A stretch of DNA of 64,000 nucleotides from Synechococcus sp. M16.1 (lineage in GTDB: Bacteria > Cyanobacteriota > Cyanobacteriia > PCC-6307 > Cyanobiaceae): positions 1,178,001 to 1,242,000 of the forward strand of contig NZ_CP047954.1 in NCBI RefSeq assembly GCF_014279895.1, given 5' to 3'. The first letter of the stretch is position 1; each line of letters starts with the position of its first letter. This document shows positions 1 to 64,000 of the stretch, one piece after another. A program made the position numbers and the translations under genes. The notes below the pieces were generated by a model. That model had not been told where the DNA came from. It saw only the letters and a list, made by a program, of their open reading frames with translations, and did not search any database.

Positions 1-471
1 CGCGACGTAGTCCACCCGATCGGCTTCAGGGCAACCCGGAAACTCACGATCCACACGAGCCCGCAATCGTGTGGAACGCAGAGCCTGATGGGGACTGCCG
101 AGCGTGATCAGGCGATTGCATCGGGCTGCACCGTTGAAACGGCGTCCCAGAAAGGTCTGATCAGCCAGATAGGGCCGCAACATCACCCCGCCGGAGCTGT
201 GACCAATCAACGTGACGCGCCCTGTGGGCGACTGGCTTTGAAGCTCACGCACAGCGGCATCAACGCGATCAAGCAGGCGACGCCAACCGAAGCCCCAGCT
301 GGTGGCCAGCCAATCCAATTTGGACGCAAGCACGATGCGCACCGCAGCGCCGGTTGCCTGATCAATCCAATCAGCGAGGGGGCGATAGGCCTCCTGCGTG
401 ATCAGAAAGCCACCGAAGATGACGACGGGCTGGGTGAGGCGAGACGTGTTGCTCACCGAATCAACGCACAT
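1..471 (-). CDS. Alpha/beta-hydrolase (lipase-like), C-terminus beyond window
   Basis: The 157 visible N-terminal codons read as a class of small cyanobacterial lipase/esterase-like hydrolases. A beta-strand segment QPVVIFGGF is followed by a helical stretch and the nucleophile elbow LIGHSSGGVM (GxSxG, serine at about residue 94), then ITLGSPH, typical of lipases that act on acyl esters. The Asp and His of the triad would lie outside the window. ATG at 471 is used; it overlaps the 3' end of the small upstream gene by 19 nt, suggesting co-transcription. The substrate is not predictable. Confidence 0.8.
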   Translation of the reverse strand, partial: MCVDSVSNTSRLTQPVVIFGGFLITQEAYRPLADWIDQATGAAVRIVLASKLDWLATSWGFGWRRLLDRVDAAVRELQSQSPTGRVTLIGHSSGGVMLRPYLADQTFLGRRFNGAARCNRLITLGSPHQALRSTRLRARVDREFPGCPEADRVDYVA

Positions 472-635
472 TGCGGAGCCTTGATCAGGTCGTAGCCACG
501 CCGAATGCGACTTCCACCAGGTTCAAGAACCGTGCTCAGCTGTTGATCCTCAGACGAAGCCTCAAGAACCACCTGCTGACCGATCAACACGATCCTGAAG
601 CGCCAGGGGAGAAGACCCGGAAGGGTAAAGCTCAT
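453..635 (-). CDS. Small conserved-looking protein, 60 aa
   Basis: ATG 635 has AGGA about 8 nt upstream and opens a 60-residue basic protein beginning MSFTLPGLLPWRFR. It contains a regular beta-type pattern (IVLIGQQVVLEAS) and no cysteines or signal peptide. Its 3' end overlaps the lipase-like gene, so the two are probably translationally coupled. No function recognised. A longer in-frame extension upstream exists but lacks a ribosome-binding site. Confidence 0.55.
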   Translation of the reverse strand: MSFTLPGLLPWRFRIVLIGQQVVLEASSEDQQLSTVLEPGGSRIRRGYDLIKAPQCALIR

Positions 636-713
636 GCAGATCCTGGTTCTCGCCTCACGCTGCCGCAATTCAGAACAACGTCCATCCCTGCAAGGCAAAG
701 GAAAGTCGAGGAA

Positions 714-1370
714 TCAGTAGAGAGGTTTCTCGGCCACGACGGCAAAGAAAGGATCTCCCTTGCCACCGAACAAGCCCATCACACCCTCGGCGCGGGTGTC
801 TTCGGCAACGATCTCCGGCTGGGGCCAGCCCTGGGCCATCAACACCTCAGCGACGTAACGCAGGTGATCACCGTCATCACCGTCGGTCCAGACCTGGGGA
901 GCCTTGGTGAAGAACATTCGATTGGAAAACGCCACGATCACCTGGCCCCGGGGGCGGGTGATCCGCCACAGCTCAGCGGCGATCGGCTCGGGCTGTTGCA
1001 GGTATTGCCAACCGGCAACGATCAAGGTGGCATCGATCGATGCATCCTCAACCGGGAGGGTTTGGTCGCTGTTGAGGTTCTGAACCCAGTGCCGATCCAA
1101 TCGGGGGTTGGCACTCAGCTCCTCAGCATTGAGGCCATGGCCGATGACGTTGTCGTAACTGACATCGTCCGGCAGGTGGCTCACCCAACTGCTCATCAGA
1201 TCCAGCACCTGGGCACAGGGAGGAATGCGCTCGCGGTAGAGGGCCGCCAGCCGAGCACGAAAACCCGCATCCAGATGGTGAACGAAACGCGGCTCGCTGT
1301 AGAAGATCGCGTCGTCGGTGGCATCCAACTTGAAGCGTTGGGAGTCCTTCAGAACAGGAACAACCGTCAT
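714..1370 (-). CDS. SAM-dependent methyltransferase (type 11-like)
   Basis: The 218-aa product has a class I methyltransferase layout. VLDLMSSW (about residues 56-63) is a degenerate motif I that normally binds S-adenosylmethionine. An acidic loop follows, then IDATLIVAGWQYLQQP as motif IV and LWRITRPRGQVIVAFSNR as the post-motif strand. The classic GxGxG of motif I is replaced, so cofactor binding needs testing. ATG 1370 is preceded by an in-frame TTG at 1373. The gene starts 3 nt after the Hli stop, so it is the last gene of a 2005-714 operon. The methyl acceptor is unknown. Confidence 0.75.
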   Translation of the reverse strand: MTVVPVLKDSQRFKLDATDDAIFYSEPRFVHHLDAGFRARLAALYRERIPPCAQVLDLMSSWVSHLPDDVSYDNVIGHGLNAEELSANPRLDRHWVQNLNSDQTLPVEDASIDATLIVAGWQYLQQPEPIAAELWRITRPRGQVIVAFSNRMFFTKAPQVWTDGDDGDHLRYVAEVLMAQGWPQPEIVAEDTRAEGVMGLFGGKGDPFFAVVAEKPLY

Positions 1371-1373
1371 CAA

Positions 1374-1595
1374 TCAACCCAGCTGCAGGTACCAGCGCAG
1401 AGCTGCACCAAGCTGACCCGCGATTCCCAAGCCCGTGGCTTTTTCAAGCACCACGGCAGCCAAGAAACCGAGCATGGCCACCCGGCCATTGAGCCGCTCC
1501 ACATCGGTCAGGGCAGACCGGTTCCAGGGGCGTGCTGTGGTGAGCGACTCGCCGAAGCGTTCCGGTTCCTCGTAACGAAAAGCAGGCCGACTCAT
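1374..1595 (-). CDS. High light-inducible protein (Hli/Scp, CAB-like)
   Basis: The 73-aa protein carries the Hli signature ERLNGRVAMLGFLAAVVLE, a single chlorophyll a/b-binding helix with the conserved Glu, Asn and Arg that ligate chlorophyll. Hlips sit in the thylakoid membrane, bind chlorophyll and carotenoid, and protect photosystem II during light stress. The N-terminal 35 residues are hydrophilic, as usual. Its ATG overlaps the stop of the upstream secreted protein (ATGA), and the methyltransferase follows directly, so it is in a three-gene operon. Confidence 0.93.
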   Translation of the reverse strand: MSRPAFRYEEPERFGESLTTARPWNRSALTDVERLNGRVAMLGFLAAVVLEKATGLGIAGQLGAALRWYLQLG

Positions 1596-2005
1596 CGCAA
1601 TGCGCAGATCCAGCGGACCTTAACCACGGTTCCATCGCGACCGGGGTACACGGTCCAGGCACCATCGGGCTGGCGTTGCTCCAGCTGACCTTTGGCACAG
1701 TTGGCACGCATCGGCAGAACCCGTTGGGTCCACCGGTCCTGGCCAGCGCGCTGAATCAGCAGGCCTGCTTCCACCTCAACGGAACCGTCCACGCTCTGGG
1801 GAGCCCGGATGTATTCAGCCGCCTTGATCGCGGGGGTGTCGAGGGCTTCCATGAAGATCCAGCCGTCGCCGGGAAGCAGATCGCCGCGACGGGATTGCCA
1901 AACCGCCGGCTCCTGCATCGGCTGCCATTCCGCCTGAACAGGCCCTGCGATCAGGGACAGGAGTGAAGCGAGAGCAACGTTGAAGGCCAGAGCAGGGGAG
2001 GCCAT
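1592..2005 (-). CDS. Secreted or periplasmic hypothetical protein, 137 aa
   Basis: Starting at ATG 2005 the protein has a clear signal peptide (MASPALAFNVALASLLSLIA, cleavage likely after VQA). The mature part, about 110 aa, is a beta-rich domain with a few Trp and two Cys (NCAKG, WICALR) that could form a disulfide. It heads an operon with the Hli gene (4-nt overlap). I do not recognise the family. A longer reading frame upstream exists, but only this start gives an N-terminal signal sequence. Confidence 0.7.
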   Translation of the reverse strand: MASPALAFNVALASLLSLIAGPVQAEWQPMQEPAVWQSRRGDLLPGDGWIFMEALDTPAIKAAEYIRAPQSVDGSVEVEAGLLIQRAGQDRWTQRVLPMRANCAKGQLEQRQPDGAWTVYPGRDGTVVKVRWICALR

Positions 2006-2127
2006 GGGCAGCGGGATGCGGGCAGAGAGGTGAGACGGACTGTCGATCGCTTCAAACAACTTTACGAAGCGTTGAAACGCAAACATGAATGAATGGTTAT
2101 GGAATTCCTCAGGGCAGGAGTGCCAGC

Positions 2128-2337
2128 TTGAAACCACTGCTTCATCAGTCCATGGCCAGCATTGCTCAGGGACGGGCTGCCTACACCGTCCGACACAAGA
2201 CATCCAACGGAGAAAAGCTGGAATCCTGCTTCTACGCCACCGATGCCTTTGAGGCCCGTCTGCTGGCCATGGAGTTCAACGCCTATATCCGACAGCACCC
2301 GAACTGCATCGATTCGATCCTCAGGACGGAGGCTTGA
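2128..2337 (+). CDS. Small conserved hypothetical protein
   Basis: The reading frame encodes a soluble protein with the core AAYTVRHKTSNGEKLES and an alpha-helical C-terminus rich in Phe/Tyr. Start choice is uncertain. TTG 2128 has GGAG about 9 nt upstream and gives 69 aa; ATG 2152 gives 61 aa without a clear ribosome site; ATG 2089 gives 82 aa. The 3' end runs into an opposite-strand gene by 17 nt. No function assigned. Confidence 0.55.
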   Translation: MKPLLHQSMASIAQGRAAYTVRHKTSNGEKLESCFYATDAFEARLLAMEFNAYIRQHPNCIDSILRTEA

Positions 2338-2512
2338 GCGGCGCCCGGCGACGCTCCACCTGAACGAAGACCAGCCAGGCCAAGCTGGCGAGCCCCCCTC
2401 CGATCCAATCGCTGCGCAGCAGTTCAACCAGGGCAACGGTGCTGGCCCCGATGCGCAGTCCCCGTAGAAGCAGGTCCGTTATGGGAGGTGTCCGGCGCTT
2501 GTCGCGCTGCAT
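2321..2512 (-). CDS. Small basic protein with one or two hydrophobic segments
   Basis: ATG 2512 opens 63 codons. A basic N-terminus (MQRDKRRTPP) is followed by hydrophobic stretches GASTVALVELL and GGGLASLAWLVFV and a basic tail, consistent with a small membrane protein. It overlaps the preceding plus-strand gene tail-to-tail and lies back to back with the next gene. The coding call rests on composition and the tight fit between neighbours. Confidence 0.4.
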   Translation of the reverse strand: MQRDKRRTPPITDLLLRGLRIGASTVALVELLRSDWIGGGLASLAWLVFVQVERRRAPLKPPS

Positions 2513-2529
2513 GGGCCGACTCCGAAAAG

Positions 2530-3048
2530 ATGGGGGTGTTGCAGAGCCCCATGATCTCAGCCTTGCCTGGTTCTCCTGCCGCAGCTCTTCTGGCGAGGGA
2601 AGACCAGAGCCGCCGTGAGGGCAGCGGCATTCAGATCGAGCAGCTGCCGGGCTGCTGGATGTTGCAGCAGACCTGGACCCGCAGCGGGGATGCACCGGCG
2701 CCCGGCACCGCAACGCTGCTGCGCTGGCTGCAGGCCAGCCTGAGCTTGAGCCGCGGCGACCAGGGCCTGAGCATCGTGAATCAGGTCTGCCTAGCCGGTT
2801 TCCGCTTGCGGTTCAGCGGCCAGGCCCAGCTCAAGGGTTCCAGACCACTGCTGATGTTCAGCTTCACGTCGTTGGAGCTGAGCTGGTCCGATCAGGTACT
2901 GCTGCAGCGAAGCCTGCCGTCACCGGAACCCCAACGCTTGCCCTTCTTTGCCCTGATTGAACTGAACGAGCAGCAGGGAACACTCACAGCGCGGGGGCGG
3001 GGCGGTGGACTGGCCCAGTGGTCCCGCAAGACACCGGAGGCGTCATGA
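2530..3048 (+). CDS. Conserved hypothetical protein, possibly fibrillin/PAP-like
   Basis: The 172-aa product has a beta-barrel-like pattern beginning IQIEQLPGCWMLQQTWTRSG, which resembles the opening 'L.G.W.L.YT' strand of plastid-lipid-associated (fibrillin) proteins. Regular alternating strands and a Gly/Arg-rich C-terminus follow. The fibrillin link is inference only. ATG 2530 is used; ATG 2551 is also possible. The stop overlaps the start of the Nudix gene (ATGA), so the two are coupled. Confidence 0.6.
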   Translation: MGVLQSPMISALPGSPAAALLAREDQSRREGSGIQIEQLPGCWMLQQTWTRSGDAPAPGTATLLRWLQASLSLSRGDQGLSIVNQVCLAGFRLRFSGQAQLKGSRPLLMFSFTSLELSWSDQVLLQRSLPSPEPQRLPFFALIELNEQQGTLTARGRGGGLAQWSRKTPEAS

Positions 3049-3476
3049 AGCCCGCCGTCGCCCTGGCCATGCTCGAGCGGGAAGGCCGATGGCTGCTCCA
3101 ACTGCGCGACGACATCGACTCGATCATTTATCCGGGCCACTGGGGGTTGTTTGGTGGCCATCTCGATCCGGGAGAAACAGCCAGCGAAGCCGTGCACCGC
3201 GAATTGCAGGAGGAGATCGATTGGTCACCCAGCGTGCCGCTCGAACCATGGTTCAGCGATGACAGCGGCAACCGGGTGGCCCACGTGTTCCGCGGAACGC
3301 TCAGCGTGCCCGTGAGCCAACTGCAGTTGAAGGAGGGCCAGGAGATGAAGTTGGTGCCCCTCAGTGATCTGGTGCGTGAGGCCATCTGGAGTGAGCGGCA
3401 GCAGGCGCTCCGGCCTGTCGCTCCGCGCCTGTCGATCGTGATCGATCGGTTGCTGAAGGAGGGCCATGACCACTGA
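3045..3476 (+). CDS. Nudix hydrolase
   Basis: The 143-aa protein has a full Nudix box, GHLDPGETASEAVHRELQEE followed by I, at about residues 41-61. The metal-binding REL-EE glutamates are present. Such enzymes cleave nucleoside diphosphates linked to another moiety, removing damaged or signalling nucleotides in the cytoplasm. The closest pattern is MutT/ADP-ribose-pyrophosphatase-like, but the substrate cannot be read from the sequence. ATG 3045 overlaps the previous stop, and the gene overlaps the ABC ATPase start by 11 nt, so the three genes form an operon. Confidence 0.88.
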   Translation: MKPAVALAMLEREGRWLLQLRDDIDSIIYPGHWGLFGGHLDPGETASEAVHRELQEEIDWSPSVPLEPWFSDDSGNRVAHVFRGTLSVPVSQLQLKEGQEMKLVPLSDLVREAIWSERQQALRPVAPRLSIVIDRLLKEGHDH

Positions 3477-4254
3477 AACCTGGCTCGATCTCCGCAATGT
3501 GGAGGCATGGCTGGGCCATCGGCCGGTGCTGCACAAGCTCAACCTGCTACTGAAACTGCGGCAGTCCACAACGGTGTTAGGGCCCAATGGCGCAGGCAAA
3601 AGCAGCCTGGTGAAACTGATCGACCGCAGCCTGTATCCCATCGTTCGCCCCGACGCTCATCTGCGGTTGTTTGGCAGCGAGACGGTGAACCTCTGGGCGC
3701 TGCGTAGCCGCCTTGGGGTGGTGTCGAGCGACATGGAACAGCGGCTTCACCCCAAAACAGCTGTTGAAGAGGCGGTGGTGAGCAATTTTTTTGGGGCCAC
3801 CCGACTGGGCCGGGATCAGAAGCCCAGTGCGCGGCAATGGGAGCAGGCGCGGGATCTGCTCGATCAACTGCACCTCCACAGCATCCGCGAACGCTGCTGC
3901 GGAGAGCTGTCGGACGGACAGCGGCGCCGCCTGTTGATCGCTCGCGCCCTGGTTCACCAACCCGAGGTGCTGGTGCTGGATGAGCCGAGCCGTACCCTCG
4001 ACCTCCAGGCCTGCCATCAGTTGCTGGCGATCCTGCGGCGCTTGATCCAAACGGGAACCACCGTGGTGCAGGTCACCCATCGGGTGGACACAATCGTTCC
4101 CGAGATGGAACGGGTGCTGTTTCTGGCAGAGGGACGTCTTGTTGGGGATGGAAGCCCACGGGAGATGCTGCGGCCCGCCGAACTGAGTGAACTGTTCAAC
4201 ACCCCGCTCAACGTGGTGGAAGCCCATGGCTTTCGCCAGGTTCTTCCGGGGTAG
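3466..4254 (+). CDS. ABC transporter ATP-binding protein
   Basis: 262 aa with a single ABC ATPase domain: Walker A GPNGAGKSS (about 39-47), a slightly altered signature CGELSDGQRRR, Walker B VLVLDEPS and switch His in VTHRVD. It looks like the stand-alone YlmA/ModF-like class. No permease is next to it, so it may work with a distant partner or as a non-transport ATPase. It overlaps the Nudix gene by 11 nt. The signature has SDGQ rather than SGGQ, a mild deviation. Confidence 0.85.
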   Translation: MTTETWLDLRNVEAWLGHRPVLHKLNLLLKLRQSTTVLGPNGAGKSSLVKLIDRSLYPIVRPDAHLRLFGSETVNLWALRSRLGVVSSDMEQRLHPKTAVEEAVVSNFFGATRLGRDQKPSARQWEQARDLLDQLHLHSIRERCCGELSDGQRRRLLIARALVHQPEVLVLDEPSRTLDLQACHQLLAILRRLIQTGTTVVQVTHRVDTIVPEMERVLFLAEGRLVGDGSPREMLRPAELSELFNTPLNVVEAHGFRQVLPG

Positions 4255-4309
4255 ATCGGTAGGCAGCACCCTGCTCTGCTAGGGATGAGGGCCAGACCAC
4301 GCAATCGCC

Positions 4310-4510
4310 ATGGCAACGGCAGAACAGAAAAAGACCATCACCAAGAAGCGCCTGCAGGAGCTGCGCAACCAGTGCCGTGACCACTACAACGTGGTGGCCG
4401 ATGGTGTTCTGCCCGATGGTGCCGATGTGCGCGTCACCATGGGCAAGCTCCAGGAGCTGATCGAACTGCTGGATGGCAAAGCCAAGTGGGATGACAGCGA
4501 AGCCTCCTGA
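4310..4510 (+). CDS. Small soluble hypothetical protein, 66 aa
   Basis: ATG 4310 gives a Lys- and Glu-rich, mostly helical 66-aa protein starting MATAEQKKTITKKRLQELR. It has a single Cys, no membrane segment and an acidic end. It sits 55 nt after the ABC ATPase and may share its promoter. The family looks cyanobacterial but I cannot name it. Confidence 0.6.
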   Translation: MATAEQKKTITKKRLQELRNQCRDHYNVVADGVLPDGADVRVTMGKLQELIELLDGKAKWDDSEAS

Positions 4511-4679
4511 GCCGTTCCAGAACATGCGGGACGATCTTGATTACCGCGAGCCGTGGGACCAAGACGGTTCCAAGCAAACGTCATCAGATCAGGGTCGTTC
4601 CGCCAGGGACTTTCACTTTCGGGAAGCAGGCGTTCAGCGCTTCAACGACACCTACGACTGGGACGACGACGAGCGCTGA
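4491..4679 (+). CDS. Small acidic hypothetical protein, 62 aa
   Basis: ATG 4491 lies inside the end of the preceding small gene (20-nt overlap). It opens a very hydrophilic product rich in Asp and Arg, ending in DTYDWDDDER, likely disordered. Overlap and same strand suggest translational coupling. No hydrophobic or catalytic motifs. The coding call rests on context and the acidic composition. Confidence 0.45.
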   Translation: MTAKPPEPFQNMRDDLDYREPWDQDGSKQTSSDQGRSARDFHFREAGVQRFNDTYDWDDDER

Positions 4680-4711
4680 TCCACTGATCCAATCATCCAC
4701 ACATCAACTGA

Positions 4712-5536
4712 TCAGAGTCGCCGCAGCACCCCCTGCCCAGGTGCAAGAAGAAAGGCGAGCACGAATTGCGCGGTTTGCGCCAGCACGATGCAACCGGCGG
4801 TGGAGCTGTCGGTCCAGTAGCTGATGAACACCCCCAGCACACTGGAGAGCACGCTGCTGGTGACGGCTAGCAGCGTCATCCGGTCGAACCGATCGGTGAG
4901 CAGATAGGCCGTGGCCCCGGGGGTGACGAGCATCGACACCACCAGGATGATTCCCACGGTCTGCAGACCGGCAACGGCGGCCAGGGAGAGGAGTCCCAAC
5001 AGCATGTAGTGCAGGAGTCCGGTGTTGATCCCGATCGATCGGGCGTGGGTGGGATCGAAGCAGAAGAGCATCAGGTCCCGCCGGAACAGCAGCAGCAGTA
5101 CCAGAACCAGCACCGAAATCACCAGGGTCTGCTGCACATCCCCCGCTGAGATCCCCAGCACATTGCCAAACAGGATGTGGGTGAGATCGATGTTGCTGCG
5201 CGTCTTGGAGACGAGCACGAGCCCCAGAGCGAAGAAACCGGTGAAGACAAGCCCGATGACGGTGTCTTCCTTCACCCTCGACTTCTGCTTCACAAAGCCG
5301 ATGGCGGCAACGGAACCCACACCGAAGACGAACGCCCCCAGGGAGAAGGGCAGGCCCAGGGCATAGGCAACCACCACGCCAGGCAGGACCGCATGGGAGA
5401 CGGCATCACCCATCAACGCCCATCCCTTCAGGGTCATGAAGCAGGACAACAGCCCGCAAACACCCCCAACCAGGGCACTGATCATCAACGCCTTCACCAT
5501 GAAGGCGTGACTGAGGGGTTCCAGCAAAAGCTCCAT
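4712..5536 (-). CDS. mntB: Metal ABC transporter permease (manganese/zinc type, ABC-3)
   Basis: 274 aa with about eight hydrophobic segments and the ABC-3 permease hallmarks (GLLSCFMTLKGWALMGDAVS near the N-terminus, TVGIILVVSMLVTPGATAYL in the middle). It is the membrane channel of the Mn/Zn importer whose ATPase and binding protein lie at 6935-8658 on the same strand. ATG 5536 follows a weak ribosome site; longer upstream frames add only hydrophilic residues. An opposite-strand acyltransferase separates it from the other two subunits, so it must have its own promoter, within the 32-bp divergent gap or inside that gene. Confidence 0.88.
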   Translation of the reverse strand: MELLLEPLSHAFMVKALMISALVGGVCGLLSCFMTLKGWALMGDAVSHAVLPGVVVAYALGLPFSLGAFVFGVGSVAAIGFVKQKSRVKEDTVIGLVFTGFFALGLVLVSKTRSNIDLTHILFGNVLGISAGDVQQTLVISVLVLVLLLLFRRDLMLFCFDPTHARSIGINTGLLHYMLLGLLSLAAVAGLQTVGIILVVSMLVTPGATAYLLTDRFDRMTLLAVTSSVLSSVLGVFISYWTDSSTAGCIVLAQTAQFVLAFLLAPGQGVLRRL

Positions 5537-5568
5537 CGGATCAGTATGGGCGCGCTGCAGTCGGTTCG

Positions 5569-6933
5569 ATGCCTCGCGCCTCCACCCAGAACGCTCGTCC
5601 CGCACTGCGCCGGCTGCCCACCCGTCCCAGCCGGATGGTTCAGGCCGTGGTCAGCCGCCTGCTTCCGCTGCTCTTCCGCAGTCAGGGCCTTGAGCTGAGC
5701 CACCGTGATGCAGCAGAAGCCCTGGCCGAGGCCTTTGCAGCCCAGCACTCGGGGGCCTGCAATCTGCTGATCGCCTTTCGGCACCCCAGCACCCGAGATC
5801 CGGTGGTGATGGCGGATCTGTTCTGGAACGGCATTCCCCAGGCAGCACGGCGACTCAAGCTGCAGCTGCCACGACCCATCCAGCTGCGCTTTCTCTACGA
5901 CCGCGGCATTCCGATCTGGGCTGGCCCGGTGATCGGCTGGCTGTTGCAACGCAGTGGCGGCATCGCCATCCACCGCGGCCGCTTGGATCGCCCAGCGCTG
6001 GCCCAGGCCCGCGGGGCTCTGGCCCAGGGGCGCTACCCGCTGGTGGTGGCACCGGAAGGAGCCACCAACAACCTCTCCGGCGAGATGGCGCCCTTGGAGC
6101 CGGGAGTGGCCCAGCTGGCGTTCTGGGCAGCGGAGGATCTGGAGAAAGCCAACGACGAGCGGCCGCTGGTGGTGTTGCCCATTGGCATTCACTACAGCTG
6201 GAGGCACCCCAACTGGATCGCCCTCGAAGCGCGACTGGCTTGTCTCGAACGCCATCTCGGCATCTCCTCCCCCGACGCCGACTCGGGCAATTCAGAGACC
6301 AGCAGTCGCGACCGGCTGATCCAGATCGGCATGAATCTGCTCAAAGCCCTTGAGCAGCTCGAACGGCTGAAGCCCGATCCAGCTCAGACCTTCAGCGAAC
6401 GGATTGATGCCTACCGCCGGCATGGCCTGGCCAAAGCCGAAACCCATTTCGGCCTGCGTGCCGTCGGCAATCTTCAGGAGCGCTGCCGCCGGATCGAGCA
6501 GGCCGCCTGGGATCGGATCTACCGGGAGGGTGTTGATCAGCTTCCGCCACTGGAGCGGAGCCTGGCGGACTGGGAGGCACGGGAAGCCGACCTCCAACTC
6601 ACCCGCATGCGACTGGTGGAGCATTTCACCAGCGTGAGTGGTCATTACATCAGTGATCGACCCGACTTTGACCGCTTTGCCGAGATGTTGCTGCTGGTGG
6701 AGGAAGCGATCGGCTGGATCGAAGACAAGCCCTGGAAGGGTCAGCCCAGCCTCGGCCCACAACGGGTGGAGGTGCAACTCGGACGAGCCTTGCCCGTGCG
6801 GCCTCGCCTGAATCAGTACCGCAGCAACCGTAGCGAGGCGATGCAAGTGTTCATGCAAGACCTGGAGCAGGCTCTCGTTGCCCTGATGCCCGACGCCTCT
6901 CGGACCATGACGACGGACGCGGGAGAGCTCTGA
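5569..6933 (+). CDS. PlsC-type acyltransferase domain protein
   Basis: 454 aa. The acyltransferase HX4D motif appears as RHPSTRDP (about residues 65-72), followed by a GIAIHRGR block and PEGATNN, which corresponds to the EGTR block of 1-acyl-glycerol-3-phosphate acyltransferases. The enzyme probably moves an acyl group onto a lysophospholipid or related acceptor at the membrane surface. The C-terminal 200 residues are helical and not part of the core domain. It starts 32 nt from divergent mntB and stops 1 nt from convergent mntA, so it looks inserted in the metal-transport operon. Confidence 0.82.
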   Translation: MPRASTQNARPALRRLPTRPSRMVQAVVSRLLPLLFRSQGLELSHRDAAEALAEAFAAQHSGACNLLIAFRHPSTRDPVVMADLFWNGIPQAARRLKLQLPRPIQLRFLYDRGIPIWAGPVIGWLLQRSGGIAIHRGRLDRPALAQARGALAQGRYPLVVAPEGATNNLSGEMAPLEPGVAQLAFWAAEDLEKANDERPLVVLPIGIHYSWRHPNWIALEARLACLERHLGISSPDADSGNSETSSRDRLIQIGMNLLKALEQLERLKPDPAQTFSERIDAYRRHGLAKAETHFGLRAVGNLQERCRRIEQAAWDRIYREGVDQLPPLERSLADWEAREADLQLTRMRLVEHFTSVSGHYISDRPDFDRFAEMLLLVEEAIGWIEDKPWKGQPSLGPQRVEVQLGRALPVRPRLNQYRSNRSEAMQVFMQDLEQALVALMPDASRTMTTDAGEL

Positions 6934-6934
6934 T

Positions 6935-7690
6935 TTAGAACGTCTCCTCCGGGGAGCTGTTGCCCGTCAGCAGATCGGGCGGCACGCCACCGAAAGTCAT
7001 GGCGAGGTTCTCGGGGGTGAACACTTCTGAGGTTTCCCCGTAGGCGAGCACGGTCTTATTGATCAGAACCACCAGATCGCAAAAATCACGAACGTGGCCC
7101 AGGTCGTGGGTGGAGATCAGGATCGTGCGGCCCTCGTCGCGGAACTGAAGAAACAGCTGGGCCATCAGCTGCTCAGTGCGCACATCAACCCCATTAAAGG
7201 GCTCATCCAGCAGCAGCACATCAGCGCGCTGGGCGATGGCTCGAGCCAGGAACGTGCGCTTGCGCTGACCACCGGAGAGAGTCCCAAGGGGACGATCGGC
7301 CAGCTCCAGCAGATCAACCCGCGTCAAGGCGTCCCGCACAGCCACACGATCCGAGCTGCGGGGAATCCGCAACGCATTCATCGCGCCGTAGCGGCCCATC
7401 ATCACCACATCCCACACCGACACGGGGAACTGGGCATCCACCCCTTCGCTCTGGGGCACATAGGCAACCGCTTGATGACGCTGCGCTTCGGCAACGCTGC
7501 TGCCGTTGATCCGGATTCTGCCGCGCGAAGGGCGAACAAACCCAGTGAGAGCCTTGAAGAACGTCGATTTACCGGCACCGTTCATGCCCACCAAACCGCA
7601 GATGCAACCGGCTGGCAGGTGCAGGCTGGCGTCGTACAGGGCAACGGTGCCGTTGTAGTCCACACAGAGCTGGTCGGCCTGAATGCGCAT
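6935..7690 (-). CDS. mntA: Metal ABC transporter ATP-binding protein (Mn/Zn)
   Basis: 251 aa ABC ATPase: Walker A GMNGAGKST (about 35-43), Q-loop YVPQSE, signature LSGGQRKR, Walker B VLLLDEPFNGVD and switch STHDLG. It energises uptake of manganese or zinc together with the permease at 4712 and the binding protein just upstream. Its ATG overlaps the stop of the binding-protein gene by 1 nt (TGATG), so the two are co-translated. Subunit naming follows the cyanobacterial MntCAB system. Confidence 0.9.
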   Translation of the reverse strand: MRIQADQLCVDYNGTVALYDASLHLPAGCICGLVGMNGAGKSTFFKALTGFVRPSRGRIRINGSSVAEAQRHQAVAYVPQSEGVDAQFPVSVWDVVMMGRYGAMNALRIPRSSDRVAVRDALTRVDLLELADRPLGTLSGGQRKRTFLARAIAQRADVLLLDEPFNGVDVRTEQLMAQLFLQFRDEGRTILISTHDLGHVRDFCDLVVLINKTVLAYGETSEVFTPENLAMTFGGVPPDLLTGNSSPEETF

Positions 7691-8658
7691 CAGCGGTTGC
7701 TCTTGGACAGGTCCAGGCCCTTGCGGATCAGACCCACATTGTGCCGCTGCAATTCCAACAGGGTGGGGGCAGGCCCGTCCGGAGGCGAGAGGGAATCCAC
7801 GTAAAAGGTTCCACCGAATCGCGCCCCTGCCGCCGCTGCCACCTCCCGTTGGGCTTTATCGCTCACGGTGCTTTCACAAAAAATGGCTGGCACCTCGCGC
7901 TCTCGCACCGTGTCGATCAACCGTGCCATGCGTTTGGGTGTGATCTCGCTTTCGGCATTCACCGGCCAGAGGTAGGCCTCCTCGAGTCCGTAATCCGCTG
8001 CCAGATAAGAGAAGGCTCCCTCGCAACTCACCAACAGCCGTTGCTGAGCCGGCAGCGCGGCAATCGCCGTGCGCAGCTCCTGATCGAGGGCCTGGAGCTT
8101 AGCTTTGTAGGCCGACGCGTTAGCGGCAAAGTCCTCGGTACCGGCTGGATCGAGTTGGCTGAAGGCCCGCTCCAGATGGTCCACGTAGCCCATCGTGCGC
8201 TGGGGGGACATCCAGGCATGGGGATTGGGCTTGCCTGAATAGGCGTCCTCTGTGATCAGCAGAGGCTTCATCCCTTCCGAAAGGGTGATGGTGGGCACAT
8301 CCCCCGCTGCAGCCGTGAAACGCCGGGCCCACAACTCCAGCCCCAACCCGTTCTCAACAATCAGATCCGCCTTGCTGGCGCGCTCGATGTCACTGGGGGT
8401 GGGTTGGTACCCGTGAATCTCGGCACCGGGCTTGACGATCGAAGCCACCTGCAACCGATCACCCGCCACATTGCGGGCCAGATCGGCCAAAACCGTGAAG
8501 GTGGTGAGCACCTGGGGGCGTGAATCCGCGCTGACGTCCTGCTCTCGGCTGCGGCAAGAGGACAGCAACACACCCATCACAACCAGCAGCGCTGCTGCCG
8601 AACGGTTCCAGTTCAACCGGGGCAAAGCGTGCTGACTCGTCCTGATCGAGGATCGCAT
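7690..8658 (-). CDS. mntC: Metal-binding lipoprotein of Mn/Zn ABC transporter (ZnuA/MntC family)
   Basis: 322 aa. An N-terminal hydrophobic segment ends in the lipobox LLSSC, predicting attachment to the outer face of the cytoplasmic membrane. The cluster A-I features are seen: GAEIHGYQPTPSD and NPHAWMSPQ carry metal-ligand histidines, and a Glu/Asp pair lies in the C-lobe. There is no long His-rich loop, which favours manganese over zinc, though this is inference. ATG 8658 is preferred over TTG 8661. First gene of the mntC-mntA pair, divergent from the endonuclease III gene. Confidence 0.9.
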   Translation of the reverse strand: MRSSIRTSQHALPRLNWNRSAAALLVVMGVLLSSCRSREQDVSADSRPQVLTTFTVLADLARNVAGDRLQVASIVKPGAEIHGYQPTPSDIERASKADLIVENGLGLELWARRFTAAAGDVPTITLSEGMKPLLITEDAYSGKPNPHAWMSPQRTMGYVDHLERAFSQLDPAGTEDFAANASAYKAKLQALDQELRTAIAALPAQQRLLVSCEGAFSYLAADYGLEEAYLWPVNAESEITPKRMARLIDTVREREVPAIFCESTVSDKAQREVAAAAGARFGGTFYVDSLSPPDGPAPTLLELQRHNVGLIRKGLDLSKSNR

Positions 8659-8756
8659 CAATGGGTCCTAAAACAATCTCGGCAATGGCAGGGAAAGGCT
8701 GCAACGAAGCGATGCAATCACCGAAGCGCCAAGATCACCTCACCCACTGAACACCC

Positions 8757-9410
8757 GTGCGCAGGTCTGAGCGGGTGGAGGTGATTCTGCAGCGCCTCCA
8801 CGAGCAGTACCCGGAAACACCGATCCCCCTGGATCACAGTGATCCGTTCACCCTGCTGATCGCTGTTCTGTTGAGTGCCCAGTGCACCGACAAGAAGGTG
8901 AATGAGGTGACGCCGGCGCTGTTTGCCGCTGGGCCAACACCCGCCGCCATGGCAGAACTCGAGGAGGAGCAGATCCTGGCGTTCATCCGGCAGCTCGGGC
9001 TGGCCAAAACCAAGGCCAGAAACGTGCGCCGCCTTGCCCAGATTCTGGTGACGTCCTACGACGGCGACGTTCCCCAGAGCTTTGAGGAACTCGAAGCCTT
9101 ACCCGGCGTGGGCCACAAGACAGCCAGCGTGGTGATGGCCCAGGCCTTCGGCGTGCCCGCCTTCCCCGTCGACACCCACATCCACCGGCTGGCCCAACGC
9201 TGGGGATTGAGCGACGGCAGCAGTGTGGCGCGCACGGAACAGGACCTCAAGCGCCTCTTCCCCAAGGAGCACTGGAACCGACTGCACCTGCAGATCATTT
9301 TCTGGGGCCGTGAATTCTGCACAGCACGGAGCTGCGACGGAACCGTCTGCCCCATGTGCCGTGAGCTCTATCCGAAACGCCGCCGTCCTGTGATCACCCG
9401 CAAGCCCTGA
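8757..9410 (+). CDS. nth: Endonuclease III (base-excision repair DNA glycosylase/AP lyase)
   Basis: 217 aa. The helix-hairpin-helix is LPGVGHKTASVV with catalytic Lys121, and catalytic Asp139 is in FPVDTHIHRL. The enzyme removes oxidised pyrimidines and cleaves the DNA backbone. Four cysteines follow at 188, 193, 198 and 201, but spaced 4-4-2 rather than the E. coli 6-2-5, so the 4Fe-4S loop is a variant. GTG 8757 is the start. The gene ends 1 nt from the convergent ferredoxin gene. Confidence 0.93.
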   Translation: MRRSERVEVILQRLHEQYPETPIPLDHSDPFTLLIAVLLSAQCTDKKVNEVTPALFAAGPTPAAMAELEEEQILAFIRQLGLAKTKARNVRRLAQILVTSYDGDVPQSFEELEALPGVGHKTASVVMAQAFGVPAFPVDTHIHRLAQRWGLSDGSSVARTEQDLKRLFPKEHWNRLHLQIIFWGREFCTARSCDGTVCPMCRELYPKRRRPVITRKP

Positions 9411-9695
9411 TCAAGACAGCAGCTCTTCAGCGTTGGCCTTGATCACGCAATCAGCGGTGGGATAGCTCACACAAAGGAGGGCAAACCCCTGGCCGATCTG
9501 ATCATCATCGAGAAAGCTCTGATCGGTCTGATCCACCGAACCACTCACCAAACGGCCGGCGCAGGTGGAACAGGCCCCGGCCCGGCAGGAATAGGGCAGA
9601 TCAACTCCGGCCTCCTCGGCTGCATCGAGGATGTATGTGTCATCAGGACACGAAAAGCTGGCACCACCCTCGATGCTGATGTTGAAAGAGGCCAT
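9411..9695 (-). CDS. [2Fe-2S] plant-type ferredoxin
   Basis: 94 aa with the plant-type cluster motif C37-x4-C42-x2-C45 ... C75 ([12 protein letters not shown] and LLCVSYP). It carries electrons from photosystem I to acceptors such as FNR, thioredoxin reductase or nitrogen enzymes in the cytoplasm. Length and motif are typical. The sequence ([16 protein letters not shown]) differs from the dominant PetF type by an extra Cys at 16, so it may be a secondary ferredoxin. Monocistronic, converging on nth. Confidence 0.93.
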
Positions 9696-9782
9696 GACGC
9701 GGAAGATCCTGAACGGTTGGTAGCTGGATCAGCCCATCGGCGCCAAAGCAGCTGGATCCGCACCCTGCTCCCATGAATGTTT

Positions 9783-10020
9783 GGGGGAGGCGCAGGCGAG
9801 GGAACCTGCGCTCGTTCAACTCCCCGAAGCGTTGGCAGTGATGCTCGCGCCTCCGGAATCATCCCGTGAATGAGAACAGCTCTTACTAGGCAGTAATGCT
9901 TAAAAACGTACGGATCGATACCCGCCAAAGCGCCATCGTCTTGGACACTGCATCACGAAAGCAGTGGTGCTTTCCATGCGTCACGGAGGGGGTGGGCTGA
10001 GGGGCCTGCTCCTTTTTTTT
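9783..10020 (+). ncRNA. Putative structured RNA, copy 1 (two-copy family)
   Basis: No gene fits here. The segment shows a hairpin GCGCAGG-loop-CCTGCGC around a CGAGGGAA loop, a conserved block ending AGTGATGCTCGCGCC, a second hairpin GAAAGCA-GTG-GTGCTTTC and a G/C-rich terminator hairpin followed by eight T. The same order of blocks recurs at 62205-62460, where both hairpin stems change on both sides so that most pairing is kept. This indicates a plus-strand RNA of about 200-250 nt. I cannot match it to a named family. Confidence 0.55.
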
Positions 10021-10091
10021 GGCCTGGGCCTGAACCAGAAGACCACTTGACCAGCCAAACCCACCATTGCTAGTACTGATGTACTTGCAGC

Positions 10092-10346
10092 ATGGTCATG
10101 GGAGAGGGCTGGCTGATTGACAGCGACGACCGCTGGATCTGGCGATTCCATCGCGATCAGAAAGGATGGATCCATGAGCCGAAGGTCTTCATCGACAGAG
10201 GCCGGCGCCTGCCTAAAGGCCCTCCCCTGCTGAAGGAACGCCGACACCTGCGAAAGGCCGAAGCAGAACAACTCTGGGCGTCCTTGCAGACCCAGGGCTG
10301 GAAGCGCCTTGCATCTCCGGCCTGGGGCGACGCGGTTGAACTTTGA
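10092..10346 (+). CDS. DUF1651 domain protein
   Basis: 84 aa, almost entirely a DUF1651 domain: GWLIDSDDRWIWRFHRD, a proline-containing centre and ERRHLRKAEAEQLWASLQ ending in a GW motif. This family of unknown function occurs in Synechococcus and Prochlorococcus, often in many copies. Two more members are in this window (28280 and 60841). It starts 72 nt after the terminator of the structured RNA at 9783. Confidence 0.75.
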   Translation: MVMGEGWLIDSDDRWIWRFHRDQKGWIHEPKVFIDRGRRLPKGPPLLKERRHLRKAEAEQLWASLQTQGWKRLASPAWGDAVEL

Positions 10347-10418
10347 GACAGGTCGCTGGGGCCAACTGCAAGGCTGTCCATCAGCAATCCCAGCGCACGC
10401 GTCGGATTGGCATGTTGG

Positions 10419-10512
10419 TCTTGTGAGGAAAAACGCCTCACAGGGTGGAAACAAGGACACACTCCTGCGAGCCGTTTTGGAACCCCTGCCTTTGGCGGGG
10501 GTTTCTTTTTGC
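10419..10512 (+). ncRNA. yfr2: Yfr2-family small RNA
   Basis: The sequence has the hairpin GTGAGG-loop-CCTCAC, then the conserved single-stranded block GTGGAAACAAGGACACAC, then a strong intrinsic terminator (ACCCCTGCC-TTTG-GGCGGGGGT followed by T-rich sequence). A GGAAACA core in this setting is the hallmark of the cyanobacterial Yfr2 sRNA family. A second copy with matching layout lies at 46141-46232 on the minus strand. The terminator ends 15 nt before the next gene, so it could also attenuate that gene. Confidence 0.72.
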
Positions 10513-10526
10513 CTGCCAGGGAGCCC

Positions 10527-10790
10527 ATGGAATCGGTCATCAACGAAATCGAGTTCAACTTCGAGCAGACCGTCAGCATTCGAACTGACGTGAAGCTGAG
10601 CAAGGACGACGTGAAGCAGATCGTCTCAGAAGCTCCCGCAGAAACCCTGGAGGAGATCGTTTACCAAAGCCTGGTGACCGATGAGCTGTATCTGAGGGCG
10701 AGGGCCAAGGAGATCGCCGCCAAACTCAAACAAGACGATCTTGAAGTGAACAGAATCGAGTACTGGGACGACGAAGGAAACAAGGTCTGA
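10527..10790 (+). CDS. Conserved hypothetical protein, 87 aa
   Basis: ATG 10527 has AGGGAG 4-9 nt upstream. The 87-aa acidic protein starts MESVINEIEFNFEQTVS, has a helix-rich centre (AETLEEIVYQSLVTDEL) and ends VNRIEYWDDEGNKV. No Cys or membrane segment. It follows directly on the Yfr2-type RNA terminator. Function unknown; the regular amphipathic pattern suggests a folded small protein. Confidence 0.65.
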   Translation: MESVINEIEFNFEQTVSIRTDVKLSKDDVKQIVSEAPAETLEEIVYQSLVTDELYLRARAKEIAAKLKQDDLEVNRIEYWDDEGNKV

Positions 10791-11229
10791 ACCTGTCGCC
10801 CCTGGGCAGGCACTGTCTGACGCCTCTTACGAACGGGAGAACACTGCTGGCGAAACAAGACCTGCTTGAGCCATGGTGCAAGAAGGTGCCTTTGAAGGCT
10901 GTTGCGCACTCAACATCAACTTCGCCAGCAGGTGCTGGCTCAGTCCCCGGCCGGCAAGCCCCGATCCTTGATGGATTTCCGCTGGGCGCTATCAGAACCT
11001 TCAGGCCCTAACCCTGCGTCAGCCAAGCAAAGAGCAGCGGTTGTTTCGACGCAACAAGCTGCACCGGATCGATGGATGGCGAAAATCTCGCGCCTTTTGT
11101 CTCGCTCTAAAAAGCAGACCCGCTGATCAAATCAGCCAGGGCAAACCATCAAAACCATCAATCAATCAGTCTCCAGACGCACAGGCCTACGCAGAAACAA
11201 GCCACTGAGACTGATCAAGGCTTAAGCAG
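10791..11229. other. Region without a confident gene
   Basis: About 440 bp. Reading frames are present in three plus-strand frames, but each lacks a credible start or is interrupted. One frame encodes a basic stretch RRNKLHRIDGWRKSRAF after an in-frame TGA. This may be a decayed small gene. No terminator or repeat was seen. Confidence 0.3.
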
Positions 11230-11820
11230 CTATCCAATTCTGCTGAGAATCGGCTCCAGATCGAAGTTGTAGCCCCGAACAACAAGATCTGCGCGACGCT
11301 TCAAAGGGTGAATGAAGCGACGCTCACCCGGGAGCATTTCGCGCAGCATCTGGCGAATCACATAGGAAGCCGGCCTCTGCCTGTCGCGAACATCACGCCA
11401 GAGACGCTTGATCAACCTCTGAAGTAGTGGGGTTTCGACGTACACAACCAGCGAGATGGGCACAGCCTCCAACAGATGCTGTGGCCCGTAGGAGCCTTCC
11501 ACCAGAACCAGGTCATAGGGCTGCTGCAACAACCTGGAGCTCACCCTGCGGCTGCGCATGTCGTAGCTGCGCAGCGCGTTCAACTGGCGGTAGCGAACAG
11601 CGCTGAGCTGCAACCTCAGCTGATCCGCGTCAATGGCATCCACCGTGTCGAAGCCGTAGCGCGAGCTGGGCGACCAACCACAGCGGTAGTAGTCATCGCA
11701 GGCGATCAACAGGGGATGACGCCCCCTGGCACGCAGCTGCTCGGCCAGACGGGCGGCCAGGGTGGTCTTGCCGGCCGCAGACGGCCCGCAGATGCACACC
11801 AGAGGAACTGCCCCAGACAA
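11230..11820 (-). CDS. P-loop kinase, uridine kinase/phosphoribulokinase-like
   Basis: 196 aa. Walker A ICGPSAAGKTTLA (about 9-21) is followed by LIACDDYY, the conserved DD region of uridine kinase-like enzymes, and LVLVEGSYG as the Walker-B-like strand. The arginine-rich segment RLIKRLWRDVRDRQR forms the lid. The fold predicts phosphorylation of a small hydroxylated metabolite such as a nucleoside. True substrate uncertain. Monocistronic, in its own interval. Confidence 0.8.
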   Translation of the reverse strand: MSGAVPLVCICGPSAAGKTTLAARLAEQLRARGRHPLLIACDDYYRCGWSPSSRYGFDTVDAIDADQLRLQLSAVRYRQLNALRSYDMRSRRVSSRLLQQPYDLVLVEGSYGPQHLLEAVPISLVVYVETPLLQRLIKRLWRDVRDRQRPASYVIRQMLREMLPGERRFIHPLKRRADLVVRGYNFDLEPILSRIG

Positions 11821-11989
11821 GCGCTGTCTTCATCCAGAACCATGCTGACAGCGCCGTCCCAAAAGAAGCAGAAAAACAGTAGCCGTTGATACAGATTAGG
11901 GCTAGGGTGTGGTCACGTTGGGCCTCATCAACAGGCCGCAGTCAGATCCACGCCAGGCAACGGGGGCGTGGGCACCGCGCAAGAGAGAG

Positions 11990-12232
11990 ATGAACACCCT
12001 TCAACTGATCAAGGCACGGACTGTGCGCAATCAGGCCATCGAAACGGCCAGAACACAGATGGCACGGGCCTACCGCCACCAGGGCCACACCGACCGGGTG
12101 CACACCCCGGTGGGGAGCAAAACCAAGGTGCTGCGCTATCGCGGCGTCGCCTACGAACAAATCGACCCACAACAGCACCCAAGCGGCGGACGGGAACTGC
12201 GTTATCGCGGCGTCAGCTACGACGTGTACTGA
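11990..12232 (+). CDS. DUF4278 domain protein, 80 aa
   Basis: ATG 11990 follows a purine-rich AGAGAGAG. A helical N-terminus is followed by two copies of the DUF4278 repeat, VLRYRGVAYEQ and ELRYRGVSYDVY. The function of this cyanobacterial family is unknown. A second, cysteine-containing member is in the island at 48898. The basic N-terminal helix could bind nucleic acid, which is speculation. Confidence 0.75.
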   Translation: MNTLQLIKARTVRNQAIETARTQMARAYRHQGHTDRVHTPVGSKTKVLRYRGVAYEQIDPQQHPSGGRELRYRGVSYDVY

Positions 12233-12246
12233 AGCCAGCGTTCCAT

Positions 12247-12285
12247 CCATGATTGAAGCGGGGACACCCCCCGCTTCAATCATGG
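12247..12285. repeat. Perfect 17-bp inverted repeat
   Basis: Two perfect 17-nt arms, CCATGATTGAAGCGGGG and its reverse complement, flank a 5-nt spacer. There is no T-run on either side, so it is not a classical terminator. It lies between the DUF4278 stop and the decayed serine hydrolase and is followed at 12292-12319 by a 14-bp tandem direct repeat (AGGGTGACAAAGCA twice). It could be a recombination scar or a transcript-end hairpin. Confidence 0.8.
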
Positions 12286-13684
12286 CCATTGAGGGTGACA
12301 AAGCAAGGGTGACAAAGCAGCAGTGGCGGACGGTGGTGATCTCCATAGCGGCCATGGCCTTCAGCGCCACAGCAGGCCTGGAGCCTCCGCTGCGCAACCT
12401 GATCTCGTTCGGCCAGGGCGGGGGCGAGTTTCAGCGCCAAGCAGCTCTGCAGCAGCGTGCTGATGGCTGGAATGGATCCAGACCAGGTGCTCAAGGAAGA
12501 CCTGGCCGCCGGCCAGGGGATGATCCACACCCTGATCAAACCAAACGCTGGACGCGTTGAGGCCAGCGCCCTATTCGGACTGATTCGTGCTGAAGCGATT
12601 CAGAACGGCGAACGGGGCTGCACCTGGCAGATCGATGGGCATCCAAAACCTCGGCTGCCCAAGCCAAACCAGCCTGACTCCGCGACGCCCCATCTCATTG
12701 GCTCTGCCTGGCCCCTGATCGCCACAGCCGCCGCAGATCGATGAGCAGGCACTGAAGGACGCTCTCGATCGCGCCTTTGAGGAGAACGAGCCGCTCACAC
12801 CCAAACGCACCCGCGCCGTTGTGCTGGTGCAGAACGGCTGGGTGATCGCCGAGCGCTACGCCCAAGGCATCCAGCCCGACATGCCACTGATTGGCTGGTC
12901 GATGAGCAAAAGCATCACCCATGCCCTGATCGGACGGGCCATCCAGGAAGGACTTCTGGATCCAGGCAAGCCACCGAAGGTGCGCGAATGAAGTGATCCG
13001 CAGGATCCACGCCAAAGGATCAGCCTGGATCAACTGCTGCGCATGAACAGCGGGCTGGCTTTCGAGGAATCGACGGGGACTCTGAACTCGGACCTGGTGC
13101 AGATGCTGACCCAGGAAGCCGACATGGCCGGGTTCGCCGCCAGCCAACCCCTCAGCAAAAAACCGGGAAAAAAGTGGAGCTATTCATCCGGAACCACCAA
13201 CATCCTCAGCCGGATCCTCAGACACGCCATCGATGACGATCAGCGCTACTGGAGCTTTCCCAAGCAGGCATTGTTCGGGCCTCTCGGGATGACGACTGCT
13301 GTTCTCGAAAACGACAACAGTGGAACCTTGGTGGGCTCATCCCTGGCGTGGGCCAGCGGCCGCGATTGGGCCCGGTTTGGCCAGTTGTACCTGGATCAGG
13401 GCCGCTGGGATGGCAAGCAACTTCTGCCCGCAACCTGGGTTCGACAGGCACGGACGGCGTCGCGGAGATCAAAACAGGCCTATGGCGCGCAATGGTGGCT
13501 CAGCCGCCGCAAATCAAGGCCGGATTTGCCCAATGACAGCTATTCAGCTGAGGGCTATCAGGGACAACTTCTTCTGGTGGCTCCATCACAGCGCGCGGTG
13601 ATCGTGCGACTGGGACAGACACCCAAAAAGCCGGGATTTGATGCCAATGCTTTCGGGGCTGATGTTCTCTCAGCCCTTCGATAA
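12282..13684 (+). pseudogene. Decayed serine hydrolase (beta-lactamase/penicillin-binding class C family)
   Basis: The coding signal moves through all three frames. It begins near VVISIAAMAFSATAG (signal-like), shifts at about 12430 to GMDPDQVLKEDLAAG, and shifts again before 12735 to IDEQALKDALDRAF. In the last frame the SxxK motif SMSKS is present, then TGA at 12989-12991 where a Trp is expected, then a 213-codon stretch including YSSGTTN (YxN-like motif). A further in-frame TGA is at 12714. At least two frameshifts and two stops make a pseudogene likely; sequencing error alone is less likely. Confidence 0.8.
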
Positions 13685-13699
13685 GGCGAACGGCAGGGC

Positions 13700-13825
13700 T
13701 CAGTTCTTGTCGCCGCCCTTGGGAACGAACGCCTGGGATGCCGCAACGAGAAGTCCGGTGATCAGCAGGGCCGGAAGAATGACAGTCGGACCGCCTGGAG
13801 CTGTCTGGGAGGCGAACAACAGCAT
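13700..13825 (-). CDS. Small single-span membrane protein, 41 aa
   Basis: ATG 13825 opens a short protein with one clear membrane helix, PTVILPALLITGLLVAASQ, and the polar tail FVPKGGDKN. Size and layout resemble low-molecular-mass photosynthetic complex subunits, but I cannot match it to a named Psb, Psa or Pet protein. The upstream ribosome site is weak. Coding call based on composition and the clean helix. Confidence 0.55.
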   Translation of the reverse strand: MLLFASQTAPGGPTVILPALLITGLLVAASQAFVPKGGDKN

Positions 13826-14200
13826 GATCTGGCAATAAAAACCACTAATCACCCTGGCAGAACAGGGGGCAAACAGCGATCCCTGCAAATGTTTGTCGCA
13901 GAGACCAAGGCTCAGCAGATCACGACGGGAAAGAGAAAAAGCTCGCCCTGCACGGCATCACAGGCTCGAACAGCAGCGGTGGGCCTGGCACGAGGTTTCG
14001 CCACCGCCGAGGCTGCTGCCGGAAACGCCTTGCGGGGTCGGATCAAGGAATGCCGCATCCACTCGTCAGCGCGGAAGGTGGCGTAAGGAGAACTCGCAGC
14101 CATGGGTTTCGGAGCAGTACATCTGTTTTAGTGCACATGTACTACAGCGTCAACCCAGGCGCTCTCCGCAACAATCACGGGTACCACTGCTCATCCGCAG
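13826..14200. other. Region without a confident gene
   Basis: Open frames exist on both strands, but none has convincing composition or a ribosome site. A plus-strand frame at 13889-14086 starts with ATG and encodes a basic 65-aa peptide, and an overlapping minus frame is equally long. A short partly palindromic segment, GTGCACATGTAC, lies near 14131. Confidence 0.3.
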
Positions 14201-14452
14201 GTGACGCAACAGGACGACGCCATCGGCAGCCGCTTGAACCGGATCGAAGCTCGGCTGGCCAGGATTGAAGAGCTTCTGCTCAACGCAGGAGTCGGCGAAG
14301 GTCAGAACCCATCAGCAACGCAGGAACAGTGCTACGAGGCATGGATCCACTATCTGAACAACACCCCTGAGGCCGTCGAAGCTCACCTCACCGCCCACGA
14401 GATGGCCGCCCTAAAAGCCTCCATCAACGCCCAAGTTCCAAGCGATTCGTAG
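14201..14452 (+). CDS. Conserved hypothetical protein with N-terminal coiled coil, 83 aa
   Basis: GTG 14201 starts an 83-aa protein. Residues 8-28 form an amphipathic helix (SRLNRIEARLARIEELL) typical of a short coiled coil, followed by CYEAWIHYLNNTPEAV and a helical end. It is soluble and acidic. The start is chosen because no other codon keeps the coiled coil; the ribosome site is weak. Function unknown. Confidence 0.6.
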   Translation: MTQQDDAIGSRLNRIEARLARIEELLLNAGVGEGQNPSATQEQCYEAWIHYLNNTPEAVEAHLTAHEMAALKASINAQVPSDS

Positions 14453-14583
14453 AGTTATACACAGCTTTTCCACAGGGCCAAAACAGCTGATCCTGGCGAG
14501 CACAGTGGTTTTGGCCATCGGCGTGGAAAACAAGCTTCAGATGCTCGGCAGTCCCCGGCACATCCTGCCGCTCAATGTGAAGA

Positions 14584-14928
14584 ATGCTGTGCTGGCAATT
14601 GATTTCAAGCAATAAATGCATCAGTGATTTCGAACACGCCTCAAGTAGCAACGAGGCGCTCCCTGCTGTGAACGAAGCAAGCAATCCTCAGGAAAAGCTT
14701 CAGGGCACCGATCCGCCAGAGGAGTCGGTTGAAAAACTGTGGAAAAACAAAAGATTCTGTTGTGACCACTGCAGACAGCCGGGAGACGTGCACTTCCGGG
14801 TGATGACCGCCCGACTCGCAGACTGGATCCTGGTGTGTGAAACCTGCTGGCCGAACTTCCGCGAACAAGCTGGTTATCGCTATGGAGGAACCCGCAAGGC
14901 CAACCGCCGCAAGCGAAAACGGCGTTAG
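14584..14928 (+). CDS. Zinc-finger-like small basic protein
   Basis: 114 aa from ATG 14584. A likely zinc site is formed by FCCDHC (about 58-63) and VCETCW (about 84-89), a Cx2C...Cx2C arrangement about 20 residues apart. The C-terminus is strongly basic (TRKANRRKRKRR), suggesting nucleic-acid contact. The N-terminal 50 residues are of low complexity, and the true start may be internal. The role is unknown. Confidence 0.62.
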   Translation: MLCWQLISSNKCISDFEHASSSNEALPAVNEASNPQEKLQGTDPPEESVEKLWKNKRFCCDHCRQPGDVHFRVMTARLADWILVCETCWPNFREQAGYRYGGTRKANRRKRKRR

Positions 14929-14940
14929 CTGGAGGAAGGC

Positions 14941-15306
14941 TCAGATCAGTTCACATTGGTGGCGGATCACCGTGCCGCGGCGTTCCCAAAATTCCGGCGC
15001 TGATTGATCAACGACCCGCCACCACCAACGACCATCGGTGTAACTGGGGGCACCTGCATTGTTGGTGCGCGGTAGTTGCAACTCCACATCGCGCCAGCGC
15101 AGCAGCACTCCGTCACCCGGCAGGGTTCCCTCCAACGTGTTGGGAATGCCTTCGGCCAACCCGGTGAGATCAACGGCTCCCCGCGTGATCTCAACACTGA
15201 GCCGATCCCCATCGCAGATCCAATCGGCCCATGAAGGCTGGGGAGCCAGCAGCAGGCAGAGCATCAACAGCGCCAGGCCCAGGCCCTTCGCGACAGAATT
15301 CAGCAA
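14941..15306 (-). CDS. Secreted hypothetical protein, 121 aa
   Basis: A hydrophobic N-terminal segment (GLGLALLMLCLLLAPQ, cleavage likely after SWA) marks a secreted or periplasmic protein. The mature part has two Cys (WICDGD near the start and HQCELI at the end), likely a disulfide, and several Trp. The start is a TTG at 15306, which overlaps the divergent DCC gene start; an ATG at 15264 would shorten the signal peptide. Function unknown. Confidence 0.6.
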   Translation of the reverse strand: MLNSVAKGLGLALLMLCLLLAPQPSWADWICDGDRLSVEITRGAVDLTGLAEGIPNTLEGTLPGDGVLLRWRDVELQLPRTNNAGAPSYTDGRWWWRVVDQSAPEFWERRGTVIRHQCELI

Positions 15307-15692
15307 TGCTGTTGACCCTCATCTACGACGGCGGATGCCCATTCTGTCGAGAGTTCGCCCTCCGCAGTGAGCTCCAGGCGGGTGTTCCCAACCTGCGCAT
15401 TGTTGACGGCCGCGCCGATCACACGATCCGTCGCGAGCTCAATGCCCTCGGCCTGCCTCTGCGCAATGGCGCCGTTCTTGTCGAAGGGGAGCAGACGTGG
15501 CATGGAAGCGAAGCCATTGCGGAACTCAGCCGGCGCATGAACCCCAGCGATCCCCTGCTCGGACTGCTGGCCAAGCTGTTCAGTGACAACCAACGTTCAG
15601 CACTGGCTTATCCAGCCCTGTTGGCAGCCCGGCGCCTGGCCCTCGCCACCCGCGGGCTGAGCGTTGACCCGGATCAGGCTCGATCACGCTGA
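15306..15692 (+). CDS. DCC-family thiol-disulfide oxidoreductase (DUF393)
   Basis: 128 aa. The family signature is LIYDGGCPFCREF at residues 5-17, with the redox CxxC in a thioredoxin-like fold. Such proteins are thought to exchange thiols and disulfides, but substrates are unknown. ATG 15306 is the start. Its 5' end touches the start of the divergent secreted protein, which has conserved cysteines; a link is possible but unproven. Confidence 0.85.
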   Translation: MLLTLIYDGGCPFCREFALRSELQAGVPNLRIVDGRADHTIRRELNALGLPLRNGAVLVEGEQTWHGSEAIAELSRRMNPSDPLLGLLAKLFSDNQRSALAYPALLAARRLALATRGLSVDPDQARSR

Positions 15693-15696
15693 CGCA

Positions 15697-16062
15697 ATGA
15701 GCCAAAACACGGGTGGTCGCAACCGATACCCCTGCACTACGGTCGAAGCAAGCCTAAAGATTCTCTTAAGCATCGATCCTGATCCCTTTGTTCCTGACGC
15801 GCTGAGCCATCAGCAACTCAACGCCTTGCTGAAAGCGGCGATGGACACATCCGCCGTTCCGGAAGGGCGACTCAGCGATGACGAATTGCTCCGCGCAGCA
15901 CTGAGTGCATGGGCCGACCAAACCCAGGAGTTGCTGCGCTGGATTGAAGGACAGGGCGATGCAGTGAGCGACACGCGATCGCCCAAGCAGGTGATGGCGC
16001 TGGGAAGTTTTCGCACCCATCTGGTGATGGGCCTCAAGGCCCTTCGTTATTCCGAAGGCTGA
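15697..16062 (+). CDS. Conserved hypothetical protein with C-terminal MALGSFRT motif
   Basis: 121 aa from ATG 15697, 5 nt after the DCC gene. The N-terminus is Ser/Thr-rich; the C-terminal 90 residues are helical and acidic and end in QVMALGSFRTHLVMGLKALR. The same ending (LMALGSFRTYLMLSLRALQ) is found in the 83-aa island protein at 52242, so the two are paralogues. Function unknown. Confidence 0.7.
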   Translation: MSQNTGGRNRYPCTTVEASLKILLSIDPDPFVPDALSHQQLNALLKAAMDTSAVPEGRLSDDELLRAALSAWADQTQELLRWIEGQGDAVSDTRSPKQVMALGSFRTHLVMGLKALRYSEG

Positions 16063-16340
16063 GCCCGCTGCTCTTCCCGACGGGCATCACAACACTCCTC
16101 GAGAACGGAAAGAAACTGTTCCGGCTCCGGTTGATCGTCGAGATCGAAGCGGGTGGCTGTGGTCACCGTGAAGTTGATCCAGGTTTCCACTTCAGGGCCG
16201 CCGGATGCCATCACAAGGTCGTAACAGGCCTGAAAATCTGAATCCGGTGCAAGATCACGCGCCGCATTGATGACGTCATACAGCTGATCCATGCCCTCGG
16301 CTTGGGCTTCAGCAAAGACGGCACGAATGCGATCCAGCAT
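16047..16340 (-). CDS. Conserved hypothetical acidic protein, 97 aa
   Basis: ATG 16340 gives a helical acidic protein with the centre DLAPDSDFQACYDLVMASG and a C-terminal ECCDARREEQR. It overlaps the previous gene tail-to-tail by 16 nt. Its ATG overlaps the stop of a tiny upstream frame (TGATG), which supports translation of both. Function unknown. Confidence 0.65.
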   Translation of the reverse strand: MLDRIRAVFAEAQAEGMDQLYDVINAARDLAPDSDFQACYDLVMASGGPEVETWINFTVTTATRFDLDDQPEPEQFLSVLEECCDARREEQRAQPSE

Positions 16341-16486
16341 CAGCAGGCACGCTCAAGCTCAACAACAGAAAGCTCTGCTGTGACGTTAGAGGCTTCGTCT
16401 GCAAGCTCAAGAAGTTCTGCGTTGAGCTCCAGCAACATCAAGGCCAAGGAGGACGCAAATTCGATGCAGAACGATTCGTCTTTCAC
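16340..16486 (-). CDS. Tiny acidic helical protein, 48 aa
   Basis: GTG 16486 opens 48 codons forming a Leu/Glu-rich helix (ALMLLELNAELLELADEAS) and ending VELERAC. The TGA overlaps the ATG of the next gene by one base, a typical coupling. No strong ribosome site is visible before the GTG. It could be a coupled leader or an independent protein. Confidence 0.42.
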   Translation of the reverse strand: MKDESFCIEFASSLALMLLELNAELLELADEASNVTAELSVVELERAC

Positions 16487-16656
16487 AGCGCCGCCGCGTT
16501 GAATGCGATTGGTCTAATCAACGCAGCAAGTTGAACGTGGATTCCGCAATCCTGTTTTACAACAACAACGAAAAATGAGAAATCGATGCGCAATCTGTAT
16601 CGAAAAATCAAATCCGCCGCGAACGTTGAACAGCTTCGCTAGGCGGGGTTGGCCCC

Positions 16657-17517
16657 TCAGGCCGCAACAGGTTCCAGCATGGAGCTGACGCTGGGCTGAA
16701 ATCCGATTTCGCGCAGCCGAGCGTTGCTGACACGGGCATTGAAGATGCGTGCACCGGGGCGATCGTGGTTGTCCCAGATCACAGGGGGCAATCCGAAGTC
16801 ATCACACAAGGCGTTGGAAAGCTGACGCCGGGTGAACTGGAGATCATCCACAAGGTTGTAGATGCCTTGGAGGCGCCGGCCGAAGGCGAAATCAACACCG
16901 CGAATGATGTCGTGAAGATGAACCCAGGCATTGATGTGATTGCCGTTCTTGCGAACCGGCTGCCCAGCAGCACTGCGGATGTACGACGGGATGTCCTTGC
17001 CAGGACCGTAAATACCACCCAGCCGCAACACAGAGGCCTGGGTTGAAGCGTCGTTCAAGGAAAGAACAGACGCCTCAGCGCTGGCCAGAAGAGCGTTGGC
17101 GTTGTTGGAACAATCCGGAGGCGTCAGCTCATTGCAGATCGCGCCGGCCTGATCGCCATACACCCCTGCACTGCTCAGGTAGGTGACATGCAGCGGTCGA
17201 CGTCCCTGGCGCTGACGCAGCGCCTCAACAAGGGCCGGCACCGCCTGGCCATAAACCTTCTCGTACTGATTTTCTTCAAAGGTGGCGGTGGTGGGCGCCA
17301 TCGCAATCAGAACCCCATCGAGCCGATCCAGGAAACTGGCATCCGCCATCGAATCGCCAGCGCTGTAGAGGCGGGGGTGGTCGACCAGATCGCAGAGCTC
17401 AGCCAACCGCCCGGGGCTGGTGGTGGTGCCGACAACCTCATGGCCCTGGCGCCTGAAATGGGTGGCGACAGCGGATCCCACATATCCACAACCCACAATC
17501 CCGTAACTGCCCGCCAT
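16657..17517 (-). CDS. NAD(P)-dependent epimerase/dehydratase family protein (YeeZ-like)
   Basis: 286 aa extended short-chain dehydrogenase fold. The N-terminal nucleotide-binding motif is GIVGCGYVGSAVA, with the typical Arg after beta-2. YLSSAGVYGD contains the Ser and Tyr of the active-site region, although the Lys three residues after Tyr is replaced, as in atypical SDRs. LRLGGIYGPGKD is conserved in the family. It probably binds NAD(P) and a sugar-like substrate or acts as a non-catalytic relative. Single gene. Confidence 0.85.
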   Translation of the reverse strand: MAGSYGIVGCGYVGSAVATHFRRQGHEVVGTTTSPGRLAELCDLVDHPRLYSAGDSMADASFLDRLDGVLIAMAPTTATFEENQYEKVYGQAVPALVEALRQRQGRRPLHVTYLSSAGVYGDQAGAICNELTPPDCSNNANALLASAEASVLSLNDASTQASVLRLGGIYGPGKDIPSYIRSAAGQPVRKNGNHINAWVHLHDIIRGVDFAFGRRLQGIYNLVDDLQFTRRQLSNALCDDFGLPPVIWDNHDRPGARIFNARVSNARLREIGFQPSVSSMLEPVAA

Positions 17518-17582
17518 ACCCGGTCAAACACCTTTTACAGAATTTAACGAACGAGCTTTAGGCCTGCCGTGACAATGGAGAC

Positions 17583-17987
17583 ATGATCTCGATGATCCTC
17601 AACCTGCTCTGGGTTGTTCTCGGCGGACTTCCCATGGCTCTGGCCTGGTGGCTGGCCGCGTTGATCTGCGCCATCACCATCGTTGGCCTGCCATGGGCAC
17701 GGTCGTGCTGGGTGGTCGGTTGTTTCTCGCTCTGGCCCTTCGGCTCCGAAGCCGTGAGCCGTCGTCAGCTGAGAGGACGAGGTGATCTGGGAACGGGCCC
17801 CCTGGGGGCGCTCGGCAATGTGATCTGGTTCCTTGTGGCCGGCTGGTGGCTGGCTCTTGGTCACCTCAGCAGTGCCCTGGCCTGCTTTGTGACGATCATC
17901 GGCATTCCCTTCAGCATTCAGCACATCAAACTGGCTTTGATTGCTCTGGCCCCCGTCGGCATGACGGTGGTGAAATCTCGCAACTGA
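17583..17987 (+). CDS. YccF family inner-membrane protein
   Basis: 134 aa with three to four hydrophobic segments and repeated Trp/Gly patterns (NLLWVVLGGLPMALAWWLAA and NVIWFLVAGWWLALGHL), the duplicated YccF (DUF307) domain. The two halves share the pattern N-x-x-W-x6-G-x5-W. Located in the cytoplasmic or thylakoid membrane, function unknown. Start ATG 17583. Confidence 0.8.
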   Translation: MISMILNLLWVVLGGLPMALAWWLAALICAITIVGLPWARSCWVVGCFSLWPFGSEAVSRRQLRGRGDLGTGPLGALGNVIWFLVAGWWLALGHLSSALACFVTIIGIPFSIQHIKLALIALAPVGMTVVKSRN

Positions 17988-18018
17988 TCTCAGCAGAGCT
18001 GATCAGAACAGCACCTGA

Positions 18019-18372
18019 TCAGAACAGCAACTGAATCAGCCAGACCATCGCCAAACCAAGCACGCCGGCCAACAGCAATCCGCCCACCAGAAAGGTGATG
18101 GCGGCGGCCAGCCCGATCCTGGCCATGGTGTCTGGATAGAGAAGAAACAGGGTCAGCCACAGGGCCACAGGCCACAACGGCGGAATCAACAAGCAGACCC
18201 CGGTGAGGATCATCAGCTTGCGATCACGCTGTTGCTTGGCCTCCACCAGAAGGGCTTCGGCATCAGCTTCACGATCTAGCGCAGCCTGCTCATCGTCACT
18301 GAGCCAACGGCCACGAGCCTTGGCACGATCGAGCTCGTCCTCGAGCCGTTCAGCGGGGTTGCCCTTGCTCAT
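18019..18372 (-). CDS. Membrane protein with N-terminal coiled coil, 117 aa
   Basis: An N-terminal soluble helix (ERLEDELDRAKARGRWLSDD, heptad-like) is followed by two or three hydrophobic segments (LMILTGVCLLIPPLWPVALW, GLAAAITFLVGGLLLAG). Convergent with YccF, 31 nt apart. No known family identified. Confidence 0.65.
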   Translation of the reverse strand: MSKGNPAERLEDELDRAKARGRWLSDDEQAALDREADAEALLVEAKQQRDRKLMILTGVCLLIPPLWPVALWLTLFLLYPDTMARIGLAAAITFLVGGLLLAGVLGLAMVWLIQLLF

Positions 18373-18480
18373 CGGCTCACCATAAGAAGCAAGGGATCAA
18401 CCCAAAAACAAAGACCGACCATCACAATCGATCTGATATAGGTAATTTTATCTAGGTATTTACCCGCCGCAATAATTTCA

Positions 18481-18693
18481 TTGCCCAAAAAAGAAAAACG
18501 GCATAGTGTCGCTCTGCGAATTGAGAAAGACGTGCTGAATACAAACCTGGAGTCACCGAATCCTTCCCAAGCTTGCGTCACTGAATCACAAGTGAATGCC
18601 TATTTTGAATGCCTAACCCTCTGCAATCTCGATGATGGCAGCTGTTACGAGCAATGCATTCTCGTGCATCTAAAAAACGAGGTTGATGCATGA
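18481..18693 (+). CDS. Small cysteine-containing protein
   Basis: The C-terminal part is convincing: ACVTESQVNAYFECLTLCNL and CYEQCILVHLKNEV with five Cys, three of them in CxxxC or close pairs. The N-terminus is uncertain: TTG 18481 is the most upstream start, GTG 18514 is also possible, and there is no clear ribosome site. The stop overlaps the ATG of the next microprotein (ATGA), so the two are coupled. A metal-binding or disulfide-bonded small protein is likely. Confidence 0.55.
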   Translation: MPKKEKRHSVALRIEKDVLNTNLESPNPSQACVTESQVNAYFECLTLCNLDDGSCYEQCILVHLKNEVDA

Positions 18694-18812
18694 AAAGCCT
18701 GAGCCATCAAACACAAATGGGCTTGGCATCCATTGCCTCAACCGTTGCTGTTGCGCTTCTCGTGATCGGTTTTATGGGCATGGCCCAGCACATCAATGCC
18801 AGCCCGCTCTGA
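18690..18812 (+). CDS. Single-span membrane microprotein, 40 aa
   Basis: ATG 18690 overlaps the previous stop (ATGA). The product has one hydrophobic helix (ASTVAVALLVIGFMGMAQ) between a short polar N-terminus and NASPL. The coupling to a small Cys-rich protein suggests a functional pair. Role unknown. Confidence 0.55.
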   Translation: MKSLSHQTQMGLASIASTVAVALLVIGFMGMAQHINASPL

Positions 18813-18821
18813 AGCAGCTGC

Positions 18822-19058
18822 TCACTTCTGACGTTTGAAGGTGTAGCAACCACCGTGGTAGCCCGTGAAGGGTTGGGCGTAGGTCACCAATTCCCACCCC
18901 TGCTCTCCCAATTCATTCATCAAGCCCACCAGGGTGACGTCTCGCTGCGGATGACTTCTGGAGATCAGCTGGCGATCATCCAGCCAGAGCTCCTCGATTT
19001 CCCCGGTCCACGACTTCCCCCGGGGCACGAAGCGCAACTGGGTGTACTCCCAACGCAT
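18822..19058 (-). CDS. DUF4177-like small protein, 78 aa
   Basis: ATG 19058 begins MRWEYTQLRF; the end of the domain reads NELGEQGWELVTYAQPF followed by GGCYTFKRQK. The pattern 'WEY...GWELV' is typical of DUF4177-type proteins. Soluble, function unknown. It ends 10 nt from the convergent membrane microprotein. Confidence 0.68.
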   Translation of the reverse strand: MRWEYTQLRFVPRGKSWTGEIEELWLDDRQLISRSHPQRDVTLVGLMNELGEQGWELVTYAQPFTGYHGGCYTFKRQK

Positions 19059-19143
19059 CACCAAGCATCAGCTGAACGACGCACCATCTTCACCGCAGAC
19101 GGCACCAACCGGGGGCGAGAATTAAAGAACCCGCTGTTCTGTG

Positions 19144-19680
19144 ATGCGTCGCTTGCTCGCCCAGCTCGTTCTGCTCATCAGCCTGCTCACGCTCACACCG
19201 GGCTGGTGCGGAGCCCTGGAGGTGACCATGCAACGCATTGATTCCAACGGCATTGGCGAATCGATCGGCAGCGTCACCGCGCAAGACACCGACCAAGGCC
19301 TCGTGATTTATCCCGATCTGGCCGGGCTGAGCCCTGGGGAACACGGCTTCCATCTCCACAGCACGGGAAGCTGTGACGTGGGCGAAACCGCCGAGGGCAC
19401 TCCTGTTGCCGGCTTGGCCGCCGGAGGTCACTGGGACCCGGACGAAACGGGGCAACACCTCGGCCCCTTCGGAAACGGTCACCGGGGCGATCTCAGCAGG
19501 CTGGTGGTGGATGACGACGGCAAGACCAACACCAGCGTGGTGGCGCCACGGCTCAGCACCGCTGACCTGAAGGGGAAAGCCCTGATTGTTCACGCAGGCG
19601 GCGACACCTACAGGGACGAGCCCCCCCTGGGTGGAGGTGGAGCACGGGTTGCCTGTGGTGTGGTGCCGGACGAGCGCTGA
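19144..19680 (+). CDS. sodC: Copper/zinc superoxide dismutase
   Basis: 178 aa. The signal peptide (LLAQLVLLISLLTLTPG, cleavage near WCGA) sends it to the periplasm. Copper and zinc ligands are seen in HGFHLHSTGSC, the GGHWDP block (copper/zinc site), GDL and the C-terminal IVHAGGD. The conserved disulfide partners are in SCDVGE and GGARVACGV. It converts superoxide to oxygen and hydrogen peroxide. GTG 19141 directly precedes the ATG chosen here. Cu/Zn SOD occurs in some marine Synechococcus as an addition to Ni or Fe types. Confidence 0.93.
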   Translation: MRRLLAQLVLLISLLTLTPGWCGALEVTMQRIDSNGIGESIGSVTAQDTDQGLVIYPDLAGLSPGEHGFHLHSTGSCDVGETAEGTPVAGLAAGGHWDPDETGQHLGPFGNGHRGDLSRLVVDDDGKTNTSVVAPRLSTADLKGKALIVHAGGDTYRDEPPLGGGGARVACGVVPDER

Positions 19681-19681
19681 C

Positions 19682-19849
19682 TCAGCCGTTCACCAGGCGG
19701 GCATGTAGGCGACAGACCCTGATGGCCTGAGCGGGTGGCTCCTGACAGAGGGCACCGAGTTCCCTGTTCAGCTGTTGGAACAGGGACAGATCCGCTCCGG
19801 GAATTGAGGGAAACACCAGGAACAAACCTGAGGCGATCAAACCGATCAC
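19682..19849 (-). CDS. Small protein with hydrophobic N-terminus, 55 aa
   Basis: GTG 19849 has GGAG about 9 nt upstream. The product starts with a hydrophobic segment (IGLIASGLFLVFPSIPGA) followed by a soluble helical part with two Cys (LGALCQEPP, IRVCRLHARL). It could be membrane-anchored or exported. It ends 1 nt from the sodC stop (convergent). Function unknown. Confidence 0.55.
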   Translation of the reverse strand: MIGLIASGLFLVFPSIPGADLSLFQQLNRELGALCQEPPAQAIRVCRLHARLVNG

Positions 19850-19876
19850 AACATCGCTCCAACTCTTAAGAAAACC

Positions 19877-20047
19877 CTAAGCCCGCATCGATTCGGGGTC
19901 GTGTTCGTCCCTGCAGACCACGGCCATCAGCGCCTCGATGTGCAACATCAGGCCAGCGCGCCAGGCAGCATCTTCGTCACAGGCCTCGATGGTGTCCACC
20001 ACGATCGAGCCCCCACGCTCAATGATCAGGTCATAGGCGGGTGGCAT
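19877..20047 (-). CDS. Small soluble protein, YDLI family, 56 aa
   Basis: ATG 20047 gives MPPAYDLIIERGGSIVVDT and a helical end with AAWRAGLMLH. The opening YDLIIERGG and the AW motif recur in the 61-aa protein at 34501 (YDLILQRKGE ... AAQAWRLG), so the two are paralogues. Soluble, acidic, function unknown. Confidence 0.65.
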   Translation of the reverse strand: MPPAYDLIIERGGSIVVDTIEACDEDAAWRAGLMLHIEALMAVVCRDEHDPESMRA

Positions 20048-20159
20048 CGGAGCGTTGCAGTGCCTCCCCATTCAGCAGGCAAAGCGCGTCTGGCACATCC
20101 CCCAGTTGAGAGAGTTCAACGGCAGGAGAACATGATCAAACGCTTGAGCTCTCACAACG

Positions 20160-20426
20160 TTGTTCAAATCTCCCCTGTTTCGGCGCGTCGGGATCTACCT
20201 CGTGCTCAGCACCGCAGCTGTCACCGTCGTCAATCAGCTCGAGATTGAGCAACAGAGTGCCTATCAGATCTACATCCCGATGTTCATTGGGATCTACATC
20301 GTTTCGCGTTGGCTCGACAGCCGGTTCAACAAGGCCTCATCACAGCAGGCCTCTCAACAGCCACAGCCCAACGCAACGCAGAACAAAACCTCACCATCCA
20401 CAACCGACCGCGGTTTTGGACAGTGA
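20160..20426 (+). CDS. Small membrane protein with polar tail
   Basis: 88 aa with two hydrophobic segments (GIYLVLSTAAVTVVNQL, IYIPMFIGIYIVSRWL) and a Gln/Ser-rich C-terminus. Start TTG 20160 keeps the first basic residues, but a better-looking RBS plus ATG at 20132 is in another frame. This suggests either an unusual start or a one-base lesion near 20158. Confidence 0.58.
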   Translation: MFKSPLFRRVGIYLVLSTAAVTVVNQLEIEQQSAYQIYIPMFIGIYIVSRWLDSRFNKASSQQASQQPQPNATQNKTSPSTTDRGFGQ

Positions 20427-20450
20427 GGTGAAGCGAAGCTGTTGTGAAGC

Positions 20451-20696
20451 TCAGCGGCGGGGTTCGGCCTTGCGAACGGAGATGGCACGGCCCATCCACT
20501 CAACGTTCTGCAAGTCGTCGATCGCCGACTGCTCATCGGCTTCGTTGCTGAGATCCACAAATGCGAAACCACGCTTGCGGCCCGTCTCCCGGTCGAGGGG
20601 CAAGGAGCATTTGCTCACCTCGCCGTACTGACTGAACAGATGCGTGAGATCCTCCCGCTCAGCGTCCCAGGAGAGATTTCCAATGAAGATCGTCAA
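20451..20696 (-). CDS. RNA-binding protein with one RRM
   Basis: 81 aa, a single RNA recognition motif. RNP2 is IFIGNLS (residues 3-9) and RNP1 is KRGFAFVDL (about 41-49). Cyanobacterial Rbp proteins of this size bind RNA and are often cold-induced. Start is TTG 20696, as no ATG fits the conserved N-terminus; the upstream region is T-rich with no visible Shine-Dalgarno. The short charged tail KAEPRR ends the protein without a Gly-rich extension. Confidence 0.9.
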   Translation of the reverse strand: MTIFIGNLSWDAEREDLTHLFSQYGEVSKCSLPLDRETGRKRGFAFVDLSNEADEQSAIDDLQNVEWMGRAISVRKAEPRR

Positions 20697-20882
20697 AAAA
20701 AGAAATTGATCAAGACTTCTTACCTTCGCACACAGCGGCCAAATGCCGAGCCCTCAGAAAGGAGGGCTCATCAATGGGATCAAGGACTACCAAACAATTC
20801 CGTTCAAACCTGAATTCGATAGAAAGCCTTTGCTTCGAGCCCAACGAAGCCGCAACGGAACCAGGCTTGATTCAGTTGAGGC

Positions 20883-21062
20883 ATGGAAATGGGTGGACTC
20901 AGCGGTACCAAAGCGGACGATTTCATCAACGCAGCCAAAGCCCGCGGCGAAGCTGCCCTGCAAGACAAACAACCCAAATTGACCAAGCTGGAAAAAGCAT
21001 TCCGGCATGCGGCAATCCGGCGGCGGGCTGAAGATGCCCGCAAAAAGGGACACCACGCCTAA
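20883..21062 (+). CDS. Small basic helical protein, 59 aa
   Basis: ATG 20883 (or 20889, which has GAGG at a better distance) opens a Lys/Ala-rich protein MEMGGLSGTKADDFINAAKA ending EDARKKGHHA. It is strongly helical and basic, with no Cys. Its last bases overlap the glycosyltransferase stop on the other strand. Function unknown. Confidence 0.55.
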   Translation: MEMGGLSGTKADDFINAAKARGEAALQDKQPKLTKLEKAFRHAAIRRRAEDARKKGHHA

Positions 21063-22252
21063 TTCAAAGCCCTGCCTTTCCAGGTCCAACCGCGTCCCGT
21101 GCGGGTGCGCCAGATCGAGACGGGGCCAATCGCACCCACCAGCAACCCGCCGGCTCCCATCAGCCACCAGTAACTAAGGGGCACATCAAAGTTGCTGCGC
21201 GTCCACAGCCGCAGCAGCAGCTGTTGAAGGATGGACAAGCTCGCTAGGGCCAACACCCACCACCAAGCCGAAGCCAGCAGGGGTTGGAGCCAGAGCAGCA
21301 GCAGCGATGCCGGCAGCAACAGCCAGGGCACGGTGAACATCAACACCACCACCAAAGCGGCGCCAAGGGCTTTGACGGGGTCCCGGTCCAAGCCCAGAAA
21401 CCAGTTCTTGGTCCAGCCCTCCCAAAGCGCCGCGAGGTCGCTGTACATCCGCAGATCAACCGCATCAAGCCCCAGGAGATAACGCAGCCGATGGCCTCCT
21501 CCCTTGATGGCGCGAGCGAGGGCCAGATCTTCCACCACCTCACCAGCCAGGGCCCGGTGACCACCAATCTGCGCATAGGTGGAGGCCTTGAACAACATGA
21601 ACGGCCCCGCCGCAAATGCCACCGGCGATGCCGGGTCGTTGGTTTCGAGGATGGGAAAGCCGAGGCCCAGAAGGCTGGCCATGATCGGCTGCACCATCCA
21701 TTCCGCCAGGCATCCGCAACTCAACCGCGGCGCCAGGCTCAGCAGATCGGCCTGCTCATCAAGGGCCTGAGCCAGGGACCGTTTGAGGGCATCGGGCTTG
21801 AGCCGAACATCGGCATCGATGAACAACAGCCAATCGCTGGAGACCTGGTCAACGGCCCTGCTGCAGGCCCAGTTCTTGCCCACCCAGCGTTCGTTGACGG
21901 GCCTGGGTCCGGCCTGGATCAGCCGGAAGTGGGGCGCTGCAGAGCCAGCCCGGAGGGCGTTGTCCACCGTTGCATCGCTGGACTCGTCATCCACCACCAG
22001 CACCGACCAGTTCCGGCAGGGGGGCTGATTGGCCAGCACGCTGGCGACACAGGCCTCGATGTTGTGGGCCTCGTTGAAGGCGGGGATCACCACGGTCAGC
22101 GACGTGTCCGGAGCAGCAACGTCCTGGCCAGGCTTCAAGCGCGGTGCCACTGAAAACACCCGTTGCAGCCCCAGCTGAAGGATCAGCAATCCCGCTGCAG
22201 CTGAACCAGCCGCAGCAAGAAACAGCAGGGGCTCAAGCAGGGCAAGCGTCAA
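21059..22252 (-). CDS. Membrane glycosyltransferase, family 2
   Basis: 397 aa. An N-terminal membrane helix (LALLEPLLFLAAAGSAAAGL) precedes a GT2 domain: VVIPAFNEAHNIEACV, VVDDESSD, and the DxD metal-binding motif in LFIDADVRL. VVEDLALARAIK is the catalytic ED region. Three C-terminal hydrophobic segments follow. This layout matches carotenoid- or hopanoid-associated glycosyltransferases (CruC/HpnB-like). Transfer of a sugar to a lipid or carotenoid is likely, but the acceptor is inferred only. Confidence 0.85.
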   Translation of the reverse strand: MTLALLEPLLFLAAAGSAAAGLLILQLGLQRVFSVAPRLKPGQDVAAPDTSLTVVIPAFNEAHNIEACVASVLANQPPCRNWSVLVVDDESSDATVDNALRAGSAAPHFRLIQAGPRPVNERWVGKNWACSRAVDQVSSDWLLFIDADVRLKPDALKRSLAQALDEQADLLSLAPRLSCGCLAEWMVQPIMASLLGLGFPILETNDPASPVAFAAGPFMLFKASTYAQIGGHRALAGEVVEDLALARAIKGGGHRLRYLLGLDAVDLRMYSDLAALWEGWTKNWFLGLDRDPVKALGAALVVVLMFTVPWLLLPASLLLLWLQPLLASAWWWVLALASLSILQQLLLRLWTRSNFDVPLSYWWLMGAGGLLVGAIGPVSIWRTRTGRGWTWKGRALN

Positions 22253-22282
22253 GGCCGGGCCATGGTGTGGTGGGCAGCCGTC

Positions 22283-22615
22283 TTAGCTGACGGATGCTGC
22301 AGCTTCCACCATCGGCCACATCGCAGCAAATTCGGCATCGGACACCACGGCAGTGACCTCGAACTGAATGCCGAAGTCCTTGATCCAGGGCCCGAGATGC
22401 GCCCACACCTTGCCGATGTCACTGGCCACGGCAATGGCGACACCACTACCGCTGATCGGTTCGCAGACGCGGTATTTGAGAGCAAATCCATCGAAGGCAT
22501 CTCCCGGTGCTCCCGAGTTGATGTAGTCAGCAAAGCCAGGGCATGACTCCCACGCCCCCTCAACGGTCGGGAACGTCCAAACGATCAAGTAGTGCTGCAC
22601 GGTGAAGGGAGGCAT
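22283..22615 (-). CDS. DUF3303 domain protein, 110 aa
   Basis: ATG 22615 gives MPPFTVQHYLIVWTFPT, the characteristic opening of DUF3303, followed by CPGFADYINSGAPGDAFDGF and KVWAHLGPWIKDFG. The family is small, soluble, cyanobacterial and of unknown function, with a ferredoxin-like fold predicted from the strand/helix pattern. Single gene. Confidence 0.75.
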   Translation of the reverse strand: MPPFTVQHYLIVWTFPTVEGAWESCPGFADYINSGAPGDAFDGFALKYRVCEPISGSGVAIAVASDIGKVWAHLGPWIKDFGIQFEVTAVVSDAEFAAMWPMVEAAASVS

Positions 22616-22739
22616 CCACTTGCTGCCTAGCCACGAACGACCGTTCAGGCTGGATTGCAACTGAATTCAGTAGTCATTCCGCAGACGCCTCAGGCGGTGC
22701 TGGCACGGGGCTACAGCTGAATTAAGACCCAGCTCAACC

Positions 22740-22919
22740 ATGACTCTCCACGTCGCCAATGAGATGGATGAAGTGGAAGTGGCCGTCTGGTGGGACCTGT
22801 CACGCATCGTTCGGCACTTCGAACGCCAGGGGCTGGAGCGCCGGGCGGTGAAAGCTGCCGTGATGAATGCAGCGCTGCGCCTGATGAAAGACGAAGGCGA
22901 GGGACCCTCAACGTTGTGA
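22740..22919 (+). CDS. Small soluble helical protein, 59 aa
   Basis: ATG 22740 opens MTLHVANEMDEVEVAVWWDL followed by a basic amphipathic helix FERQGLERRAVKAAVMNAAL. No Cys or membrane segment. It overlaps the stop of the convergent DUF924 gene by 12 nt. Function unknown. Confidence 0.55.
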   Translation: MTLHVANEMDEVEVAVWWDLSRIVRHFERQGLERRAVKAAVMNAALRLMKDEGEGPSTL

Positions 22920-23444
22920 TTGCTGCATCAACACCACTTCCTCCGGGGAACTCACCCGTCCGAGAGCAGCATTGCGATGGGGATAGCGGCCAAAGCGCTG
23001 CAGCTGGAGGCGATGGCGGCGGGCCACATCGGCGGTGGCAGCGTCCGCGAAGTGCTCCAGCAAAGGGATGGCCTGGGCCACCACGCTGATGTTTTCGCTG
23101 TGCAAAAGAGGCATCAGCCAGAACTGCCGCCGCGGTCGTTGCGATTCCGCTGCGATCCATCCCCGCTCCAGCGCTGCCAGGCTCAGCTTCAGAGCCTGAG
23201 GATCTCCGGCAAAAGCCTTGGCTTCACCACGCCAGATCTGACGGGTGAATTGATCCAGCAGCAGCACAAGGGCCAGACCGCTGCTGGGCCCACAGATCCA
23301 GTGGTCCAGCTCTCCAGCGAGGGCGCCCTCAACGGCCTCGCCGAATCGCTCTCGCACCAGGGCATCGAAGCTGTCGCGGCGACGAAACCACTGCCAGGGA
23401 CGGCACTGCTGAAACCAGAACTCCAGAACGTCGTCGGCGCTCAA
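22908..23444 (-). CDS. DUF924 family protein
   Basis: 178 aa starting [15 protein letters not shown]. The DUF924 hallmarks are seen: [18 protein letters not shown] and the helical repeats around [17 protein letters not shown]. The fold is TPR-like and the function unknown. The start is TTG 23444, which overlaps the SelO stop (TTGA), so it is probably co-translated with SelO. Confidence 0.82.
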
Positions 23445-25114
23445 GACGAACAGCTGTAGTGGGACACCCCACCGGCGCTGAAGAACTCTCGCGGTTTCAA
23501 GCGGTCATAGCGGGCCGCCATGTCGGCGGAAGGGGTGTCGTAAGGCGTGCTGAACAGCTGCTGCAGTTCAGCCATCAAGGAGGTGTCGCCTTCGGCGGCC
23601 TGCTGGTAGGCCGGAGCGATCAACCATTCGCGCCAGGTGATCGCCGGGTTGACCCGCCGCATGCCAGTGGAGATCACCGACGGATCAACGCCGCTGGGCC
23701 ACTGGGCACGCCAGCGAAGCAACCAGTCGTTCCACTGGGATTCGAGCGGGGCCGAAAGGGGCAGATAGAAACAGTCCCGCAGCGGATCGATCTGCTCGGG
23801 AAGATCCGACAAGCGGCGGAAGAACATCGCGTAATCGGCGCTGGACTCCACCATGAGCTTCAACAGTTCTTGCACCAGCGCGTCGTCGGCACTGGGCAGG
23901 CCGAGTTTGCTGCTCCACATCCGTTGCATGGCCTCCTGCATGGCAGCGGGGAACTCCTCCAGCAACTGATCCAGTTGGGCCTGAACCTCCGCCTGGCCCT
24001 CCATCAGCGTGCGCAGGGATTTCCAGAACATGCGGTAGTTGGCCTCCGCGGCCACCGGCTGGTTGAAGAAGCAGAAGTGGGCGCCGCCCCCGGTCCAGGG
24101 CTGAAAGCGCGGATCGAACAGCTCGCAGAAGCCAAACGGGCCGTAGTCGAGGGTGAAGCCACCGGCGGCGCAGTTGTCGCTGTTGAAGTTGCCCTGGCAA
24201 TAGCCCACACGGATCCAGTTGGCAACGAGGGTCGTGAGCCGATCACAGAACAAGCGCGCCAACAGCACAACCTGGTCGCTGAACGGCAGGCCAGGGTCGA
24301 TCTCCTGGCGGTAATTGCGTTCGATCAAGTGCACCACGATCTGGTGCAATTCCTGATGCGCCCGGGGATGGGCCTCACTGCGGGCACGGCGAGCGAACAA
24401 CTCCAGCTGACCCACCCGCAGAAACGATGGTGCCACCCGGGTGCTGATGGCCGCCGGGTTGTCGACCATCACGTCCGGATCCATCGAGCGTGAATTCTCG
24501 GAATACCAGGGGCGACACACCCTCTCGGCATGGGAGACGTAGAGCGTCAACGAACGGGAGGTGGGCACACCGAGGGCATGCATGAAGTCCTGCGCCAGAA
24601 ACTCACGGACGCTGGAGCGGAGCACGGCGCGACCATCGGCGCCACGGCAGTAGGGGGTGGGACCACCACCTTTGAGCTGCATCTCCCAGCGGCGCCCTTC
24701 AAACAACCCCTCAAACACCGACATGGCTCGACCATCGCCGTAGCCATTGCCATTTCCAAAGGGGCACTGCTGGGTGTACTCGGTGCCGTAGATCGAAAGG
24801 GCGTAGCCGGTGGCCCAGCCCCAGGGCCGCATCGGACCGGTGGCCACACCGAGATCACCGGAAAACATGCGGCGGAACTGATCGTCCTGGGCGAGGTCAT
24901 CGCTGAGACCTAGCTCCCTGAAAAAGCTGCGGCTGTGCGCCAGGTATTGGGGTTCGGGGATCGGGGTGGGCATCACCGGCACGTAGTGGCCGGAGAGCAC
25001 CTGGCGAGGACGGTGGTCCTCCCCATCCGCTGTGGACTCCGGGTCAGGCGTGAGGGCTTCAAGAAGGGAGTAGTCGGCCCGTTCGGCGAACTCAGCAAAC
25101 GTGGCGGTGCTCAT
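23441..25114 (-). CDS. selO: SelO (YdiU) pseudokinase-fold protein AMPylase
   Basis: 557 aa, full-length SelO family. The N-lobe has the conserved [14 protein letters not shown] and the nucleotide-binding [20 protein letters not shown]. The catalytic region is [21 protein letters not shown], with the DYGPFGF metal-binding Asp. SelO transfers AMP to protein Ser/Thr/Tyr and is involved in redox stress. The C-terminus reads HYSCSS, a Cys replacing the selenocysteine found in animal and some bacterial homologues. Couples to the DUF924 gene. Confidence 0.92.
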
Positions 25115-25222
25115 CGGACCCTGACGCTGAACCCATCATCGCCAGAGCTGCGGCCGGGTGTTTTGACCGATGGCCAATGCCGAGCCGAGGCCTTACACCG
25201 AGGGAAGCATCCAAGGACAACC

Positions 25223-25372
25223 GTGGGCAAAGCCAGGAAACTTCGCTCCGACAACCGGCAGGAGGAGCTGATCACCAGCCTGATCGGCCTCACCGCCATT
25301 TTTGTGGCCACGGCCATCTGGTGGAGCGTGGCTCCCCAGTGGCTCACCAGCAGCTGGCAGACCTTTCAGTAG
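25223..25372 (+). CDS. Small single-span membrane protein, 49 aa
   Basis: GTG 25223 follows AAGGA (spacing 5). A basic N-terminus (GKARKLRSDNRQEEL) is followed by one hydrophobic helix (ITSLIGLTAIFVATAIWWSV) and the end SSWQTFQ. The topology is N-in. Divergent from SelO. Function unknown. Confidence 0.6.
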   Translation: MGKARKLRSDNRQEELITSLIGLTAIFVATAIWWSVAPQWLTSSWQTFQ

Positions 25373-25388
25373 TCGGGTACTGGTCGAC

Positions 25389-25565
25389 CTAGTAGTCGGG
25401 CATGGACGACTCAGCCCGCAGCTTGCACCAGGGCTCCAGCAGGGTGGGGCGACCGCAATGGGGGCAATCCTGCCCCCGCTTCTCCACCTGCACGAAGGGG
25501 ATCCAACGGGAGTTGGCCTGCCCCTCATAGCCGCAATGCTTGCAGTGAATCCGGTATTCAGCCAT
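25389..25565 (-). CDS. Zinc-ribbon microprotein, 58 aa
   Basis: ATG 25565 gives MAEYRIHCKHCGYEGQANSR, then QDCPHCGRPTLLEPW. Two CxxC knuckles, about 23 residues apart, make a treble-clef or zinc-ribbon likely. The C-terminus contains a further Cys. It may bind nucleic acid or protein. Too short to be called by length, but the motif is clear. It is followed by three more minus-strand small genes. Confidence 0.7.
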   Translation of the reverse strand: MAEYRIHCKHCGYEGQANSRWIPFVQVEKRGQDCPHCGRPTLLEPWCKLRAESSMPDY

Positions 25566-25568
25566 GGC

Positions 25569-25730
25569 TCAGAGGGCGGGCTTTTCCTGACGTTGCACGG
25601 CCTCATGGGCCTGGCGCAGGCCATGCACCATGAAGCAATAGGCCGGATTGCACACCAGGTACTTGCCGTCGCCGATGGCGTCGATGGTGGACCCGCGCGA
25701 GGTGGCAAAAATTCGACTTTTGAACTCCAT
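25569..25730 (-). CDS. Small protein, GKYLVC family, 53 aa
   Basis: ATG 25730 starts MEFKSRIFATSRGSTIDAIG, then GDGKYLVCNPAYCFMVHGL. The same core, GSSIQKIETGKFLVC, is found in the 66-aa protein at 58178, so they are paralogues. Conserved Cys at about 29. Soluble, beta-rich start. It is 3 nt from the start of the zinc-ribbon gene, so they may be co-transcribed. Confidence 0.62.
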   Translation of the reverse strand: MEFKSRIFATSRGSTIDAIGDGKYLVCNPAYCFMVHGLRQAHEAVQRQEKPAL

Positions 25731-25813
25731 CTCATCTCCAGTGCTGACCTCACTGTTGTGGGGACGTGGAGGAGCGGCAACCCGTGTAAACGCGCATTGT
25801 GCGCAGGGCTGAC

Positions 25814-25966
25814 TCAGTCGACGGGTTCGCAGTGATCGCCATCGCACTGCAACCCGCATTGAGGTTGCTTGGTGCCGTACTGCCAGGGACGACGCATGGC
25901 CCAGTACTCATCCACCAAACCGAGCAGGTAGGTGCCGATGCGCCGGAGCAGGGAAGCCTGTTTCAT
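25814..25966 (-). CDS. Small cysteine-containing protein, 50 aa
   Basis: ATG 25966 opens MKQASLLRRIGTYLLGLVDE, a basic amphipathic helix, followed by aromatic residues (YWAMRRPWQYG) and CGLQCDGDHC with three Cys at the end. A membrane-surface or metal-binding protein is plausible. Function unknown. Confidence 0.58.
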   Translation of the reverse strand: MKQASLLRRIGTYLLGLVDEYWAMRRPWQYGTKQPQCGLQCDGDHCEPVD

Positions 25967-26072
25967 GCCTTCAAGCTGGCAACGGCTCCGCAAGCCTGCA
26001 ACCGAACGCGACCAAATCAATGTGGCGAAACACAGCCGAGGTGGGTTAGGCCCGATGCAGTGCTCTCGGCCC

Positions 26073-26234
26073 ATGACCACCACGCAACATTCGAACCAGC
26101 TGCTGGAAGAGCTGGTGGCCGAAGAGATCGGCTTTCAGATCGATCAGATCGCTGAAGACCTGCAGCGGGAAGGCTGGCCGATAGCCATGGTGAAGCGCTT
26201 TATGCATGTGGCTGTGGAGCGCCTGCCGGAATGA
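26073..26234 (+). CDS. Small acidic helical protein, 53 aa
   Basis: ATG 26073 opens MTTTQHSNQLLEELVAEEIG, then IDQIAEDLQREGWPIAMVKR. Two amphipathic helices, no Cys. Divergent from the small gene at 25814. Function unknown; the pattern suggests a small dimerising domain. Confidence 0.58.
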   Translation: MTTTQHSNQLLEELVAEEIGFQIDQIAEDLQREGWPIAMVKRFMHVAVERLPE

Positions 26235-26344
26235 TGCGACAGGCCGACTAGGTGCAACGACTCATCTGCACAGAGCTGTTGCGCTTTTAACAACAGGGAT
26301 CGCAACCATTCGTTGAGAGTTGGCTAACGCTTGCGCCATTCCCG

Positions 26345-26773
26345 ATGAATGTCGTCACTGCTTTTGCGGCCGTTGGCCTGACCGCGGTGTCGTGGGACGA
26401 CACCCTCAGCCGGGCTGGGGCCAGGGCATTCCGGCATGCCCTGGACTACCGCGAGCCCTACTGCCGGATGAGTGAAAACGACGTGGTGCTGCTGATGGAT
26501 GCAGTGCTGGCCATGCGCCTGGAGAAGGGCACCAAGGCGCTGATGCTGGAAGCAGCCAAGGCGCTCACGGCCGATCAAGCGCTCACGGCCTACGCCATGG
26601 CCTCAGAACTGATGCGCTCGGATGGGCCCTATTCCGCCGAAGAGCGGCGACGACTGGATCTGCTGGCCTTGATGCTCTCGATCTCGCAGGTGGAGGCTGA
26701 GCGCATCGATTCGGTTTTTGAGTTGCTGCACGCCCCCCTGGAGCCAGCCCTTCTGGTCAATGGCGCGCCTTAG
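26345..26773 (+). CDS. TerB-like helical protein, 142 aa
   Basis: ATG 26345. The all-helical protein has DALVMD-like repeats: VVLLMDAVLAMRLEKGTKAL and SDGPYSAEERRRLDLLALML. The segment 'MRSDGPYSAEERRRLDLLA' resembles the metal-binding turn of TerB (tellurite-resistance family) domains. The match is partial, so the TerB assignment is inference. The stop overlaps a small convergent gene by 4 nt. Confidence 0.6.
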   Translation: MNVVTAFAAVGLTAVSWDDTLSRAGARAFRHALDYREPYCRMSENDVVLLMDAVLAMRLEKGTKALMLEAAKALTADQALTAYAMASELMRSDGPYSAEERRRLDLLALMLSISQVEAERIDSVFELLHAPLEPALLVNGAP

Positions 26774-26919
26774 GCCGCACGCTTGTCATCACCGAACCAG
26801 ATGCCCCGGCGGCTGTCGGGCAGACGGACCACGGCGCGCTCATAGCGCTGGCGGCAGCTGCGGGCACGGAGATGCTCTTCTGCCTCTTGAAGCAGCTGTT
26901 GCAGCCTGACGTCGTCCAT
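26770..26919 (-). CDS. Small basic protein, 49 aa
   Basis: ATG 26919 gives MDDVRLQQLLQEAEEHLRAR followed by SCRQRYERAVVRLPDSRRGI and a polar end. It is an Arg-rich amphipathic helix. Overlaps the TerB-like gene stop by 4 nt. Function unknown. Confidence 0.5.
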   Translation of the reverse strand: MDDVRLQQLLQEAEEHLRARSCRQRYERAVVRLPDSRRGIWFGDDKRAA

Positions 26920-26965
26920 GGCGTTGCCTAGATGCCCACCCATTCAGGCCACGATCCGAGCGGCG

Positions 26966-27148
26966 TCAATAGGCCACGTTCAACTCGTCAGATCCGTAGC
27001 GGAGCAGGAAATCCGCTTCGGATTGATCGGAGAGCAGCAGACAGGTGTGGTCGTTGGCGCCGCTTCGGTAGCAGTAGACGTCGAGCTCTTCGGGGTTGCG
27101 GTTGGAGTGGATCACCTCCCCCGTCCGAAGCACGTAGCGCGTTGCCAT
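26966..27148 (-). CDS. Small soluble protein, 60 aa
   Basis: ATG 27148 (a GTG lies directly before it) opens MATRYVLRTGEVIHSNRNPE, a beta-rich product with LDVYCYRSGANDHTCLLLSD (two Cys). Part of a run of small minus-strand genes from 27664 to 26966. Function unknown. Confidence 0.58.
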   Translation of the reverse strand: MATRYVLRTGEVIHSNRNPEELDVYCYRSGANDHTCLLLSDQSEADFLLRYGSDELNVAY

Positions 27149-27256
27149 CACCTTCCACCCACGGATTCCTTCGCGATAGCGCTGATCCAGCCCCAGCGAT
27201 CAGCTCTGTGCTGAGCTGCGCACCGGAGGTGATTCGGCATTGAAATCAACTCACCC

Positions 27257-27424
27257 TCATTCGTTGTCGACGCGGATGAAAAAGCGACTCTCCACGTCCA
27301 TCTCGCCCTGATCGTCGGTCGCCGGATCGCCCTCCACCAGCTCCACAGCGAAATCCTTGTCATCCAGTTCGTGCACAACGCTCTGACCGTGCACCAGGTT
27401 GTGGACGAGCAGGAGTCGTTTCAT
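27257..27424 (-). CDS. Small acidic protein, 55 aa
   Basis: ATG 27424 opens MKRLLLVHNLVHGQSVVHEL, then FAVELVEGDPATDDQGEMDV and an acidic end. Beta-rich pattern, no Cys. Downstream of the 27473 gene in the same small-gene run. Function unknown. Confidence 0.55.
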   Translation of the reverse strand: MKRLLLVHNLVHGQSVVHELDDKDFAVELVEGDPATDDQGEMDVESRFFIRVDNE

Positions 27425-27472
27425 GGGGGGAGGGAGACGCCGTTCCACCGGTTGATAGCAACAGCTTGATCT

Positions 27473-27664
27473 TCAGCGGAAGCCGAAACCTTCTCGGATC
27501 GGCTGCTTGGCGGAATACTCCCGCGAGAGCGCATCGAGCATCAGGGCGATGTAGCGGTCATCCATGCCGATGTCCTGCTTCAGCTGACGCATCAAACTAT
27601 TGATGCTCTTGAACGCGTCTGGAATCTGATGGTCCAGATGCTCCTTGGTGGGTTGGTAGGGCAT
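27473..27664 (-). CDS. Small helical protein, 63 aa
   Basis: ATG 27664 opens MPYQPTKEHLDHQIPDAFKS with a helix (INSLMRQLKQDIGMDDRYIA). Soluble, no Cys. The AbrB terminator lies just upstream, so this gene has its own promoter or reads through. Function unknown. Confidence 0.58.
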   Translation of the reverse strand: MPYQPTKEHLDHQIPDAFKSINSLMRQLKQDIGMDDRYIALMLDALSREYSAKQPIREGFGFR

Positions 27665-27671
27665 CGGAGCC

Positions 27672-27709
27672 AAAAAAAGTCCCCGTGGAACCTAAGGGAA
27701 CCACGGGGA
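27672..27709 (-). terminator. Intrinsic terminator of the AbrB gene
   Basis: Perfect 8-bp stem CCCCGTGG with its complement, 12-nt loop, followed on the minus strand by seven T. It lies 27 nt after the AbrB stop. Confidence 0.85.
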
Positions 27710-27735
27710 GAATGGTGTTGCTGTTGAACCGGAGG

Positions 27736-28101
27736 TCAATCCTCTTCTTCGGAGCCGCCAACAGGGATCAGGCGGATCTGCTTGCGTCCAAGCTTGATCT
27801 CATATTCATCGCCGGGCTGCAGTTCCAGCAGAGCGGTGTAGGCCTTGCCAATCAACAGATTGCCGTTGCCCTGAACCACAGCTTTGTAGGACAGCTTGCG
27901 GCCACCTTTGCCCACACCAGATCCACCGGTGGAGAAGGAAAGGCCCTTGGCTTCCAGGAGGGCCTCGTAGAAAGCGGTGAATTTCACCTGCTCAGAGCCG
28001 TCTTTCTTTTTGACGACGTAACCACAACCCCTGGCCAGATCTGTTTTGGCGCAATCGCCAAGTTCCTTGACGCGGTTGAGCAATTCAGCTCCGGTAAGCA
28101 T
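27736..28101 (-). CDS. Cyanobacterial AbrB-type transcription regulator
   Basis: 121 aa, ATG 28101. The sequence follows cyAbrB throughout: MLTGAELLNRVKELGDCAK, TAFYEALLEAKGL, a Lys/Gly-rich linker, then the AbrB-like DNA-binding part LSYKAVVQGNGNLLIGKAYT near the C-terminus, where cyanobacterial members place it. These regulators control carbon/nitrogen balance and other genes and bind DNA with loose specificity. The upstream 180 bp is AT-rich and probably holds its promoter. It has its own terminator. Confidence 0.92.
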   Translation of the reverse strand: MLTGAELLNRVKELGDCAKTDLARGCGYVVKKKDGSEQVKFTAFYEALLEAKGLSFSTGGSGVGKGGRKLSYKAVVQGNGNLLIGKAYTALLELQPGDEYEIKLGRKQIRLIPVGGSEEED

Positions 28102-28279
28102 GGGTCTGTGAAGTCGTTACTTCTCTATTAGAACAAATATTGTGCTGCTCACAAGGGGAAAAAAGGTTGAATTCAGTTGATTGGCTGGAAAAACAAAAAA
28201 TCAGCATGTGTTAGCAGCTTGTGTTGGTGGTTTGACAAAGCCCTCGGCGTCAAACAGTTGGCCTCGAGAATGCGCTCAA

Positions 28280-28555
28280 ATGACCAAAACCCAGCACCAA
28301 TCAACATCCCAATCAAACCCTGACCAGGGTGGACGGGGATGGTTGGTGAACACAACCCAACAGCAGCTGGTGCATTTCAAGCCGGAACTGAATTCAGAAA
28401 CCACGACCTGGGTCTCGATCAGGACGTATCACTACGACCCGCCTCAAACACCGCAACCCCTCAGCCATCGCCGCGTTCTGGATCAGAACGCTATCGACAC
28501 CTGGAACGTGATGGTGAAACGGGGCTGGCGGCCCTGCCGCGCTCCAGCACGCTGA
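28280..28555 (+). CDS. DUF1651 domain protein, 91 aa
   Basis: ATG 28280 starts MTKTQHQSTSQSNPDQGG, then the domain GRGWLVNTTQQQLVHFKP and QNAIDTWNVMVKRGWRPC. The C-terminal block NAI-x-x-W-x3-GWR-C is shared with the member at 60841 (WLVSAEQQKVVQFKPD, NAIEAWNTMLKTGWRRC). The N-terminal 20 residues are low-complexity. Function unknown. Confidence 0.72.
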   Translation: MTKTQHQSTSQSNPDQGGRGWLVNTTQQQLVHFKPELNSETTTWVSIRTYHYDPPQTPQPLSHRRVLDQNAIDTWNVMVKRGWRPCRAPAR

Positions 28556-28679
28556 TCACTTTCGTTGTGGTTGCTACTGGTTCGGCAATCCATCGCATCA
28601 ATTGCGCAGCAATGCCTCGCTTCAGGCTGTCAAAGCCAAGCCACGATCGATAGGTTGCCGCTCAGGAACAGATTCAGTT

Positions 28680-29135
28680 GTGAGCGTCAGTTCGGTTCAG
28701 CCCGCCCAAGCGATCAGTTCCACCAGCGTGCATGGCGCCTGGCAATTGTTGAGCTACGACGTTGAGGAACAAGCCAACGGCAACACCTTTGCACCGATGG
28801 GGGACAACCCCAGCGGCTATGTGATCTTCACGGCGGAGGGTCGCCTCTCCTTCATGCTCTCGGCAGAGGATCGCCAACCGGGCAGCAACGCCGAGGAGCG
28901 ATCGGCCCTGCTGAGCAGCATGATCGCCTACACCGGCACCTACCGGCTCGAGGATGACCGTTGGATCACCCAGGTGGATGTGGCCTGGAACCCGGAATGG
29001 GTGGGCACGGAACAGACCCGCTATTTCGCGATCGATGGCGATGTGCTCACGGTGCACACCCCCTGGCGGGTGATGCCCAACTGGCCCGAGAAAGGCCTCA
29101 CCCGCAGCATTGTTCGTTTTCAGCGCTGCCGCTGA
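28680..29135 (+). CDS. Lipocalin-like domain protein, 151 aa
   Basis: GTG 28680. VHGAWQLLSYDVEEQANGNT opens an eight-strand barrel pattern, followed by NPSGYVIFTAEGRLSFMLSA and YTGTYRLEDDRWITQVDVAW. This matches the lipocalin-like (DUF1348/Lipocalin_5 type) family that binds small hydrophobic molecules. No signal peptide, so cytoplasmic. The ligand is unknown. Confidence 0.78.
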   Translation: MSVSSVQPAQAISSTSVHGAWQLLSYDVEEQANGNTFAPMGDNPSGYVIFTAEGRLSFMLSAEDRQPGSNAEERSALLSSMIAYTGTYRLEDDRWITQVDVAWNPEWVGTEQTRYFAIDGDVLTVHTPWRVMPNWPEKGLTRSIVRFQRCR

Positions 29136-29153
29136 AGGGTTTCAAGAGAAGGC

Positions 29154-29429
29154 TCAGGCATCGGTCTCGCCTTTCTGGCCACCACAGGCGTGGCGGGGTT
29201 GGTAGCCCTGCTGCTCAGCCAAATAGCGCAAATAAACGATCTGATGACGGTCCGGCATGCCAACCGCAGCAATCAGACCCAAAGGGCCAAAGAGAAACCC
29301 AGCAACAGCCCAGCGGTTGCTGTTGCGCGCCTTCTGGGCGGCAACGGTTTTCGAGAGGCCAGCGCTGATCAGATGAGCGATCAGCACAAATAGCAGAGAC
29401 TTGAGTTCCACGGAGAAGGCGCAGCACAC
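29154..29429 (-). CDS. Small membrane protein, 91 aa
   Basis: A hydrophobic N-terminal segment (LLFVLIAHLISAGLS) and a second one (WAVAGFLFGPLGLIAAVG) frame a basic loop; a Cys-containing polar tail ends the protein. GTG 29429 gives 91 aa; a GTG at 29411 would skip the first six residues. Function unknown. Confidence 0.58.
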   Translation of the reverse strand: MCCAFSVELKSLLFVLIAHLISAGLSKTVAAQKARNSNRWAVAGFLFGPLGLIAAVGMPDRHQIVYLRYLAEQQGYQPRHACGGQKGETDA

Positions 29430-29493
29430 CCGTTGAGATAGCCAGCGTCTGCAGCACTGTCAGCCTTAGAACGTCAGCTCACGCCGAGCTGCG

Positions 29494-30732
29494 ATGGCCA
29501 CCACCCCCCTGCCCAGCACAGGCGCCGTGAGCGGACTGGCGGAAACCCTGGCCTTCTTCACCCAGGCGGATTTCGCCCAGCGGCGCTTTGAGGCCCACGG
29601 TGATGTGTTCGAAACCAAGCTGCTGGCCCAGCGGATGGTGTTCATCCGCGGCGAACGGGCCATCGGCGACCTGCTGGGGCAGGGGGATGCCTTGCAGGGC
29701 TGGTGGCCCGAAAGCGTGCGGCAACTGCTGGGCAGCCGATCGCTGGCCAACCGCAGTGGTCCGGGGCATAAAGCCCGGCGCCGGGTGGTGGGGCAACTGT
29801 TCTCCAGCGCAGCGCTTGCGCGCTACACCCCGTCGATCGAGCAGTTGGTGGCGGAGCTCTGCCAGGAGCTGATCACCACCACAACAGCGCTGCCGCTAGC
29901 GGCACGGATGCGGCGCTTCGCCTTTGCGGTGATCGCCACCACGGTGCTGGGACTGGATGGCGCCAGCCGTGATGCCCTGTTCGCCGACTTCGAGATCTGG
30001 ACCCGGGCTCTGTTCTCGATTCCGCTGGCGATTCCCGGCACCCCCTTTGCGAAAGCGATGGCGGCACGCCAACGGCTGCTGAAGCGGATCAAAGGCGTGC
30101 TCCAGGCGGGCACCAACCAAGGCGGGCTTGATCTGCTGAGCGGCGGCTTGGATGAAGCCGGCATTCCTCTGGACGATGACGACCTGGCCGAACAGCTGCT
30201 GCTCTTACTGTTCGCCGGCTACGAGACAACGGCCTCATCGCTGAGCTGCCTGTTCCGGGCGCTGCTGCTCAACCCCGAGGTGGAGAGCTGGTTGCGCGAT
30301 GGGTTGGCGAATGAGGCGGCATCAGCACGGTTGGACGCAACAGTGCTGGAGGTGATGCGGCTGACGCCGCCGGTGGGTGGGTTCTTCCGGCGCAGCCTGG
30401 CGCCGATCGAACTGGCGGGGGTGGCCGTTCCCGAAGGCAGCGTGATTCAGGTGGTGCTGAGCCCGACGTCGGCCGGTGATGACGAGGATCTGGCGGTATT
30501 CCGGCCGCAACGGCACCTGGATGGCTCGTTTAAGCAGACCCTGCTGCCCTTCGGTGGCGGCGAACGGGTCTGCCTGGGCAAGGCCCTGGCGGAACTGGAG
30601 ATCCGCCTGATGGCGGTGGGACTGCTGCAGGCGGTGGAGCTGCAGCTGCAGCCGGATCAAGACCTGGCGCTGCAGCTGATCCCCAGCCCCACTCCCAAGG
30701 ACGGGTTGCTGGTTCAGGCCACCGCGCGGTGA
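29494..30732 (+). CDS. Cytochrome P450 (CYP120-like)
   Basis: 412 aa. The I-helix oxygen-activation motif is FAGYETTASS (about 242-251). The K-helix ExxR is in VLEVMRLTPP. The heme-binding loop is PFGGGERVCLG with the axial Cys at about 364. No membrane anchor, as in cyanobacterial soluble P450s, which hydroxylate retinoids or fatty-acid-like molecules. ATG 29494 follows a purine-poor leader. A ferredoxin-type redox partner (for example 9411) would be needed. Substrate unknown. Confidence 0.92.
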   Translation: MATTPLPSTGAVSGLAETLAFFTQADFAQRRFEAHGDVFETKLLAQRMVFIRGERAIGDLLGQGDALQGWWPESVRQLLGSRSLANRSGPGHKARRRVVGQLFSSAALARYTPSIEQLVAELCQELITTTTALPLAARMRRFAFAVIATTVLGLDGASRDALFADFEIWTRALFSIPLAIPGTPFAKAMAARQRLLKRIKGVLQAGTNQGGLDLLSGGLDEAGIPLDDDDLAEQLLLLLFAGYETTASSLSCLFRALLLNPEVESWLRDGLANEAASARLDATVLEVMRLTPPVGGFFRRSLAPIELAGVAVPEGSVIQVVLSPTSAGDDEDLAVFRPQRHLDGSFKQTLLPFGGGERVCLGKALAELEIRLMAVGLLQAVELQLQPDQDLALQLIPSPTPKDGLLVQATAR

Positions 30733-30980
30733 TGGTTACTGCGACGGCGACGGCCGAGGGGTTCGATCCAGTCCACCAGCACCTCCTGGTGGCGCAGCAT
30801 CGGCTCCGGCAGGCGGCAGCCAAGGTTGATCTGGCCTTGGTCCATCAGGCGTCCGAGCCGGATCGCGGCGGCCTCTTCGGGCCGATCAAAGCTGGTCTGA
30901 TGGGAGGCCAGCCAGTTCACCTCGTGCTCGGTGATCACCCCGGTGGAGAGGCTCTCCAGGAAGATTTCTCCGACGGTCAT
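30714..30980 (-). CDS. Conserved hypothetical protein, 88 aa
   Basis: 88 aa, MTVGEIFLESLSTGVITEHE then a helical segment with EVNWLASHQTSFDRPEEAAA and CRLPEPMLRHQEVL. The C-terminus is Arg-rich. It overlaps the P450 stop on the other strand by 19 nt. Similar short proteins with an LSTGVIT motif occur in cyanobacteria; function unknown. Confidence 0.68.
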   Translation of the reverse strand: MTVGEIFLESLSTGVITEHEVNWLASHQTSFDRPEEAAAIRLGRLMDQGQINLGCRLPEPMLRHQEVLVDWIEPLGRRRRSNHHRAVA

Positions 30981-31045
30981 GAGAAACGTGTAACGGATTC
31001 GTTACATCCTGGCGCGGCCAGCCGGCAGCTGCGATGCAAGGCCGT

Positions 31046-31270
31046 TCAGGCCAGCCACCGATCGGCATCCATCACCTTCTTGATCAGCAGGCCGAGGCGC
31101 TTGAACTCCGCGAAGTTCACATCCTTCACCGCCTGATCCAGGCCGCAATCCACCCAGGCGCCGTCGCGCTTCTCCTCAATCGTGAAGTCCTGCTCGAGGC
31201 TGTCGCGGCGGATCCGGTAGGTGATGCCGTCCTCGTGCAGGTAATCCGCGGAAACCAGCTGCAGACCCAT
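31046..31270 (-). CDS. Conserved hypothetical protein, 74 aa
   Basis: ATG 31270 opens MGLQLVSADYLHEDGITYRI; alternating beta-type residues (EEKRDGAWVDCGLDQA) precede a helix (FKRLGLLIKKVMDADRW). Soluble. It is 12 nt downstream of the 31283 gene and may share its transcript. Function unknown. Confidence 0.65.
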   Translation of the reverse strand: MGLQLVSADYLHEDGITYRIRRDSLEQDFTIEEKRDGAWVDCGLDQAVKDVNFAEFKRLGLLIKKVMDADRWLA

Positions 31271-31282
31271 CGATCGCTCGCG

Positions 31283-31891
31283 TCAATCCAGCGATGGTGG
31301 CGTGAAGGTGTCAGCCACCGCAACAATCCAGCGTGCCGCCGCCGCCGTCACCTGTTCCTTGGTGACGTTGAACTCCAAATCATGCCCCTGCTCGAGCAGA
31401 TCGGGAATGATCGTCTGCCAGGCCATGCCGGCGGCACTGGCATTGAGATCACCTATCAACACGAAGGCCTTGGCCGCCCCGGTGACGGCATCGGTGTATT
31501 CGGGATTAGCGCTCACCTTGCTGCGGTACCAATCGCCCACCAGATCCCGCTGGGCCTTGCTCAGAAACGGCGGGGCGCCAACGAGATAGGCGTCGAGCAC
31601 CAGCATCGGGCTGGGCACGCTCCTGCCGGGGTGTTTGAGCTCGAACCAGGCCTGGCCGATGGAGGCGGCATCGGGCCAGTGGCAGAGGATCGCGGCGTCC
31701 TGACTGTCGAGGGAACGCTGGCTGGCCAGCTGATCGATGCGCTCCAGCAGGGCCGGCCCGGCGAGGGGCGGTTCACTGCGGGCATGCTCCGCGCGGGCCT
31801 CATTGATCGCCTCGGCCACGGCCGCCTCGTTCTCGTTGAGCTGCTCGAGGGCCCGCTTGAGGTTGGCATCGGCGTCGGCGGGGCTGGCCAC
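31283..31891 (-). CDS. Conserved hypothetical helical protein, 202 aa
   Basis: ATG 31891 opens MASPADADANLKRALEQLNE, a coiled-coil-like N-terminus, then a folded domain with HPGRSVPSPMLVLDAYLVGA and FVLIGDLNASAAGMAWQT. No Cys cluster or signal peptide. It is upstream of the 31046 gene on the same strand. Family not recognised. Confidence 0.68.
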   Translation of the reverse strand: MASPADADANLKRALEQLNENEAAVAEAINEARAEHARSEPPLAGPALLERIDQLASQRSLDSQDAAILCHWPDAASIGQAWFELKHPGRSVPSPMLVLDAYLVGAPPFLSKAQRDLVGDWYRSKVSANPEYTDAVTGAAKAFVLIGDLNASAAGMAWQTIIPDLLEQGHDLEFNVTKEQVTAAAARWIVAVADTFTPPSLD

Positions 31892-31962
31892 GAAGCATCA
31901 GGCGGAGTCAATCCCCAAGATGTCATCTCCGCCAGCGAGCAGCATCCAAATCAATCAGCAGG

Positions 31963-32214
31963 TTATTGATAATTTTCCACTTGAAGGTTGTAACCCGACA
32001 CCAACAGATTTTTATCCAAACAGATCTCTGCAGGAAATTTTGGCGATGCTGATTTAATTAGGCGCAGATGAACATCAATTGGCTTATAACCCGCTCGCAG
32101 ACAGCATTCAAAGAATTTAGATACAGCCACTTCGAGAATTTCAGTGCCAAACAGGGGCGTGACTTGTCCGCTCTCATGCACCAACATCCCGAAGTAATGC
32201 ATCAACAATTTCAA
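31963..32214 (-). CDS. Hypothetical protein downstream of a Fur-like box
   Basis: The frame encodes a soluble protein: MHYFGMLVHESGQVTPLFGT, two Cys (KFFECCLRAG) and a helical end. Start is unclear: TTG 32214 gives 83 aa, ATG 32202 gives 79 aa. A 15-bp AAATGA-GAA-TCATTT palindrome lies 18 nt upstream of TTG 32214, so iron regulation is likely. Base composition is more AT-rich than the neighbours, hinting at transfer. Confidence 0.55.
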   Translation of the reverse strand: MKLLMHYFGMLVHESGQVTPLFGTEILEVAVSKFFECCLRAGYKPIDVHLRLIKSASPKFPAEICLDKNLLVSGYNLQVENYQ

Positions 32215-32232
32215 AGCGACGAGACTTTACAA

Positions 32233-32247
32233 AAATGAGAATCATTT
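32233..32247. promoter_or_regulatory. Fur-box-like palindrome
   Basis: AAATGA-GAA-TCATTT, a perfect 6-3-6 inverted repeat matching the AATGAGAATCATT type of iron-regulator site. Located just upstream of the minus-strand gene at 31963. The same 13-bp core occurs at 56999 and 62297. Confidence 0.6.
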
Positions 32248-32299
32248 GCAATGAGCACAAATACCCAGGGCCAATCAAGGGCACGACGTCGCGGCGCAT

Positions 32300-32327
32300 A
32301 AAAAAGCAGGAGGGTTGCCCCTCCTGC
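32300..32327 (-). terminator. Intrinsic terminator of the linker gene
   Basis: Stem GCAGGAG with its complement and a short loop, followed on the minus strand by a run of six T. It is 39 nt past the linker stop. Confidence 0.82.
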
Positions 32328-32365
32328 CGATCACTGATCTGTTGATCGCTGCCTGAGGCAGAGGA

Positions 32366-33235
32366 TCAATAGCTGCCGTAGTTGAACTTGCCGCCATACA
32401 TGCGGCGGTAGGCGCTGTTGCGAGCGTTCTTGACGGCGTTGGTGTAAGAGAAGCCAGCTCCATCGCCGGAGAAAGCACCGCTGCCAGCAGTGAAGCCGCT
32501 GAGGTCTTTGGTGAGGCGCTTCACCAGCAGAGGGCCGGTGTACATCACGTGCTCGGCACTGGCGTTGGCCGGGGTGAGGTCAGCCATGCCCACGAAGGTG
32601 GAACAGGCAGCACGGGCTTCCGACTTGAAGCCGCGCAGGTAGGGAACCGTGTCGGTGCCGAAGGTCTCGAGGTACTCCTCGGAGTGGGTGAGGCTGTCGA
32701 CGAAGGCATCGAAGCCCTGGTCAGCGATCAGCTGGATGCCAGCGCTGATTTCCTGCTGACTCACCGGAGGACGACCCAGCAGGTGCTTGGTGGTGAGCTC
32801 GATGCCGCGCATGGGCGACACGGCGTGGAAGAACTTCTGCTTGTAGAGGTCAGACTTGACCAGGCCGCCCATGAAGCCCTGGACGTTGATACGGCCATCA
32901 CAGAGGAAGGCTTCCAGGGAGGTGAGGCGCTGGCTGTCGGCGATGCCGATGTTGCCGAACACCTGCTTGTAGGCCGCGGCGATGGCGGTTTCCAGGGCCG
33001 AGCTGCCAGTGGCGGCATAGGAGTGGTTCACCGCTCCGAAGGGGCAGACCTCATGGATCCGAGGACCCATGCCGATGCCCATCGAGGCGCATTGGTTCTG
33101 CTTGTATTCAGCGTTGCTGGATGCAGCTTTGCCGGCGTTGGAGCTGGCGCTCTTGGTGGCAGTCGCGGAGTTCGCAAAGGCGAAGGACACCCGTTGATCG
33201 TGGGTGAAATCCCGCTTGTACTTCAGAGCTGGCAT
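32366..33235 (-). CDS. Phycoerythrin-II associated rod linker (chromophorylated gamma-type)
   Basis: 289 aa from ATG 33235. The N-terminal extension (MPALKYKRDFTHDQRVSFAF) places a Cys at residue 49 (YKQNQC). This is the position at which the phycoerythrin-II gamma subunit of marine Synechococcus carries its bilin. The central part is a phycobilisome linker domain (SLEAFLCDGRINVQGFMGGL, FDAFVDSLTHSEEYLETFG), and the C-terminus is Gly/Tyr-rich. It joins phycoerythrin-II hexamers at rod tips and adds a chromophore. MpeC, MpeD and MpeE are the candidates; which one is not resolved. Alone here, not in the rod operon. Confidence 0.87.
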   Translation of the reverse strand: MPALKYKRDFTHDQRVSFAFANSATATKSASSNAGKAASSNAEYKQNQCASMGIGMGPRIHEVCPFGAVNHSYAATGSSALETAIAAAYKQVFGNIGIADSQRLTSLEAFLCDGRINVQGFMGGLVKSDLYKQKFFHAVSPMRGIELTTKHLLGRPPVSQQEISAGIQLIADQGFDAFVDSLTHSEEYLETFGTDTVPYLRGFKSEARAACSTFVGMADLTPANASAEHVMYTGPLLVKRLTKDLSGFTAGSGAFSGDGAGFSYTNAVKNARNSAYRRMYGGKFNYGSY

Positions 33236-33410
33236 CCGAAAGACCAATGAAATTCAGTTCAAGTTATGGCGATGACTTCATGCGCGCTGATGAACTTATA
33301 AATAGTTAAAAGTGAGCGTTACATGGCGCAATCAAAGCCGCTGACTGCAGCTCGATCACCACAACTTGAAACGGCTGAAAAGCCTGATCTGAACTGAAGT
33401 TCCGGCGGAA

Positions 33411-33644
33411 TCAACCGCCATTGCAGTAGCGAACGGCTTCGGCTTGAGAGCGGCCCTCAGCCACAACGGTTTCCACGCAGCCGTTGAACAGACGGCTCTC
33501 CTGCTTCACGGCACAGAGGCCAACGGCAATGGCCGCCAAAGACACAGCCGACACCACGGTGGCGGAGATCTGAACCAGGCCATAGGCGAGCATCGCCCGC
33601 TTCTTGCCGCCGCAGGACTGCTGGTTGGTGGTTTCCTCGGACAT
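33411..33644 (-). CDS. Small membrane protein, 77 aa
   Basis: ATG 33644 opens MSEETTNQQSCGGKKRAMLA, then one hydrophobic helix (ISATVVSAVSLAAIAVGLCA) and a soluble tail with two Cys (LFNGCVETVV, AVRYCNGG). A longer frame with 36 more residues reads through tandem repeats and is less likely. Function unknown. Confidence 0.6.
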   Translation of the reverse strand: MSEETTNQQSCGGKKRAMLAYGLVQISATVVSAVSLAAIAVGLCAVKQESRLFNGCVETVVAEGRSQAEAVRYCNGG

Positions 33645-33709
33645 AACAACAAAGCAACGCCGAGACCCTATGGATCGGGCGTTGGTCACCGAAGCACGAT
33701 CACGACCGT

Positions 33710-33754
33710 GATCACCGAACAGCCAATCACCAAACAGGCGATCACCGAACACCC
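33710..33754. repeat. Three imperfect 15-bp tandem repeats
   Basis: Units GATCACCGAACAGCC, AATCACCAAACAGGC and GATCACCGAACACCC directly follow each other between the LuxR-type gene stop and the start of the 33411 gene. They could be binding sites for a regulator of that gene, or a slipped repeat. Confidence 0.75.
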
Positions 33755-33764
33755 CCCCCAGGAC

Positions 33765-34475
33765 TCAGCCGAGGGGATCGATCAGGCCGTAGAGCAACGC
33801 CATCACCGCCAACTGGGTGCGATCCGCGGCACCCAACTTGTCTTTGGCATTCACCACGTAGGTCTTCACCGTTTCCACCGAGATACCGAGGCTGCTGCCG
33901 ATGCCCTGGTTGGTGAGGCCGCGGGCGACGCCAGCCACCACCTCCAGTTCTCGCTCGGTGAGCTCTTCAATCAAGGGCGGCAGGTTTGGGTTTGGAGCCT
34001 GGGCCGCACCGAGCTGGCGAATCTCTTCGGGGAGATACACACCGCCTTCGGAAAGGGTCTGGAGGGCTTGAACGAAATCACCCTTGCCGGTGCCGAGGCT
34101 TGATTTGAAGATCACCGCATCGGCGTAGGCCTGCATCGCCTCCTGCACCACGGCCTGGGTTTCACGCACCAGCACGATCAACAACTGACAGGTGGGCAGC
34201 TCCGCCTTCACCCGCCGCAGCAGGTTCATGCCGTAGCCGGTCTCCAGATCCGACGTGCAGATCAGCAGGCTCGGCTTGTGGCGCAGCACCAGCTCAAAGC
34301 CCTCGTCTTCGGTGGTGGCGGCACCCACCACGGCACGGCGAATTGGCTCGGCCAGGCAAAGGCAAGCAAGGGTGAGGCGATCACCACAGCAGGCCACCAC
34401 CCGCTGGGTCTTGAAAAACTGCGCCGTCACCACGACGGCTTCGTTTAACGCGCGCGAATCGAGCCGCAGCTCCAT
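33765..34475 (-). CDS. LuxR-family transcription regulator
   Basis: 236 aa from ATG 34475. The N-terminal 150 residues form a receiver-like alpha/beta domain (LLICTSDLETGYGMNLLRR, VIFKSSLG), but no clear phospho-accepting Asp in the standard context is visible. The C-terminal 65 residues are a LuxR/NarL helix-turn-helix (LTERELEVVAGVARGLTNQG, IGSSLGISVETVKTYV). It is probably a DNA-binding response-type regulator, perhaps controlling neighbouring light-harvesting genes, which is inference. Confidence 0.85.
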   Translation of the reverse strand: MELRLDSRALNEAVVVTAQFFKTQRVVACCGDRLTLACLCLAEPIRRAVVGAATTEDEGFELVLRHKPSLLICTSDLETGYGMNLLRRVKAELPTCQLLIVLVRETQAVVQEAMQAYADAVIFKSSLGTGKGDFVQALQTLSEGGVYLPEEIRQLGAAQAPNPNLPPLIEELTERELEVVAGVARGLTNQGIGSSLGISVETVKTYVVNAKDKLGAADRTQLAVMALLYGLIDPLG

Positions 34476-34500
34476 CCCAGGCTTTTCAGATGCCCCTCTT

Positions 34501-34686
34501 TTAGCGGCGTTTGGATGGCTCAGCTGCAGAGCCATCACGGCCACCTTCGCGACGTACAACACCGCGGATGCAGTGGGGATAGCGCTCACGCCCCAGGCGC
34601 CAGGCCTGGGCGGCATCGACCACCTGCACCGTTTCGGTCTGCAGCTCTCCTTTGCGTTGAAGAATCAGGTCATACAGAGGAGACAT
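34501..34686 (-). CDS. Small protein, YDLI family, 61 aa
   Basis: ATG 34686 opens MSPLYDLILQRKGELQTETV, then DAAQAWRLGRERYPHC and an Arg/Gly-rich end. It is a paralogue of the 56-aa protein at 19877 (YDLIIERGG). Upstream lie two palindromes of 14 bp. It precedes the LuxR-type gene on the same strand (25 nt), so the two may be co-transcribed. Confidence 0.62.
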   Translation of the reverse strand: MSPLYDLILQRKGELQTETVQVVDAAQAWRLGRERYPHCIRGVVRREGGRDGSAAEPSKRR

Positions 34687-34738
34687 ACCAACCGGCGACG
34701 TGCTCTTTTATTGAGCAACACGCCATTGGATTCCACAT

Positions 34739-34786
34739 CCCTCAGTTGAGGGTGCCATCTGTGTAGCCATATCCCTCAACTGAGGG
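34739..34786. promoter_or_regulatory. Pair of mutually complementary 14-bp palindromic boxes
   Basis: CCCTCAGTTGAGGG (34739-34752) and CCCTCAACTGAGGG (34773-34786) are reverse complements of each other and nearly self-palindromic, spaced 20 bp apart (centre-to-centre 34 bp, three helical turns). They lie 53 bp upstream of the start at 34686. A dimeric-regulator operator or a two-armed hairpin is likely. Confidence 0.6.
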
Positions 34787-34883
34787 ATTTAGAGCAACGA
34801 ATTAGGCGCCAGACCCCCTTCGTGTCATTTGGCACAACAGCATTGATAAGGAGCCAGCACATTGATTCGGTTGCTTCAAAGCT

Positions 34884-35111
34884 GTGGCCAGCCGGCTACG
34901 CCAATCCCTGCTTCAACTCGGTGACCGTGTTGGTCGCCATGTTCAGCGCTGGCCGGAGGGATCCTGGCCCGATGCCATGCAACGCAGTCCCCGCCGGGTC
35001 CGCAGCACCGCCAAGGATGTGATCAAAAGCACCGCCAAAGCGGCAGTGGACCTGGGCCGACGGGCTGCACGCCTGGGGATGGACTCGATCAAACGCGCCA
35101 GCAACCGATGA
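34884..35111 (+). CDS. Basic helical protein, 75 aa
   Basis: GTG 34884. Strongly basic (VASRLRQSLLQLGDRVGRHV then KDVIKSTAKAAVDLGRRAAR), likely a nucleic-acid or membrane-surface binder. The stop overlaps the ATG of a 23-aa microprotein (ATGA). Upstream start alternatives exist, and the ribosome site is weak. Confidence 0.5.
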   Translation: MASRLRQSLLQLGDRVGRHVQRWPEGSWPDAMQRSPRRVRSTAKDVIKSTAKAAVDLGRRAARLGMDSIKRASNR

Positions 35112-35179
35112 ACAGTGGCTTGCTGGTGTTGTCTGTTCTGCTGTTCGTGGCCGGTGTCACCTTGATCAGCATCGGCTGA
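35108..35179 (+). CDS. Membrane microprotein, 23 aa
   Basis: ATG 35108 overlaps the preceding stop (ATGA). The product, with core GLLVLSVLLFVAGVTLISIG, is one hydrophobic helix. Coupling to a basic 75-aa protein supports translation. Too short for usual gene calling. Confidence 0.45.
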   Translation: MNSGLLVLSVLLFVAGVTLISIG

Positions 35180-35305
35180 TTAAGCACAAACACTCAACAC
35201 GATCAAACGGATTGATCGGCAACCAAATACAAGAAACACGACAGCGGTTGATACAGCTTCTCGTTGGAATCCACCGGATCGTGGCTTCAACCAAGTCCAA
35301 AGCCC

Positions 35306-35407
35306 ATGGAATTCCTGATTGCCGGCTGCTTCATCTTTCCGCTATCAGCCCTCTGGATTCAATCGAGGGAAGACGACAACAACGAAGACGAAATGGACTT
35401 CCTCTGA
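35306..35407 (+). CDS. Membrane microprotein with acidic tail, 33 aa
   Basis: ATG 35306 opens MEFLIAGCFIFPLSALWIQS, a hydrophobic helix, then REDDNNEDEMDFL, an acidic tail. Its stop ends 1 nt before the stop of a minus-strand microprotein frame (convergent). Ribosome site weak. Confidence 0.38.
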   Translation: MEFLIAGCFIFPLSALWIQSREDDNNEDEMDFL

Positions 35408-35408
35408 A

Positions 35409-35507
35409 TCAAGCCCTGGAAGACGGCAAGACCGAGGCCTTCAGTTCATGGGCCAGAAGATCGGTGGCCAGCATGGTGAGAGCAACACCCATCAGGGCGA
35501 GAGCCAT
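35409..35507 (-). CDS. Hydrophobic microprotein, 32 aa
   Basis: ATG 35507 gives MALALMGVALTMLATDLLAH and the polar end ELKASVLPSSRA. One helix, possibly membrane-bound. Convergent with the 35306 frame with no gap, which is unusual for random frames. Support is limited. Confidence 0.33.
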   Translation of the reverse strand: MALALMGVALTMLATDLLAHELKASVLPSSRA

Positions 35508-35776
35508 GCCCTGATTTTTGTCTGAGGCAACAGCTACATTCCTGGACAATTCCAGATGTTTTTCCCAGGAGAAATGCATCAGCTCCAGGCCTGTACATGC
35601 TTTCTAAGGCCATAAGCCTTTGCGATCCGAGCGATCAGCGGCATTCAGAAATGTTCTGTAATGCAAGCAATGCATTGAGTTGAGCATTCTTTCCTCAAAT
35701 CGGTTGCAACTACTACGTTTTCCATTTGCAGCCTCAAAAGTTCTCGGGTACGTTCCGCTCACAAAGCCACAAGCCA

Positions 35777-35956
35777 ATGGAACCGATCGCGTTGACTCTG
35801 GGCCAGAAATTTGAAATCGAGAAATTCTCACGCGAGATCGATAACTCTGATGATCTTGCGGCTCTGAAAAGCATTGCCAAAGACCTCTTGTTGGCCTGGA
35901 AACAACAACAAGCCGCCTCAGCCTGGATCGTGCGCCAGCAATCCCAGGGCCTCTGA
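35777..35956 (+). CDS. Small helical protein, 59 aa (NblA-like size and pattern)
   Basis: ATG 35777. MEPIALTLGQKFEIEKFSRE and a long helix (LAALKSIAKDLLLAWKQQQA) with Trp and aromatic residues. Length 59 aa and the opening LTLGQKFEIEKF are reminiscent of NblA, the phycobilisome degradation adaptor. The match is weak, and I infer no function. It lies among small photosynthesis-region genes. Confidence 0.6.
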   Translation: MEPIALTLGQKFEIEKFSREIDNSDDLAALKSIAKDLLLAWKQQQAASAWIVRQQSQGL

Positions 35957-35990
35957 AGTCAGCTGATTTCGTTGCTCACCACTAATAACG

Positions 35991-36182
35991 ATGGAAGACA
36001 ACCAAATGATCACCACCATCTCGGTGGAAATGGATGCCTTGCGTCTTCTGCACCGGGCTGTATCCGATGCCTACGCCAACTGGCCCGGTGGTGATGCCAA
36101 CGAACAGGCCTGCCTGTTGAACATGAAGACCCAGCTCTATGCGGCCTTGATGGACCACCTGCTGGAATCGGGTTCCATCTGA
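35991..36182 (+). CDS. Small helical protein, 63 aa
   Basis: MEDNQMITTISVEMDALRLL, then a helix (HRAVSDAYANWPGGDANEQA) and ALMDHLLESGSI. ATG 35991 or 36006 is possible. Soluble. It follows the 35777 gene by 34 nt on the same strand. Function unknown. Confidence 0.58.
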   Translation: MEDNQMITTISVEMDALRLLHRAVSDAYANWPGGDANEQACLLNMKTQLYAALMDHLLESGSI

Positions 36183-36273
36183 GCCCCATTCCGAAGCAAA
36201 TCAGTCGTTTTCCCTTAGCCAGTAGAAAAACTCATGTGGGGGCAGCAGTTGCGGCAACAGACTTGATCCGGCC

Positions 36274-36441
36274 ATGGAGTTCGCCATGCAATCTGATCGC
36301 TCCCGCCTGCGCGAGCTGGAGATCCGTGTCGCCAACCCGCAGCACTGGAGTTCCGGCGAACACCAGATCAATGTTGAAAACCTGAGGCAGCTGCGCTTTC
36401 AGATCGAGGATCAACTCAAGAAACTGCGCCAGCAGACTTAG
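36274..36441 (+). CDS. Small coiled-coil protein, 55 aa
   Basis: ATG 36274 opens MEFAMQSDRSRLRELEIRVA, then SSGEHQINVENLRQLRFQIE, a regular Leu/Gln heptad-like helix, ending DQLKKLRQQT. No Cys. Third gene in a row of small plus-strand genes upstream of ocp. Function unknown. Confidence 0.58.
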   Translation: MEFAMQSDRSRLRELEIRVANPQHWSSGEHQINVENLRQLRFQIEDQLKKLRQQT

Positions 36442-36617
36442 GCCTCTGCCTTAAACCGCCTCAGTAGGAACAGAGAAGAACCCCATCAGCAGGCGAGACA
36501 CCAGGCAAAACCCTGCAGCAGCGAGTGCTCGCTAACGAGCAAAAAACCAAGCAGAGAGGCTTGTTTACATAACGAAACATAGTGTTACAGTCCGTAAATC
36601 CCCTCGATCCGTCCTGG

Positions 36618-37574
36618 ATGTTCACGCTCGATAAAGCCCGCCAGATTTTCCCGGACACCCTCACTGCTGATGCCGTTCCGGCCATCACCGCACGCTTCAA
36701 GCTGCTCTCGGCAGAAGACCAACTCGCCCTGATCTGGTTCGCCTACCTCGAGATGGGGCAGACCATCACTGTTGCCGCCCCCGGCGCGGCAAGGATGGAA
36801 CTGGCTCGCCCGATCCTCGACCAGATCCTGGCGATGAGCTTCGACGAGCAGACCAAGGTCATGTGCGACCTGGCAGCCAAAATCAACAGCCCGATCTCCA
36901 GCACCTACGCCTACTGGTCAGTGAACGTGAAGCTCTGCTTCTGGTACGAGCTGGGCGAATACATGCGCCAGGGCAAAGTCGCCCCGATTCCCCAGGGCTA
37001 CAAGCTCTCCGCCAACGCAAACTCCGTTCTGGAAGCGGTGAAGAAGGTGGAGCAAGGCCAGCAGATCACCCTGCTGCGCAACTTCGTTGTCGACATGGGA
37101 TTCGATCCCAACATTGACGACGACAAGATCGTCGCCGAGCCGATCGTCGCCCCCACCCCGGTGGAAGAACGCGAGGAGATCTTCATCCCCGGCGTTCTCA
37201 ACCAGACGATCCTCAGCTACATGCAGCTGTTGAACGCCAACGATTTCGATCAGCTGATCGATCTCTTCCTCGACGACGGTGCGCTTCAGCCCCCCTTCCA
37301 GCGTCCGATCGTGGGCCGCGAAGCGATCCTCAAGTTCTTCAAGCGCGATTGCCAGAACCTGAAGCTGATGCCCCAGGGCGGCTTCGGCGAACCGGCAGAA
37401 GGTGGCTTCAACCAGATCAAGGTCACCGGCAAGGTGCAGACCCCCTGGTTTGGTCGCGAAGTGGGCATGAACGTGGCCTGGCGCTTCCTGCTCGATGAAA
37501 ACGACAAGATCTACTTCGTTGCCATCGACCTGCTCGCCTCGCCCGCTGAACTGCTCAAGCTTGGTGCCAAGTGA
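36618..37574 (+). CDS. ocp: Orange carotenoid protein (OCP)
   Basis: 318 aa from ATG 36618. The helical N-terminal domain (MFTLDKARQIFPDTLTADAV, STYAYWSVNVKLCFWYELGE) and the C-terminal NTF2-like beta domain (QTILSYMQLLNANDFDQLID, VAWRFLLDENDKIYFVAIDL) are complete. OCP binds a ketocarotenoid and, when activated by blue-green light, binds the phycobilisome and quenches excess energy as heat. The crtW gene overlaps its end, and frp follows, making a self-contained photoprotection operon. Confidence 0.96.
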   Translation: MFTLDKARQIFPDTLTADAVPAITARFKLLSAEDQLALIWFAYLEMGQTITVAAPGAARMELARPILDQILAMSFDEQTKVMCDLAAKINSPISSTYAYWSVNVKLCFWYELGEYMRQGKVAPIPQGYKLSANANSVLEAVKKVEQGQQITLLRNFVVDMGFDPNIDDDKIVAEPIVAPTPVEEREEIFIPGVLNQTILSYMQLLNANDFDQLIDLFLDDGALQPPFQRPIVGREAILKFFKRDCQNLKLMPQGGFGEPAEGGFNQIKVTGKVQTPWFGREVGMNVAWRFLLDENDKIYFVAIDLLASPAELLKLGAK

Positions 37575-38307
37575 CAACTTGAAGGGCAGCGCGGGGCGCG
37601 GTCTCCAGCTGGGAGCCCTGATCGGCGTCTCTTGGCTGTTGACTCTGGTCATCGGCCTGCAGCTCGACCTCGATCAGCTGCATCCCCTGGCGACCACCGC
37701 CTGGGTTCTGGTCCGCAGCTTCCTGCACACCGGCCTGTTCATCCTTGCCCACGACGCCATGCACAACAGCCTGGTGCCGGGTCATGCAGGGATCAACCAA
37801 CAAATCGGCCGGGTGTGTTTATGGCTCTACGCCGGCCTCAACTACGACGCCTGCAAACGCAACCACTGCCGACATCACCGGATGCCTGAATCGGAGGGTG
37901 ACCCCGACTTCTGCCCCACCAACAACAGATCGGTGCTGGCCTGGTTGGTTCGCTTTATGCGCAACTACCTCAACGCAGCACAACTCAGCCGACTGGTGCT
38001 CGTTCTCACGGTTCTACTACTTGCAGCGCAACCGCATCAGAGCCAGCCGCTGATCACAGTTTCTGTGGTTTTTCTGCTTCCTTTGCTGATCAGTACCGCA
38101 CAACTTTTCTTTGTTGGCACTTACCTGCCCCATCGCAAAGAACACAAACAAACAGGCCACGAAGTTTCAATCAAAAGCTTGAATCTTCATCCGTTTGTAT
38201 CACTGCTCGCTTGTTACCATTTTGGCTACCATCGCGAGCACCACAACCATCCCAAGGCTCCCTGGTTCCTCCTGCCGGAACTACGCACTGGTCGATTGGT
38301 GCACTGA
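37564..38307 (+). CDS. crtW: Beta-carotene ketolase CrtW
   Basis: 247 aa. Membrane fatty-acid-hydroxylase-type fold with His boxes HDAMHN, HCRHHRM and YHREHHNHP that bind two iron ions. CrtW adds keto groups to beta-carotene, giving echinenone and canthaxanthin, the pigments of OCP. GTG 37564 overlaps the ocp stop by 11 nt, so the two are translationally coupled; TTG 37579 is an alternative. Four membrane segments fit a thylakoid or plasma membrane enzyme. Confidence 0.93.
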   Translation: MPSDNLKGSAGRGLQLGALIGVSWLLTLVIGLQLDLDQLHPLATTAWVLVRSFLHTGLFILAHDAMHNSLVPGHAGINQQIGRVCLWLYAGLNYDACKRNHCRHHRMPESEGDPDFCPTNNRSVLAWLVRFMRNYLNAAQLSRLVLVLTVLLLAAQPHQSQPLITVSVVFLLPLLISTAQLFFVGTYLPHRKEHKQTGHEVSIKSLNLHPFVSLLACYHFGYHREHHNHPKAPWFLLPELRTGRLVH

Positions 38308-38356
38308 GTTCTGAATCAGAATCAGTTTCCCTACGCTCCCTCCCCCTCACACCCCA

Positions 38357-38677
38357 ATGTCTGCAACCGATTGGACCTCTGAAGAAGAAGCGGTTGCCCG
38401 GCAGGCTTTTGATCTGGGCAAACAGCGATCTATCGTGACCTTGATTGACAATCTCAAGAATTTGAGCACCAAGCTGGACACGCCTGAATCAATCTGGCAA
38501 TTTCACGATTATCTGAGTACGGAGCGCTATCAATATGAAGGGAGGATGGAATTTGATTTCAGTAACATCCTGTTCACCTTGGCCGACATGATCAAGCAGA
38601 AGCTGATCAACTACGACGACCTGAATGGTCTCAATCAACTGAAACTGAGTAAGATCAAAGCCATGTCGATGTTTTGA
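38357..38677 (+). CDS. frp: Fluorescence recovery protein (FRP)
   Basis: 106 aa, the usual FRP length. The helical pattern DWTSEEEAVARQAFDLGKQR, IWQFHDYLSTERYQYEGRM, IKAMSMF matches FRP (for example the LHDFLS-R motif). FRP binds the OCP C-terminal domain and speeds return of the active red form to the inactive orange form. ATG 38357, 49 nt after crtW. Confidence 0.9.
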   Translation: MSATDWTSEEEAVARQAFDLGKQRSIVTLIDNLKNLSTKLDTPESIWQFHDYLSTERYQYEGRMEFDFSNILFTLADMIKQKLINYDDLNGLNQLKLSKIKAMSMF

Positions 38678-38689
38678 TCAATAATCTGA

Positions 38690-39574
38690 TCAATTACTCT
38701 CAGGCTCTGCTCCCGTTCGGCTGCGGATGAAATCCCAGGCCTCTTCCGCTGAATCCGAGAAATGAATCAGATCAAGATCATCATCTGAGATCAAGCCCGT
38801 CTCGGCGAGGTAGTCGAAATCCACCAGCCTGCGCCAAAACTCTGTTCCAAACAGAACGATGGGCATGCTGCCCTTGGTGCCGACCTGCCGCAGGGTAAGC
38901 AGCTCAAACAGTTCATCCAGCGTGCCGAAACCACCCGGGAAGAGGATGGCGCCAATCGAACGCATCACAAAATGGAATTTGCGCAGTGAGAAGTAGTTGA
39001 ACTTGAAGCAAAGATCGGGGGTGATATAGGGATTGGGGTGTTGCTCAAACGGCAGCGTGATGTTCAGCCCAATCGAGCGGCAGCCTGCCTCAAAGGCGCC
39101 CCGGTTGGCGGCTTCCATGATTCCCGGCCCGCCACCGGTCACGATCACATGGGATGAGCAATCGTGGGGTTGTTCCCTGTTGCACTGCCCGTGCCGGGAC
39201 GCCAATGAGGCGAACTCTCGGGCTGCATCGTAAAAACGAGACAACTCCACGAGCTGTTGCGCATGGACGACTTGCCGCTTCAACAGCGGTGAGCCTGGAT
39301 TTTCACTAAGCCGTTGCTCGGCTTGCGCCAGCTTCGCTGCTGCGGTGTCGTTGTCGACGATCCTGGCACCACCAAAAACGATGATCGTCGATTCGATCCC
39401 GGCTGTTTCCAGATGCAGATCAGGCTTGGTGATTTCAAGCAGCATGCGCACACCACGCATATCGTTGCTGTTCAGAAGCTCTTGATCTTCGTGGGCAATT
39501 CTGTAGGTGGGGGACGTCAGAATCGCGTCCAAGTTGGCTTGCTCAGGCGATGAAGTATTTGGGAATTGGGTCAT
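38690..39574 (-). CDS. LOG-family protein (lysine-decarboxylase-like Rossmann fold)
   Basis: 294 aa from ATG 39574 (GTG 39589 also possible). The signature is GGGPGIMEAANRGAFE, followed by PGGFGTLDELFELL. These nucleotide-binding motifs define the LOG/TIGR00730 family; members hydrolyse nucleoside monophosphates to a base and ribose phosphate, as in cytokinin activation. The N-terminal 100 residues are an extension. Convergent with frp. Substrate unproven. Confidence 0.85.
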   Translation of the reverse strand: MTQFPNTSSPEQANLDAILTSPTYRIAHEDQELLNSNDMRGVRMLLEITKPDLHLETAGIESTIIVFGGARIVDNDTAAAKLAQAEQRLSENPGSPLLKRQVVHAQQLVELSRFYDAAREFASLASRHGQCNREQPHDCSSHVIVTGGGPGIMEAANRGAFEAGCRSIGLNITLPFEQHPNPYITPDLCFKFNYFSLRKFHFVMRSIGAILFPGGFGTLDELFELLTLRQVGTKGSMPIVLFGTEFWRRLVDFDYLAETGLISDDDLDLIHFSDSAEEAWDFIRSRTGAEPESN

Positions 39575-39631
39575 GTGTTCAACAGTCACGGGTGTCAGTG
39601 ATGTCGGAGGTATCGGCGATGTCGTCTTGAT

Positions 39632-41020
39632 TCAGAGGATGTTGGCGGCTAGTTCAGCCAATTCACTGCGCTCTCCCTTGGTGAGGGTCATGTGTCCCAC
39701 CAGGGGCTGACCTTTGAGCTTTTCCACCAACCAGGTGAGCCCGTTGCTTTCGGCATCCACATAGGGATTGTCGATTTGATACGGGTCACCGGTGAAGACA
39801 ACCTTGGTTCCTTCACCCACCCGCGTCACGATCGTTTTCACTTCCAGGGGTGTGAGGTTCTGCGCCTCATCCACCACCAGGAACTGATGGGGGATCGATC
39901 GGCCGCGGATGGTGTTGATCGCTTCAACCTCAAGCAAGCCCATGCCTTGCAGGTCGGCCCAGGCGTTGCGTGGTTCGCGCTGCCGCTGTTTCTTCGTCTG
40001 ATCAGCCTCCTCACCAGGGGTTGAACCGGTGATGAAGTCGATGTTGTCGATGATCGGCTTCATCCAGGGGCCGAGTTTCTCCTCAAGCGTGCCCGGGAGG
40101 TAGCCGATGTCTTTGCCGAGGGAGATCGGTGGGCGCGTCACCAACAGGCGGGCGTAGTGATGGGTGTCGGCCACCTGGTGCAGACCCGCGGCGATGGCCA
40201 GCAGCGTTTTGCCCGTACCGGCCTTGCCCACCAGAGTCACCAGAGCAACGGATGGATCGAGCAGCAGATCCAGCGCAAAGCTCTGTTCCCGGTTTCTCGC
40301 TTTGATACGGCCCAAATGGGCGCGTTGCAGCCAGTGCAGCGGCTTGATGGTGTTGCTGTTGCCTTGATGCCGGGCCAGCAGGGTGTGGCTGTCGTTGCGC
40401 TGATCCACCAGCACCACACCTTCATTTGCCTGGAGATGCTGCCCCTCGGGATCGGCCACAGCTTCCAGCGGCAGCTGCTCCTCGTCATGCAGGGTCTTGA
40501 TCGTCTCTGCATCGGTGCTGAGTTCACGAAAGCCTGTGTAGAGATCGTCGATCGAGACGTTGTCGTTGACGTAGTCCTCGGCCTGCAGGCCCACCGCATC
40601 AGCCTTGATTCGCAGGTTGATGTCTTTGCTGATCAGCACAACCTCAGGTGCCTGTTTCAGCCCACTGCATCGCATCTGCTCGAGGGCCACCGCGAGGATG
40701 TTGTTGTCACCACCACCACCCTGCAACTCTGCCGGTAAGTCTTGAAGAGCTTGGGCCTGACAGAAAATCACCTGAAGCATGCCGTGGTTCGTTCCCTCAA
40801 TCGGAACGCCATCGGCAAGGCTTCCGCGGGCCCGGTAGGAATCCAGGAGCCTTGAAATCCGCCGGGCATTTCGGCCTTTTTCAGAGTGATCTTTCTTAAA
40901 GCGATCGATTTCTTCAACCACTTGCATGGGGATCACAACCCTTAGATCACCAAAGCGGTGCGGCGCCTCAGGATCGTGGAGCAGCACATTCGTGTCGAGA
41001 ACGACAACTTTGTCTTTCAT
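39632..41020 (-). CDS. PIN-PhoH ATPase (PhoH2 family)
   Basis: 462 aa. The N-terminal PIN domain (VVVLDTNVLLHDPEAPHRFG) has the acidic residues of RNA-cleaving PIN nucleases. The C-terminal PhoH ATPase has Walker A VGKAGTGKTLLA and Walker B VVDEAQNLTP, plus VFTGDPYQID. PhoH2 proteins are sequence-specific RNA helicase/RNases. ATG 41020 fits the conserved N-terminus. The last large core-like gene before the island. Confidence 0.92.
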   Translation of the reverse strand: MKDKVVVLDTNVLLHDPEAPHRFGDLRVVIPMQVVEEIDRFKKDHSEKGRNARRISRLLDSYRARGSLADGVPIEGTNHGMLQVIFCQAQALQDLPAELQGGGGDNNILAVALEQMRCSGLKQAPEVVLISKDINLRIKADAVGLQAEDYVNDNVSIDDLYTGFRELSTDAETIKTLHDEEQLPLEAVADPEGQHLQANEGVVLVDQRNDSHTLLARHQGNSNTIKPLHWLQRAHLGRIKARNREQSFALDLLLDPSVALVTLVGKAGTGKTLLAIAAGLHQVADTHHYARLLVTRPPISLGKDIGYLPGTLEEKLGPWMKPIIDNIDFITGSTPGEEADQTKKQRQREPRNAWADLQGMGLLEVEAINTIRGRSIPHQFLVVDEAQNLTPLEVKTIVTRVGEGTKVVFTGDPYQIDNPYVDAESNGLTWLVEKLKGQPLVGHMTLTKGERSELAELAANIL

Positions 41021-41273
41021 TGGAGTTCACACCGGAATGTTGATTGGCGTTGACATGCCAACCCTGAACTTCTGAGCGAGCAGAAAAAGCCACAGCATTG
41101 TGCTTTGCCACATCAACGGTGGGCTTTTCGCTTCTCTTGCAAATATCATGGAGGCAAAGAAAGCCCTCCCGGATAGCAAACAACAACCCAAAGCAGAACA
41201 ACCAAGAATTGTTGTTTGACCAGAAGGCAATTCATTGGATTGCCTCGCACGTCTCAACTCGAGTGAGCTGCGC

Positions 41274-41453
41274 TCAGTCGTCGTAGATCTTGCATCCAGG
41301 CGCAGTAGGGGACTTGTCGCAACGTTCCTCCCAGTACAAATCGTGCTGAGATTTCATCGCTTGCTTGGGTTCATCCGCCTGGTATGGCTGCGTCTTGTCA
41401 AAGGCGTTGAGCGGGATGCATAGATCGAAAAAACCTGAACAGATCGTGACCAT
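41274..41453 (-). CDS. Island microprotein, CKIYDD family, 59 aa
   Basis: ATG 41453 is preceded by AAGGAGAGAG, an excellent ribosome site. The product ends HDLYWEERCDKSPTAPGCKI then YDD, with two conserved Cys and Trp. The 62-aa protein at 51696 ends EDYWKNRCSIDPDASACKIF then DE, clearly a paralogue. Both have the motif GGTTAAGTACCTA about 51 nt upstream of the start codon. Function unknown; a small disulfide or metal-binding protein. Confidence 0.7.
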   Translation of the reverse strand: MVTICSGFFDLCIPLNAFDKTQPYQADEPKQAMKSQHDLYWEERCDKSPTAPGCKIYDD

Positions 41454-41503
41454 CTCTCTCCTTGTCGCTGACTCATCTCTACTCCTCTCCCCTCCAGAAT
41501 CAA

Positions 41504-41516
41504 TAGGTACTTAACC
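41504..41516 (-). promoter_or_regulatory. Shared upstream motif GGTTAAGTACCTA, site 1
   Basis: Read on the minus strand this is GGTTAAGTACCTA, 50 nt from the ATG at 41453. The identical 13-mer is at 51631 (gene at 51696) and 53978 (gene at 53921), in the same orientation relative to the gene and at nearly the same distance. Confidence 0.6.
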
Positions 41517-41533
41517 CATTCCTTTACACAAAC

Positions 41534-41566
41534 AAAAAACCGCTCTTCCCAAAGGAAGAGCGGTTG
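41534..41566 (-). terminator. Intrinsic terminator, 10-bp stem
   Basis: Perfect stem CCGCTCTTCC with its complement, 4-nt loop, followed on the minus strand by six T. It ends the transcript of the minus-strand gene at 41624. Confidence 0.85.
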
Positions 41567-41623
41567 ATGGGTCACGCAGATGGATGGACTTGACCGCGCT
41601 CTAATCAGTTGTTCGTTGATTGA

Positions 41624-41788
41624 TCAAGCAGCCTGTTGGTTGCCTGAATCTTCTTCCTCCGAGCGGATGAACCGCTTGCGTTGAGCAGACTCGTTGCCGG
41701 ATAGATCGTTTGCCTTCGAAGGCTCAACGGGATTGCGCTCGGGTTTGTCCATGCCCATCAAAAGGGGATGAATACCTCTCCTGCTCAT
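41624..41788 (-). CDS. Island microprotein, MSRRG family, 54 aa
   Basis: ATG 41788 follows GAGGAGA (spacing 6-8). Opening MSRRGIHPLLMGMDKPERNP recurs in the 57-aa protein at 54768 (MSRRGMHPLLMGLDKPDRKA). The rest is hydrophilic and acidic with a basic AQRKRF patch. Its own terminator is at 41534. Too short for common callers, but the pair makes the reading secure. Function unknown. Confidence 0.75.
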   Translation of the reverse strand: MSRRGIHPLLMGMDKPERNPVEPSKANDLSGNESAQRKRFIRSEEEDSGNQQAA

Positions 41789-41987
41789 TGAAGTCTCCTC
41801 TTATTCAGATCTCGCGTCGTGGTCTGTCGGCCCTTTCGCGTCAATTAACTATCGCGCAGATCAGATGCAGACGCGCCCCACAATGCTTAAGAGAATCTTG
41901 CGAGTCACCCACAAAGACCGGCCGCAGAGGGATTGAGGAAGCAAAGTGAGTTGACGAATCGAACGCAACGCACTGCGGGGTGCTCCG

Positions 41988-42299
41988 ATGATTTGGATTC
42001 GAACCAGCCTCACCGCGGCAGGCCTTGCCATCGCCACAGCCATTCCGGCAAACGCTGAGATCGTTGCCTCAACCTGCCGACTGCTCAGCTACGACGGTCC
42101 CAATACCAGCGTGGAGACCTTTCGCTGTGACTTCATGCAGCGCGGCGGCAACGTATTGGTGAACAGTGCTGAGCATGAGTTCAGCTTTCTGGCTGCCGAG
42201 CAGGGCGAGACCTACATCCGCATCAACTCGATCCCGCTGCGCTTCACCCGCACAGGGGAGTACACCCTGGAGGTGACCCAATCGCCTTGGCTGCGATGA
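41988..42299 (+). CDS. Secreted protein, 103 aa
   Basis: ATG 41988 with a signal peptide (MIWIRTSLTAAGLAIATAIP, cleavage after ANA). The mature part is beta-rich with two Cys (STCRLLSYDG, ETFRCDFMQR), likely a disulfide. Exported to periplasm or outside. Function unknown. Confidence 0.7.
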   Translation: MIWIRTSLTAAGLAIATAIPANAEIVASTCRLLSYDGPNTSVETFRCDFMQRGGNVLVNSAEHEFSFLAAEQGETYIRINSIPLRFTRTGEYTLEVTQSPWLR

Positions 42300-42314
42300 C
42301 CGTTGCGATGACCA

Positions 42315-42523
42315 CCCCAAATGGGGGTATCGAGAATCGGATGCACAGGAGTTGATTAATCACACCGGCGGCAGATCCTGCAGTCTGTCGACGGTCGTCG
42401 AGTGACTGCCCTGAGGACCTCCATGCTCTTGGGGTTTTCCTCCTCGAATCCGAGAGAGTTTTGAAACTGACTCTTTCGGGTGAATAAGGGAAGCCCTGGA
42501 GCCGTCACTCCAGGGTTTTCTTG
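42315..42523 (+). ncRNA. Repeated RNA element S1 (GGGGGTA palindrome family)
   Basis: Starts with CCCCAAATGGGGGTATCGAG, then 18 nt after GGGGGTAT the box GAGTTGATT. A first hairpin-T4 (42409-42438) is about 75 nt further on, followed by a hairpin with CCGAGAGAGT and ACTCTTTCGG arms. A second terminator (42494-42519) has arms CCCTGGAG and CTCCAGGG with loop CCGTCA, then TTTTC. The same elements recur at 48678, 50548, 54302 and 54514. No coding frame fits. Confidence 0.55.
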
Positions 42524-42759
42524 TTTGGGAGGAGCTTACGGTGGGAGGAACGTCTCAGGGAAAAAGCTACAAAAGAATGAAGCCACCCTCCCCGATTGCC
42601 TGCCGCCATGAAGGCAGGATCGTGCATGGATGAAAGCGTGACCAACCAATGAGTATCGAGTGGTTACTCAGTTCAGGATTTCTTCCGTGAATCTTCAGGG
42701 GGCATGGCCTCAGCAGGCATCTCGATGCTCATAGCTTCAAATCAGTATCACGCTCCCCT

Positions 42760-42936
42760 ATGTGCCCCCTTGACCTTTCCAGTCTGAAGTGGGGCGATGA
42801 CGGCGATTTGTCTCCCAACGACACCCTCAACCTTGTGGAGCGATTGGCCAGAGCGGAAGAGAGGAGCCAAGGGTCCGACCAATCGGGACTCAACTCCAGT
42901 TCAATTCCCCAGGAAGAACCATCAAACGAGCCCTGA
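42760..42936 (+). CDS. Island microprotein, 58 aa
   Basis: ATG 42760 opens MCPLDLSSLKWGDDGDLSPN, then a helix (TLNLVERLARAEERSQGS) and an acidic/Pro tail. No signal peptide. The ribosome site is poor. Coding call is based on composition only. It is convergent with the CFKTE protein at 42975. Confidence 0.42.
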   Translation: MCPLDLSSLKWGDDGDLSPNDTLNLVERLARAEERSQGSDQSGLNSSSIPQEEPSNEP

Positions 42937-42974
42937 TCTGAGCGGACGGAGCGAGCCACCCCCAGCTGAACGGC

Positions 42975-43190
42975 TCATCCAACCAGCCGGTCATCGGAAT
43001 TCAAAAGTGCCTTTCCTTTGGCAACCCTCAGCACTTCGCCTGAGAGACCAGGGCTTTGATAGATCACGCGATACACGTTCGTGCAAGCAAGCGATTTGCC
43101 GCGTGCATTCACGAACGCCTTGAACTCAGTTTTGAAGCACTGTTCTTGAACCCATTGGTCGGAGCCATCGCTTCGCTCAACGCAGTACAT
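42975..43190 (-). CDS. Island CFKTE-family protein A, 71 aa
   Basis: ATG 43190 (GTG 43211 adds seven residues). MYCVERSDGSDQWVQEQCFK, then TEFKAFVNARGKS and a YRV motif. The family shares MYC or MFC at the start, CFKTE about residue 18, and YRV about residue 42. Other members: 50271 and 55386. Two conserved Cys suggest a disulfide or metal site. Function unknown. Confidence 0.68.
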   Translation of the reverse strand: MYCVERSDGSDQWVQEQCFKTEFKAFVNARGKSLACTNVYRVIYQSPGLSGEVLRVAKGKALLNSDDRLVG

Positions 43191-43598
43191 CGTTTGGAGC
43201 ACGGAGGACACGCAGCCTGATGAGGCTGCGGCCGCTTGCCCTCGATCGACAGGCCAGCTTCGGGATCACGTCTTCAGTTGGTGACGCGAAGCCTGGCGCC
43301 AACACTCTCAAAAGTTGTTCTTTCACCTTGAACGTCGATCAAAGTTGAATGCAAAAGTTGGAGCCACACGACGGAATCACATCGCGTCGAGCGATGAGGA
43401 ATGCGATTCCGCCACCTGTGTGCCCTCGAACGCACAGCACGGCACTTCGGTTGTATCCCCACTCGACCGCTTGAAATCGAGTCACTGACTACCAAAGCCC
43501 GTTCTTGCTCGAGCATTGAGGGTGTGATCGTCAGTGCCGTCGACGATTCCAATCCTGAGACCAAATCGTGTTAAGTTTCGATAAGGCGCACTCGGTTG

Positions 43599-43859
43599 AT
43601 GCTCAAGGCCTTGTTCTCCCTGGTTTTTGCAGCAGTGATGTGGGTCCAGGTGCCGCAGTGGCAGCCGGATTGGTCGGAGTGCTCCGTTGATACGCCCGAT
43701 GTGGACTGTCACTGGTACGTCACGGCACCCGACAACACTTTTGGTGAAGGCTTCAGCTGGGAGAACGCACCCTGGTTCAGCGCCGAAGGACTACGGGATG
43801 TGGGTGATCTGAACAACACGATGACCACGATCCACAGCCAGGCCCTTTCGGGCAATTGA
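43599..43859 (+). CDS. Secreted protein, 86 aa
   Basis: ATG 43599 with a signal peptide (MLKALFSLVFAAVMWVQVPQ). The mature part has Trp and two Cys (SECSVDTPDVDCHWYV) and a short helix. Exported. It is followed at 50 nt by a membrane microprotein. Function unknown. Confidence 0.62.
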   Translation: MLKALFSLVFAAVMWVQVPQWQPDWSECSVDTPDVDCHWYVTAPDNTFGEGFSWENAPWFSAEGLRDVGDLNNTMTTIHSQALSGN

Positions 43860-43908
43860 CGCAGCCAGCAAAGCGTCAGCCCTAACCTTTCTCTTTGAAG
43901 AAACTTCC

Positions 43909-44034
43909 GTGAACGACTACTCAGCAGCCATCACCGCTCTCATCGTGGTCACCGTGGTGATCTCTGCTGCCGTCGTTTACGTGCTGGCTCAGCCGACCGA
44001 CCTGCCCAGATACAAAGAAAACAAGGATCAATAA
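43909..44034 (+). CDS. Single-span membrane microprotein, 41 aa
   Basis: GTG 43909 opens MNDYSAAITALIVVTVVISA, one hydrophobic helix, then AQPTDLPRYKENKDQ as a polar tail. Downstream of the secreted protein on the same strand. A GAAG lies 7-10 nt upstream. Function unknown. Confidence 0.58.
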   Translation: MNDYSAAITALIVVTVVISAAVVYVLAQPTDLPRYKENKDQ

Positions 44035-44131
44035 AGGCCACCGCGTGGGTGAACACTGACCGTGCCACCCACATCGCCACGCAGATCTGAATCCAGCACT
44101 AGGGTCACCAAACCTCCGGCACACACCTGGC

Positions 44132-44305
44132 GTGAAAGGTCCGAACCTTGCTTTCGTAGGCGGCTCTGTGATCGTCGCGATCATGGCAGTGGTTGTCTTT
44201 ATTGGCGCGGCAAACGCTGGCGACTGCCCTCGCAGCAAATCAGCTGAGGCCACCTCAGTTGAGGCCCACCACAACGCCGATGACAAGGCTGACGTTGAAG
44301 CCTGA
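44132..44305 (+). CDS. Membrane or exported microprotein, 57 aa
   Basis: GTG 44132. MKGPNLAFVGGSVIVAIMAV is one hydrophobic helix, followed by GAANAGDCPRSKSAEA and an acidic tail with two His. Signal-peptide-like cleavage after ANA is possible. Function unknown. Confidence 0.55.
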   Translation: MKGPNLAFVGGSVIVAIMAVVVFIGAANAGDCPRSKSAEATSVEAHHNADDKADVEA

Positions 44306-44319
44306 TCGGCTCCAACACT

Positions 44320-44508
44320 TCAGCGAAGCGGATCAACCTGAACTGGGGAGATGGTCTGAAGGGTGCTCAACGCCTCACTGATGGTCTGCCCAACAAAGAT
44401 TCCTCCTGTGAGCACCGCGGCGAAACAAGCCAACCCGAGGATGAGCCCAGCTGCAATGCGAGTGGAGCTCGTTGTTTCTGTTTTGTGTTGCTCAGTGCTG
44501 GAAGCCAT
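44320..44508 (-). CDS. Membrane microprotein, 62 aa
   Basis: ATG 44508 opens MASSTEQHKTETTSSTRIAA, then one hydrophobic helix (GLILGLACFAAVLTGGIFVG) and an ILS-type tail. A longer upstream frame exists but has no ribosome site. Convergent with 44132. Function unknown. Confidence 0.55.
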   Translation of the reverse strand: MASSTEQHKTETTSSTRIAAGLILGLACFAAVLTGGIFVGQTISEALSTLQTISPVQVDPLR

Positions 44509-44826
44509 CTGAGTTGCTGCAATAAACCAGTTGTGGCTCAAACCACTACGGGTTTCAACTGCGCATCGAATCTTTGGGCTTTTCAATTAGCCCTGTTCCC
44601 ATGCGTTTCCTCACGAAGGGTGCCGAAATGGTTTCAGAGTGAAGAGATTTCTCTTGTTGTCACAGCCAAACAGCGGGTACAAGCTGATACATATAAACGG
44701 TATCCGGACGAACCCACATCAACAACCATCACGCATCTTGGGGGTTTTTACTTGTGCCAACTAGCGTCATGCGGCTTGAAAAGACTTGTGCCTCTCAAGA
44801 CTTCTCCACTCTCAGGGCCCTTCCGT

Positions 44827-44976
44827 GTGACCAATCCCAAACCCAAACGGTGGAGAACCGCCATCAAAGCCCGAGAGAATCAGCTGCTGACTCTTGCCAA
44901 GGAAGCGTTGCAAGAGAAGAAAGAAAGAAGAGTGATTCATTTTCTGGACTATATCGATCAAGACATCGCTGCATAG
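44827..44976 (+). CDS. Basic helical microprotein, 49 aa
   Basis: GTG 44827 gives MTNPKPKRWRTAIKARENQL, then a Lys/Glu-rich helix (LTLAKEALQEKKERRVIHFL) and DYIDQDIAA. The open frame continues upstream to 44485, but the added part has random-like composition. Likely a nucleic-acid or protein-binding helix. Support moderate. Confidence 0.42.
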   Translation: MTNPKPKRWRTAIKARENQLLTLAKEALQEKKERRVIHFLDYIDQDIAA

Positions 44977-45078
44977 CCAAAAGTTCGTGCAATAAATTGA
45001 ACATATCCAACTGAACTAGCCCTTACCGATTGGGCTATAGCCCTGGGCGGGAGATTCCCCACCCAGAACCAAGAGGAA

Positions 45079-45114
45079 CAAAAAGAAGCCCCTGGAGATC
45101 TCACCTCCAGGGGC
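45079..45114 (-). terminator. Intrinsic terminator, 9-bp stem
   Basis: Stem CCCCTGGAG with its complement CTCCAGGGG and loop of 7 nt; T-rich tract on the minus strand. The stem resembles the terminator at 59381 and the second terminator of S1. No gene clearly precedes it on the minus strand. Confidence 0.7.
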
Positions 45115-45227
45115 CCGTGTCCCTCGTTTGACGACCGCTTCAGTTTCGTCCAGATACCTGGTGAAAGGGAGTGGGAGAACCGTCGGAGCAGGTCGTGGAC
45201 ACCGGCCATGGTTCGGTCGACCAGAGG

Positions 45228-45255
45228 CAAAAAAAAGGCGGCAGGGAATGCCGCC
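45228..45255 (-). terminator. Intrinsic terminator, 7-bp stem
   Basis: GGCGGCA with TGCCGCC, loop GGGAA, then eight T on the minus strand. It implies a minus-strand transcript from before 45255. The region up to 45352 encodes no secure protein. Confidence 0.75.
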
Positions 45256-45356
45256 CATCAACAAGGGGACGTATGCGTCGAATGTACTGGCGTCCCAGCC
45301 ACACCACCCTCTTTAACCAGCCTGCGGTGCCGTGGGCATCGTTTTTACGAACTGCC

Positions 45357-45388
45357 AAAAAAAAGGGGGGTGTTCCCTAAGCACCCCC
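45357..45388 (-). terminator. Intrinsic terminator, G/C stem
   Basis: GGGGGTG with CACCCCC and a loop of 9 nt, then eight T on the minus strand. It is the third minus-strand terminator within 310 bp, suggesting successive short RNAs rather than protein genes. Confidence 0.72.
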
Positions 45389-45591
45389 GCGTTCGACGCA
45401 TCGCCCCTTCACCGAAGAAGCAATCGAATGATGACGCGAGATTCAGCGACTGGTCGTCGCCATCACGACAAAACAAGGGGTGTGGTCAGCAACCCAGGAA
45501 AAAGACAGGGTTCCCTCGCCGCTACGGGTAGAAGCGCTTATATGGGCTCTCTGGTGCCGAACGCTACGACAGCTCTGCATCAACCCGAGGC

Positions 45592-45699
45592 ATGACAGAA
45601 GCAGGCCACACCACAACCTTCATGGAGTTCGCACTGCTTGCGTTGTTCACTTGCTCGCTTGCTTCAGTGATCGCAACGGTTTTCCGCGGGACCTACTGA
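45592..45699 (+). CDS. Hydrophobic microprotein 1 of a coupled pair, 35 aa
   Basis: ATG 45592, preceded by GAGG. MTEAGHTTTFMEFALLALFT is largely one hydrophobic helix. Its stop overlaps the start of the next frame by one base (TGATG). Function unknown; could be a membrane pair or toxin-like peptide. Confidence 0.5.
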   Translation: MTEAGHTTTFMEFALLALFTCSLASVIATVFRGTY

Positions 45700-45803
45700 T
45701 GAGGAGCAAGTCCCATCGGTTGGCATTGGAGCACCGCTTCGCAAGCACCGTGCTTTGGTCGCTTTTTGCGGCTCTGATCTTCCAAGCACTGGCGAGTCAA
45801 TAG
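45699..45803 (+). CDS. Hydrophobic microprotein 2 of a coupled pair, 34 aa
   Basis: ATG 45699 overlaps the stop of the previous frame. MRSKSHRLALEHRFASTVLW, then LFAALIFQALASQ: a basic start followed by a helix. TGATG coupling supports translation. Function unknown. Confidence 0.5.
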   Translation: MRSKSHRLALEHRFASTVLWSLFAALIFQALASQ

Positions 45804-45874
45804 ACAAGTTCATCGTCACAAGTCAACAACCCGTCTTGCGACGGGAGAATCTCACTGCTTGAACGACAACCGCC

Positions 45875-46006
45875 TTATGCAGACAGAGGGTTGAGCTCTT
45901 GCCTGTTCTTCAGAAATTGAGCATTAATGTGCAGTAAAACATTGTCTGCTTCCTGAATAAATTTTTCCCGACACCATTCATCCGTAACCCTTCCAGCCGC
46001 ATCCAT
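45875..46006 (-). CDS. Island microprotein, 43 aa
   Basis: ATG 46006 gives MDAAGRVTDEWCREKFIQEA and DNVLLHINAQFLKNRQELNP, a soluble helical protein with one Cys. The ribosome site is weak. A CCCGTC hairpin (45831-45846) lies after the stop. Composition supports coding. Confidence 0.48.
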   Translation of the reverse strand: MDAAGRVTDEWCREKFIQEADNVLLHINAQFLKNRQELNPLSA

Positions 46007-46140
46007 AGAGTGATGTATTGATCTTCAAGCGTCACTTACTTTGTGCAGTTAATCAATGATGGCAGGGCTGACACTGGCTCCAGTAGTTGCCGATACCTGA
46101 AGCTCGACAACAAGAAAACGGCTCTCTTCACAACTGGGCA

Positions 46141-46232
46141 GTCAAAAAAAGACCTCCGCCAAAGGCAGAGGCCTCAAAAAATCTCAGGGATGCGACCTTG
46201 TTTCCATCCCATGAGGTGATTCCTCACAACTT
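46141..46232 (-). ncRNA. yfr2: Yfr2-family small RNA, second copy
   Basis: On the minus strand: hairpin GTGAGG-loop-CCTCAT, then GGGATGGAAACAAGGTCGCA, then a terminator with arms GAGGCCTCTGCC and GGCGGAGGTC followed by seven T. The layout is the same as in the copy at 10419: two hairpins around a GGAAACAAGG block, then a terminator with loop TTTG. Located in the island, it may have been acquired or duplicated separately. No coding frame. Confidence 0.7.
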
Positions 46233-46402
46233 CATCGTGTCTAGAGGATGGGAAATGGGGAAGCAAACTATGGACAGCCTGTGGCTTGTCCCTCTGCCTG
46301 ATCGCTCATCAAAAGGCGTTGGGGCAGAAGACGGTGGGGCGGTATCCCTACGCCCTGGTCCATGTTCAAAGCTTTTCGGACAAACCGTGGGTAATGCCCA
46401 AG

Positions 46403-46432
46403 AAAAAGTCCCGGTGTTCGATGCCGGGACTT
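46403..46432 (-). terminator. Intrinsic terminator, 9-bp stem
   Basis: Perfect stem AAGTCCCGG with its complement CCGGGACTT, 9-nt loop, followed by TTTTT on the minus strand. It ends a minus-strand RNA that would start near 46460-46490, where ATAAATACTTAG is found, the same 12-mer as at 54020. Confidence 0.72.
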
Positions 46433-46768
46433 CCGTCTCTCATGACGTACCCCAGTCCTAACAGAGCGACTAAGTATTTATGCGTACGGCTTACACGACC
46501 AGCGTATAGCAGGTGGCACGTCTCGGCCTGGTTCGACAGGGCTACGACTGGAGTGCCCCGGGACGGCCCGAACCACTCAGGGGCGGCGGAACCAACTTCG
46601 AGCGGTCACCTGACCGATGGTTTCGCCTGGGGAAGATCTGCGGCTCGTCTCAGTTTCGTCCAACGGCCCTGGCAAGGGCCTGCTCCATACGGACATACAC
46701 GGGAAGCAGCTTCGAGGGGACCTGCCGGAGGAACTCCCTTTCAGCCATAACCGTGGCCAACGCATGGA
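46433..46768. other. Region without a confident gene
   Basis: 336 bp. One plus-strand frame from GTG 46513 to 46797 encodes a 94-aa Arg/Gly-rich product (RQGYDWSAPGRP), but a second frame is open over the same stretch, and neither has a convincing ribosome site. G/C content is higher here than in the rest of the island. Possibly a decayed gene. Confidence 0.3.
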
Positions 46769-46867
46769 TCAGTTGCCCTTTTGGTTTGCGTAGGTGAAGA
46801 CCTCAAGCACTTCTGGTGAGACCTCAGCACCAACCTTGTTCCCGTCCCTGAGCAGAACTCGCGCCAC
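46769..46867 (-). CDS. Microprotein with strong ribosome site, 32 aa
   Basis: GTG 46867 has GGAGG at 8 nt upstream. The product MARVLLRDGNKVGAEVSPEV ends VFTYANQKGN and is a compact beta/helix-like peptide. Its quality of ribosome site exceeds most neighbours. Function unknown. Confidence 0.42.
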   Translation of the reverse strand: MARVLLRDGNKVGAEVSPEVLEVFTYANQKGN

Positions 46868-46921
46868 CCTCGAACCTCCAGCGAAACCAGGCGGTGGAGA
46901 TTGGTTATTACCGCTGCATCC

Positions 46922-47161
46922 CTAGGTTTCCTGATCAGCGTGCCTTCTCCACGGAGTCCATGGATGCTGGGCTTGAGGAGCAATCTCCTGTTGAACTGCG
47001 ATGTGCTGTGCTGTCTCGGCTTTTTGCAGGGCTTGCTGATCGAGTTCCGCAGAAAGAAACAGTCCTGCAATGAAGATCATGAGGATGCTGAGGAGTACCG
47101 CGACCAAATACATCGTTGACCGAGCGATGGCTTGTTCCTGCTCTCTACTCAGGTCGCCCAT
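46922..47161 (-). CDS. Membrane microprotein, 79 aa
   Basis: ATG 47161 opens MGDLSREQEQAIARSTMYLV, then one hydrophobic helix (AVLLSILMIFIAGLFLSAEL) and a Gln/Ala-rich soluble tail (QKAETAQHIAVQQEIAPQAQ). Single membrane anchor with cytoplasmic N-terminus. Function unknown. Confidence 0.62.
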   Translation of the reverse strand: MGDLSREQEQAIARSTMYLVAVLLSILMIFIAGLFLSAELDQQALQKAETAQHIAVQQEIAPQAQHPWTPWRRHADQET

Positions 47162-47308
47162 GGCTTGGCCCAAATCTGGTCAAGATGTATCAGTAAGAAC
47201 TCTTTGCTGCGATTACAGAGGGTGTTGTTTTGTGTGCTCAGTTCAAGCTGGTGGGTTCCGCCCCGCCCGGCAATCCCAGTGAAACAGAACAAATTTCAAA
47301 GGAGATCC

Positions 47309-47539
47309 CTACAGACAACGCTGGTCTGACTCCCTGCATCGCAGGAAGGGAGTCAGTGCAGTGACCAACGCCCAATGGTCAACGGAACAACCATTGGAAA
47401 GAAGGAGCCTTCGTCTGCACCTTCCGGTTCCACCATGGATTAGGTGAAACAAACCAGGGAACGCCAATGACACGTTGAGACGGAACAAATGACGTGCCGC
47501 GATGTTGAGGCGCTTGAAAAACGGTAAGAGCACCGCCAT
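47309..47539 (-). CDS. Basic protein, 76 aa
   Basis: ATG 47539 follows GAGGAAGAG. MAVLLPFFKRLNIAARHLFR then hydrophobic and Arg-rich segments (GGTGRCRRRLLLSNGC). Two to three Cys. It might be an amphipathic membrane-bound protein. Support moderate because composition is atypical. Confidence 0.38.
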   Translation of the reverse strand: MAVLLPFFKRLNIAARHLFRLNVSLAFPGLFHLIHGGTGRCRRRLLLSNGCSVDHWALVTALTPFLRCRESDQRCL

Positions 47540-47596
47540 CTCGGTCTCTTCCTCACCCAATGGCCTGCACCAACACCCAAGCTGCTGCAATCAGTA

Positions 47597-47662
47597 TCAC
47601 CTGCCAAGTGGCATGACTTCAGATCCACCAAGAGCTCTCCCTTTGGTGGCAAAGGCGCGCAT
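47597..47662 (-). pseudogene. C-terminal fragment related to the 57493 gene
   Basis: A 21-codon frame ends FATKGRALGGSEVMPLGR, nearly identical to the last residues of the 164-aa protein at 57493 (LATKGTSLGGSEVMPLSR). An in-frame stop lies just upstream. This is a remnant, or a very short peptide, of the same family, and marks a duplicated segment. Confidence 0.62.
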
Positions 47663-47686
47663 TCACTGGCACCTTTTTGCATCTGG

Positions 47687-47962
47687 TCAAAAACCATCTT
47701 CATCAAGAAGGAAGAGGTCACCGAGAAAAGGGTCATTGGTACCCGCTTCTTCATTGCCGAGAACTGCCTCACGGATGGCTTCATCTGCCTTGAAATAAAT
47801 GAGGTCATCTCGCTCAAGATCAACTCCGCGCATCTCTGGATGACCACCAACAAGCTGGCGCGCTTCCTGCCATTCGGATAATCGCTCATAGAAAAGCTTT
47901 CCGAGATAATCAAGCAACGCAAAACTAGCAAGCAAGTAGAAACAAAAATTGAGGAAAGCCAT
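47687..47962 (-). CDS. Membrane-anchored acidic protein, 91 aa
   Basis: ATG 47962 after GGAGGGGAG (excellent ribosome site). MAFLNFCFYLLASFALLDYL is an N-terminal membrane helix, followed by a soluble acidic part (RDDLIYFKADEAIREAVLGN) and an acidic C-terminus. Function unknown. Confidence 0.68.
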   Translation of the reverse strand: MAFLNFCFYLLASFALLDYLGKLFYERLSEWQEARQLVGGHPEMRGVDLERDDLIYFKADEAIREAVLGNEEAGTNDPFLGDLFLLDEDGF

Positions 47963-48181
47963 CTCCCCTCCTCGTCTCTATGGACAACTTATTCCTCAAG
48001 ATCGATTTCGAGAAGTGGTGTAATTACCACAGTATTTTTACTGGTTGTCCATGTGAATAAAACAGAAAAGAGACTTTCTTTCCATCCGCAACGAAGGACT
48101 GGATCGAACGTCGCCTCGAAATGGCGAGTCTGGATGAGTGCCCTTGCGGTTCTGTCGCAACGGCGACAGGCAGGTGGGCAA

Positions 48182-48301
48182 GTGAACGGAAATGATCGCT
48201 TAAGTCATTTCACACCCATGGGTTTTCTCGCTGTCGCCGGCTGCATGCTGTTGGCCACTGCAATGTCCGCAGCTTTAAGCAGCAAGCCTTCGAAGGCCTG
48301 A
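48182..48301 (+). CDS. Single-span membrane microprotein, 39 aa
   Basis: GTG 48182, with AGGTGGG upstream. MNGNDRLSHFTPMGFLAVAG then a helix (CMLLATAMSAALSSKPSKA). A longer in-frame extension to 48053 exists but is less likely. Function unknown. Confidence 0.5.
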   Translation: MNGNDRLSHFTPMGFLAVAGCMLLATAMSAALSSKPSKA

Positions 48302-48482
48302 TGGTTGGGAGGGGGCGAGCTTGGCGGCGGCCCCCAACAGATCAGGTCAGCTTCAAAACGAGGCACTGAACAGACCTAGGCCAACCCTAGGTTTTTTAGT
48401 GCTTGCACGTACTAAGCATTAGTACCGGATTGGCAAATGGGAATCGGGCTTTGGCTGCTCCGAAGATGGTTACCGCTCAAAA

Positions 48483-48608
48483 TCAAGACTCCTTCTTCAC
48501 CTTCGGCAAAACCTTGGTGAGATAGAGATGAAAGGGGGTCTTTTTTTTGGAGATGTCCTCGGTGCAAATCCTTCCGCCACCCATGATGGTCCAGCATTGG
48601 CTTGTCAT
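48483..48608 (-). CDS. Basic microprotein, 41 aa
   Basis: ATG 48608 is preceded by AGGAGAGCG. MTSQCWTIMGGGRICTEDIS then a Lys-rich helix KTPFHLYLTKVLPKVKKES. Two Cys. Ribosome site is strong. Function unknown. Confidence 0.58.
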   Translation of the reverse strand: MTSQCWTIMGGGRICTEDISKKKTPFHLYLTKVLPKVKKES

Positions 48609-48677
48609 CGCTCTCCTATCGGCTAATCCAGGTCTAGCCACGTTGCGATAAGGGGATGGGGCGGGAAACAACACCCT

Positions 48678-48876
48678 CCCCAATTGGGGGTAGCTAAGAC
48701 GCATGAGCATGAGTTGATTGGGTATGCCGATGGGGTTGCTGGTAACTCCATCAGCCGTCGAGCAAAAGCCCTGTCTTTTACTGCAGGGCTTTTCTCTACG
48801 AATGCCGAAGGAGGCTTCGGAACACCTCTCTCGGTTGCTAATGGAAACCCTGAAACCGTCACGACCAGGTTTTCTC
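48678..48876 (+). ncRNA. Repeated RNA element S2
   Basis: Opens with the perfect palindrome CCCCAATTGGGG plus GTAG, then 17 nt later GAGTTGATT. A perfect 10-bp stem terminator (AAAAGCCCTG with its complement, 48764-48793), then hairpin CCGAAGGAGG/CCTCTCTCGG, then a second terminator around 48845-48876 with ACCGTCAC loop and TTTTC. Order and spacing match S1. It ends 21 nt before a DUF4278 gene. Confidence 0.58.
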
Positions 48877-48897
48877 TCCTATTCGAGGAACATCCCC

Positions 48898-49077
48898 ATG
48901 AATGATCTGCTGTATCGAGGTCAAACCTACAAAGCACCCACACCCAAGCCAAAGACTTGTTTGGAGCTCACGTACAGGCAGGAGCACTACAACACATGCC
49001 GGCAGGTTGGGTCACGACCGATCGACCAAATTCACCTCACCTATCGAGGAGCCTGTTACATCAAGCACCGGGGATAA
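48898..49077 (+). CDS. DUF4278-like protein with cysteines, 59 aa
   Basis: ATG 48898 begins MNDLLYRGQTYKAPTPKPKT. The repeats are LLYRGQTY, LTYRQEHYNTC and LTYRGACYIK, and three Cys are present. Related to the 80-aa protein at 11990 by the YRG-x-x-Y repeat. Function unknown. Follows S2 by 21 nt; co-transcription or attenuation is possible. Confidence 0.68.
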   Translation: MNDLLYRGQTYKAPTPKPKTCLELTYRQEHYNTCRQVGSRPIDQIHLTYRGACYIKHRG

Positions 49078-49198
49078 CTCCAGATTGAACAGGAACCTGT
49101 TGCTTTGGTCAGGACGTTAACGCGTGGTTGGAAGGTACAACCAAAGACCAGCTCGAAGTTAGCCGAGCACTGAATGTCACGACTCGTATGCCTCAGGT

Positions 49199-49300
49199 TC
49201 ACTGATGGTGTGTTCTGTCTTCTTGTTGATCGGCATCGTGTATAACAATAAGAAGGAAAAGAATCAACCAGATGAATGGAACAACAATAGGTTCAATCAT
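49199..49300 (-). CDS. Membrane microprotein of a coupled pair, 33 aa
   Basis: ATG 49300 overlaps the stop of the next-upstream frame (ATGA). MIEPIVVPFIWLILFLLIVI is a hydrophobic helix, then HDADQQEDRTHHQ, an acidic/His tail. Function unknown. Confidence 0.55.
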   Translation of the reverse strand: MIEPIVVPFIWLILFLLIVIHDADQQEDRTHHQ

Positions 49301-49404
49301 AATCCCCTCCCATGTTGTCGGGATGCATCTTTTTTGGCAGCCTCAAGCATGACCATCAGGGCGTAGAGACCAATGAGCAGTTGGGCCGCAAGTGGTTCAA
49401 ACAT
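49297..49404 (-). CDS. Membrane microprotein of a coupled pair, 35 aa
   Basis: ATG 49404 follows GAGGAGGAGC. MFEPLAAQLLIGLYALMVML is a hydrophobic helix, then EAAKKDASRQHGRGL, a basic tail. It overlaps the 49300 ATG by 4 nt, so both are translated from one message. Function unknown. Confidence 0.6.
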   Translation of the reverse strand: MFEPLAAQLLIGLYALMVMLEAAKKDASRQHGRGL

Positions 49405-49929
49405 CTGCTCCTCCTCGAAGAGCTACTTCTGGTCTAGATCCGATGATCTTGAGATCCATTAAAAAGAGCAGGTTTGTTACATAAACTTGGCGGATCGACA
49501 AGCAATACTGTCGCTTTGCCGTGGCTGGATGCTCGCAGCAACTCCATTCCGTTGAAACAAGCTTTGTCGTCCTGGTGATCAGGCCAGGCATGCCCTCAAC
49601 CAGAGGCGGGATTCCTGAAGGTGGTTAAGCGCGAATGCTCCTAAATGGGGGTAGTGCCGTGGAACGCCAAAGCCAGAGACTTCTTAAAGCATTAAAAATG
49701 CTTGATGTGGTTCGTTCAGTGTTCATGAGCGTGTGGGCTGCGTGCACGGTGATGGGGTTTCAAAACGCCATGCCGCCCCGCCTCAAAGGCCGATTAGCCC
49801 TCTCAAGACAGGCAAACCATTCCCGCACCTTGCTGGATGGTCACACCAGCTGCCTCATACCACCCACTGGGATGCTCTGCTCTCCTGACGCTGGCTGAAG
49901 CGAGGTTGCTGCAAACACTGATCGAGAGA
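49405..49929. other. Region with only weak reading frames
   Basis: Frames at 49397-49591 (minus) and 49635-49898 (plus) have random-like composition. A CCTAAATGGGGGTAG motif at 49640 resembles the S-element palindrome but lacks the GTTGA box and terminator, so it is a possible relic. Nothing else was seen. Confidence 0.3.
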
Positions 49930-49957
49930 AAAAAGCGCCTCGACCCACGAAGCGCCT
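49930..49957 (-). terminator. Intrinsic terminator after a 13-codon frame
   Basis: Stem with GCGC ... GCGC and a CGA/TCG extension, then six T on the minus strand. It follows a 13-codon frame at 49968-50009 by about 11 nt. Confidence 0.65.
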
Positions 49958-49967
49958 GAATCTCAGC

Positions 49968-50009
49968 TCAAACTCGATAACACATCAGCAAATTATCGAT
50001 GCCAACCAT
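49968..50009 (-). CDS. Leader-like peptide, 13 aa
   Basis: ATG 50009 is preceded by GAGAGGAGGTC, a very strong ribosome site, and is followed by the terminator at 49930. The peptide is MVGIDNLLMCYRV. Could be a leader or standalone peptide; the strong ribosome site is the only support. Confidence 0.3.
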   Translation of the reverse strand: MVGIDNLLMCYRV

Positions 50010-50270
50010 GACCTCCTCTCGTATCAACGAGAAGCAGGTAAATGACACAGATAATCAGCAACAAAGAATAAACATCCATAGGCACCCATTGGCTTATTTA
50101 GTTCTAAGACAGTCGTCGATGACTGCATCGAGTGGTTACAAACAAAAATGCCTAGCAGGCCTCACTGTCATCAAAAGACACTCTGAACGCAGCCAGGTTT
50201 GAATCCGTCCTGATTCAACTGGCACAGTGACAGTTGAATCATTTTGGTGGATGAAGTTGAGGTGAGTGGG

Positions 50271-50480
50271 ATGTTCTGTGTTCACAAGCAAGTTGCTCAT
50301 GGTGAATGTCTCGATCAATGCTGTTTCAAGACTGAGTTTGACGCCTATGTCTCAGCGATGACGAAATCAACAAGGACTACGGGAACGTACAGGGTCTATG
50401 ACTCGACATTCCAAGAAGTGACCATGGCGTTCGAAATGGGAATGGAAATCGACGTCGGCGGAAAAGAAACTGCAGCATGA
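50271..50480 (+). CDS. Island CFKTE-family protein B, 69 aa
   Basis: ATG 50271 with GAGG about 10 nt upstream. MFCVHKQVAHGECLDQCCFK, TEFDAYVSAMTKST, TYRVYDST: the same motif order as the proteins at 42975 and 55386. A longer in-frame start at 50244 (TTG) is less likely. Function unknown. Confidence 0.68.
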   Translation: MFCVHKQVAHGECLDQCCFKTEFDAYVSAMTKSTRTTGTYRVYDSTFQEVTMAFEMGMEIDVGGKETAA

Positions 50481-50547
50481 TCATGAGGGTTGCCGTCCAG
50501 CAAGCCACTGCGGCAGGGCAGCTCAATCCCCTTGGTTGCGACGAGAG

Positions 50548-50678
50548 CCCCAGATGGGGGTGTCGAGTTGTGCTTTAAAGGAGTTAATTGGCAACAGGGA
50601 GACGTCTTGGACCCCGTCTCCCGTGTTCGAAGCCAAAGCAACCCTGGGAGAGTTCAGTTCACTCCTGGGGTTTTCTTT
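50548..50678 (+). ncRNA. Repeated RNA element S3
   Basis: CCCCAGATGGGGGTGTCGAG, 17 nt, then GAGTTAATT. A hairpin GGGAGAC/GTCTCCC (50597-50622) follows, then a terminator whose arms CCCTGGGAG and CTCCTGGGG pair with two G-U (50642-50669) before TTTTCTTTC. Single terminator in this copy. No coding frame. Confidence 0.52.
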
Positions 50679-50695
50679 CTGAGTGGATCGGTGAT

Positions 50696-51175
50696 TCAGT
50701 AGCGAGCACCGTCAGGCAACTGACGAAACTCGGCCCACACCGCCTGGGCTTCGCTCTGAAGGATCTGCTGCATTCGAATTTCCTTTTCCAGCACCGGTCT
50801 GCGGATGTCGTCATTGATCGCCCGATCCGAGAAGAGATCCTCGTAATCGCTCCAAGATGCTGCATAGAAGACCTGGCGAATGTTGGCCCAGTAGGCGGTG
50901 GAATAACACATCGGACAACATTCACAGCTCGAATACATCACGCAACCACTGAGATCCCAGTTCTCGAGGGTGCGGCAGGCCTGGCGGATGGCATTGACCT
51001 CAGCATGGGCACTGGGGTCCTTGTCCTGAATCACGCTATTGCCTGCGGCGGCGATCACTTGGCCGTCCTTGACGATCACTGCGCCAAAGGGACCACCGGT
51101 TTTGTACACCACACCGGCATCCCTCATCACCTGGATCGCCTGCCGCATGAAGGCTTCATCTTGATCCGAGGCCAT
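50696..51175 (-). CDS. Nucleobase deaminase (guanine/CMP deaminase family)
   Basis: 159 aa from ATG 51175. The catalytic zinc site is HAEVNAIRQA (His and the proton-shuttle Glu) with SSCECCPMC (the CxxC zinc ligands). The enzyme hydrolyses an amino group on a nucleobase or nucleotide; guanine deaminase is the closest guess from the spacing and tail. TTG 51202 would add nine residues. A full-length metabolic enzyme inside the island. Confidence 0.86.
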   Translation of the reverse strand: MASDQDEAFMRQAIQVMRDAGVVYKTGGPFGAVIVKDGQVIAAAGNSVIQDKDPSAHAEVNAIRQACRTLENWDLSGCVMYSSCECCPMCYSTAYWANIRQVFYAASWSDYEDLFSDRAINDDIRRPVLEKEIRMQQILQSEAQAVWAEFRQLPDGARY

Positions 51176-51320
51176 GGCGTCCCCATTGAACAACTCCTCC
51201 AAAGCTGGCAGCAGGAAAGCCTCGGAACGGAAATGAAACGCTTTGGCGCTTCTTACTCACCCAAGCCAGTGAGGGATGGCTGCTCGCCCATCCCCCCTAC
51301 CGCCAACTCAGGGAGACTGA

Positions 51321-51521
51321 TTAAGCCGACCAGGTTGGAATTCCATCTGCGCAAAGACGACCTCGCTCAAAAAACAACTCTTTTGCGGAAATAGCGATTC
51401 CGTTGAGGTTGCAGTACCAGGCAGCTTCAGTGGTGCTGGTTAATGCACGCAGCCCTTTGGCAAATTCGGCATCTCTACCAATCCGTCGCTTGAGCTGGTG
51501 CGCTGGAGTCAGTCTTTTCAT
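51321..51521 (-). CDS. Small basic protein, 66 aa
   Basis: ATG 51521 after GAGG. MKRLTPAHQLKRRIGRDAEF, then ALTSTTEAAWYCNLNGIAIS and a charged end (ELFFERGRLCADGIPT). Two Cys. Soluble. Function unknown. Confidence 0.58.
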   Translation of the reverse strand: MKRLTPAHQLKRRIGRDAEFAKGLRALTSTTEAAWYCNLNGIAISAKELFFERGRLCADGIPTWSA

Positions 51522-51630
51522 CGCGTCCTCAGTGGCTGTTTCCTGTCTAGACAGGAAGATGATTTTTGGGATCAGCTTTTCTGCTCATCACCAGGGCGAC
51601 GAACGGGAACCAAACCAGATGATTGAGGTT

Positions 51631-51643
51631 GGTTAAGTACCTA
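51631..51643 (+). promoter_or_regulatory. Shared upstream motif GGTTAAGTACCTA, site 2
   Basis: Same 13-mer as at 41504 and 53978, here upstream of the CKIFDE gene at 51696 by 52 nt. It is followed by TTTATTTTTT, an AT-rich stretch that could hold a -10 element. Confidence 0.6.
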
Positions 51644-51695
51644 TTTATTTTTTCCATTCTTGATGATAAATAGTGAAAAGAGGATAAGGAGCGGT

Positions 51696-51884
51696 ATGTC
51701 TTTTAGCTCTAAGCAGTGCTCGCTTGAACGTATCAAGCCAGTTTATTTGAGGCCAAACAATTTAAAGCCGTCCCCCTCCTGGCAGATGGCCGAGAGGCAC
51801 TTTCGCAACCGCAGAGAGGATTACTGGAAAAATCGCTGCTCAATAGATCCAGACGCTTCAGCTTGCAAAATTTTTGACGAGTAA
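51696..51884 (+). CDS. Island microprotein, CKIFDE family, 62 aa
   Basis: ATG 51696 after AAGGAG. MSFSSKQCSLERIKPVYLRP, then WQMAERHFRNRREDYWKNRC and ACKIFDE. Paralogue of the 41274 gene (YWEERC ... CKIYDD) and shares its upstream motif. It is 12 nt before the next gene. Function unknown. Confidence 0.7.
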   Translation: MSFSSKQCSLERIKPVYLRPNNLKPSPSWQMAERHFRNRREDYWKNRCSIDPDASACKIFDE

Positions 51885-51896
51885 AGGAGAACGATC

Positions 51897-52097
51897 ATGT
51901 CAATTCATGTTTTGCCCCTCGCCAACGGCGATTGTCCAACCTTGATCTGCGAAAGCGCAGAAGTTTGCTATTTTGGCGACTGGCGGGTGGACATTGACCA
52001 TTCAAAACACGAATGGATCAATTTGATCCCTGGGCTTGGTGATCTTCCCACGGATTCAGGCTACAGGTTGGGATTGGATTACGGCTCTATCCCTTAA
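51897..52097 (+). CDS. Island protein, 66 aa
   Basis: ATG 51897 after AAAGGAGAAC. MSIHVLPLANGDCPTLICES, AEVCYFGDWRVDIDHSKHEW and an acidic end; three Cys. Beta-rich pattern. Co-transcribed with 51696. A 9-bp hairpin (52196-52231) follows about 100 nt downstream. Function unknown. Confidence 0.65.
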   Translation: MSIHVLPLANGDCPTLICESAEVCYFGDWRVDIDHSKHEWINLIPGLGDLPTDSGYRLGLDYGSIP

Positions 52098-52241
52098 CGA
52101 CTCATCCGAGCCTATTAAACAGCCTGCGGATTTCTGGATTTGAAAACCACAAGACGCTAAGTCTCTAGGCATGGCATGAGGCTTAGGTCTCCTATCCCTC
52201 TGCTCACAACAGTCTTTTAGGCAGCAGAGGGCTTCTAAAAC

Positions 52242-52493
52242 TCAGAGCCCTGAGGATTGAAGGGCTCTCAGGCTCAGCATCAAATAGGTTCGAAATGATC
52301 CAAGAGCCATGAGCTGGTCGGCTGTTTTGTCCTGGGTGGAGTCGTCCAAAGAGCTTTCAAACTCAAAAAGAATTTCGCTTAAGCGATCCTCCCAATCCAG
52401 AGCAACTTCTTGGGCGAAATCATCTTGCGATACCTTTGCCTTGAGAAAGCTGCAGAGCTGACTGAAGCTGACGGAGTCTGGAATCGTGTTCAT
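52242..52493 (-). CDS. Conserved hypothetical protein, MALGSFRT family, 83 aa
   Basis: ATG 52493 (AGGA upstream). MNTIPDSVSFSQLCSFLKAK, acidic helices, then QLMALGSFRTYLMLSLRALQ. It is a paralogue of the 121-aa protein at 15697. The gene lies downstream of a Fur-like palindrome (52593). Function unknown. Confidence 0.7.
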   Translation of the reverse strand: MNTIPDSVSFSQLCSFLKAKVSQDDFAQEVALDWEDRLSEILFEFESSLDDSTQDKTADQLMALGSFRTYLMLSLRALQSSGL

Positions 52494-52592
52494 CACATTC
52501 CTCAGACATTATGAAAATACTAAAGGACAAGGTCCCACCCCCTTCCTTGGGTTAATCAAACGCAAATGAGTAATGCCTGAGGATTAACTCCT

Positions 52593-52607
52593 GAATGATT
52601 ATCATTC
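52593..52607. promoter_or_regulatory. Fur-box-like palindrome GAATGAT-T-ATCATTC
   Basis: Perfect 7-1-7 inverted repeat, 100 nt upstream of the start at 52493. The sequence is closer to the classical Fur consensus than the other three sites in the window. Confidence 0.6.
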
Positions 52608-52727
52608 CCCAAGCAGTGCACTGACAGCGAATGAATGTTCTGCGAATGGGGCTTCAGCTACGCATGCAAGGATGATTTGATGCCTTGATTAACCGAGGTA
52701 CGTTGCAGTCAGACAACAAGCGACAAT

Positions 52728-52760
52728 AAAAAGACCGTCTTCCATGAGAGGTAGACGGCC
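52728..52760 (-). terminator. Intrinsic terminator
   Basis: CCGTCT with AGACGG and flanking G-C pairs, then TTTTT on the minus strand. It terminates the 52817 gene. Confidence 0.75.
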
Positions 52761-52816
52761 TGTTGATGTTGTTTTGGATGAGTTGAAGAACAGCTGAATC
52801 GAGCTGTATCCGACAA

Positions 52817-53113
52817 TCAATCCACCTTGAGAGACAGGAACTGCTGGTCTGCTTCAAGCAACTCTTCATCGTCTTCAACATCCCAGCCGCCATAGAGCAG
52901 ATGAAGAAGCCTCGATACATCCAACTCCCGGTCGGCGACATCTTGCCAAAGACGACAGCTCAACTCCAAGTCAGCAAGGACGAATTGTGCATGGGCCAAC
53001 TCACGGGCCAAAGCGAAATAGCTTTGCCTGTCATTGCGGATGCGGCATTCCATCGCTGCACCCACAGACATCAGAAGGCGCTGTTGGCTTAGAGACTTAG
53101 ATTGGGTCTGCAT
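52817..53113 (-). CDS. Helical acidic protein, 98 aa
   Basis: ATG 53113 gives MQTQSKSLSQQRLLMSVGAA, then RELAHAQFVLADLELSCRLW and an acidic C-terminus (DVEDDEELLEADQQFLSL). Two Cys. The upstream region is the first copy of the 500-600 bp duplication, and the corresponding position in copy two carries only a shorter frame. Function unknown. Confidence 0.62.
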   Translation of the reverse strand: MQTQSKSLSQQRLLMSVGAAMECRIRNDRQSYFALARELAHAQFVLADLELSCRLWQDVADRELDVSRLLHLLYGGWDVEDDEELLEADQQFLSLKVD

Positions 53114-53129
53114 GGTTCTCCTGGAATGC

Positions 53130-53625
53130 ATTGAGGCAGGGGCAGGCGCTCTCCCCCTGAAAAGAAGGCACAGCTCGCTCGTTCGTTCATTCTTGACCCC
53201 GCGATGCGATCGGGGGATGAGAGGCCAGCCCATCTACGACAGGAATGGGGTGACCTCTCCTATTGCTCGCTTCCGACACCCCTGTGATTGCTGAACAGGG
53301 GCCATGCCATATGCCATTGCTGGCGAGAGGCGAAGTGTCGGGCCTTTCAAGCTTCTGGGGCCAAGGTTCCAGGTGATGGACTTTCTGACTCAATGTTGAG
53401 CGCCCCCCGGCAGTGATGGTGCCGAGATTTAGGGCAAGCCCATGGGTGGTGAGAAAACTCGTGGAGCAGATGCTCGAAAGGTCAGGCGACTTCTAAAACC
53501 TGCTCGGTTGGACCGTCGTCTCTCATTGACGCCTCCGATCTCAGTTGACTCACTCTCGTCAGCGGACACGCATAAGGCAATCGGTCTTAACGCTCATTGC
53601 CTTACGAGGCAAAATCGTCGAAATT
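53130..53625. repeat. Degenerate duplicated segment, copy 1
   Basis: Similar to 55870-56425. Shared blocks include the hairpin GAGAGGCCAGCCCA ... CCTCTC near 53219-53259, ACCTCTCCTATT (53251), TGGCGAGAGGCGAAG (53320) and TTAACGCTCATTGCC (53587). Spacing varies. In copy two the outer hairpin stem is a perfect 9 bp. Reading frames in both copies are short and inconsistent, so a structured RNA or decayed gene is likelier than a protein. Confidence 0.6.
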
Positions 53626-53673
53626 GAGAACGATTTGCTGAGCGGAAAGCAGATAGCAGCTCAACCTACCCAC

Positions 53674-53707
53674 AAAAAACCCTCCTGCATCAAAGAAAAC
53701 AGGAGGG
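53674..53707 (-). terminator. Intrinsic terminator, 8-bp stem
   Basis: CCCTCCTG with CAGGAGGG, 12-nt loop, then six T on the minus strand. Ends the transcript of the 53778 microgene. Confidence 0.8.
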
Positions 53708-53777
53708 AAGTCTGATCTCCATCAATCCAATGACCTGAAATGGCATCGGGAATGCTCGGACCTAACAATTCATAGAC

Positions 53778-53921
53778 CTAGTAACCGTGTCCCCTCTTCA
53801 TCGGCTGGTCTCGGTAAGGAGTCATGCCAATTGGGGGCGGAACATGGCTCTTCTCCTCTGCATCAATCGCACCCATGGCATGGGCGAAAGCATCTCCAAA
53901 CCACTTCAGAAAACCCTTCAT
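53778..53921 (-). CDS. Island microprotein, 47 aa
   Basis: ATG 53921 after AGAGAGG. MKGFLKWFGDAFAHAMGAID, then a Pro-rich hydrophilic part (EEKSHVPPPIGMTPYRDQPM) and a basic end. The start resembles a short amphipathic anchor helix. It has the shared motif GGTTAAGTACCTA 57 nt upstream and its own terminator. Function unknown. Confidence 0.68.
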   Translation of the reverse strand: MKGFLKWFGDAFAHAMGAIDAEEKSHVPPPIGMTPYRDQPMKRGHGY

Positions 53922-53977
53922 AGGACCTCTCTGTAGGAACTGACTTAGACCTAGGACGGAAGTGTCTTTTTTGGAAC

Positions 53978-53990
53978 TAGGTACTTAACC
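53978..53990 (-). promoter_or_regulatory. Shared upstream motif GGTTAAGTACCTA, site 3
   Basis: Identical 13-mer, reading into the 53921 start codon on the minus strand (56 nt between). Third of three copies with conserved orientation and spacing. Confidence 0.6.
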
Positions 53991-54109
53991 CAAGTTTGGA
54001 CAATGGGCTTGAGAGGATAAATACTTAGGTACTTTATCTTCATTCATAACAGGCTTGCCGCTTGCAAGCCATCATCGTATTTTCTCTCTTGAATGAACTG
54101 GAGGCGGGT

Positions 54110-54301
54110 ATGTCTCTTGCCCCTTCACTTGTTCGGAGAACAAATCTAGGCGGGACAATTCACATGCTGGTGGGTGATAGCAACCCCCGCTACCTAGCCG
54201 AGTTGAACGGCAGCCGTGTTTACTGCGACGACATGGCCACCGCCGAGGCCCATCTTGACTACTGGAGCAAGGAGTTATTGCACTGCTGGGGAAGGCGGTA
54301 A
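54110..54301 (+). CDS. Island protein, 63 aa
   Basis: ATG 54110 after GGAGGCGGG. MSLAPSLVRRTNLGGTIHML, then VYCDDMATAEAHLDYWSKEL and a basic end LLHCWGRR. Two Cys, Trp-rich. Upstream a TTAGGTACTTTATC element (54023) is similar to, but not the same as, the 13-mer motif. Function unknown. Confidence 0.6.
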   Translation: MSLAPSLVRRTNLGGTIHMLVGDSNPRYLAELNGSRVYCDDMATAEAHLDYWSKELLHCWGRR

Positions 54302-54423
54302 CAAAAAATCTGGAAGCGGCTTCACTTCCAGATCAGTCTGCACGGCAGAGAGCTGCTTCCGGGTCAACTCTCTGCCCTGTCACTCAACGGCTGCGAGGCC
54401 GTCAACAGCTACCCCCAGATGGG
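54302..54423 (-). ncRNA. Repeated RNA element S4 (minus strand)
   Basis: On the minus strand: CCCATCTGGGGGTAG, 20 nt, GTTGA, a GCAGAGAG/CTCTCTGC hairpin, then a terminator with 8-bp arms TCTGGAAG and CTTCCAGA (54309-54332) and six T. Same order as S1-S3, with a single terminator. No coding frame. Confidence 0.5.
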
Positions 54424-54481
54424 AACAACATCCGACTTAGGACGTCGAGCCCTCACCTGTCATCTTGGTGTTGACACAACT

Positions 54482-54503
54482 AACGCTCAACATGTTGAGC
54501 GTT
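54482..54503. promoter_or_regulatory. Perfect 22-bp palindrome
   Basis: Half AACGCTCAACA followed by its reverse complement, without spacer. It lies between elements S4 and S5. A partial half (TGTTGAGCG) also occurs near 53394. A dimer-binding operator or resolution/att-type site are options. Confidence 0.7.
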
Positions 54504-54513
54504 CGATCCAGAG

Positions 54514-54686
54514 AAAAACCCCGGAGTGACGGCTCCAGGGTTTACTTCGGATACGAGGGAAAAGCACTGGTCGTCTCAGGTCCAGGGCTTTTGCTCGAGG
54601 ACCAGTGGAGCTTCTAACGACACCACCGGCTTATTCAGTCAACTCCTGTTTGCTATGCACCAATACCCCCGCATGGGGGTATCAGG
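54514..54686 (-). ncRNA. Repeated RNA element S5 (minus strand)
   Basis: Starts with the palindrome TACCCCC-ATGC-GGGGGTA, 17 nt, GAGTTGACT, then CGAGCAAAAGCCCTGG, a terminator with AAAAGC/GCTTTT arms (54560-54592). A second terminator (54519-54540) has arms CCCTGGAG and CTCCGGGG and loop CCGTCA. The second stem shares its first 18 nt with S1's second terminator, and the AAAAGCCCTG block is also in S2. Confidence 0.58.
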
Positions 54687-54767
54687 CTTCTCATTTGGAT
54701 GAGAGATTCGTTTCACGCGGAAGGGCCGAAAGACCAAGACGCGAGATCTGCATCGGAGGTCTCAACA

Positions 54768-54941
54768 ATGAGCAGAAGAGGAATGCATCCCCTGTTGATG
54801 GGGTTGGACAAGCCAGATCGCAAGGCCGAGGACAAACCTCTGGAAAGGCCGAGCACTCAGATGACTGGTCTTGAGTCACCTCAACACAAACGCTTCCTTC
54901 GTGCCGAGGCAGCAGACAAAACACAGGCCAAAACTGGATGA
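54768..54941 (+). CDS. Island microprotein, MSRRG family, 57 aa
   Basis: ATG 54768 after GGAGG (spacing 8). MSRRGMHPLLMGLDKPDRKA, then a hydrophilic part ending QHKRFLRAEAADKTQAKTG. Paralogue of the minus-strand gene at 41624. Heads a run of four plus-strand small genes. Function unknown. Confidence 0.74.
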   Translation: MSRRGMHPLLMGLDKPDRKAEDKPLERPSTQMTGLESPQHKRFLRAEAADKTQAKTG

Positions 54942-54946
54942 ATGAG

Positions 54947-55099
54947 ATGAGTCCGACCAAGCTCACCAACGCGCCCGAAGGTTTTGAGTACTACAGGGTC
55001 TGCGACCAGGAAGGGGTCTGTCATGTGGTCAGGGGAATGCAGGAAGTTCGGCGACTTCTTGAGAAGACACCTGGTCTGAATGTCACCAAGATCCCCTGA
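54947..55099 (+). CDS. Island microprotein, 50 aa
   Basis: ATG 54947, 5 nt after the previous stop. MSPTKLTNAPEGFEYYRVCD, then a helix (VVRGMQEVRRLLEKTPGLNV). Two Cys near the middle. The tight spacing makes co-translation likely. Function unknown. Confidence 0.6.
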   Translation: MSPTKLTNAPEGFEYYRVCDQEGVCHVVRGMQEVRRLLEKTPGLNVTKIP

Positions 55100-55161
55100 T
55101 TAAAGCCATCACGCTCTGGAGGGCTTGTCACGCAATACCACTCACTTGCTTCGAGGGGGGA

Positions 55162-55323
55162 ATGACCTTTTCCTCAGAACAAATCCAACGTGCCCGTGAG
55201 CTGGCGCGAGAACGAAGAAAACATGGCGCGATTCAACGCCTGCTGATCGATGAATTCAACTTGCGACCCGCCCAGTGCCGTGCGCTCCTGATGACCGCTC
55301 TTGCAGACGAGAAAGCTGCTTGA
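55162..55323 (+). CDS. Island microprotein, 53 aa
   Basis: ATG 55162 after GAGGGGGG. MTFSSEQIQRARELARERRK, then IDEFNLRPAQCRALLMTALA, a basic helical pair. Possible nucleic-acid binding; unproven. Third gene of the run. Confidence 0.6.
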   Translation: MTFSSEQIQRARELARERRKHGAIQRLLIDEFNLRPAQCRALLMTALADEKAA

Positions 55324-55385
55324 TCAATCCTCGATTATCGCAGCCAAGCTGTGTTAGCACCGATAGGAGTGACTCAGGACGAGCC

Positions 55386-55574
55386 TTGTACTGCATCCAA
55401 CAAGAGGACGCTCCTGATCATTGGATTAAGGATTTGTGCTTTAAAACGGAGGTGAGGGCCTATCTGCGGGCACGTGTCATGTCGAGGGTTAAAGCGTGCA
55501 GTTACAGAGTTGTTGACCAGACCACTAACGATGTGAGAGCAATCGTTCGCGACGGTCAAGATTTGATTGGGTGA
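55386..55574 (+). CDS. Island CFKTE-family protein C, 62 aa
   Basis: TTG 55386 after AGGA. The product starts LYCIQQEDAPDHWIKDLCFK, TEVRAYLRARVMS, YRVVDQT. It has the same motif order as the proteins at 42975 and 50271, which fixes the frame despite the rare start. Function unknown. Confidence 0.65.
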   Translation: MYCIQQEDAPDHWIKDLCFKTEVRAYLRARVMSRVKACSYRVVDQTTNDVRAIVRDGQDLIG

Positions 55575-55756
55575 TGGGAGTCCGAGTCAGCTCTTGCCAT
55601 CTCTTGAACTGAGGGCTCACTGGCATTCGATGCACGCAGGATTCGTATGTCTACGTTGCGTGCATCGTCCTCTTTAGGGAGAGGGGATTCGATGGAATAG
55701 ACGAAACTGACAGCTTCATCCTTGCTGCCAAGCGACATGCCGAAGCTGCCTTGCAT
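55556..55756 (-). CDS. Island protein, 66 aa
   Basis: ATG 55756 after GGAG (spacing about 8). MQGSFGMSLGSKDEAVSFVY and an acidic, Ser-rich end. It lies at the edge of duplication copy 2, opposite CFKTE protein C (19-nt overlap). Function unknown; may be a truncated relative of the 52817 gene region. Confidence 0.48.
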   Translation of the reverse strand: MQGSFGMSLGSKDEAVSFVYSIESPLPKEDDARNVDIRILRASNASEPSVQEMARADSDSHHPIKS

Positions 55757-55869
55757 GAGACGTCTCCAAAGCTGACGGCACTTGAGAAAGCGATGTGGCT
55801 GAAGTTGAAAAGAGGTGAACGCCCCTGCAAAAACAACACGTGGTCGTAGGCGAACAGTGATCTGCTCTC

Positions 55870-56425
55870 AAGGTGGAAGGCCGCCCCTCCCAGCTGGAAG
55901 AGACGGCCTAGTTCGCTCGTTTGTGCATGGTTGAACCCGTGATGTGATCGGGTGTTGAGAGGCCAGCCCACCTACGACAGGAATGAGGTGGCCTCTCTTA
56001 TTCCTCGCTTCCGACACCAACTGTCCCTTCCATCCCATCAGGAGCAGAGGTCAAGTCGTAGTGCCATCTCTGGCGAGGGGCGAAGCGTCTGGCGTGGTGG
56101 CACCTGGGGCCATTGGGTCCAGGGGTGTGGCTGATGAAGCTCCGGGGCACCTGAGGCGGTGAAGCTTTGGCCTACGGGACGGTGCAAGTTGGAGTGTCGA
56201 TTAGCGTGGCGTTTCGCTCGCCTCGTCAAAAGACCAGCCTCACGGGTGGGTGGAAACTGTTGGAGCAGGGGCCAGAAAGTCAGTCTGCTTCTGCTCTTTG
56301 CTCAGGTGGAGTGTCGGCCGTCATGGGCTCCTCCGATCTCGATGGACATACTTTCCACCCGTCAGCGGTTAATGGCTATCCGAGTTAACGCTCATTGCCT
56401 TCTGGGGCAAAACCAGCAAATGTGT
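55870..56425. repeat. Degenerate duplicated segment, copy 2
   Basis: Second copy of the 53130-53625 segment. The GAGAGGCCA/TGGCCTCTC hairpin (about 55958-55998) has a perfect 9-bp stem, where copy 1 has one mismatch. The final TTAACGCTCATTGCC block and the TGGCGAGGGGCGAAG block are conserved. No convincing gene inside. Confidence 0.58.
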
Positions 56426-56589
56426 TGATGGCGTGCCTCACCCAGCTGTGGTTTTTTCAGATCCACCCAGCTGAGCCACTGATGATCTGTGGTAGGTGCC
56501 GAGCTGCAGAACGACAGCACATGTCTCCCAGCTCCTCCCTTTGACCCTGTTCCATTTCTCCCCAGGCTTCATAGAAAAAAGCGCAGGAC

Positions 56590-56617
56590 AAAAAAAGCCG
56601 GGGCATCACACCCGGCT
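56590..56617 (-). terminator. Intrinsic terminator, 7-bp stem
   Basis: AGCCGGG with CCCGGCT, 8-nt loop, then seven T on the minus strand. It points to a minus-strand RNA starting before 56700, where only an 11-codon frame with GTG start is visible. Confidence 0.72.
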
Positions 56618-57046
56618 CATGCGCAGATGACCCTGTTTATCGGCTTCCGATCAAAACGCAAGGGGCTGTGTCAACACAGTCCAAGCGATCACGCTGGTGA
56701 TGCGGTAACGCGCTGCCAACTCACCTGACGGAAACAGCCGACAACGAAATCGATCTCAGGCTTACTTAACTTGATGGAGATAACGCTCGGAGATAACGCT
56801 CCAGCGTGGCTTGTTTGCCTCGACTTCTGCTTCCTTCGCTAGATGCAAGAACTACGCTTTTGATAAGCGCTTTTGCTGGGCTTCTGGAGGAAAATGCATG
56901 AGCTTCTCCAATAATTAAAAAGCTATGACGGTGCAGCAAACCACAAACACGAAATTAACCAAACTCAAATGAGTATTCACTGAGAACGATCATCAAAGAA
57001 TGAGAATCATTTTTACAACCTCGCCGTTCCGTTGGCGTTAAACCGA
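56618..57046. other. AT-rich intergenic stretch
   Basis: No credible gene. It contains a perfect 13-bp tandem repeat GGAGATAACGCTC twice (56776-56801) and a Fur-like box at 56999. GC content is low. A promoter region for the small RNA at 57047 fits. Confidence 0.5.
56999..57011. promoter_or_regulatory. Fur-box-like palindrome AATGA-GAA-TCATT
   Basis: A 5-3-5 palindrome identical to the core at 32233 and, inverted, at 62297. It lies 36 nt before the putative small RNA at 57047 and no gene, so iron control of that RNA is suggested. Confidence 0.55.
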
Positions 57047-57117
57047 CCCCACCTTGGGGGAAGTGTCAAACAAGGGGCGCAGACCTCTGAAGGAGGACAA
57101 ACTTCAGAGGTCTTTTC
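57047..57117 (+). ncRNA. Putative small RNA with strong terminator
   Basis: CCCCACCTTGGGGGAAGTG (57047), resembling the S-element palindrome, is followed by a perfect 12-bp terminator stem AGACCTCTGAAG with its complement (57081-57113) and TTTT. No GTTGA box, so it is either a shortened relative or a separate RNA. Downstream of a Fur-like box. Confidence 0.45.
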
Positions 57118-57234
57118 TTGGCGGGTTATGAGGCGTCGACGCATGCGGCATGAAACCCCAGGCTTAGATCGCCAGCTCATACGCAAGTGTTGTTGTGAGC
57201 CGACCCATCGAACCTCCGAAAATACCGGACGTCA

Positions 57235-57333
57235 CTAGGTGTTCTGCATCCACCGAACAGTGCCGTAGAGGAGGACCATCACGCCAACGATTGCTGCGCA
57301 GGCCACAGCTGTGAGTAACAGGGTGTGAAGCAT
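57235..57333 (-). CDS. Membrane microprotein, 32 aa
   Basis: ATG 57333 after GGGAGG. MLHTLLLTAVACAAIVGVMV then LLYGTVRWMQNT. One hydrophobic helix with a short basic end. Strong ribosome site. Function unknown. Confidence 0.58.
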   Translation of the reverse strand: MLHTLLLTAVACAAIVGVMVLLYGTVRWMQNT

Positions 57334-57492
57334 CTGAGCCTCCCTTCGTCTGATCTTTTTCTAAAGGTGCCGCACAGAAATACAAAGAGGGCAACCGGCC
57401 TATTTCGTTCCTTTTCCCGTCTTGATCAACAGGTCAGTGGCTGGTTGTTTCATCACTCACAACATTCACACCCCACACACGAGCAATTCCCC

Positions 57493-57987
57493 TTAACGGC
57501 TGAGGGGCATGACTTCAGATCCACCAAGGGATGTTCCTTTGGTGGCCAAGTCGTACATCTCTTGGTGAATATTGTCCGATTCGTTGCTGAACCAATTGGT
57601 CAACTCTGGCTGCACAATTTTTTTGGGGCCCAGGTCAATGAAGGAATACTCAAGCGTGATGAAGTCACCACCAACCGTGCGATAACCAAGCTCAAGAAGC
57701 ATCTGACCGCTTGCAGATGGGGCTTCTATCTGTGCTTGCGTTGCCTTGAGGCTGAGCTCCACCAACTTGCTTGCAACCGTGCCATCACCGGATGCATCCC
57801 TGATTCTGATCATCAACGCTGATCCTTTGCTTTGCCTTAGCATGAGATGCGTTTGCTTCCTCAGAAGCCATTGACATGCAATGGCATTGGCCTGAAGCGA
57901 GGTCTTGAAAAACGAGAGGTCGTCCTGGAGATCCTGGGGCTTTTTGTGCTGCTTGAGTAAACCGAGTTTCGAGAGCAGCCACTTCAT
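57493..57987 (-). CDS. Hypothetical protein, 164 aa
   Basis: ATG 57987 opens MKWLLSKLGLLKQHKKPQDL (amphipathic anchor-like), then a folded part with LSLKATQAQIEAPSASGQ and FITLEYSFIDLGPKKIVQPE, and the C-terminus DLATKGTSLGGSEVMPLSR. A remnant of this C-terminus is at 47597. This is the longest unrecognised gene in the island. Function unknown. Confidence 0.65.
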   Translation of the reverse strand: MKWLLSKLGLLKQHKKPQDLQDDLSFFKTSLQANAIACQWLLRKQTHLMLRQSKGSALMIRIRDASGDGTVASKLVELSLKATQAQIEAPSASGQMLLELGYRTVGGDFITLEYSFIDLGPKKIVQPELTNWFSNESDNIHQEMYDLATKGTSLGGSEVMPLSR

Positions 57988-58177
57988 CGCATCATTTCCA
58001 AACGAGACAGTAAATAGCCCATTTCTGGGCTGGCGCGAAAGATTCTTTTTATCGCTTAACCCGAGTATCTATTGTTACCAAGAAACTTGAGTGAATGACA
58101 TTGTCGAAGTGTGAGCGTTGTAACGACCAAACGAAAACGATGAAAGCCATGACAGGGGAGATTTGCCAGCACGCTGC

Positions 58178-58378
58178 ATGGCTCAAGCAGATTTGATCGT
58201 GCAGACCCCGCACGGTTCATCCATCCAAAAAATCGAGACCGGCAAATTTCTGGTGTGCGACAGCGAGAACGTGTGCTTCTTCACGCGCAGCCTCTACCTC
58301 GCCGAAGAGCAGCTGGAGGAAATGGAGCTTGGCTACCGGTTCCCGTATTCAACCAATTTCCGCAAAGCGCCCGCATGA
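58178..58378 (+). CDS. Small protein, GKFLVC family, 66 aa
   Basis: ATG 58178. MAQADLIVQTPHGSSIQKIE, TGKFLVCDSENVCFFTRSLY, then helix and a YRFPYSTNF end. It is a paralogue of the 53-aa core protein at 25569 (GDGKYLVC). Two Cys. The ribosome site is weak. Function unknown. Confidence 0.65.
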   Translation: MAQADLIVQTPHGSSIQKIETGKFLVCDSENVCFFTRSLYLAEEQLEEMELGYRFPYSTNFRKAPA

Positions 58379-59107
58379 CATGTGGAGCAATTTGAGTAGC
58401 GGATTTCGCTGAATCAACTGGCTCCAATGGCTTATCTGTATCTCGTCCTGGTCTCATGCACCTAGCCCGGGACGCGGACCCATGTCAGCGGCAACTGCTG
58501 GGTCCGTTTGTCTAGCGAATCCAGCCGTTCTCCCGAGGCCAATCGAGCTTTTAGGCAGTCCGTATCAGTCGAAACCATCGCCGGGATCTACCGAAATTTT
58601 TGGCGGATCAGCACATCTTCAATAATTTCCAGACAAGCCTGCTGAATGGCCTCATCATTGAGCCCTCAGTTGCCACACACCAGATGTGGTGCTGAGCAGC
58701 ACGGGGAGAGCGACCCTGAGGCTGGTAGAAGGGTTTCCCCGTTGAGAGCGATCAATGGGGAGATCTCTTTATGTCTGAAAGCTGTAGACATTCAGTGCAT
58801 CGGGCACAAATCAGTGTGACGTAGCGAACGTGTTTATGCGGATACCGCATCGCTCGGGGAGGACTCGCTTCTCCTCGCGGTTCCGTGGCTCCACATCGTT
58901 AAGTCGCAGCTTGGTTGAAGGTCAGCCATCGCGGCAGAGGGAGCTGCTCAAAAACCTCGGCCACGCCCCTCCACACCAATCGATTCAATGTGTACTTGAT
59001 GAGCAAATCATGAAAGAAATATAATTACCTATTTGCGATATTTAAAGCTTTGAAATCAAACAAGTAATCAAGTGCTTAAGTCGTCCCGTTATTTCATGGA
59101 GGACAGT
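58379..59107. other. Gene-poor stretch with a remnant
   Basis: No credible gene. It holds a perfect 8-bp hairpin CGGACCCA/TGGGTCCG (58475-58506) followed by GTTTGTC, a weak terminator. On the minus strand about 58590-58672 there is a start-less fragment LNDEAIQQACLEIIEDVLIR with protein-like composition, probably the end of a decayed gene. Confidence 0.4.
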
Positions 59108-59341
59108 ATGCACAGTCAGAAGAACTCCCCGGCCTGCTTTTTGCGCTGGTCTGTGAGCAAAGTTGCTGACAGGCTTTATGCGGTTGCGGCAACGGTTGAT
59201 GGAAAGGAATACGACTTTGTCGGCAATTTTAAAAGCGTTCGAGAAGCGCAACAAGCGGGCCGCCGCTACGCCGAAGACCTGGTTCACAACTCGATGGCTG
59301 GCGGTCGCTTGTCGCTGAAACAACAGCCTCTAGCGGCCTGA
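59108..59341 (+). CDS. Hypothetical protein, 77 aa
   Basis: ATG 59108 after GGAGG. MHSQKNSPACFLRWSVSKVA, YAVAATVDGKEYDFVGNFKS, then a helix EAQQAGRRYAEDL and a basic end. Soluble, one Cys. Function unknown. A terminator follows at 59381. Confidence 0.68.
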   Translation: MHSQKNSPACFLRWSVSKVADRLYAVAATVDGKEYDFVGNFKSVREAQQAGRRYAEDLVHNSMAGGRLSLKQQPLAA

Positions 59342-59380
59342 TCGCCCCCATCAATTTGTGGCTTGAACACATGTTGGGTT

Positions 59381-59410
59381 CCCCTGGAGAGTGCACCTCC
59401 AGGGGTTTTT
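59381..59410 (+). terminator. Intrinsic terminator, 9-bp stem
   Basis: Perfect stem CCCCTGGAG with CTCCAGGGG, loop of 7 nt, then TTTTT on the plus strand. Ends the 59108 transcript. Confidence 0.85.
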
Positions 59411-59451
59411 CAGCCTGATCCATGGAACACTTGGGCACCGCCTGAGAGCCC

Positions 59452-59841
59452 ATGGTCAGCTTCGACAAATCCACACCGTTCATGTTGCTGGCGCGAATCC
59501 ACGTCAAGCCCGGTTGTGTTGACCAGTACCTGGAGCTGGCTCGCGTCACCGACGAAGCCGTTCAAGCTTCTGAGCCAGGCATGATTCATCACACCTTTGA
59601 TCAGGACCCAGACGATCCCCAGGCGTTCGTTTGGTCAGAGGTCTACGCCAACGACGAGGCGTTCAGCGCCCATGTGTCGAACCCTCCCGTTCAGCAATAT
59701 CTGCAAAAGCATGCGGAACTTGGCGATGGCTTCAGCGTTGAGGTTTACGGAACGGTGGGCGATGACTGCCGGCAGCTGATGGAGTCGTTTGGACTTCCAC
59801 TCAAGATCTTTGAAACCAAGCTCGGATACAGCAGGGTCTGA
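59452..59841 (+). CDS. Antibiotic biosynthesis monooxygenase (ABM) domain protein
   Basis: 129 aa. The ABM fold is seen: MLLARIHVKPGCVDQYLELA, then a strand containing Met/His (GMIHHTFDQD), ending with FVWSEVYANDEAFSAHVSN. ABM proteins act on small phenolic or quinone-like compounds, or degrade heme. No cofactor site is evident. ATG 59452. Confidence 0.85.
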   Translation: MVSFDKSTPFMLLARIHVKPGCVDQYLELARVTDEAVQASEPGMIHHTFDQDPDDPQAFVWSEVYANDEAFSAHVSNPPVQQYLQKHAELGDGFSVEVYGTVGDDCRQLMESFGLPLKIFETKLGYSRV

Positions 59842-59883
59842 ACAACCTGGCGGAAAGAATCCATCGAGTCTTGGAAATCATAC

Positions 59884-60138
59884 CTATGGGTCGCTGTTCA
59901 GCTCATCCTTGAGCTTGTCAAGACGAGTTTTGAGTTGCCTGGCGCGACGGGTTGTGGGTTTGTTGTCATGGCCCTTCAGCGCTGATTTGATCACGGCGAT
60001 CTCCTTCTCAAGCTTCCGTCTCCTGGTAAAGGAAAGCGCTTCCTGAGCAAGACCGATCAGAAAATCGCCCCGCGGGGCATAGCAAGGAGCATCTTCTTTG
60101 GACTCGTTGTATGCGGCCGCGTCCTCAGGATCAATCAT
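59884..60138 (-). CDS. Basic helical protein, 84 aa
   Basis: ATG 60138 opens MIDPEDAAAYNESKEDAPCY, then a Lys/Arg-rich coiled-coil (TRRRKLEKEIAVIKSALKGH, ARQLKTRLDKLKDELNSD). It overlaps the next-upstream gene by 8 nt. Could bind nucleic acid or a partner protein. Function unknown. Confidence 0.65.
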   Translation of the reverse strand: MIDPEDAAAYNESKEDAPCYAPRGDFLIGLAQEALSFTRRRKLEKEIAVIKSALKGHDNKPTTRRARQLKTRLDKLKDELNSDP

Positions 60139-60523
60139 GATCCAGGGCTTTCTCAGCGACATCGGCCGCCACAAGAAACACATAGGAGAGTGCATTCATA
60201 TGACTGGCCAGATCTTTGATCGATTCAACGATTTCCTTTCTCGATAAACCACTCTCCCGCTGAAGTCGAATGATCTGGTGCGTCAGACGGGTTACATGGT
60301 CGCGACCGTAGTTGTAAGCAGTCCCAAAACAATCCTCACTCTGCTCATCAGTCCTGCAGGCTGCAGCAAAGTCTGAGGTAATTTTCTGGGAAAAATCTTC
60401 AACCTGGCGGCAGGGCATCGCTTTCTGGATTTGCCGGAATGTATGCGAGAAAAGAATGAAGCCCCAATAACTTTTCGAACCAATGCGTTGAACTTCGCAT
60501 CCTTGCTTATCAAGTAAAGACAA
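60131..60523 (-). CDS. Hypothetical helical protein, 130 aa
   Basis: TTG 60523 gives LLDKQGCEVQRIGSKSYWGF, then FSHTFRQIQKAMPCRQ, ESIKDLASHMNALSYVF and an acidic C-terminus. ATG 60418 would give 95 aa. Four Cys. The last codons overlap the start of the 59884 gene, so the two are co-translated. Function unknown. Confidence 0.62.
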   Translation of the reverse strand: MSLLDKQGCEVQRIGSKSYWGFILFSHTFRQIQKAMPCRQVEDFSQKITSDFAAACRTDEQSEDCFGTAYNYGRDHVTRLTHQIIRLQRESGLSRKEIVESIKDLASHMNALSYVFLVAADVAEKALDHD

Positions 60524-60840
60524 AACTTTATGTTTTTTCTTGCAGAAACAAAAAATTGCTCAACATTTTTCGCCAAGACATCGATCCATACATCGACCCA
60601 TGCAAAGGTGCTCTGCCTTGGTTGGACCGTGGTCGCAAGCCAAGGCCACCAGAAGCTTCTCTCAAGCCTCATTTTGACTGAGACAAGCTTCTTTTCCTCG
60701 AGGACAACAACAACTCATTCATCCATAGACCGTCGGACTCGCCAGCGTCGTTTGGGCCTGACCAGCGTCCTGCTCGATATAGCTCACCGTTCAAGCAGCG
60801 AATTCGCCATCGTGAAGCCGGGGCGTCGCCTCGGCAGCAG

Positions 60841-61152
60841 ATGCTTTGCAGAGCTGTCTTCTGTTTGCCGTCGCCCCACCCCTTGCCCCGTTACCGCGCC
60901 ACCCACGAACCACCACAACAGCCCGGCGGAGAAGGCTGGCTGGTGAGCGCAGAGCAGCAGAAGGTGGTGCAGTTCAAGCCAGATGCATCCACCTTTCATG
61001 CCCAGTGGGTGGCGGTGCGCACCTACAACTGGATCCCGCCCAACCCGCCGGTGCCTCAGACCCGGCGACGGATGCTGCGGCACAACGCCATCGAAGCCTG
61101 GAACACGATGCTCAAAACGGGCTGGCGACGCTGTCCACCACCGGTGCGCTGA
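60841..61152 (+). CDS. DUF1651 domain protein, 103 aa
   Basis: Domain: GEGWLVSAEQQKVVQFKPDA, then WVAVRTYNWIPPNPPVPQTR and NAIEAWNTMLKTGWRRCPPP. The best match in the window to the family core; N-terminal 30 residues are low-complexity and the start (ATG 60841) is uncertain. Related to genes at 10092 and 28280. Function unknown. Confidence 0.72.
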   Translation: MLCRAVFCLPSPHPLPRYRATHEPPQQPGGEGWLVSAEQQKVVQFKPDASTFHAQWVAVRTYNWIPPNPPVPQTRRRMLRHNAIEAWNTMLKTGWRRCPPPVR

Positions 61153-61328
61153 TGGCGAAAAAGACCGATCCCTTGCGGGACCGGCATGACGCGATCAGAA
61201 AAACACTTGGCTTGGTCTTAGCCCTTTCCATTGGACTCCATGGTGATGGGCTTGGGTGTACGAGTGGAACCATGGGCGCCATGACGCCTTGACGAAAGGG
61301 CGATCAGGCATAGAGAAAGAAGCGTCAA

Positions 61329-61520
61329 TCACATTCCCTCCATCTCTGTCTCTGCGTCGAGCTCGAGGCCGACATCATCGATACAGGCTTGTTTGTCCAC
61401 TTGGCACAACAGCTGCATCAGGTTCTTTCGATCAAGAGATGACAACTCACCGTTGATTTCCCACTTCAGGCAGGTTCTGCGCTGGCAGCTGCCGGTATGA
61501 CCCTTAAGAACCTCAAACAT
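61329..61520 (-). CDS. Small acidic protein with cysteines, 63 aa
   Basis: ATG 61520 after AAAGGAGG. MFEVLKGHTGSCQRRTCLKW, then DRKNLMQLLCQVDKQACIDD and an acidic end. Four Cys in two pairs, likely disulfide or metal. Function unknown. Confidence 0.65.
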   Translation of the reverse strand: MFEVLKGHTGSCQRRTCLKWEINGELSSLDRKNLMQLLCQVDKQACIDDVGLELDAETEMEGM

Positions 61521-61705
61521 GACAGCCTCCTTTGGGCTGATGATTTGATCCTTACGACGGATTGGTGGAGCTATTCCAGAGCAGCAATACCTAACTTTTC
61601 TTGGCACTCGCCAGAGCCCTCCAACCTTGAGCTGATGAATCTCGGTGACGAGTGCTGGCCCCCTGCGGCCTCTTTCGCCAACGTTATTGAAGTTGCGATC
61701 AACCG

Positions 61706-61885
61706 ATGACCAACGGATCCGGCACCTGGGCCAACAATCAGCCCCCAGCAGCAGCCGAAAAACTTTGGAGAGGCCTGGCTCTGGTAGGAGCTTTCCACAT
61801 CGGAGGAATGCTGATCAACGTCATCTTCCAGATGATGGGCAACAACAGCCTGGATGGAATTCCAGCCAAATTCCTCGGCCTCTGA
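61706..61885 (+). CDS. Small protein with amphipathic C-terminus, 59 aa
   Basis: ATG 61706 overlaps the stop of a preceding in-frame peptide (ATGA; a 24-codon frame from 61635). MTNGSGTWANNQPPAAAEKL, then a hydrophobic helix (LALVGAFHIGGMLINVIFQM). A membrane-associated or signal-type small protein. The plus-strand terminator at 61916 follows. Confidence 0.6.
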   Translation: MTNGSGTWANNQPPAAAEKLWRGLALVGAFHIGGMLINVIFQMMGNNSLDGIPAKFLGL

Positions 61886-61915
61886 GCCCATCTTCCACAA
61901 CAAAACGGTTATGCG

Positions 61916-61940
61916 CCCCTGCAGCAGGCAGGGGTTTTTT
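61916..61940 (+). terminator. Intrinsic terminator, 7-bp stem
   Basis: CCCCTGC with GCAGGGG, 5-nt loop, then six T on the plus strand. Ends the 61706 transcript. Confidence 0.85.
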
Positions 61941-62075
61941 ATTGGATATCTGGGACGCGCCAAGCGACTCAGAGCCAGGGCAATCAAAGCGAGACCCAGC
62001 CATCTCGGGCTGAGCACAATTACCCATTGTTAAGGGAGATTGCGCAGCATTAAGTTCTCTTCGCATGCACGAGTC

Positions 62076-62111
62076 GTTCCCGAGGAGTGGGCTCTTCGGG
62101 AACCTTTTTTT
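62076..62111 (+). terminator. Intrinsic terminator, 8-bp stem
   Basis: GTTCCCGA with TCGGGAAC, 12-nt loop, then seven T on the plus strand. It stands alone, so a plus-strand transcript of under 150 nt before it is likely. Confidence 0.75.
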
Positions 62112-62204
62112 GGGTAAGTTCCAATCAGGTGTGTGATGTATCCCGTAGGTGGGCCTGCGGATACATCTCCTCCTAAAGAACGGCCGCTTCTCGCTAACAG
62201 CCGA

Positions 62205-62460
62205 GAGGAGAGGAGCAGGCGAGGGAACCCGCTCCCTATTCCCTCCAGAAGCGTTTGCAGTGGTGCTCGCGCCGGCACGATCATCGGCCATGCGGGAATG
62301 ATTCTCATTGAGCTGAAATGCCTATTCCACCTCCTGAGAATTCCCTGAGAAACGCTCCAATCGCACCTCGAACGGCCCTCCACTGATCCACTCTTGGAGT
62401 GAAGGCTGTGGTGCCTTCAATGCGTCAAGCAGGAGCGGGCTGAGGGGCCGGCTCTTTTTT
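62205..62460 (+). ncRNA. Putative structured RNA, copy 2 (two-copy family)
   Basis: Counterpart of 9783-10020. Shared: hairpin GGAGCAGG-CGAGGGAA-CCCGCTCC (stem changed on both sides relative to copy 1, pairing kept apart from one A-C mismatch), block AGTGGTGCTCGCGCC, hairpin GAAGGC-TGTGGT-GCCTTC (also changed on both sides), ATGCGTCA and a terminator with eight T. The Fur-like box at 62297 is inside. Precedes the gamma-glutamyltransferase gene by 63 nt. Confidence 0.55.
62297..62309. promoter_or_regulatory. Fur-box-like palindrome AATGA-TTC-TCATT
   Basis: The inverted form of the sites at 32233 and 56999. It falls within the putative RNA copy 2, where copy 1 has no box. Iron control of the RNA or of the downstream gene is possible. 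Confidence 0.5.
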
Positions 62461-62523
62461 TTGATCAGAAGGACAGCAGTAGGCCTCACGAGCCACAAGA
62501 CTGAAACCAGCCGATCCAACGCC

Positions 62524-64000
62524 GTGCTCCGCAAGCTCAAAGCGTTGCTGCTGGCGCTGAGCCTTTGGAGCAGCCTCCCAGCATCGGCAGCCCCGATCAG
62601 CAGGGACGATCCGGAATCCACAGACCCCGGCCACAAGGGCATCTCCACCGCCCGCGGATCCGCCGTGGTTGTCACCGCCAATCCTCTCGCCAGCACTGCG
62701 GCGCTAGCTACGTTGAAGAAAGGCGGCAGCGCCATCGATGCTCTGGTCACAGCCCAGGCGGTGCTGGCGGTGGTGGAACCCCAGAGCTCCGGCCTGGCGG
62801 GTGGTGGTTTTCTGCTGCACTGGGATGCCACGCAACGCCAGCTTGCAGTGCTCGATGGCCGTGAAGTGGCCCCCGAACGCAGCCGCCCCGGCGATCTGCT
62901 TGATGCCGCGGGGGATCCCCTCCCCTGGCGTCAGGCCACCAGCCAAGCCAACGCCATCGGCATTCCCGGCACCGTGGCCCTGCTCTGGAAGGCCCATCAA
63001 AACCACGGCCAGCTGCCCTGGGCACAAAGCCTGCAACCGGCGATCCGCCTGGCCAGCGCTGGCTTTCTGCCGAGCCCGCGACTGTTGCGCTCCATTCGCT
63101 TGGCCCAGCGTTTCGGCGTGGCCCACAGCCCTGCATTTCAAGCGCTTTACCTGCCCGGCGGCCAGCCACCAGCAGCGGATCATCCCTTCCGCAACCCAGC
63201 CCTGGCACGCACCCTGAAACTGCTGGCCAGGAAAGGGGGACCAGCCTTTTATCAAGGGCCTCTGGCGGAGCAGATCCTGGACGGGGTGAATGCCCTGCAG
63301 GCCAGCGAGCCGAACTTCCGCGGCTGGAGTTCCGCTGATCTGAGCAGCTATGCCGTGGTCCGGCGAACTCCCCTCTGCAGCCAGCAGCTGCAGCACCGGA
63401 TCTGCACGGTGCCGCCCCCCAGCAGCGGTGGCTTGGCGCTGCTGCAAACCCTGGCGCTGTTGAACCAAACCACCAACCTGGCCAGCTCCAGTGCAGCTGA
63501 GCCGCAGGTGTGGCGGCAGCTGGCCTTCGCCCAGGCCTGGGCCGATGCCGACCGGCTCTACTGGGTGCACGACCCCATCGATGGAGCAGTGCCCAGCGCA
63601 GCCCTGCTGGATCCGGCCTACATCGCCTACCGGGCCAGAACCATGCAGAGCACCAACGGCGCAAGGCCAACACCGGGGCTACCCCCAGGCATCGATCACT
63701 TTCCCTACGGCAGGCCAGATCAGGGCATCGAACAGGGCACCAGCCAGATCACCATCGTGGATGCCAGCGGCAACATTGCCTCCTACACCTCCTCGGTGGA
63801 GACGATTTTCGGGAGTCGGCACCTTGTGGGAGGCATGGTGATGAACAATCAGCTCACCGATTTCGCCTTCAAGCCCAGCATTGGCGGCAAACCGGTCGCC
63901 AACCGCCGGCTGCCCGGACGGCGACCGATGTCGTCAATGGCGCCGACGCTGGTGTTCCGCAAGGGCGAGCCGGTGCTGGCCCTAGGCAGCCCCGGCGGCC
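62524..64000 (+). CDS. ggt: Gamma-glutamyltransferase (partial, C-terminus beyond window)
   Basis: At least 492 residues from GTG 62524. Signal peptide (MLRKLKALLLALSLWSSLPA, cleavage after ASA) sends it to the periplasm. Family motifs: GGSAIDALVTAQAVLAVVEP and the GGGF block near residue 100, the maturation/catalytic region IEQGTSQITIVDASGNIAS (the Thr of GTS is the likely nucleophile), and the oxyanion-type loop ALGSPGG at the edge. It cleaves glutathione and related gamma-glutamyl compounds. An upstream in-frame extension lacks a signal peptide. Confidence 0.94.
   Translation, partial: MLRKLKALLLALSLWSSLPASAAPISRDDPESTDPGHKGISTARGSAVVVTANPLASTAALATLKKGGSAIDALVTAQAVLAVVEPQSSGLAGGGFLLHWDATQRQLAVLDGREVAPERSRPGDLLDAAGDPLPWRQATSQANAIGIPGTVALLWKAHQNHGQLPWAQSLQPAIRLASAGFLPSPRLLRSIRLAQRFGVAHSPAFQALYLPGGQPPAADHPFRNPALARTLKLLARKGGPAFYQGPLAEQILDGVNALQASEPNFRGWSSADLSSYAVVRRTPLCSQQLQHRICTVPPPSSGGLALLQTLALLNQTTNLASSSAAEPQVWRQLAFAQAWADADRLYWVHDPIDGAVPSAALLDPAYIAYRARTMQSTNGARPTPGLPPGIDHFPYGRPDQGIEQGTSQITIVDASGNIASYTSSVETIFGSRHLVGGMVMNNQLTDFAFKPSIGGKPVANRRLPGRRPMSSMAPTLVFRKGEPVLALGSPGG

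Follow-up and report, generated by a model that had tools for sequence, protein, structure and literature searches.

Two related regions of Synechococcus sp. M16.1, very probably genes of a widespread family of large non-coding RNAs in a longer form

Introduction

In the window, the whole 64,000-nucleotide stretch of DNA analysed here, two regions (copy 1, 53141-53614, and copy 2, 55879-56412) resemble each other, which raises the question of whether the likeness is real and what has been retained in it. The preliminary description saw a local two-copy duplication of which only part had been copied, and suggested that the retained feature may be RNA. Our results indicate that both copies belong to a repeated family of large ncRNA genes that is widespread in marine cyanobacteria, very probably Yfr103, present here in a longer form. 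The explanation we favour, at a probability of roughly 0.8, is that each stretch is a plus-strand gene for a large, structured ncRNA of a single multi-copy family, most likely Yfr103.

Results

We compared the two regions by ungapped repeats and by gapped alignment of both, and their relatedness was far above chance. The first ungapped repeat (53141-53280 and 55879-56018) runs for 140 nt at 81% and the second (53576-53614 and 56374-56412) for 39 nt at 82%, which is not the short chance similarity that the preliminary description had named as the outcome that would speak against it. This was further supported by blastn, where copy 2 as query against its own genome recovered copy 1 in two blocks (E 7e-33 and 4e-12), and the long degenerate match is thereby borne out. 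The sequence TTAACGCTCATTGCC, taken earlier for the end of both copies, is present in each of them (53587 and 56385), but in copy 2 the conserved tail extends to about 56437. The match holds at the extent described but the conserved unit is slightly larger, reaching in copy 2 from the palindrome at 55878-55909 to that tail. The parts of the two copies are as follows.

53140-53171, plus strand: copy 1, degenerate counterpart of the promoter palindrome, GGCAGGGGCAGGCG...AAGAAGGCAC (alignment to copy 2)
53172-53191, plus strand: copy 1, conserved CTCGCTCGTT..CAT block, likely promoter (family alignments)
53219-53259, plus strand: copy 1, extra hairpin of the long form (alignment, covariation measures, fold)
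53329-53546, plus strand: copy 1, core RNA (P1 arms and match to model R1)
53576-53601, plus strand: copy 1, 3' hairpin GGCAAT..ATTGCC with TTAACGCTCATTGCC inside (read from the sequence)
55878-55909, plus strand: copy 2, intact imperfect palindrome, likely a regulator site upstream of the promoter (sequence, DNA fold and fit to the available part of PMC5069720)
55910-55928, plus strand: copy 2, conserved TTCGCTCGTTTGTGCAT block, likely promoter (pattern and family alignment)
55957-55997, plus strand: copy 2, extra hairpin of the long form with a perfect outer 9-bp stem (alignment, fold)
56080-56344, plus strand: copy 2, core RNA (P1 arms and match to model R1)
56374-56399, plus strand: copy 2, 3' hairpin region with TTAACGCTCATTGCC (read from the sequence; GGCTAT/ATTGCC with one mismatch and a competing DNA fold)
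56400-56437, plus strand: copy 2, conserved tail ending in GGCGTGCC (tail consensus of 59 copies)

The P1 arms read GAAGT (53332) and ACTTC (ending 53493) in copy 1 and GAAGC (56082) and GCTTC (ending 56291) in copy 2, and thus differ yet pair in both; the 3' block matches model R1 at 53459-53546 and 56258-56344, respectively. At 53140-53171 copy 1 has three mismatches to the palindrome-end/CTCGCTCGTT pattern, and no palindrome stem formed there in the DNA fold. At the 3' end of copy 1 the DNA fold forms the following TTGCC..GGCAA hairpin in place of GGCAAT..ATTGCC. Scanning of both copies gave no match to the sigma-70 consensus at either promoter-like block, and the terminator scan called no intrinsic terminator on the plus strand at either copy, including the copy 1 hairpin at 53576-53601.

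A search of the own genome and the family alignment showed that the two regions are not a local pair, since both belong to a dispersed family. Synechococcus sp. M16.1 carries seven full copies and one mini-copy (at 991641), in which the core interior is deleted and both P1 arms are kept, together with promoter-only relics at about 664945 and 667926. Two weak model matches, at 290486 (E 4e-4) and 1760184 (E 0.008), were taken as chance. The closest own-genome relative of copy 1 is not copy 2 but 1740373-1740851, 0.5 Mb away (93% over 402 nt, the RNA part; 91% over 445 nt). Because this relative lies elsewhere, the family is multi-copy in many genomes and the common unit is the whole element, from the promoter-like block through the conserved tail, the idea that only part was copied finds no support.

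The search for further copies in related strains, proposed earlier, was run and found many multi-copy genomes. With the element as query, matches at E<=0.001, some of them partial, were obtained in 33 of 59 genomes including its own (32 of 58 relatives), and the 3' block model matched in 287 of 400 genomes and in 55 of the 59 genera of the taxonomic family (Cyanobiaceae). For the family alignment 90 places were reduced to 62 distinct copies, whose lengths differ by non-multiples of three, and another 56 places that matched the 3' block, but in which no promoter block was recognised, were not used. An exact 17-mer occurred in 71 stretches of genome_contigs and 4 of viral_contigs; with the element as query 21 of the 71 were confirmed, all of them Synechococcus but for one MAG labelled proteobacterium, and no viral stretch was. 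Copies in three genomes (G020, G003 and G015) start near the inferred RNA start, and retro-duplication was considered for them; it was dropped because these copies have a common upstream region, and a replaced promoter side explains them.

A dispersed family of this kind could also be a non-autonomous mobile element or repeat (MITE-like), with copies persisting without a cellular RNA function. Multiple scattered copies, near-identical RNA bodies found with different flanks, the promoter-only relics and three copies spaced 450 bp apart in one genome (G129) would all suit such an element, and horizontal movement would fit copy 2, whose best match found lies in another genus (86% over 457 nt) and whose next lies in its own (72%). 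However, the stem arms pair best with their own partner (see below), the 3' block is spread over nearly all genera of the taxonomic family, copies sit at similar chromosome positions in several genomes (483558 here; 487422, 519838 and 520459 in G001, G003 and G030, where positions and not flanks were compared), and nothing matched at E<=0.001 in collections of phages and plasmids. We consider a mobile element unlikely.

Duplicated small protein genes, on either strand, are a very improbable explanation. Two minus-strand ORFs have in common an N-terminal stretch that spans the hairpin, and in five of six frames the open stretches average somewhat longer than those of mononucleotide shuffles, but these two ORFs crossing the repeat have no Pfam family, the lengths of the copies do not keep a reading frame in step, and stem pairing is kept through base changes. 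Together with the fit to a published ncRNA family, these observations support RNA as the retained feature. As Rfam has no entry for it, this carries no database confirmation; neither the window, scanned at the gathering score, nor eight loci, scanned by E-value, gave anything at the two copies.

Arm pairing was examined by an arm-swap test on a non-redundant set of 57 from 86 cores, or 53 in the case of P4. The P1 arms paired with their own partner at a mean of -17.54 vs -16.21 kcal/mol when permuted, better than all 2000 permutations, and the P6 arms at -12.30 vs -11.32 kcal/mol, beaten by one permutation of 2000, whereas P4 showed no own-partner effect (664 of 2000 permutations as good). The effect holds as an average only: for the median sequence, 35% (P1) and 29% (P6) of the arm swaps pair as well. 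Core consensus and covariation were based on 33 of the 62 copies, with near-identical cores removed. Of the 23 pairs in the consensus fold, 5 show changes on both sides, and the fold represents part of a structure only; at the P1 pair 8-227 the rows are CG (23), UA (8) or CA (2). In the column-pair covariation test of the core, the top 100 pairs were not enriched in complementary ones (0.17 vs 0.15 overall), as alternative modules are inherited in blocks and confound the test. The folding energy of the whole RNA was unremarkable in copy 2 (z -0.21), and copy 1 stood out only slightly (z -1.98). The motif CCTCC is invariant in 33 of 33 core rows; an anti-Shine-Dalgarno role for it is a weak idea, because part of the motif lies inside an invariant predicted stem.

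The common hairpin starting with GAGAGGCCAGCCC was found in both copies as first described, the outer 9-bp stem being perfect in copy 2 and carrying one C-A mismatch in copy 1 (alignment and folds). The folding energies were -20.9 kcal/mol (53219-53259) and -21.1 kcal/mol (55957-55997), and for each of them 0 of 200 shuffles was as stable. In the hairpin alignment, which left out one row (L031), the covariation score was reached by 8 of 500 shuffles and the number of cells changed on both sides by 28 of 500; three other measures do not stand out, being reached by 54, 220 and 321 of 500. Both window copies are long forms bearing this extra hairpin domain; measured in the same way, they exceed short copies by 80-140 nt, and the long-form hairpin pattern matched in 14 of 34 genomes of the source genus.

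Discussion

Which RNA would this be? For the comparison we take genome G030 to be CC9605, G065 to be SS120, and G148 and G169 to be MIT9301 and MIT9312. In the available part of PMC5069720, Yfr103 is described as an ncRNA of enigmatic function and as one of the most abundant RNAs in marine picocyanobacteria; the features given are seven paralogs in CC9605, transcripts of 290-328 nt, a start preceded at -58 to -29 by an imperfect palindrome, a strongly conserved secondary structure, and homologs in marine Synechococcus and some Prochlorococcus. The present family is like it in having several paralogs per genome, a similar spread of estimated sizes, an upstream imperfect palindrome, a probably structured RNA and a corresponding species distribution. 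G030 has seven promoter-block copies (and an eighth, more divergent 3'-block match of 42 bits), matching the number of full copies in the own genome; the palindrome of copy 2 stands where that description places it, given the inferred start; and a copy is present in G065 and none was found in G148 or G169 with the 3' block model. By copy number, size classes, upstream palindrome and distribution the family is very probably Yfr103, an identity resting on features, as the comparison was made with the published description.

The same circumstance would leave place for a separate large RNA family, like but not identical to Yfr103. From the inferred start to the end of the 3' hairpin the G030 copies span 322-358 nt (five of seven measurable), about 30 nt above the published range, and the long-form hairpin pattern had no match in that genome; the seven promoter-bearing G030 copies, the palindrome anatomy and the species distribution nevertheless fit Yfr103 as far as it is described, and we regard a separate family as improbable. 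The window copies differ from Yfr103 as described in their extra 5' hairpin domain and greater length, and copy 1 also in having no palindrome (PMC5069720, available part). Cyano-2 RNA (RF01702) is likewise a structured RNA of the same organisms with more than one copy, three of them in the own genome, but is a 204-position family with matches elsewhere; its only window match at the Rfam gathering score, 58695-58893, lies in neither copy. Yfr1 and Yfr2, the latter presumably Cyano-1 (RF01701), are also conserved cyanobacterial sRNAs, some of them multi-copy; they are under 100 nt and the Rfam scan gave no match to them at the window copies.

As Yfr103-type genes, and by the spacing given in the available part of PMC5069720, both copies would be transcribed from about 29 nt after the palindrome, near 53200 (copy 1) and 55938 (copy 2), the palindrome being a putative regulator site. 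The predicted RNA, counted to the 3' hairpin, measures about 400 nt in copy 1 and about 460 nt in copy 2, and its core is closed by the long-range stem P1 of the GAAGC/GCUUC type; the hairpin noticed earlier is part of an extra 5' domain found only in the long form. The best reading is that of a structured, abundant regulatory or protein-binding RNA, whose dosage would be raised by the several genomic copies and for which we infer action in trans.

Copy 2 looks intact. In copy 1 the palindrome is lost while the RNA body, its P1 arms still paired, is retained, so that expression of this copy is probably weak or different. If both are members of the RNA family, copy 1 may instead be a decaying pseudogene beside a functional copy 2, a lesser though appreciable chance: its palindrome is degenerate, and copies similar to it downstream in G020 and G003 are also without one, but the RNA bodies of those copies share 95-97% identity with that at 1740373, which has the palindrome, and the arms of P1 in copy 1 still pair.

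These results chart the 3'-block matches over 400 genomes, locate a minority long form and name two helices, P1 and P6, whose arms favour their own partner, while the natural deletion and the natural promoter losses are ready-made mutants. Taken together, they make the question of Yfr103 function easier to test.

In copy 2 the hairpin loop CTACGAC is complementary to GTCGTAG downstream. Complementarity of this kind, 7 of 7, is present in 5 of 15 long forms including copy 2, and is missing from copy 1 and the other nine, a count that slightly lowers the odds of the following reading. Possibly, though we hold this rather doubtful, an extra domain of the copy 2 type docks on the body through a loop-downstream pseudoknot (CUACGAC/GUCGUAG; CGACGAC/GUCGUUG in two copies), in what would be, family-wide, a class of large structured RNA absent from Rfam and built of exchangeable domains. 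Just as tentatively, the paralogs of one genome would be different combinations of 5' and 3' modules with stems that still pair, and one of the most abundant RNAs of the cell would exist in versions that differ in structure.

Two window copies of a multi-copy family

The two related stretches and the genes named in this section are located in the window as follows.

53141-53614, plus strand: copy 1 of the RNA gene
53219-53259: extra hairpin of copy 1, folding better than 200 of 200 shuffles
55879-56412, plus strand: copy 2 of the RNA gene
55957-55997: extra hairpin of copy 2, folding better than 200 of 200 shuffles
50696-51202, minus strand: cytidine/deoxycytidylate deaminase family protein
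59452-59841, plus strand: antibiotic biosynthesis monooxygenase (ABM) domain protein

The preliminary description saw a long duplication (53130-53625 and 55870-56425) with a shared hairpin, and the copies are indeed related. They share two ungapped matches of 140 nt (81%) and 39 nt (82%), a gapped alignment runs along their length, and copy 2 as query against the own genome recovers copy 1 in two blocks (E 7e-33 and 4e-12). The hairpin is common to both, its outer 9-bp stem perfect in copy 2 and with a single C-A mismatch in copy 1, and both contain TTAACGCTCATTGCC, at 53587 and 56385. The stretches are members of a family, not a pair: besides these two, the own genome holds five more full copies (at about 483558, 815113, 883752, 1246616 and 1740373; seven in all) and a mini-copy at 991641. 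A search of relatives, as had been suggested, matched the element, in some cases partially, in 33 of 59 genomes with the own genome counted, all in the same genus but one, which belongs to the same family. When a covariance model built on the 3' block was scored with stricter filters, it matched 287 of 400 genomes of the taxonomic family, a set drawn evenly from a larger group, and 55 of 59 genera. In one relative three 3'-block matches lie at 450-bp spacing (G129:2267987-2268972, locus L188), which looks like the RNA gene repeated in tandem.

Anatomy and subgroups

The element begins with a 30-32 bp imperfect palindrome and a conserved CTCGCTCGTT(T)GTGCAT block, continues through a variable 5' part into a conserved core, and ends 3' of the core with a hairpin region surrounding ATTGCC, followed by a tail that closes with GGCGTGCC. 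From palindrome end to core end, 62 distinct copies form short (297-304), middle (336-348) and long (368-443) groups. Copy 2 carries the palindrome and promoter-like block, as most copies do; in copy 1 the RNA body is present and the palindrome absent. The extra hairpin marks the long form. A 22-nt hairpin pattern (up to 3 mismatches) matched 21 of 400 genomes, of which 14 belong to this genus (34 genomes in the set), 4 belong to genus g57 and the remaining 3 are single cases; this is no exact count, since the pattern overlooks some long forms (e.g. locus L031 in G016), and a few three-mismatch matches may be chance, as the reversed control gave one match.

Copy 1 is not a decayed version of copy 2. 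Among all loci compared, the best match to its RNA part is in the relative G020 (95% over 391 nt), followed by own-genome copy 1740373 (93% over 402 nt) and a G003 copy (92%). Downstream sequence is common to copy 1 and the G020 and G003 copies, which differ upstream and have no palindrome. Copy 2 is closest to copies from another genus (G274, 86% over 457 nt; G351, 85%), its best own-genus match (for 55938-56399) being 72% and own-genus copies reaching at most 72% over full length, and its upstream flank resembles those of the G001 and G022 copies. Each window copy thus belongs to a subgroup of its own. The other-genus matches of copy 2 could possibly reflect exchange between genera.

In three relatives (L236, L237 and L238 in G020, G003 and G015) the RNA body is kept and the palindrome-promoter side replaced. 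Promoter relics without RNA body occur in own-genome locus L043 at 1450-1475 and 4425-4470 (G000 ~664945 and 667926), one a half palindrome and one a palindrome plus CTCGCTTGTT. The mini-copy (L240, G000:991641-991716) has a different palindrome; its interior domains are deleted and both P1 arms remain, so that it is a deletion mutant of the RNA provided by nature.

Evidence that the element is an RNA

The suggestion that the retained feature may be RNA is well supported by the predicted core stems, and we conclude that the element is an RNA. The arms of P1, which closes the core, stay paired through base changes, reading GAAGC/GCTTC in most copies, including copy 2, and GAAGT/ACTTC in others, including copy 1 (23 CG, 8 UA and 2 CA in 33 rows). 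When arms were swapped among 57 non-redundant cores, own P1 arms on average paired better than in 2000 of 2000 permutations and own P6 arms were beaten or equalled by 1 of 2000, values to be taken as indications, not probabilities, because the permutation ignores relatedness; no effect was seen at P4. Per sequence the effect was modest, at median 35% (P1) and 29% (P6) of swaps being equally good. In the extra hairpin 3 of 13 pairs have changes on both sides, and 8 of 500 shuffles attained its covariation score; on three other measures 54, 220 and 321 of 500 shuffles equalled it. Against the RNA reading count a column-pair test without surplus of complementary pairs and an unremarkable whole-length folding energy (z -1.98 and -0.21). 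Protein coding by the element is unlikely, because the length differences between copies are not multiples of three, frames stay open only somewhat longer than they do in mononucleotide shuffles, and no Pfam family matches the minus-strand ORFs that cross the repeat.

Probable identity with Yfr103

G030, which we take to be Synechococcus CC9605, holds seven promoter-bearing copies and an eighth, divergent 3'-block match, and gave no match to the 22-nt hairpin pattern (up to 3 mismatches). A copy is present in the presumed SS120 genome, and none in two genomes presumably of high-light strains. According to the published account, CC9605 has seven ncRNA paralogs 290-328 nt long, named Yfr103, which together make up 55.2% of its mdRNA-Seq reads, have an imperfect palindrome 29-58 nt ahead of the start, and are termed enigmatic in function; homologs occur in the marine Synechococcus strains it lists and in some Prochlorococcus (PMC5069720). 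The number of promoter-bearing copies in G030 equals that of the published paralogs, and the palindrome lengths agree. Our estimated lengths are about 30 nt above those published. Taken together, the case that the family is Yfr103 is strong but indirect. The window copies are ordinary in kind, belonging to a known multi-copy ncRNA family that is of interest as abundant, unexplained, widespread and without Rfam match (none at either window copy). They show a long form that did not appear in the passages of the published description used for comparison (PMC5069720).

From the published palindrome-start spacing, transcription of copy 2 would begin near 55938. A dosage-amplified RNA that may act in trans, via base pairing or protein binding, would be consistent with the presence of multiple copies in a genome, with the regulator-like palindrome and with the response to light and temperature that has been reported for Prochlorococcus MIT9313.

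Other features of the window

The deaminase and ABM genes flank a stretch of small genes, with no confident Pfam family in those tested. A Cyano-2 RNA (RF01702), which scores 176.8 bits and has two further copies in the own genome, lies at 58695-58893, and a Cyano-1 RNA and a glutamine-II riboswitch are found about 1.4 kb apart, at 10417-10481 and 11913-11972.
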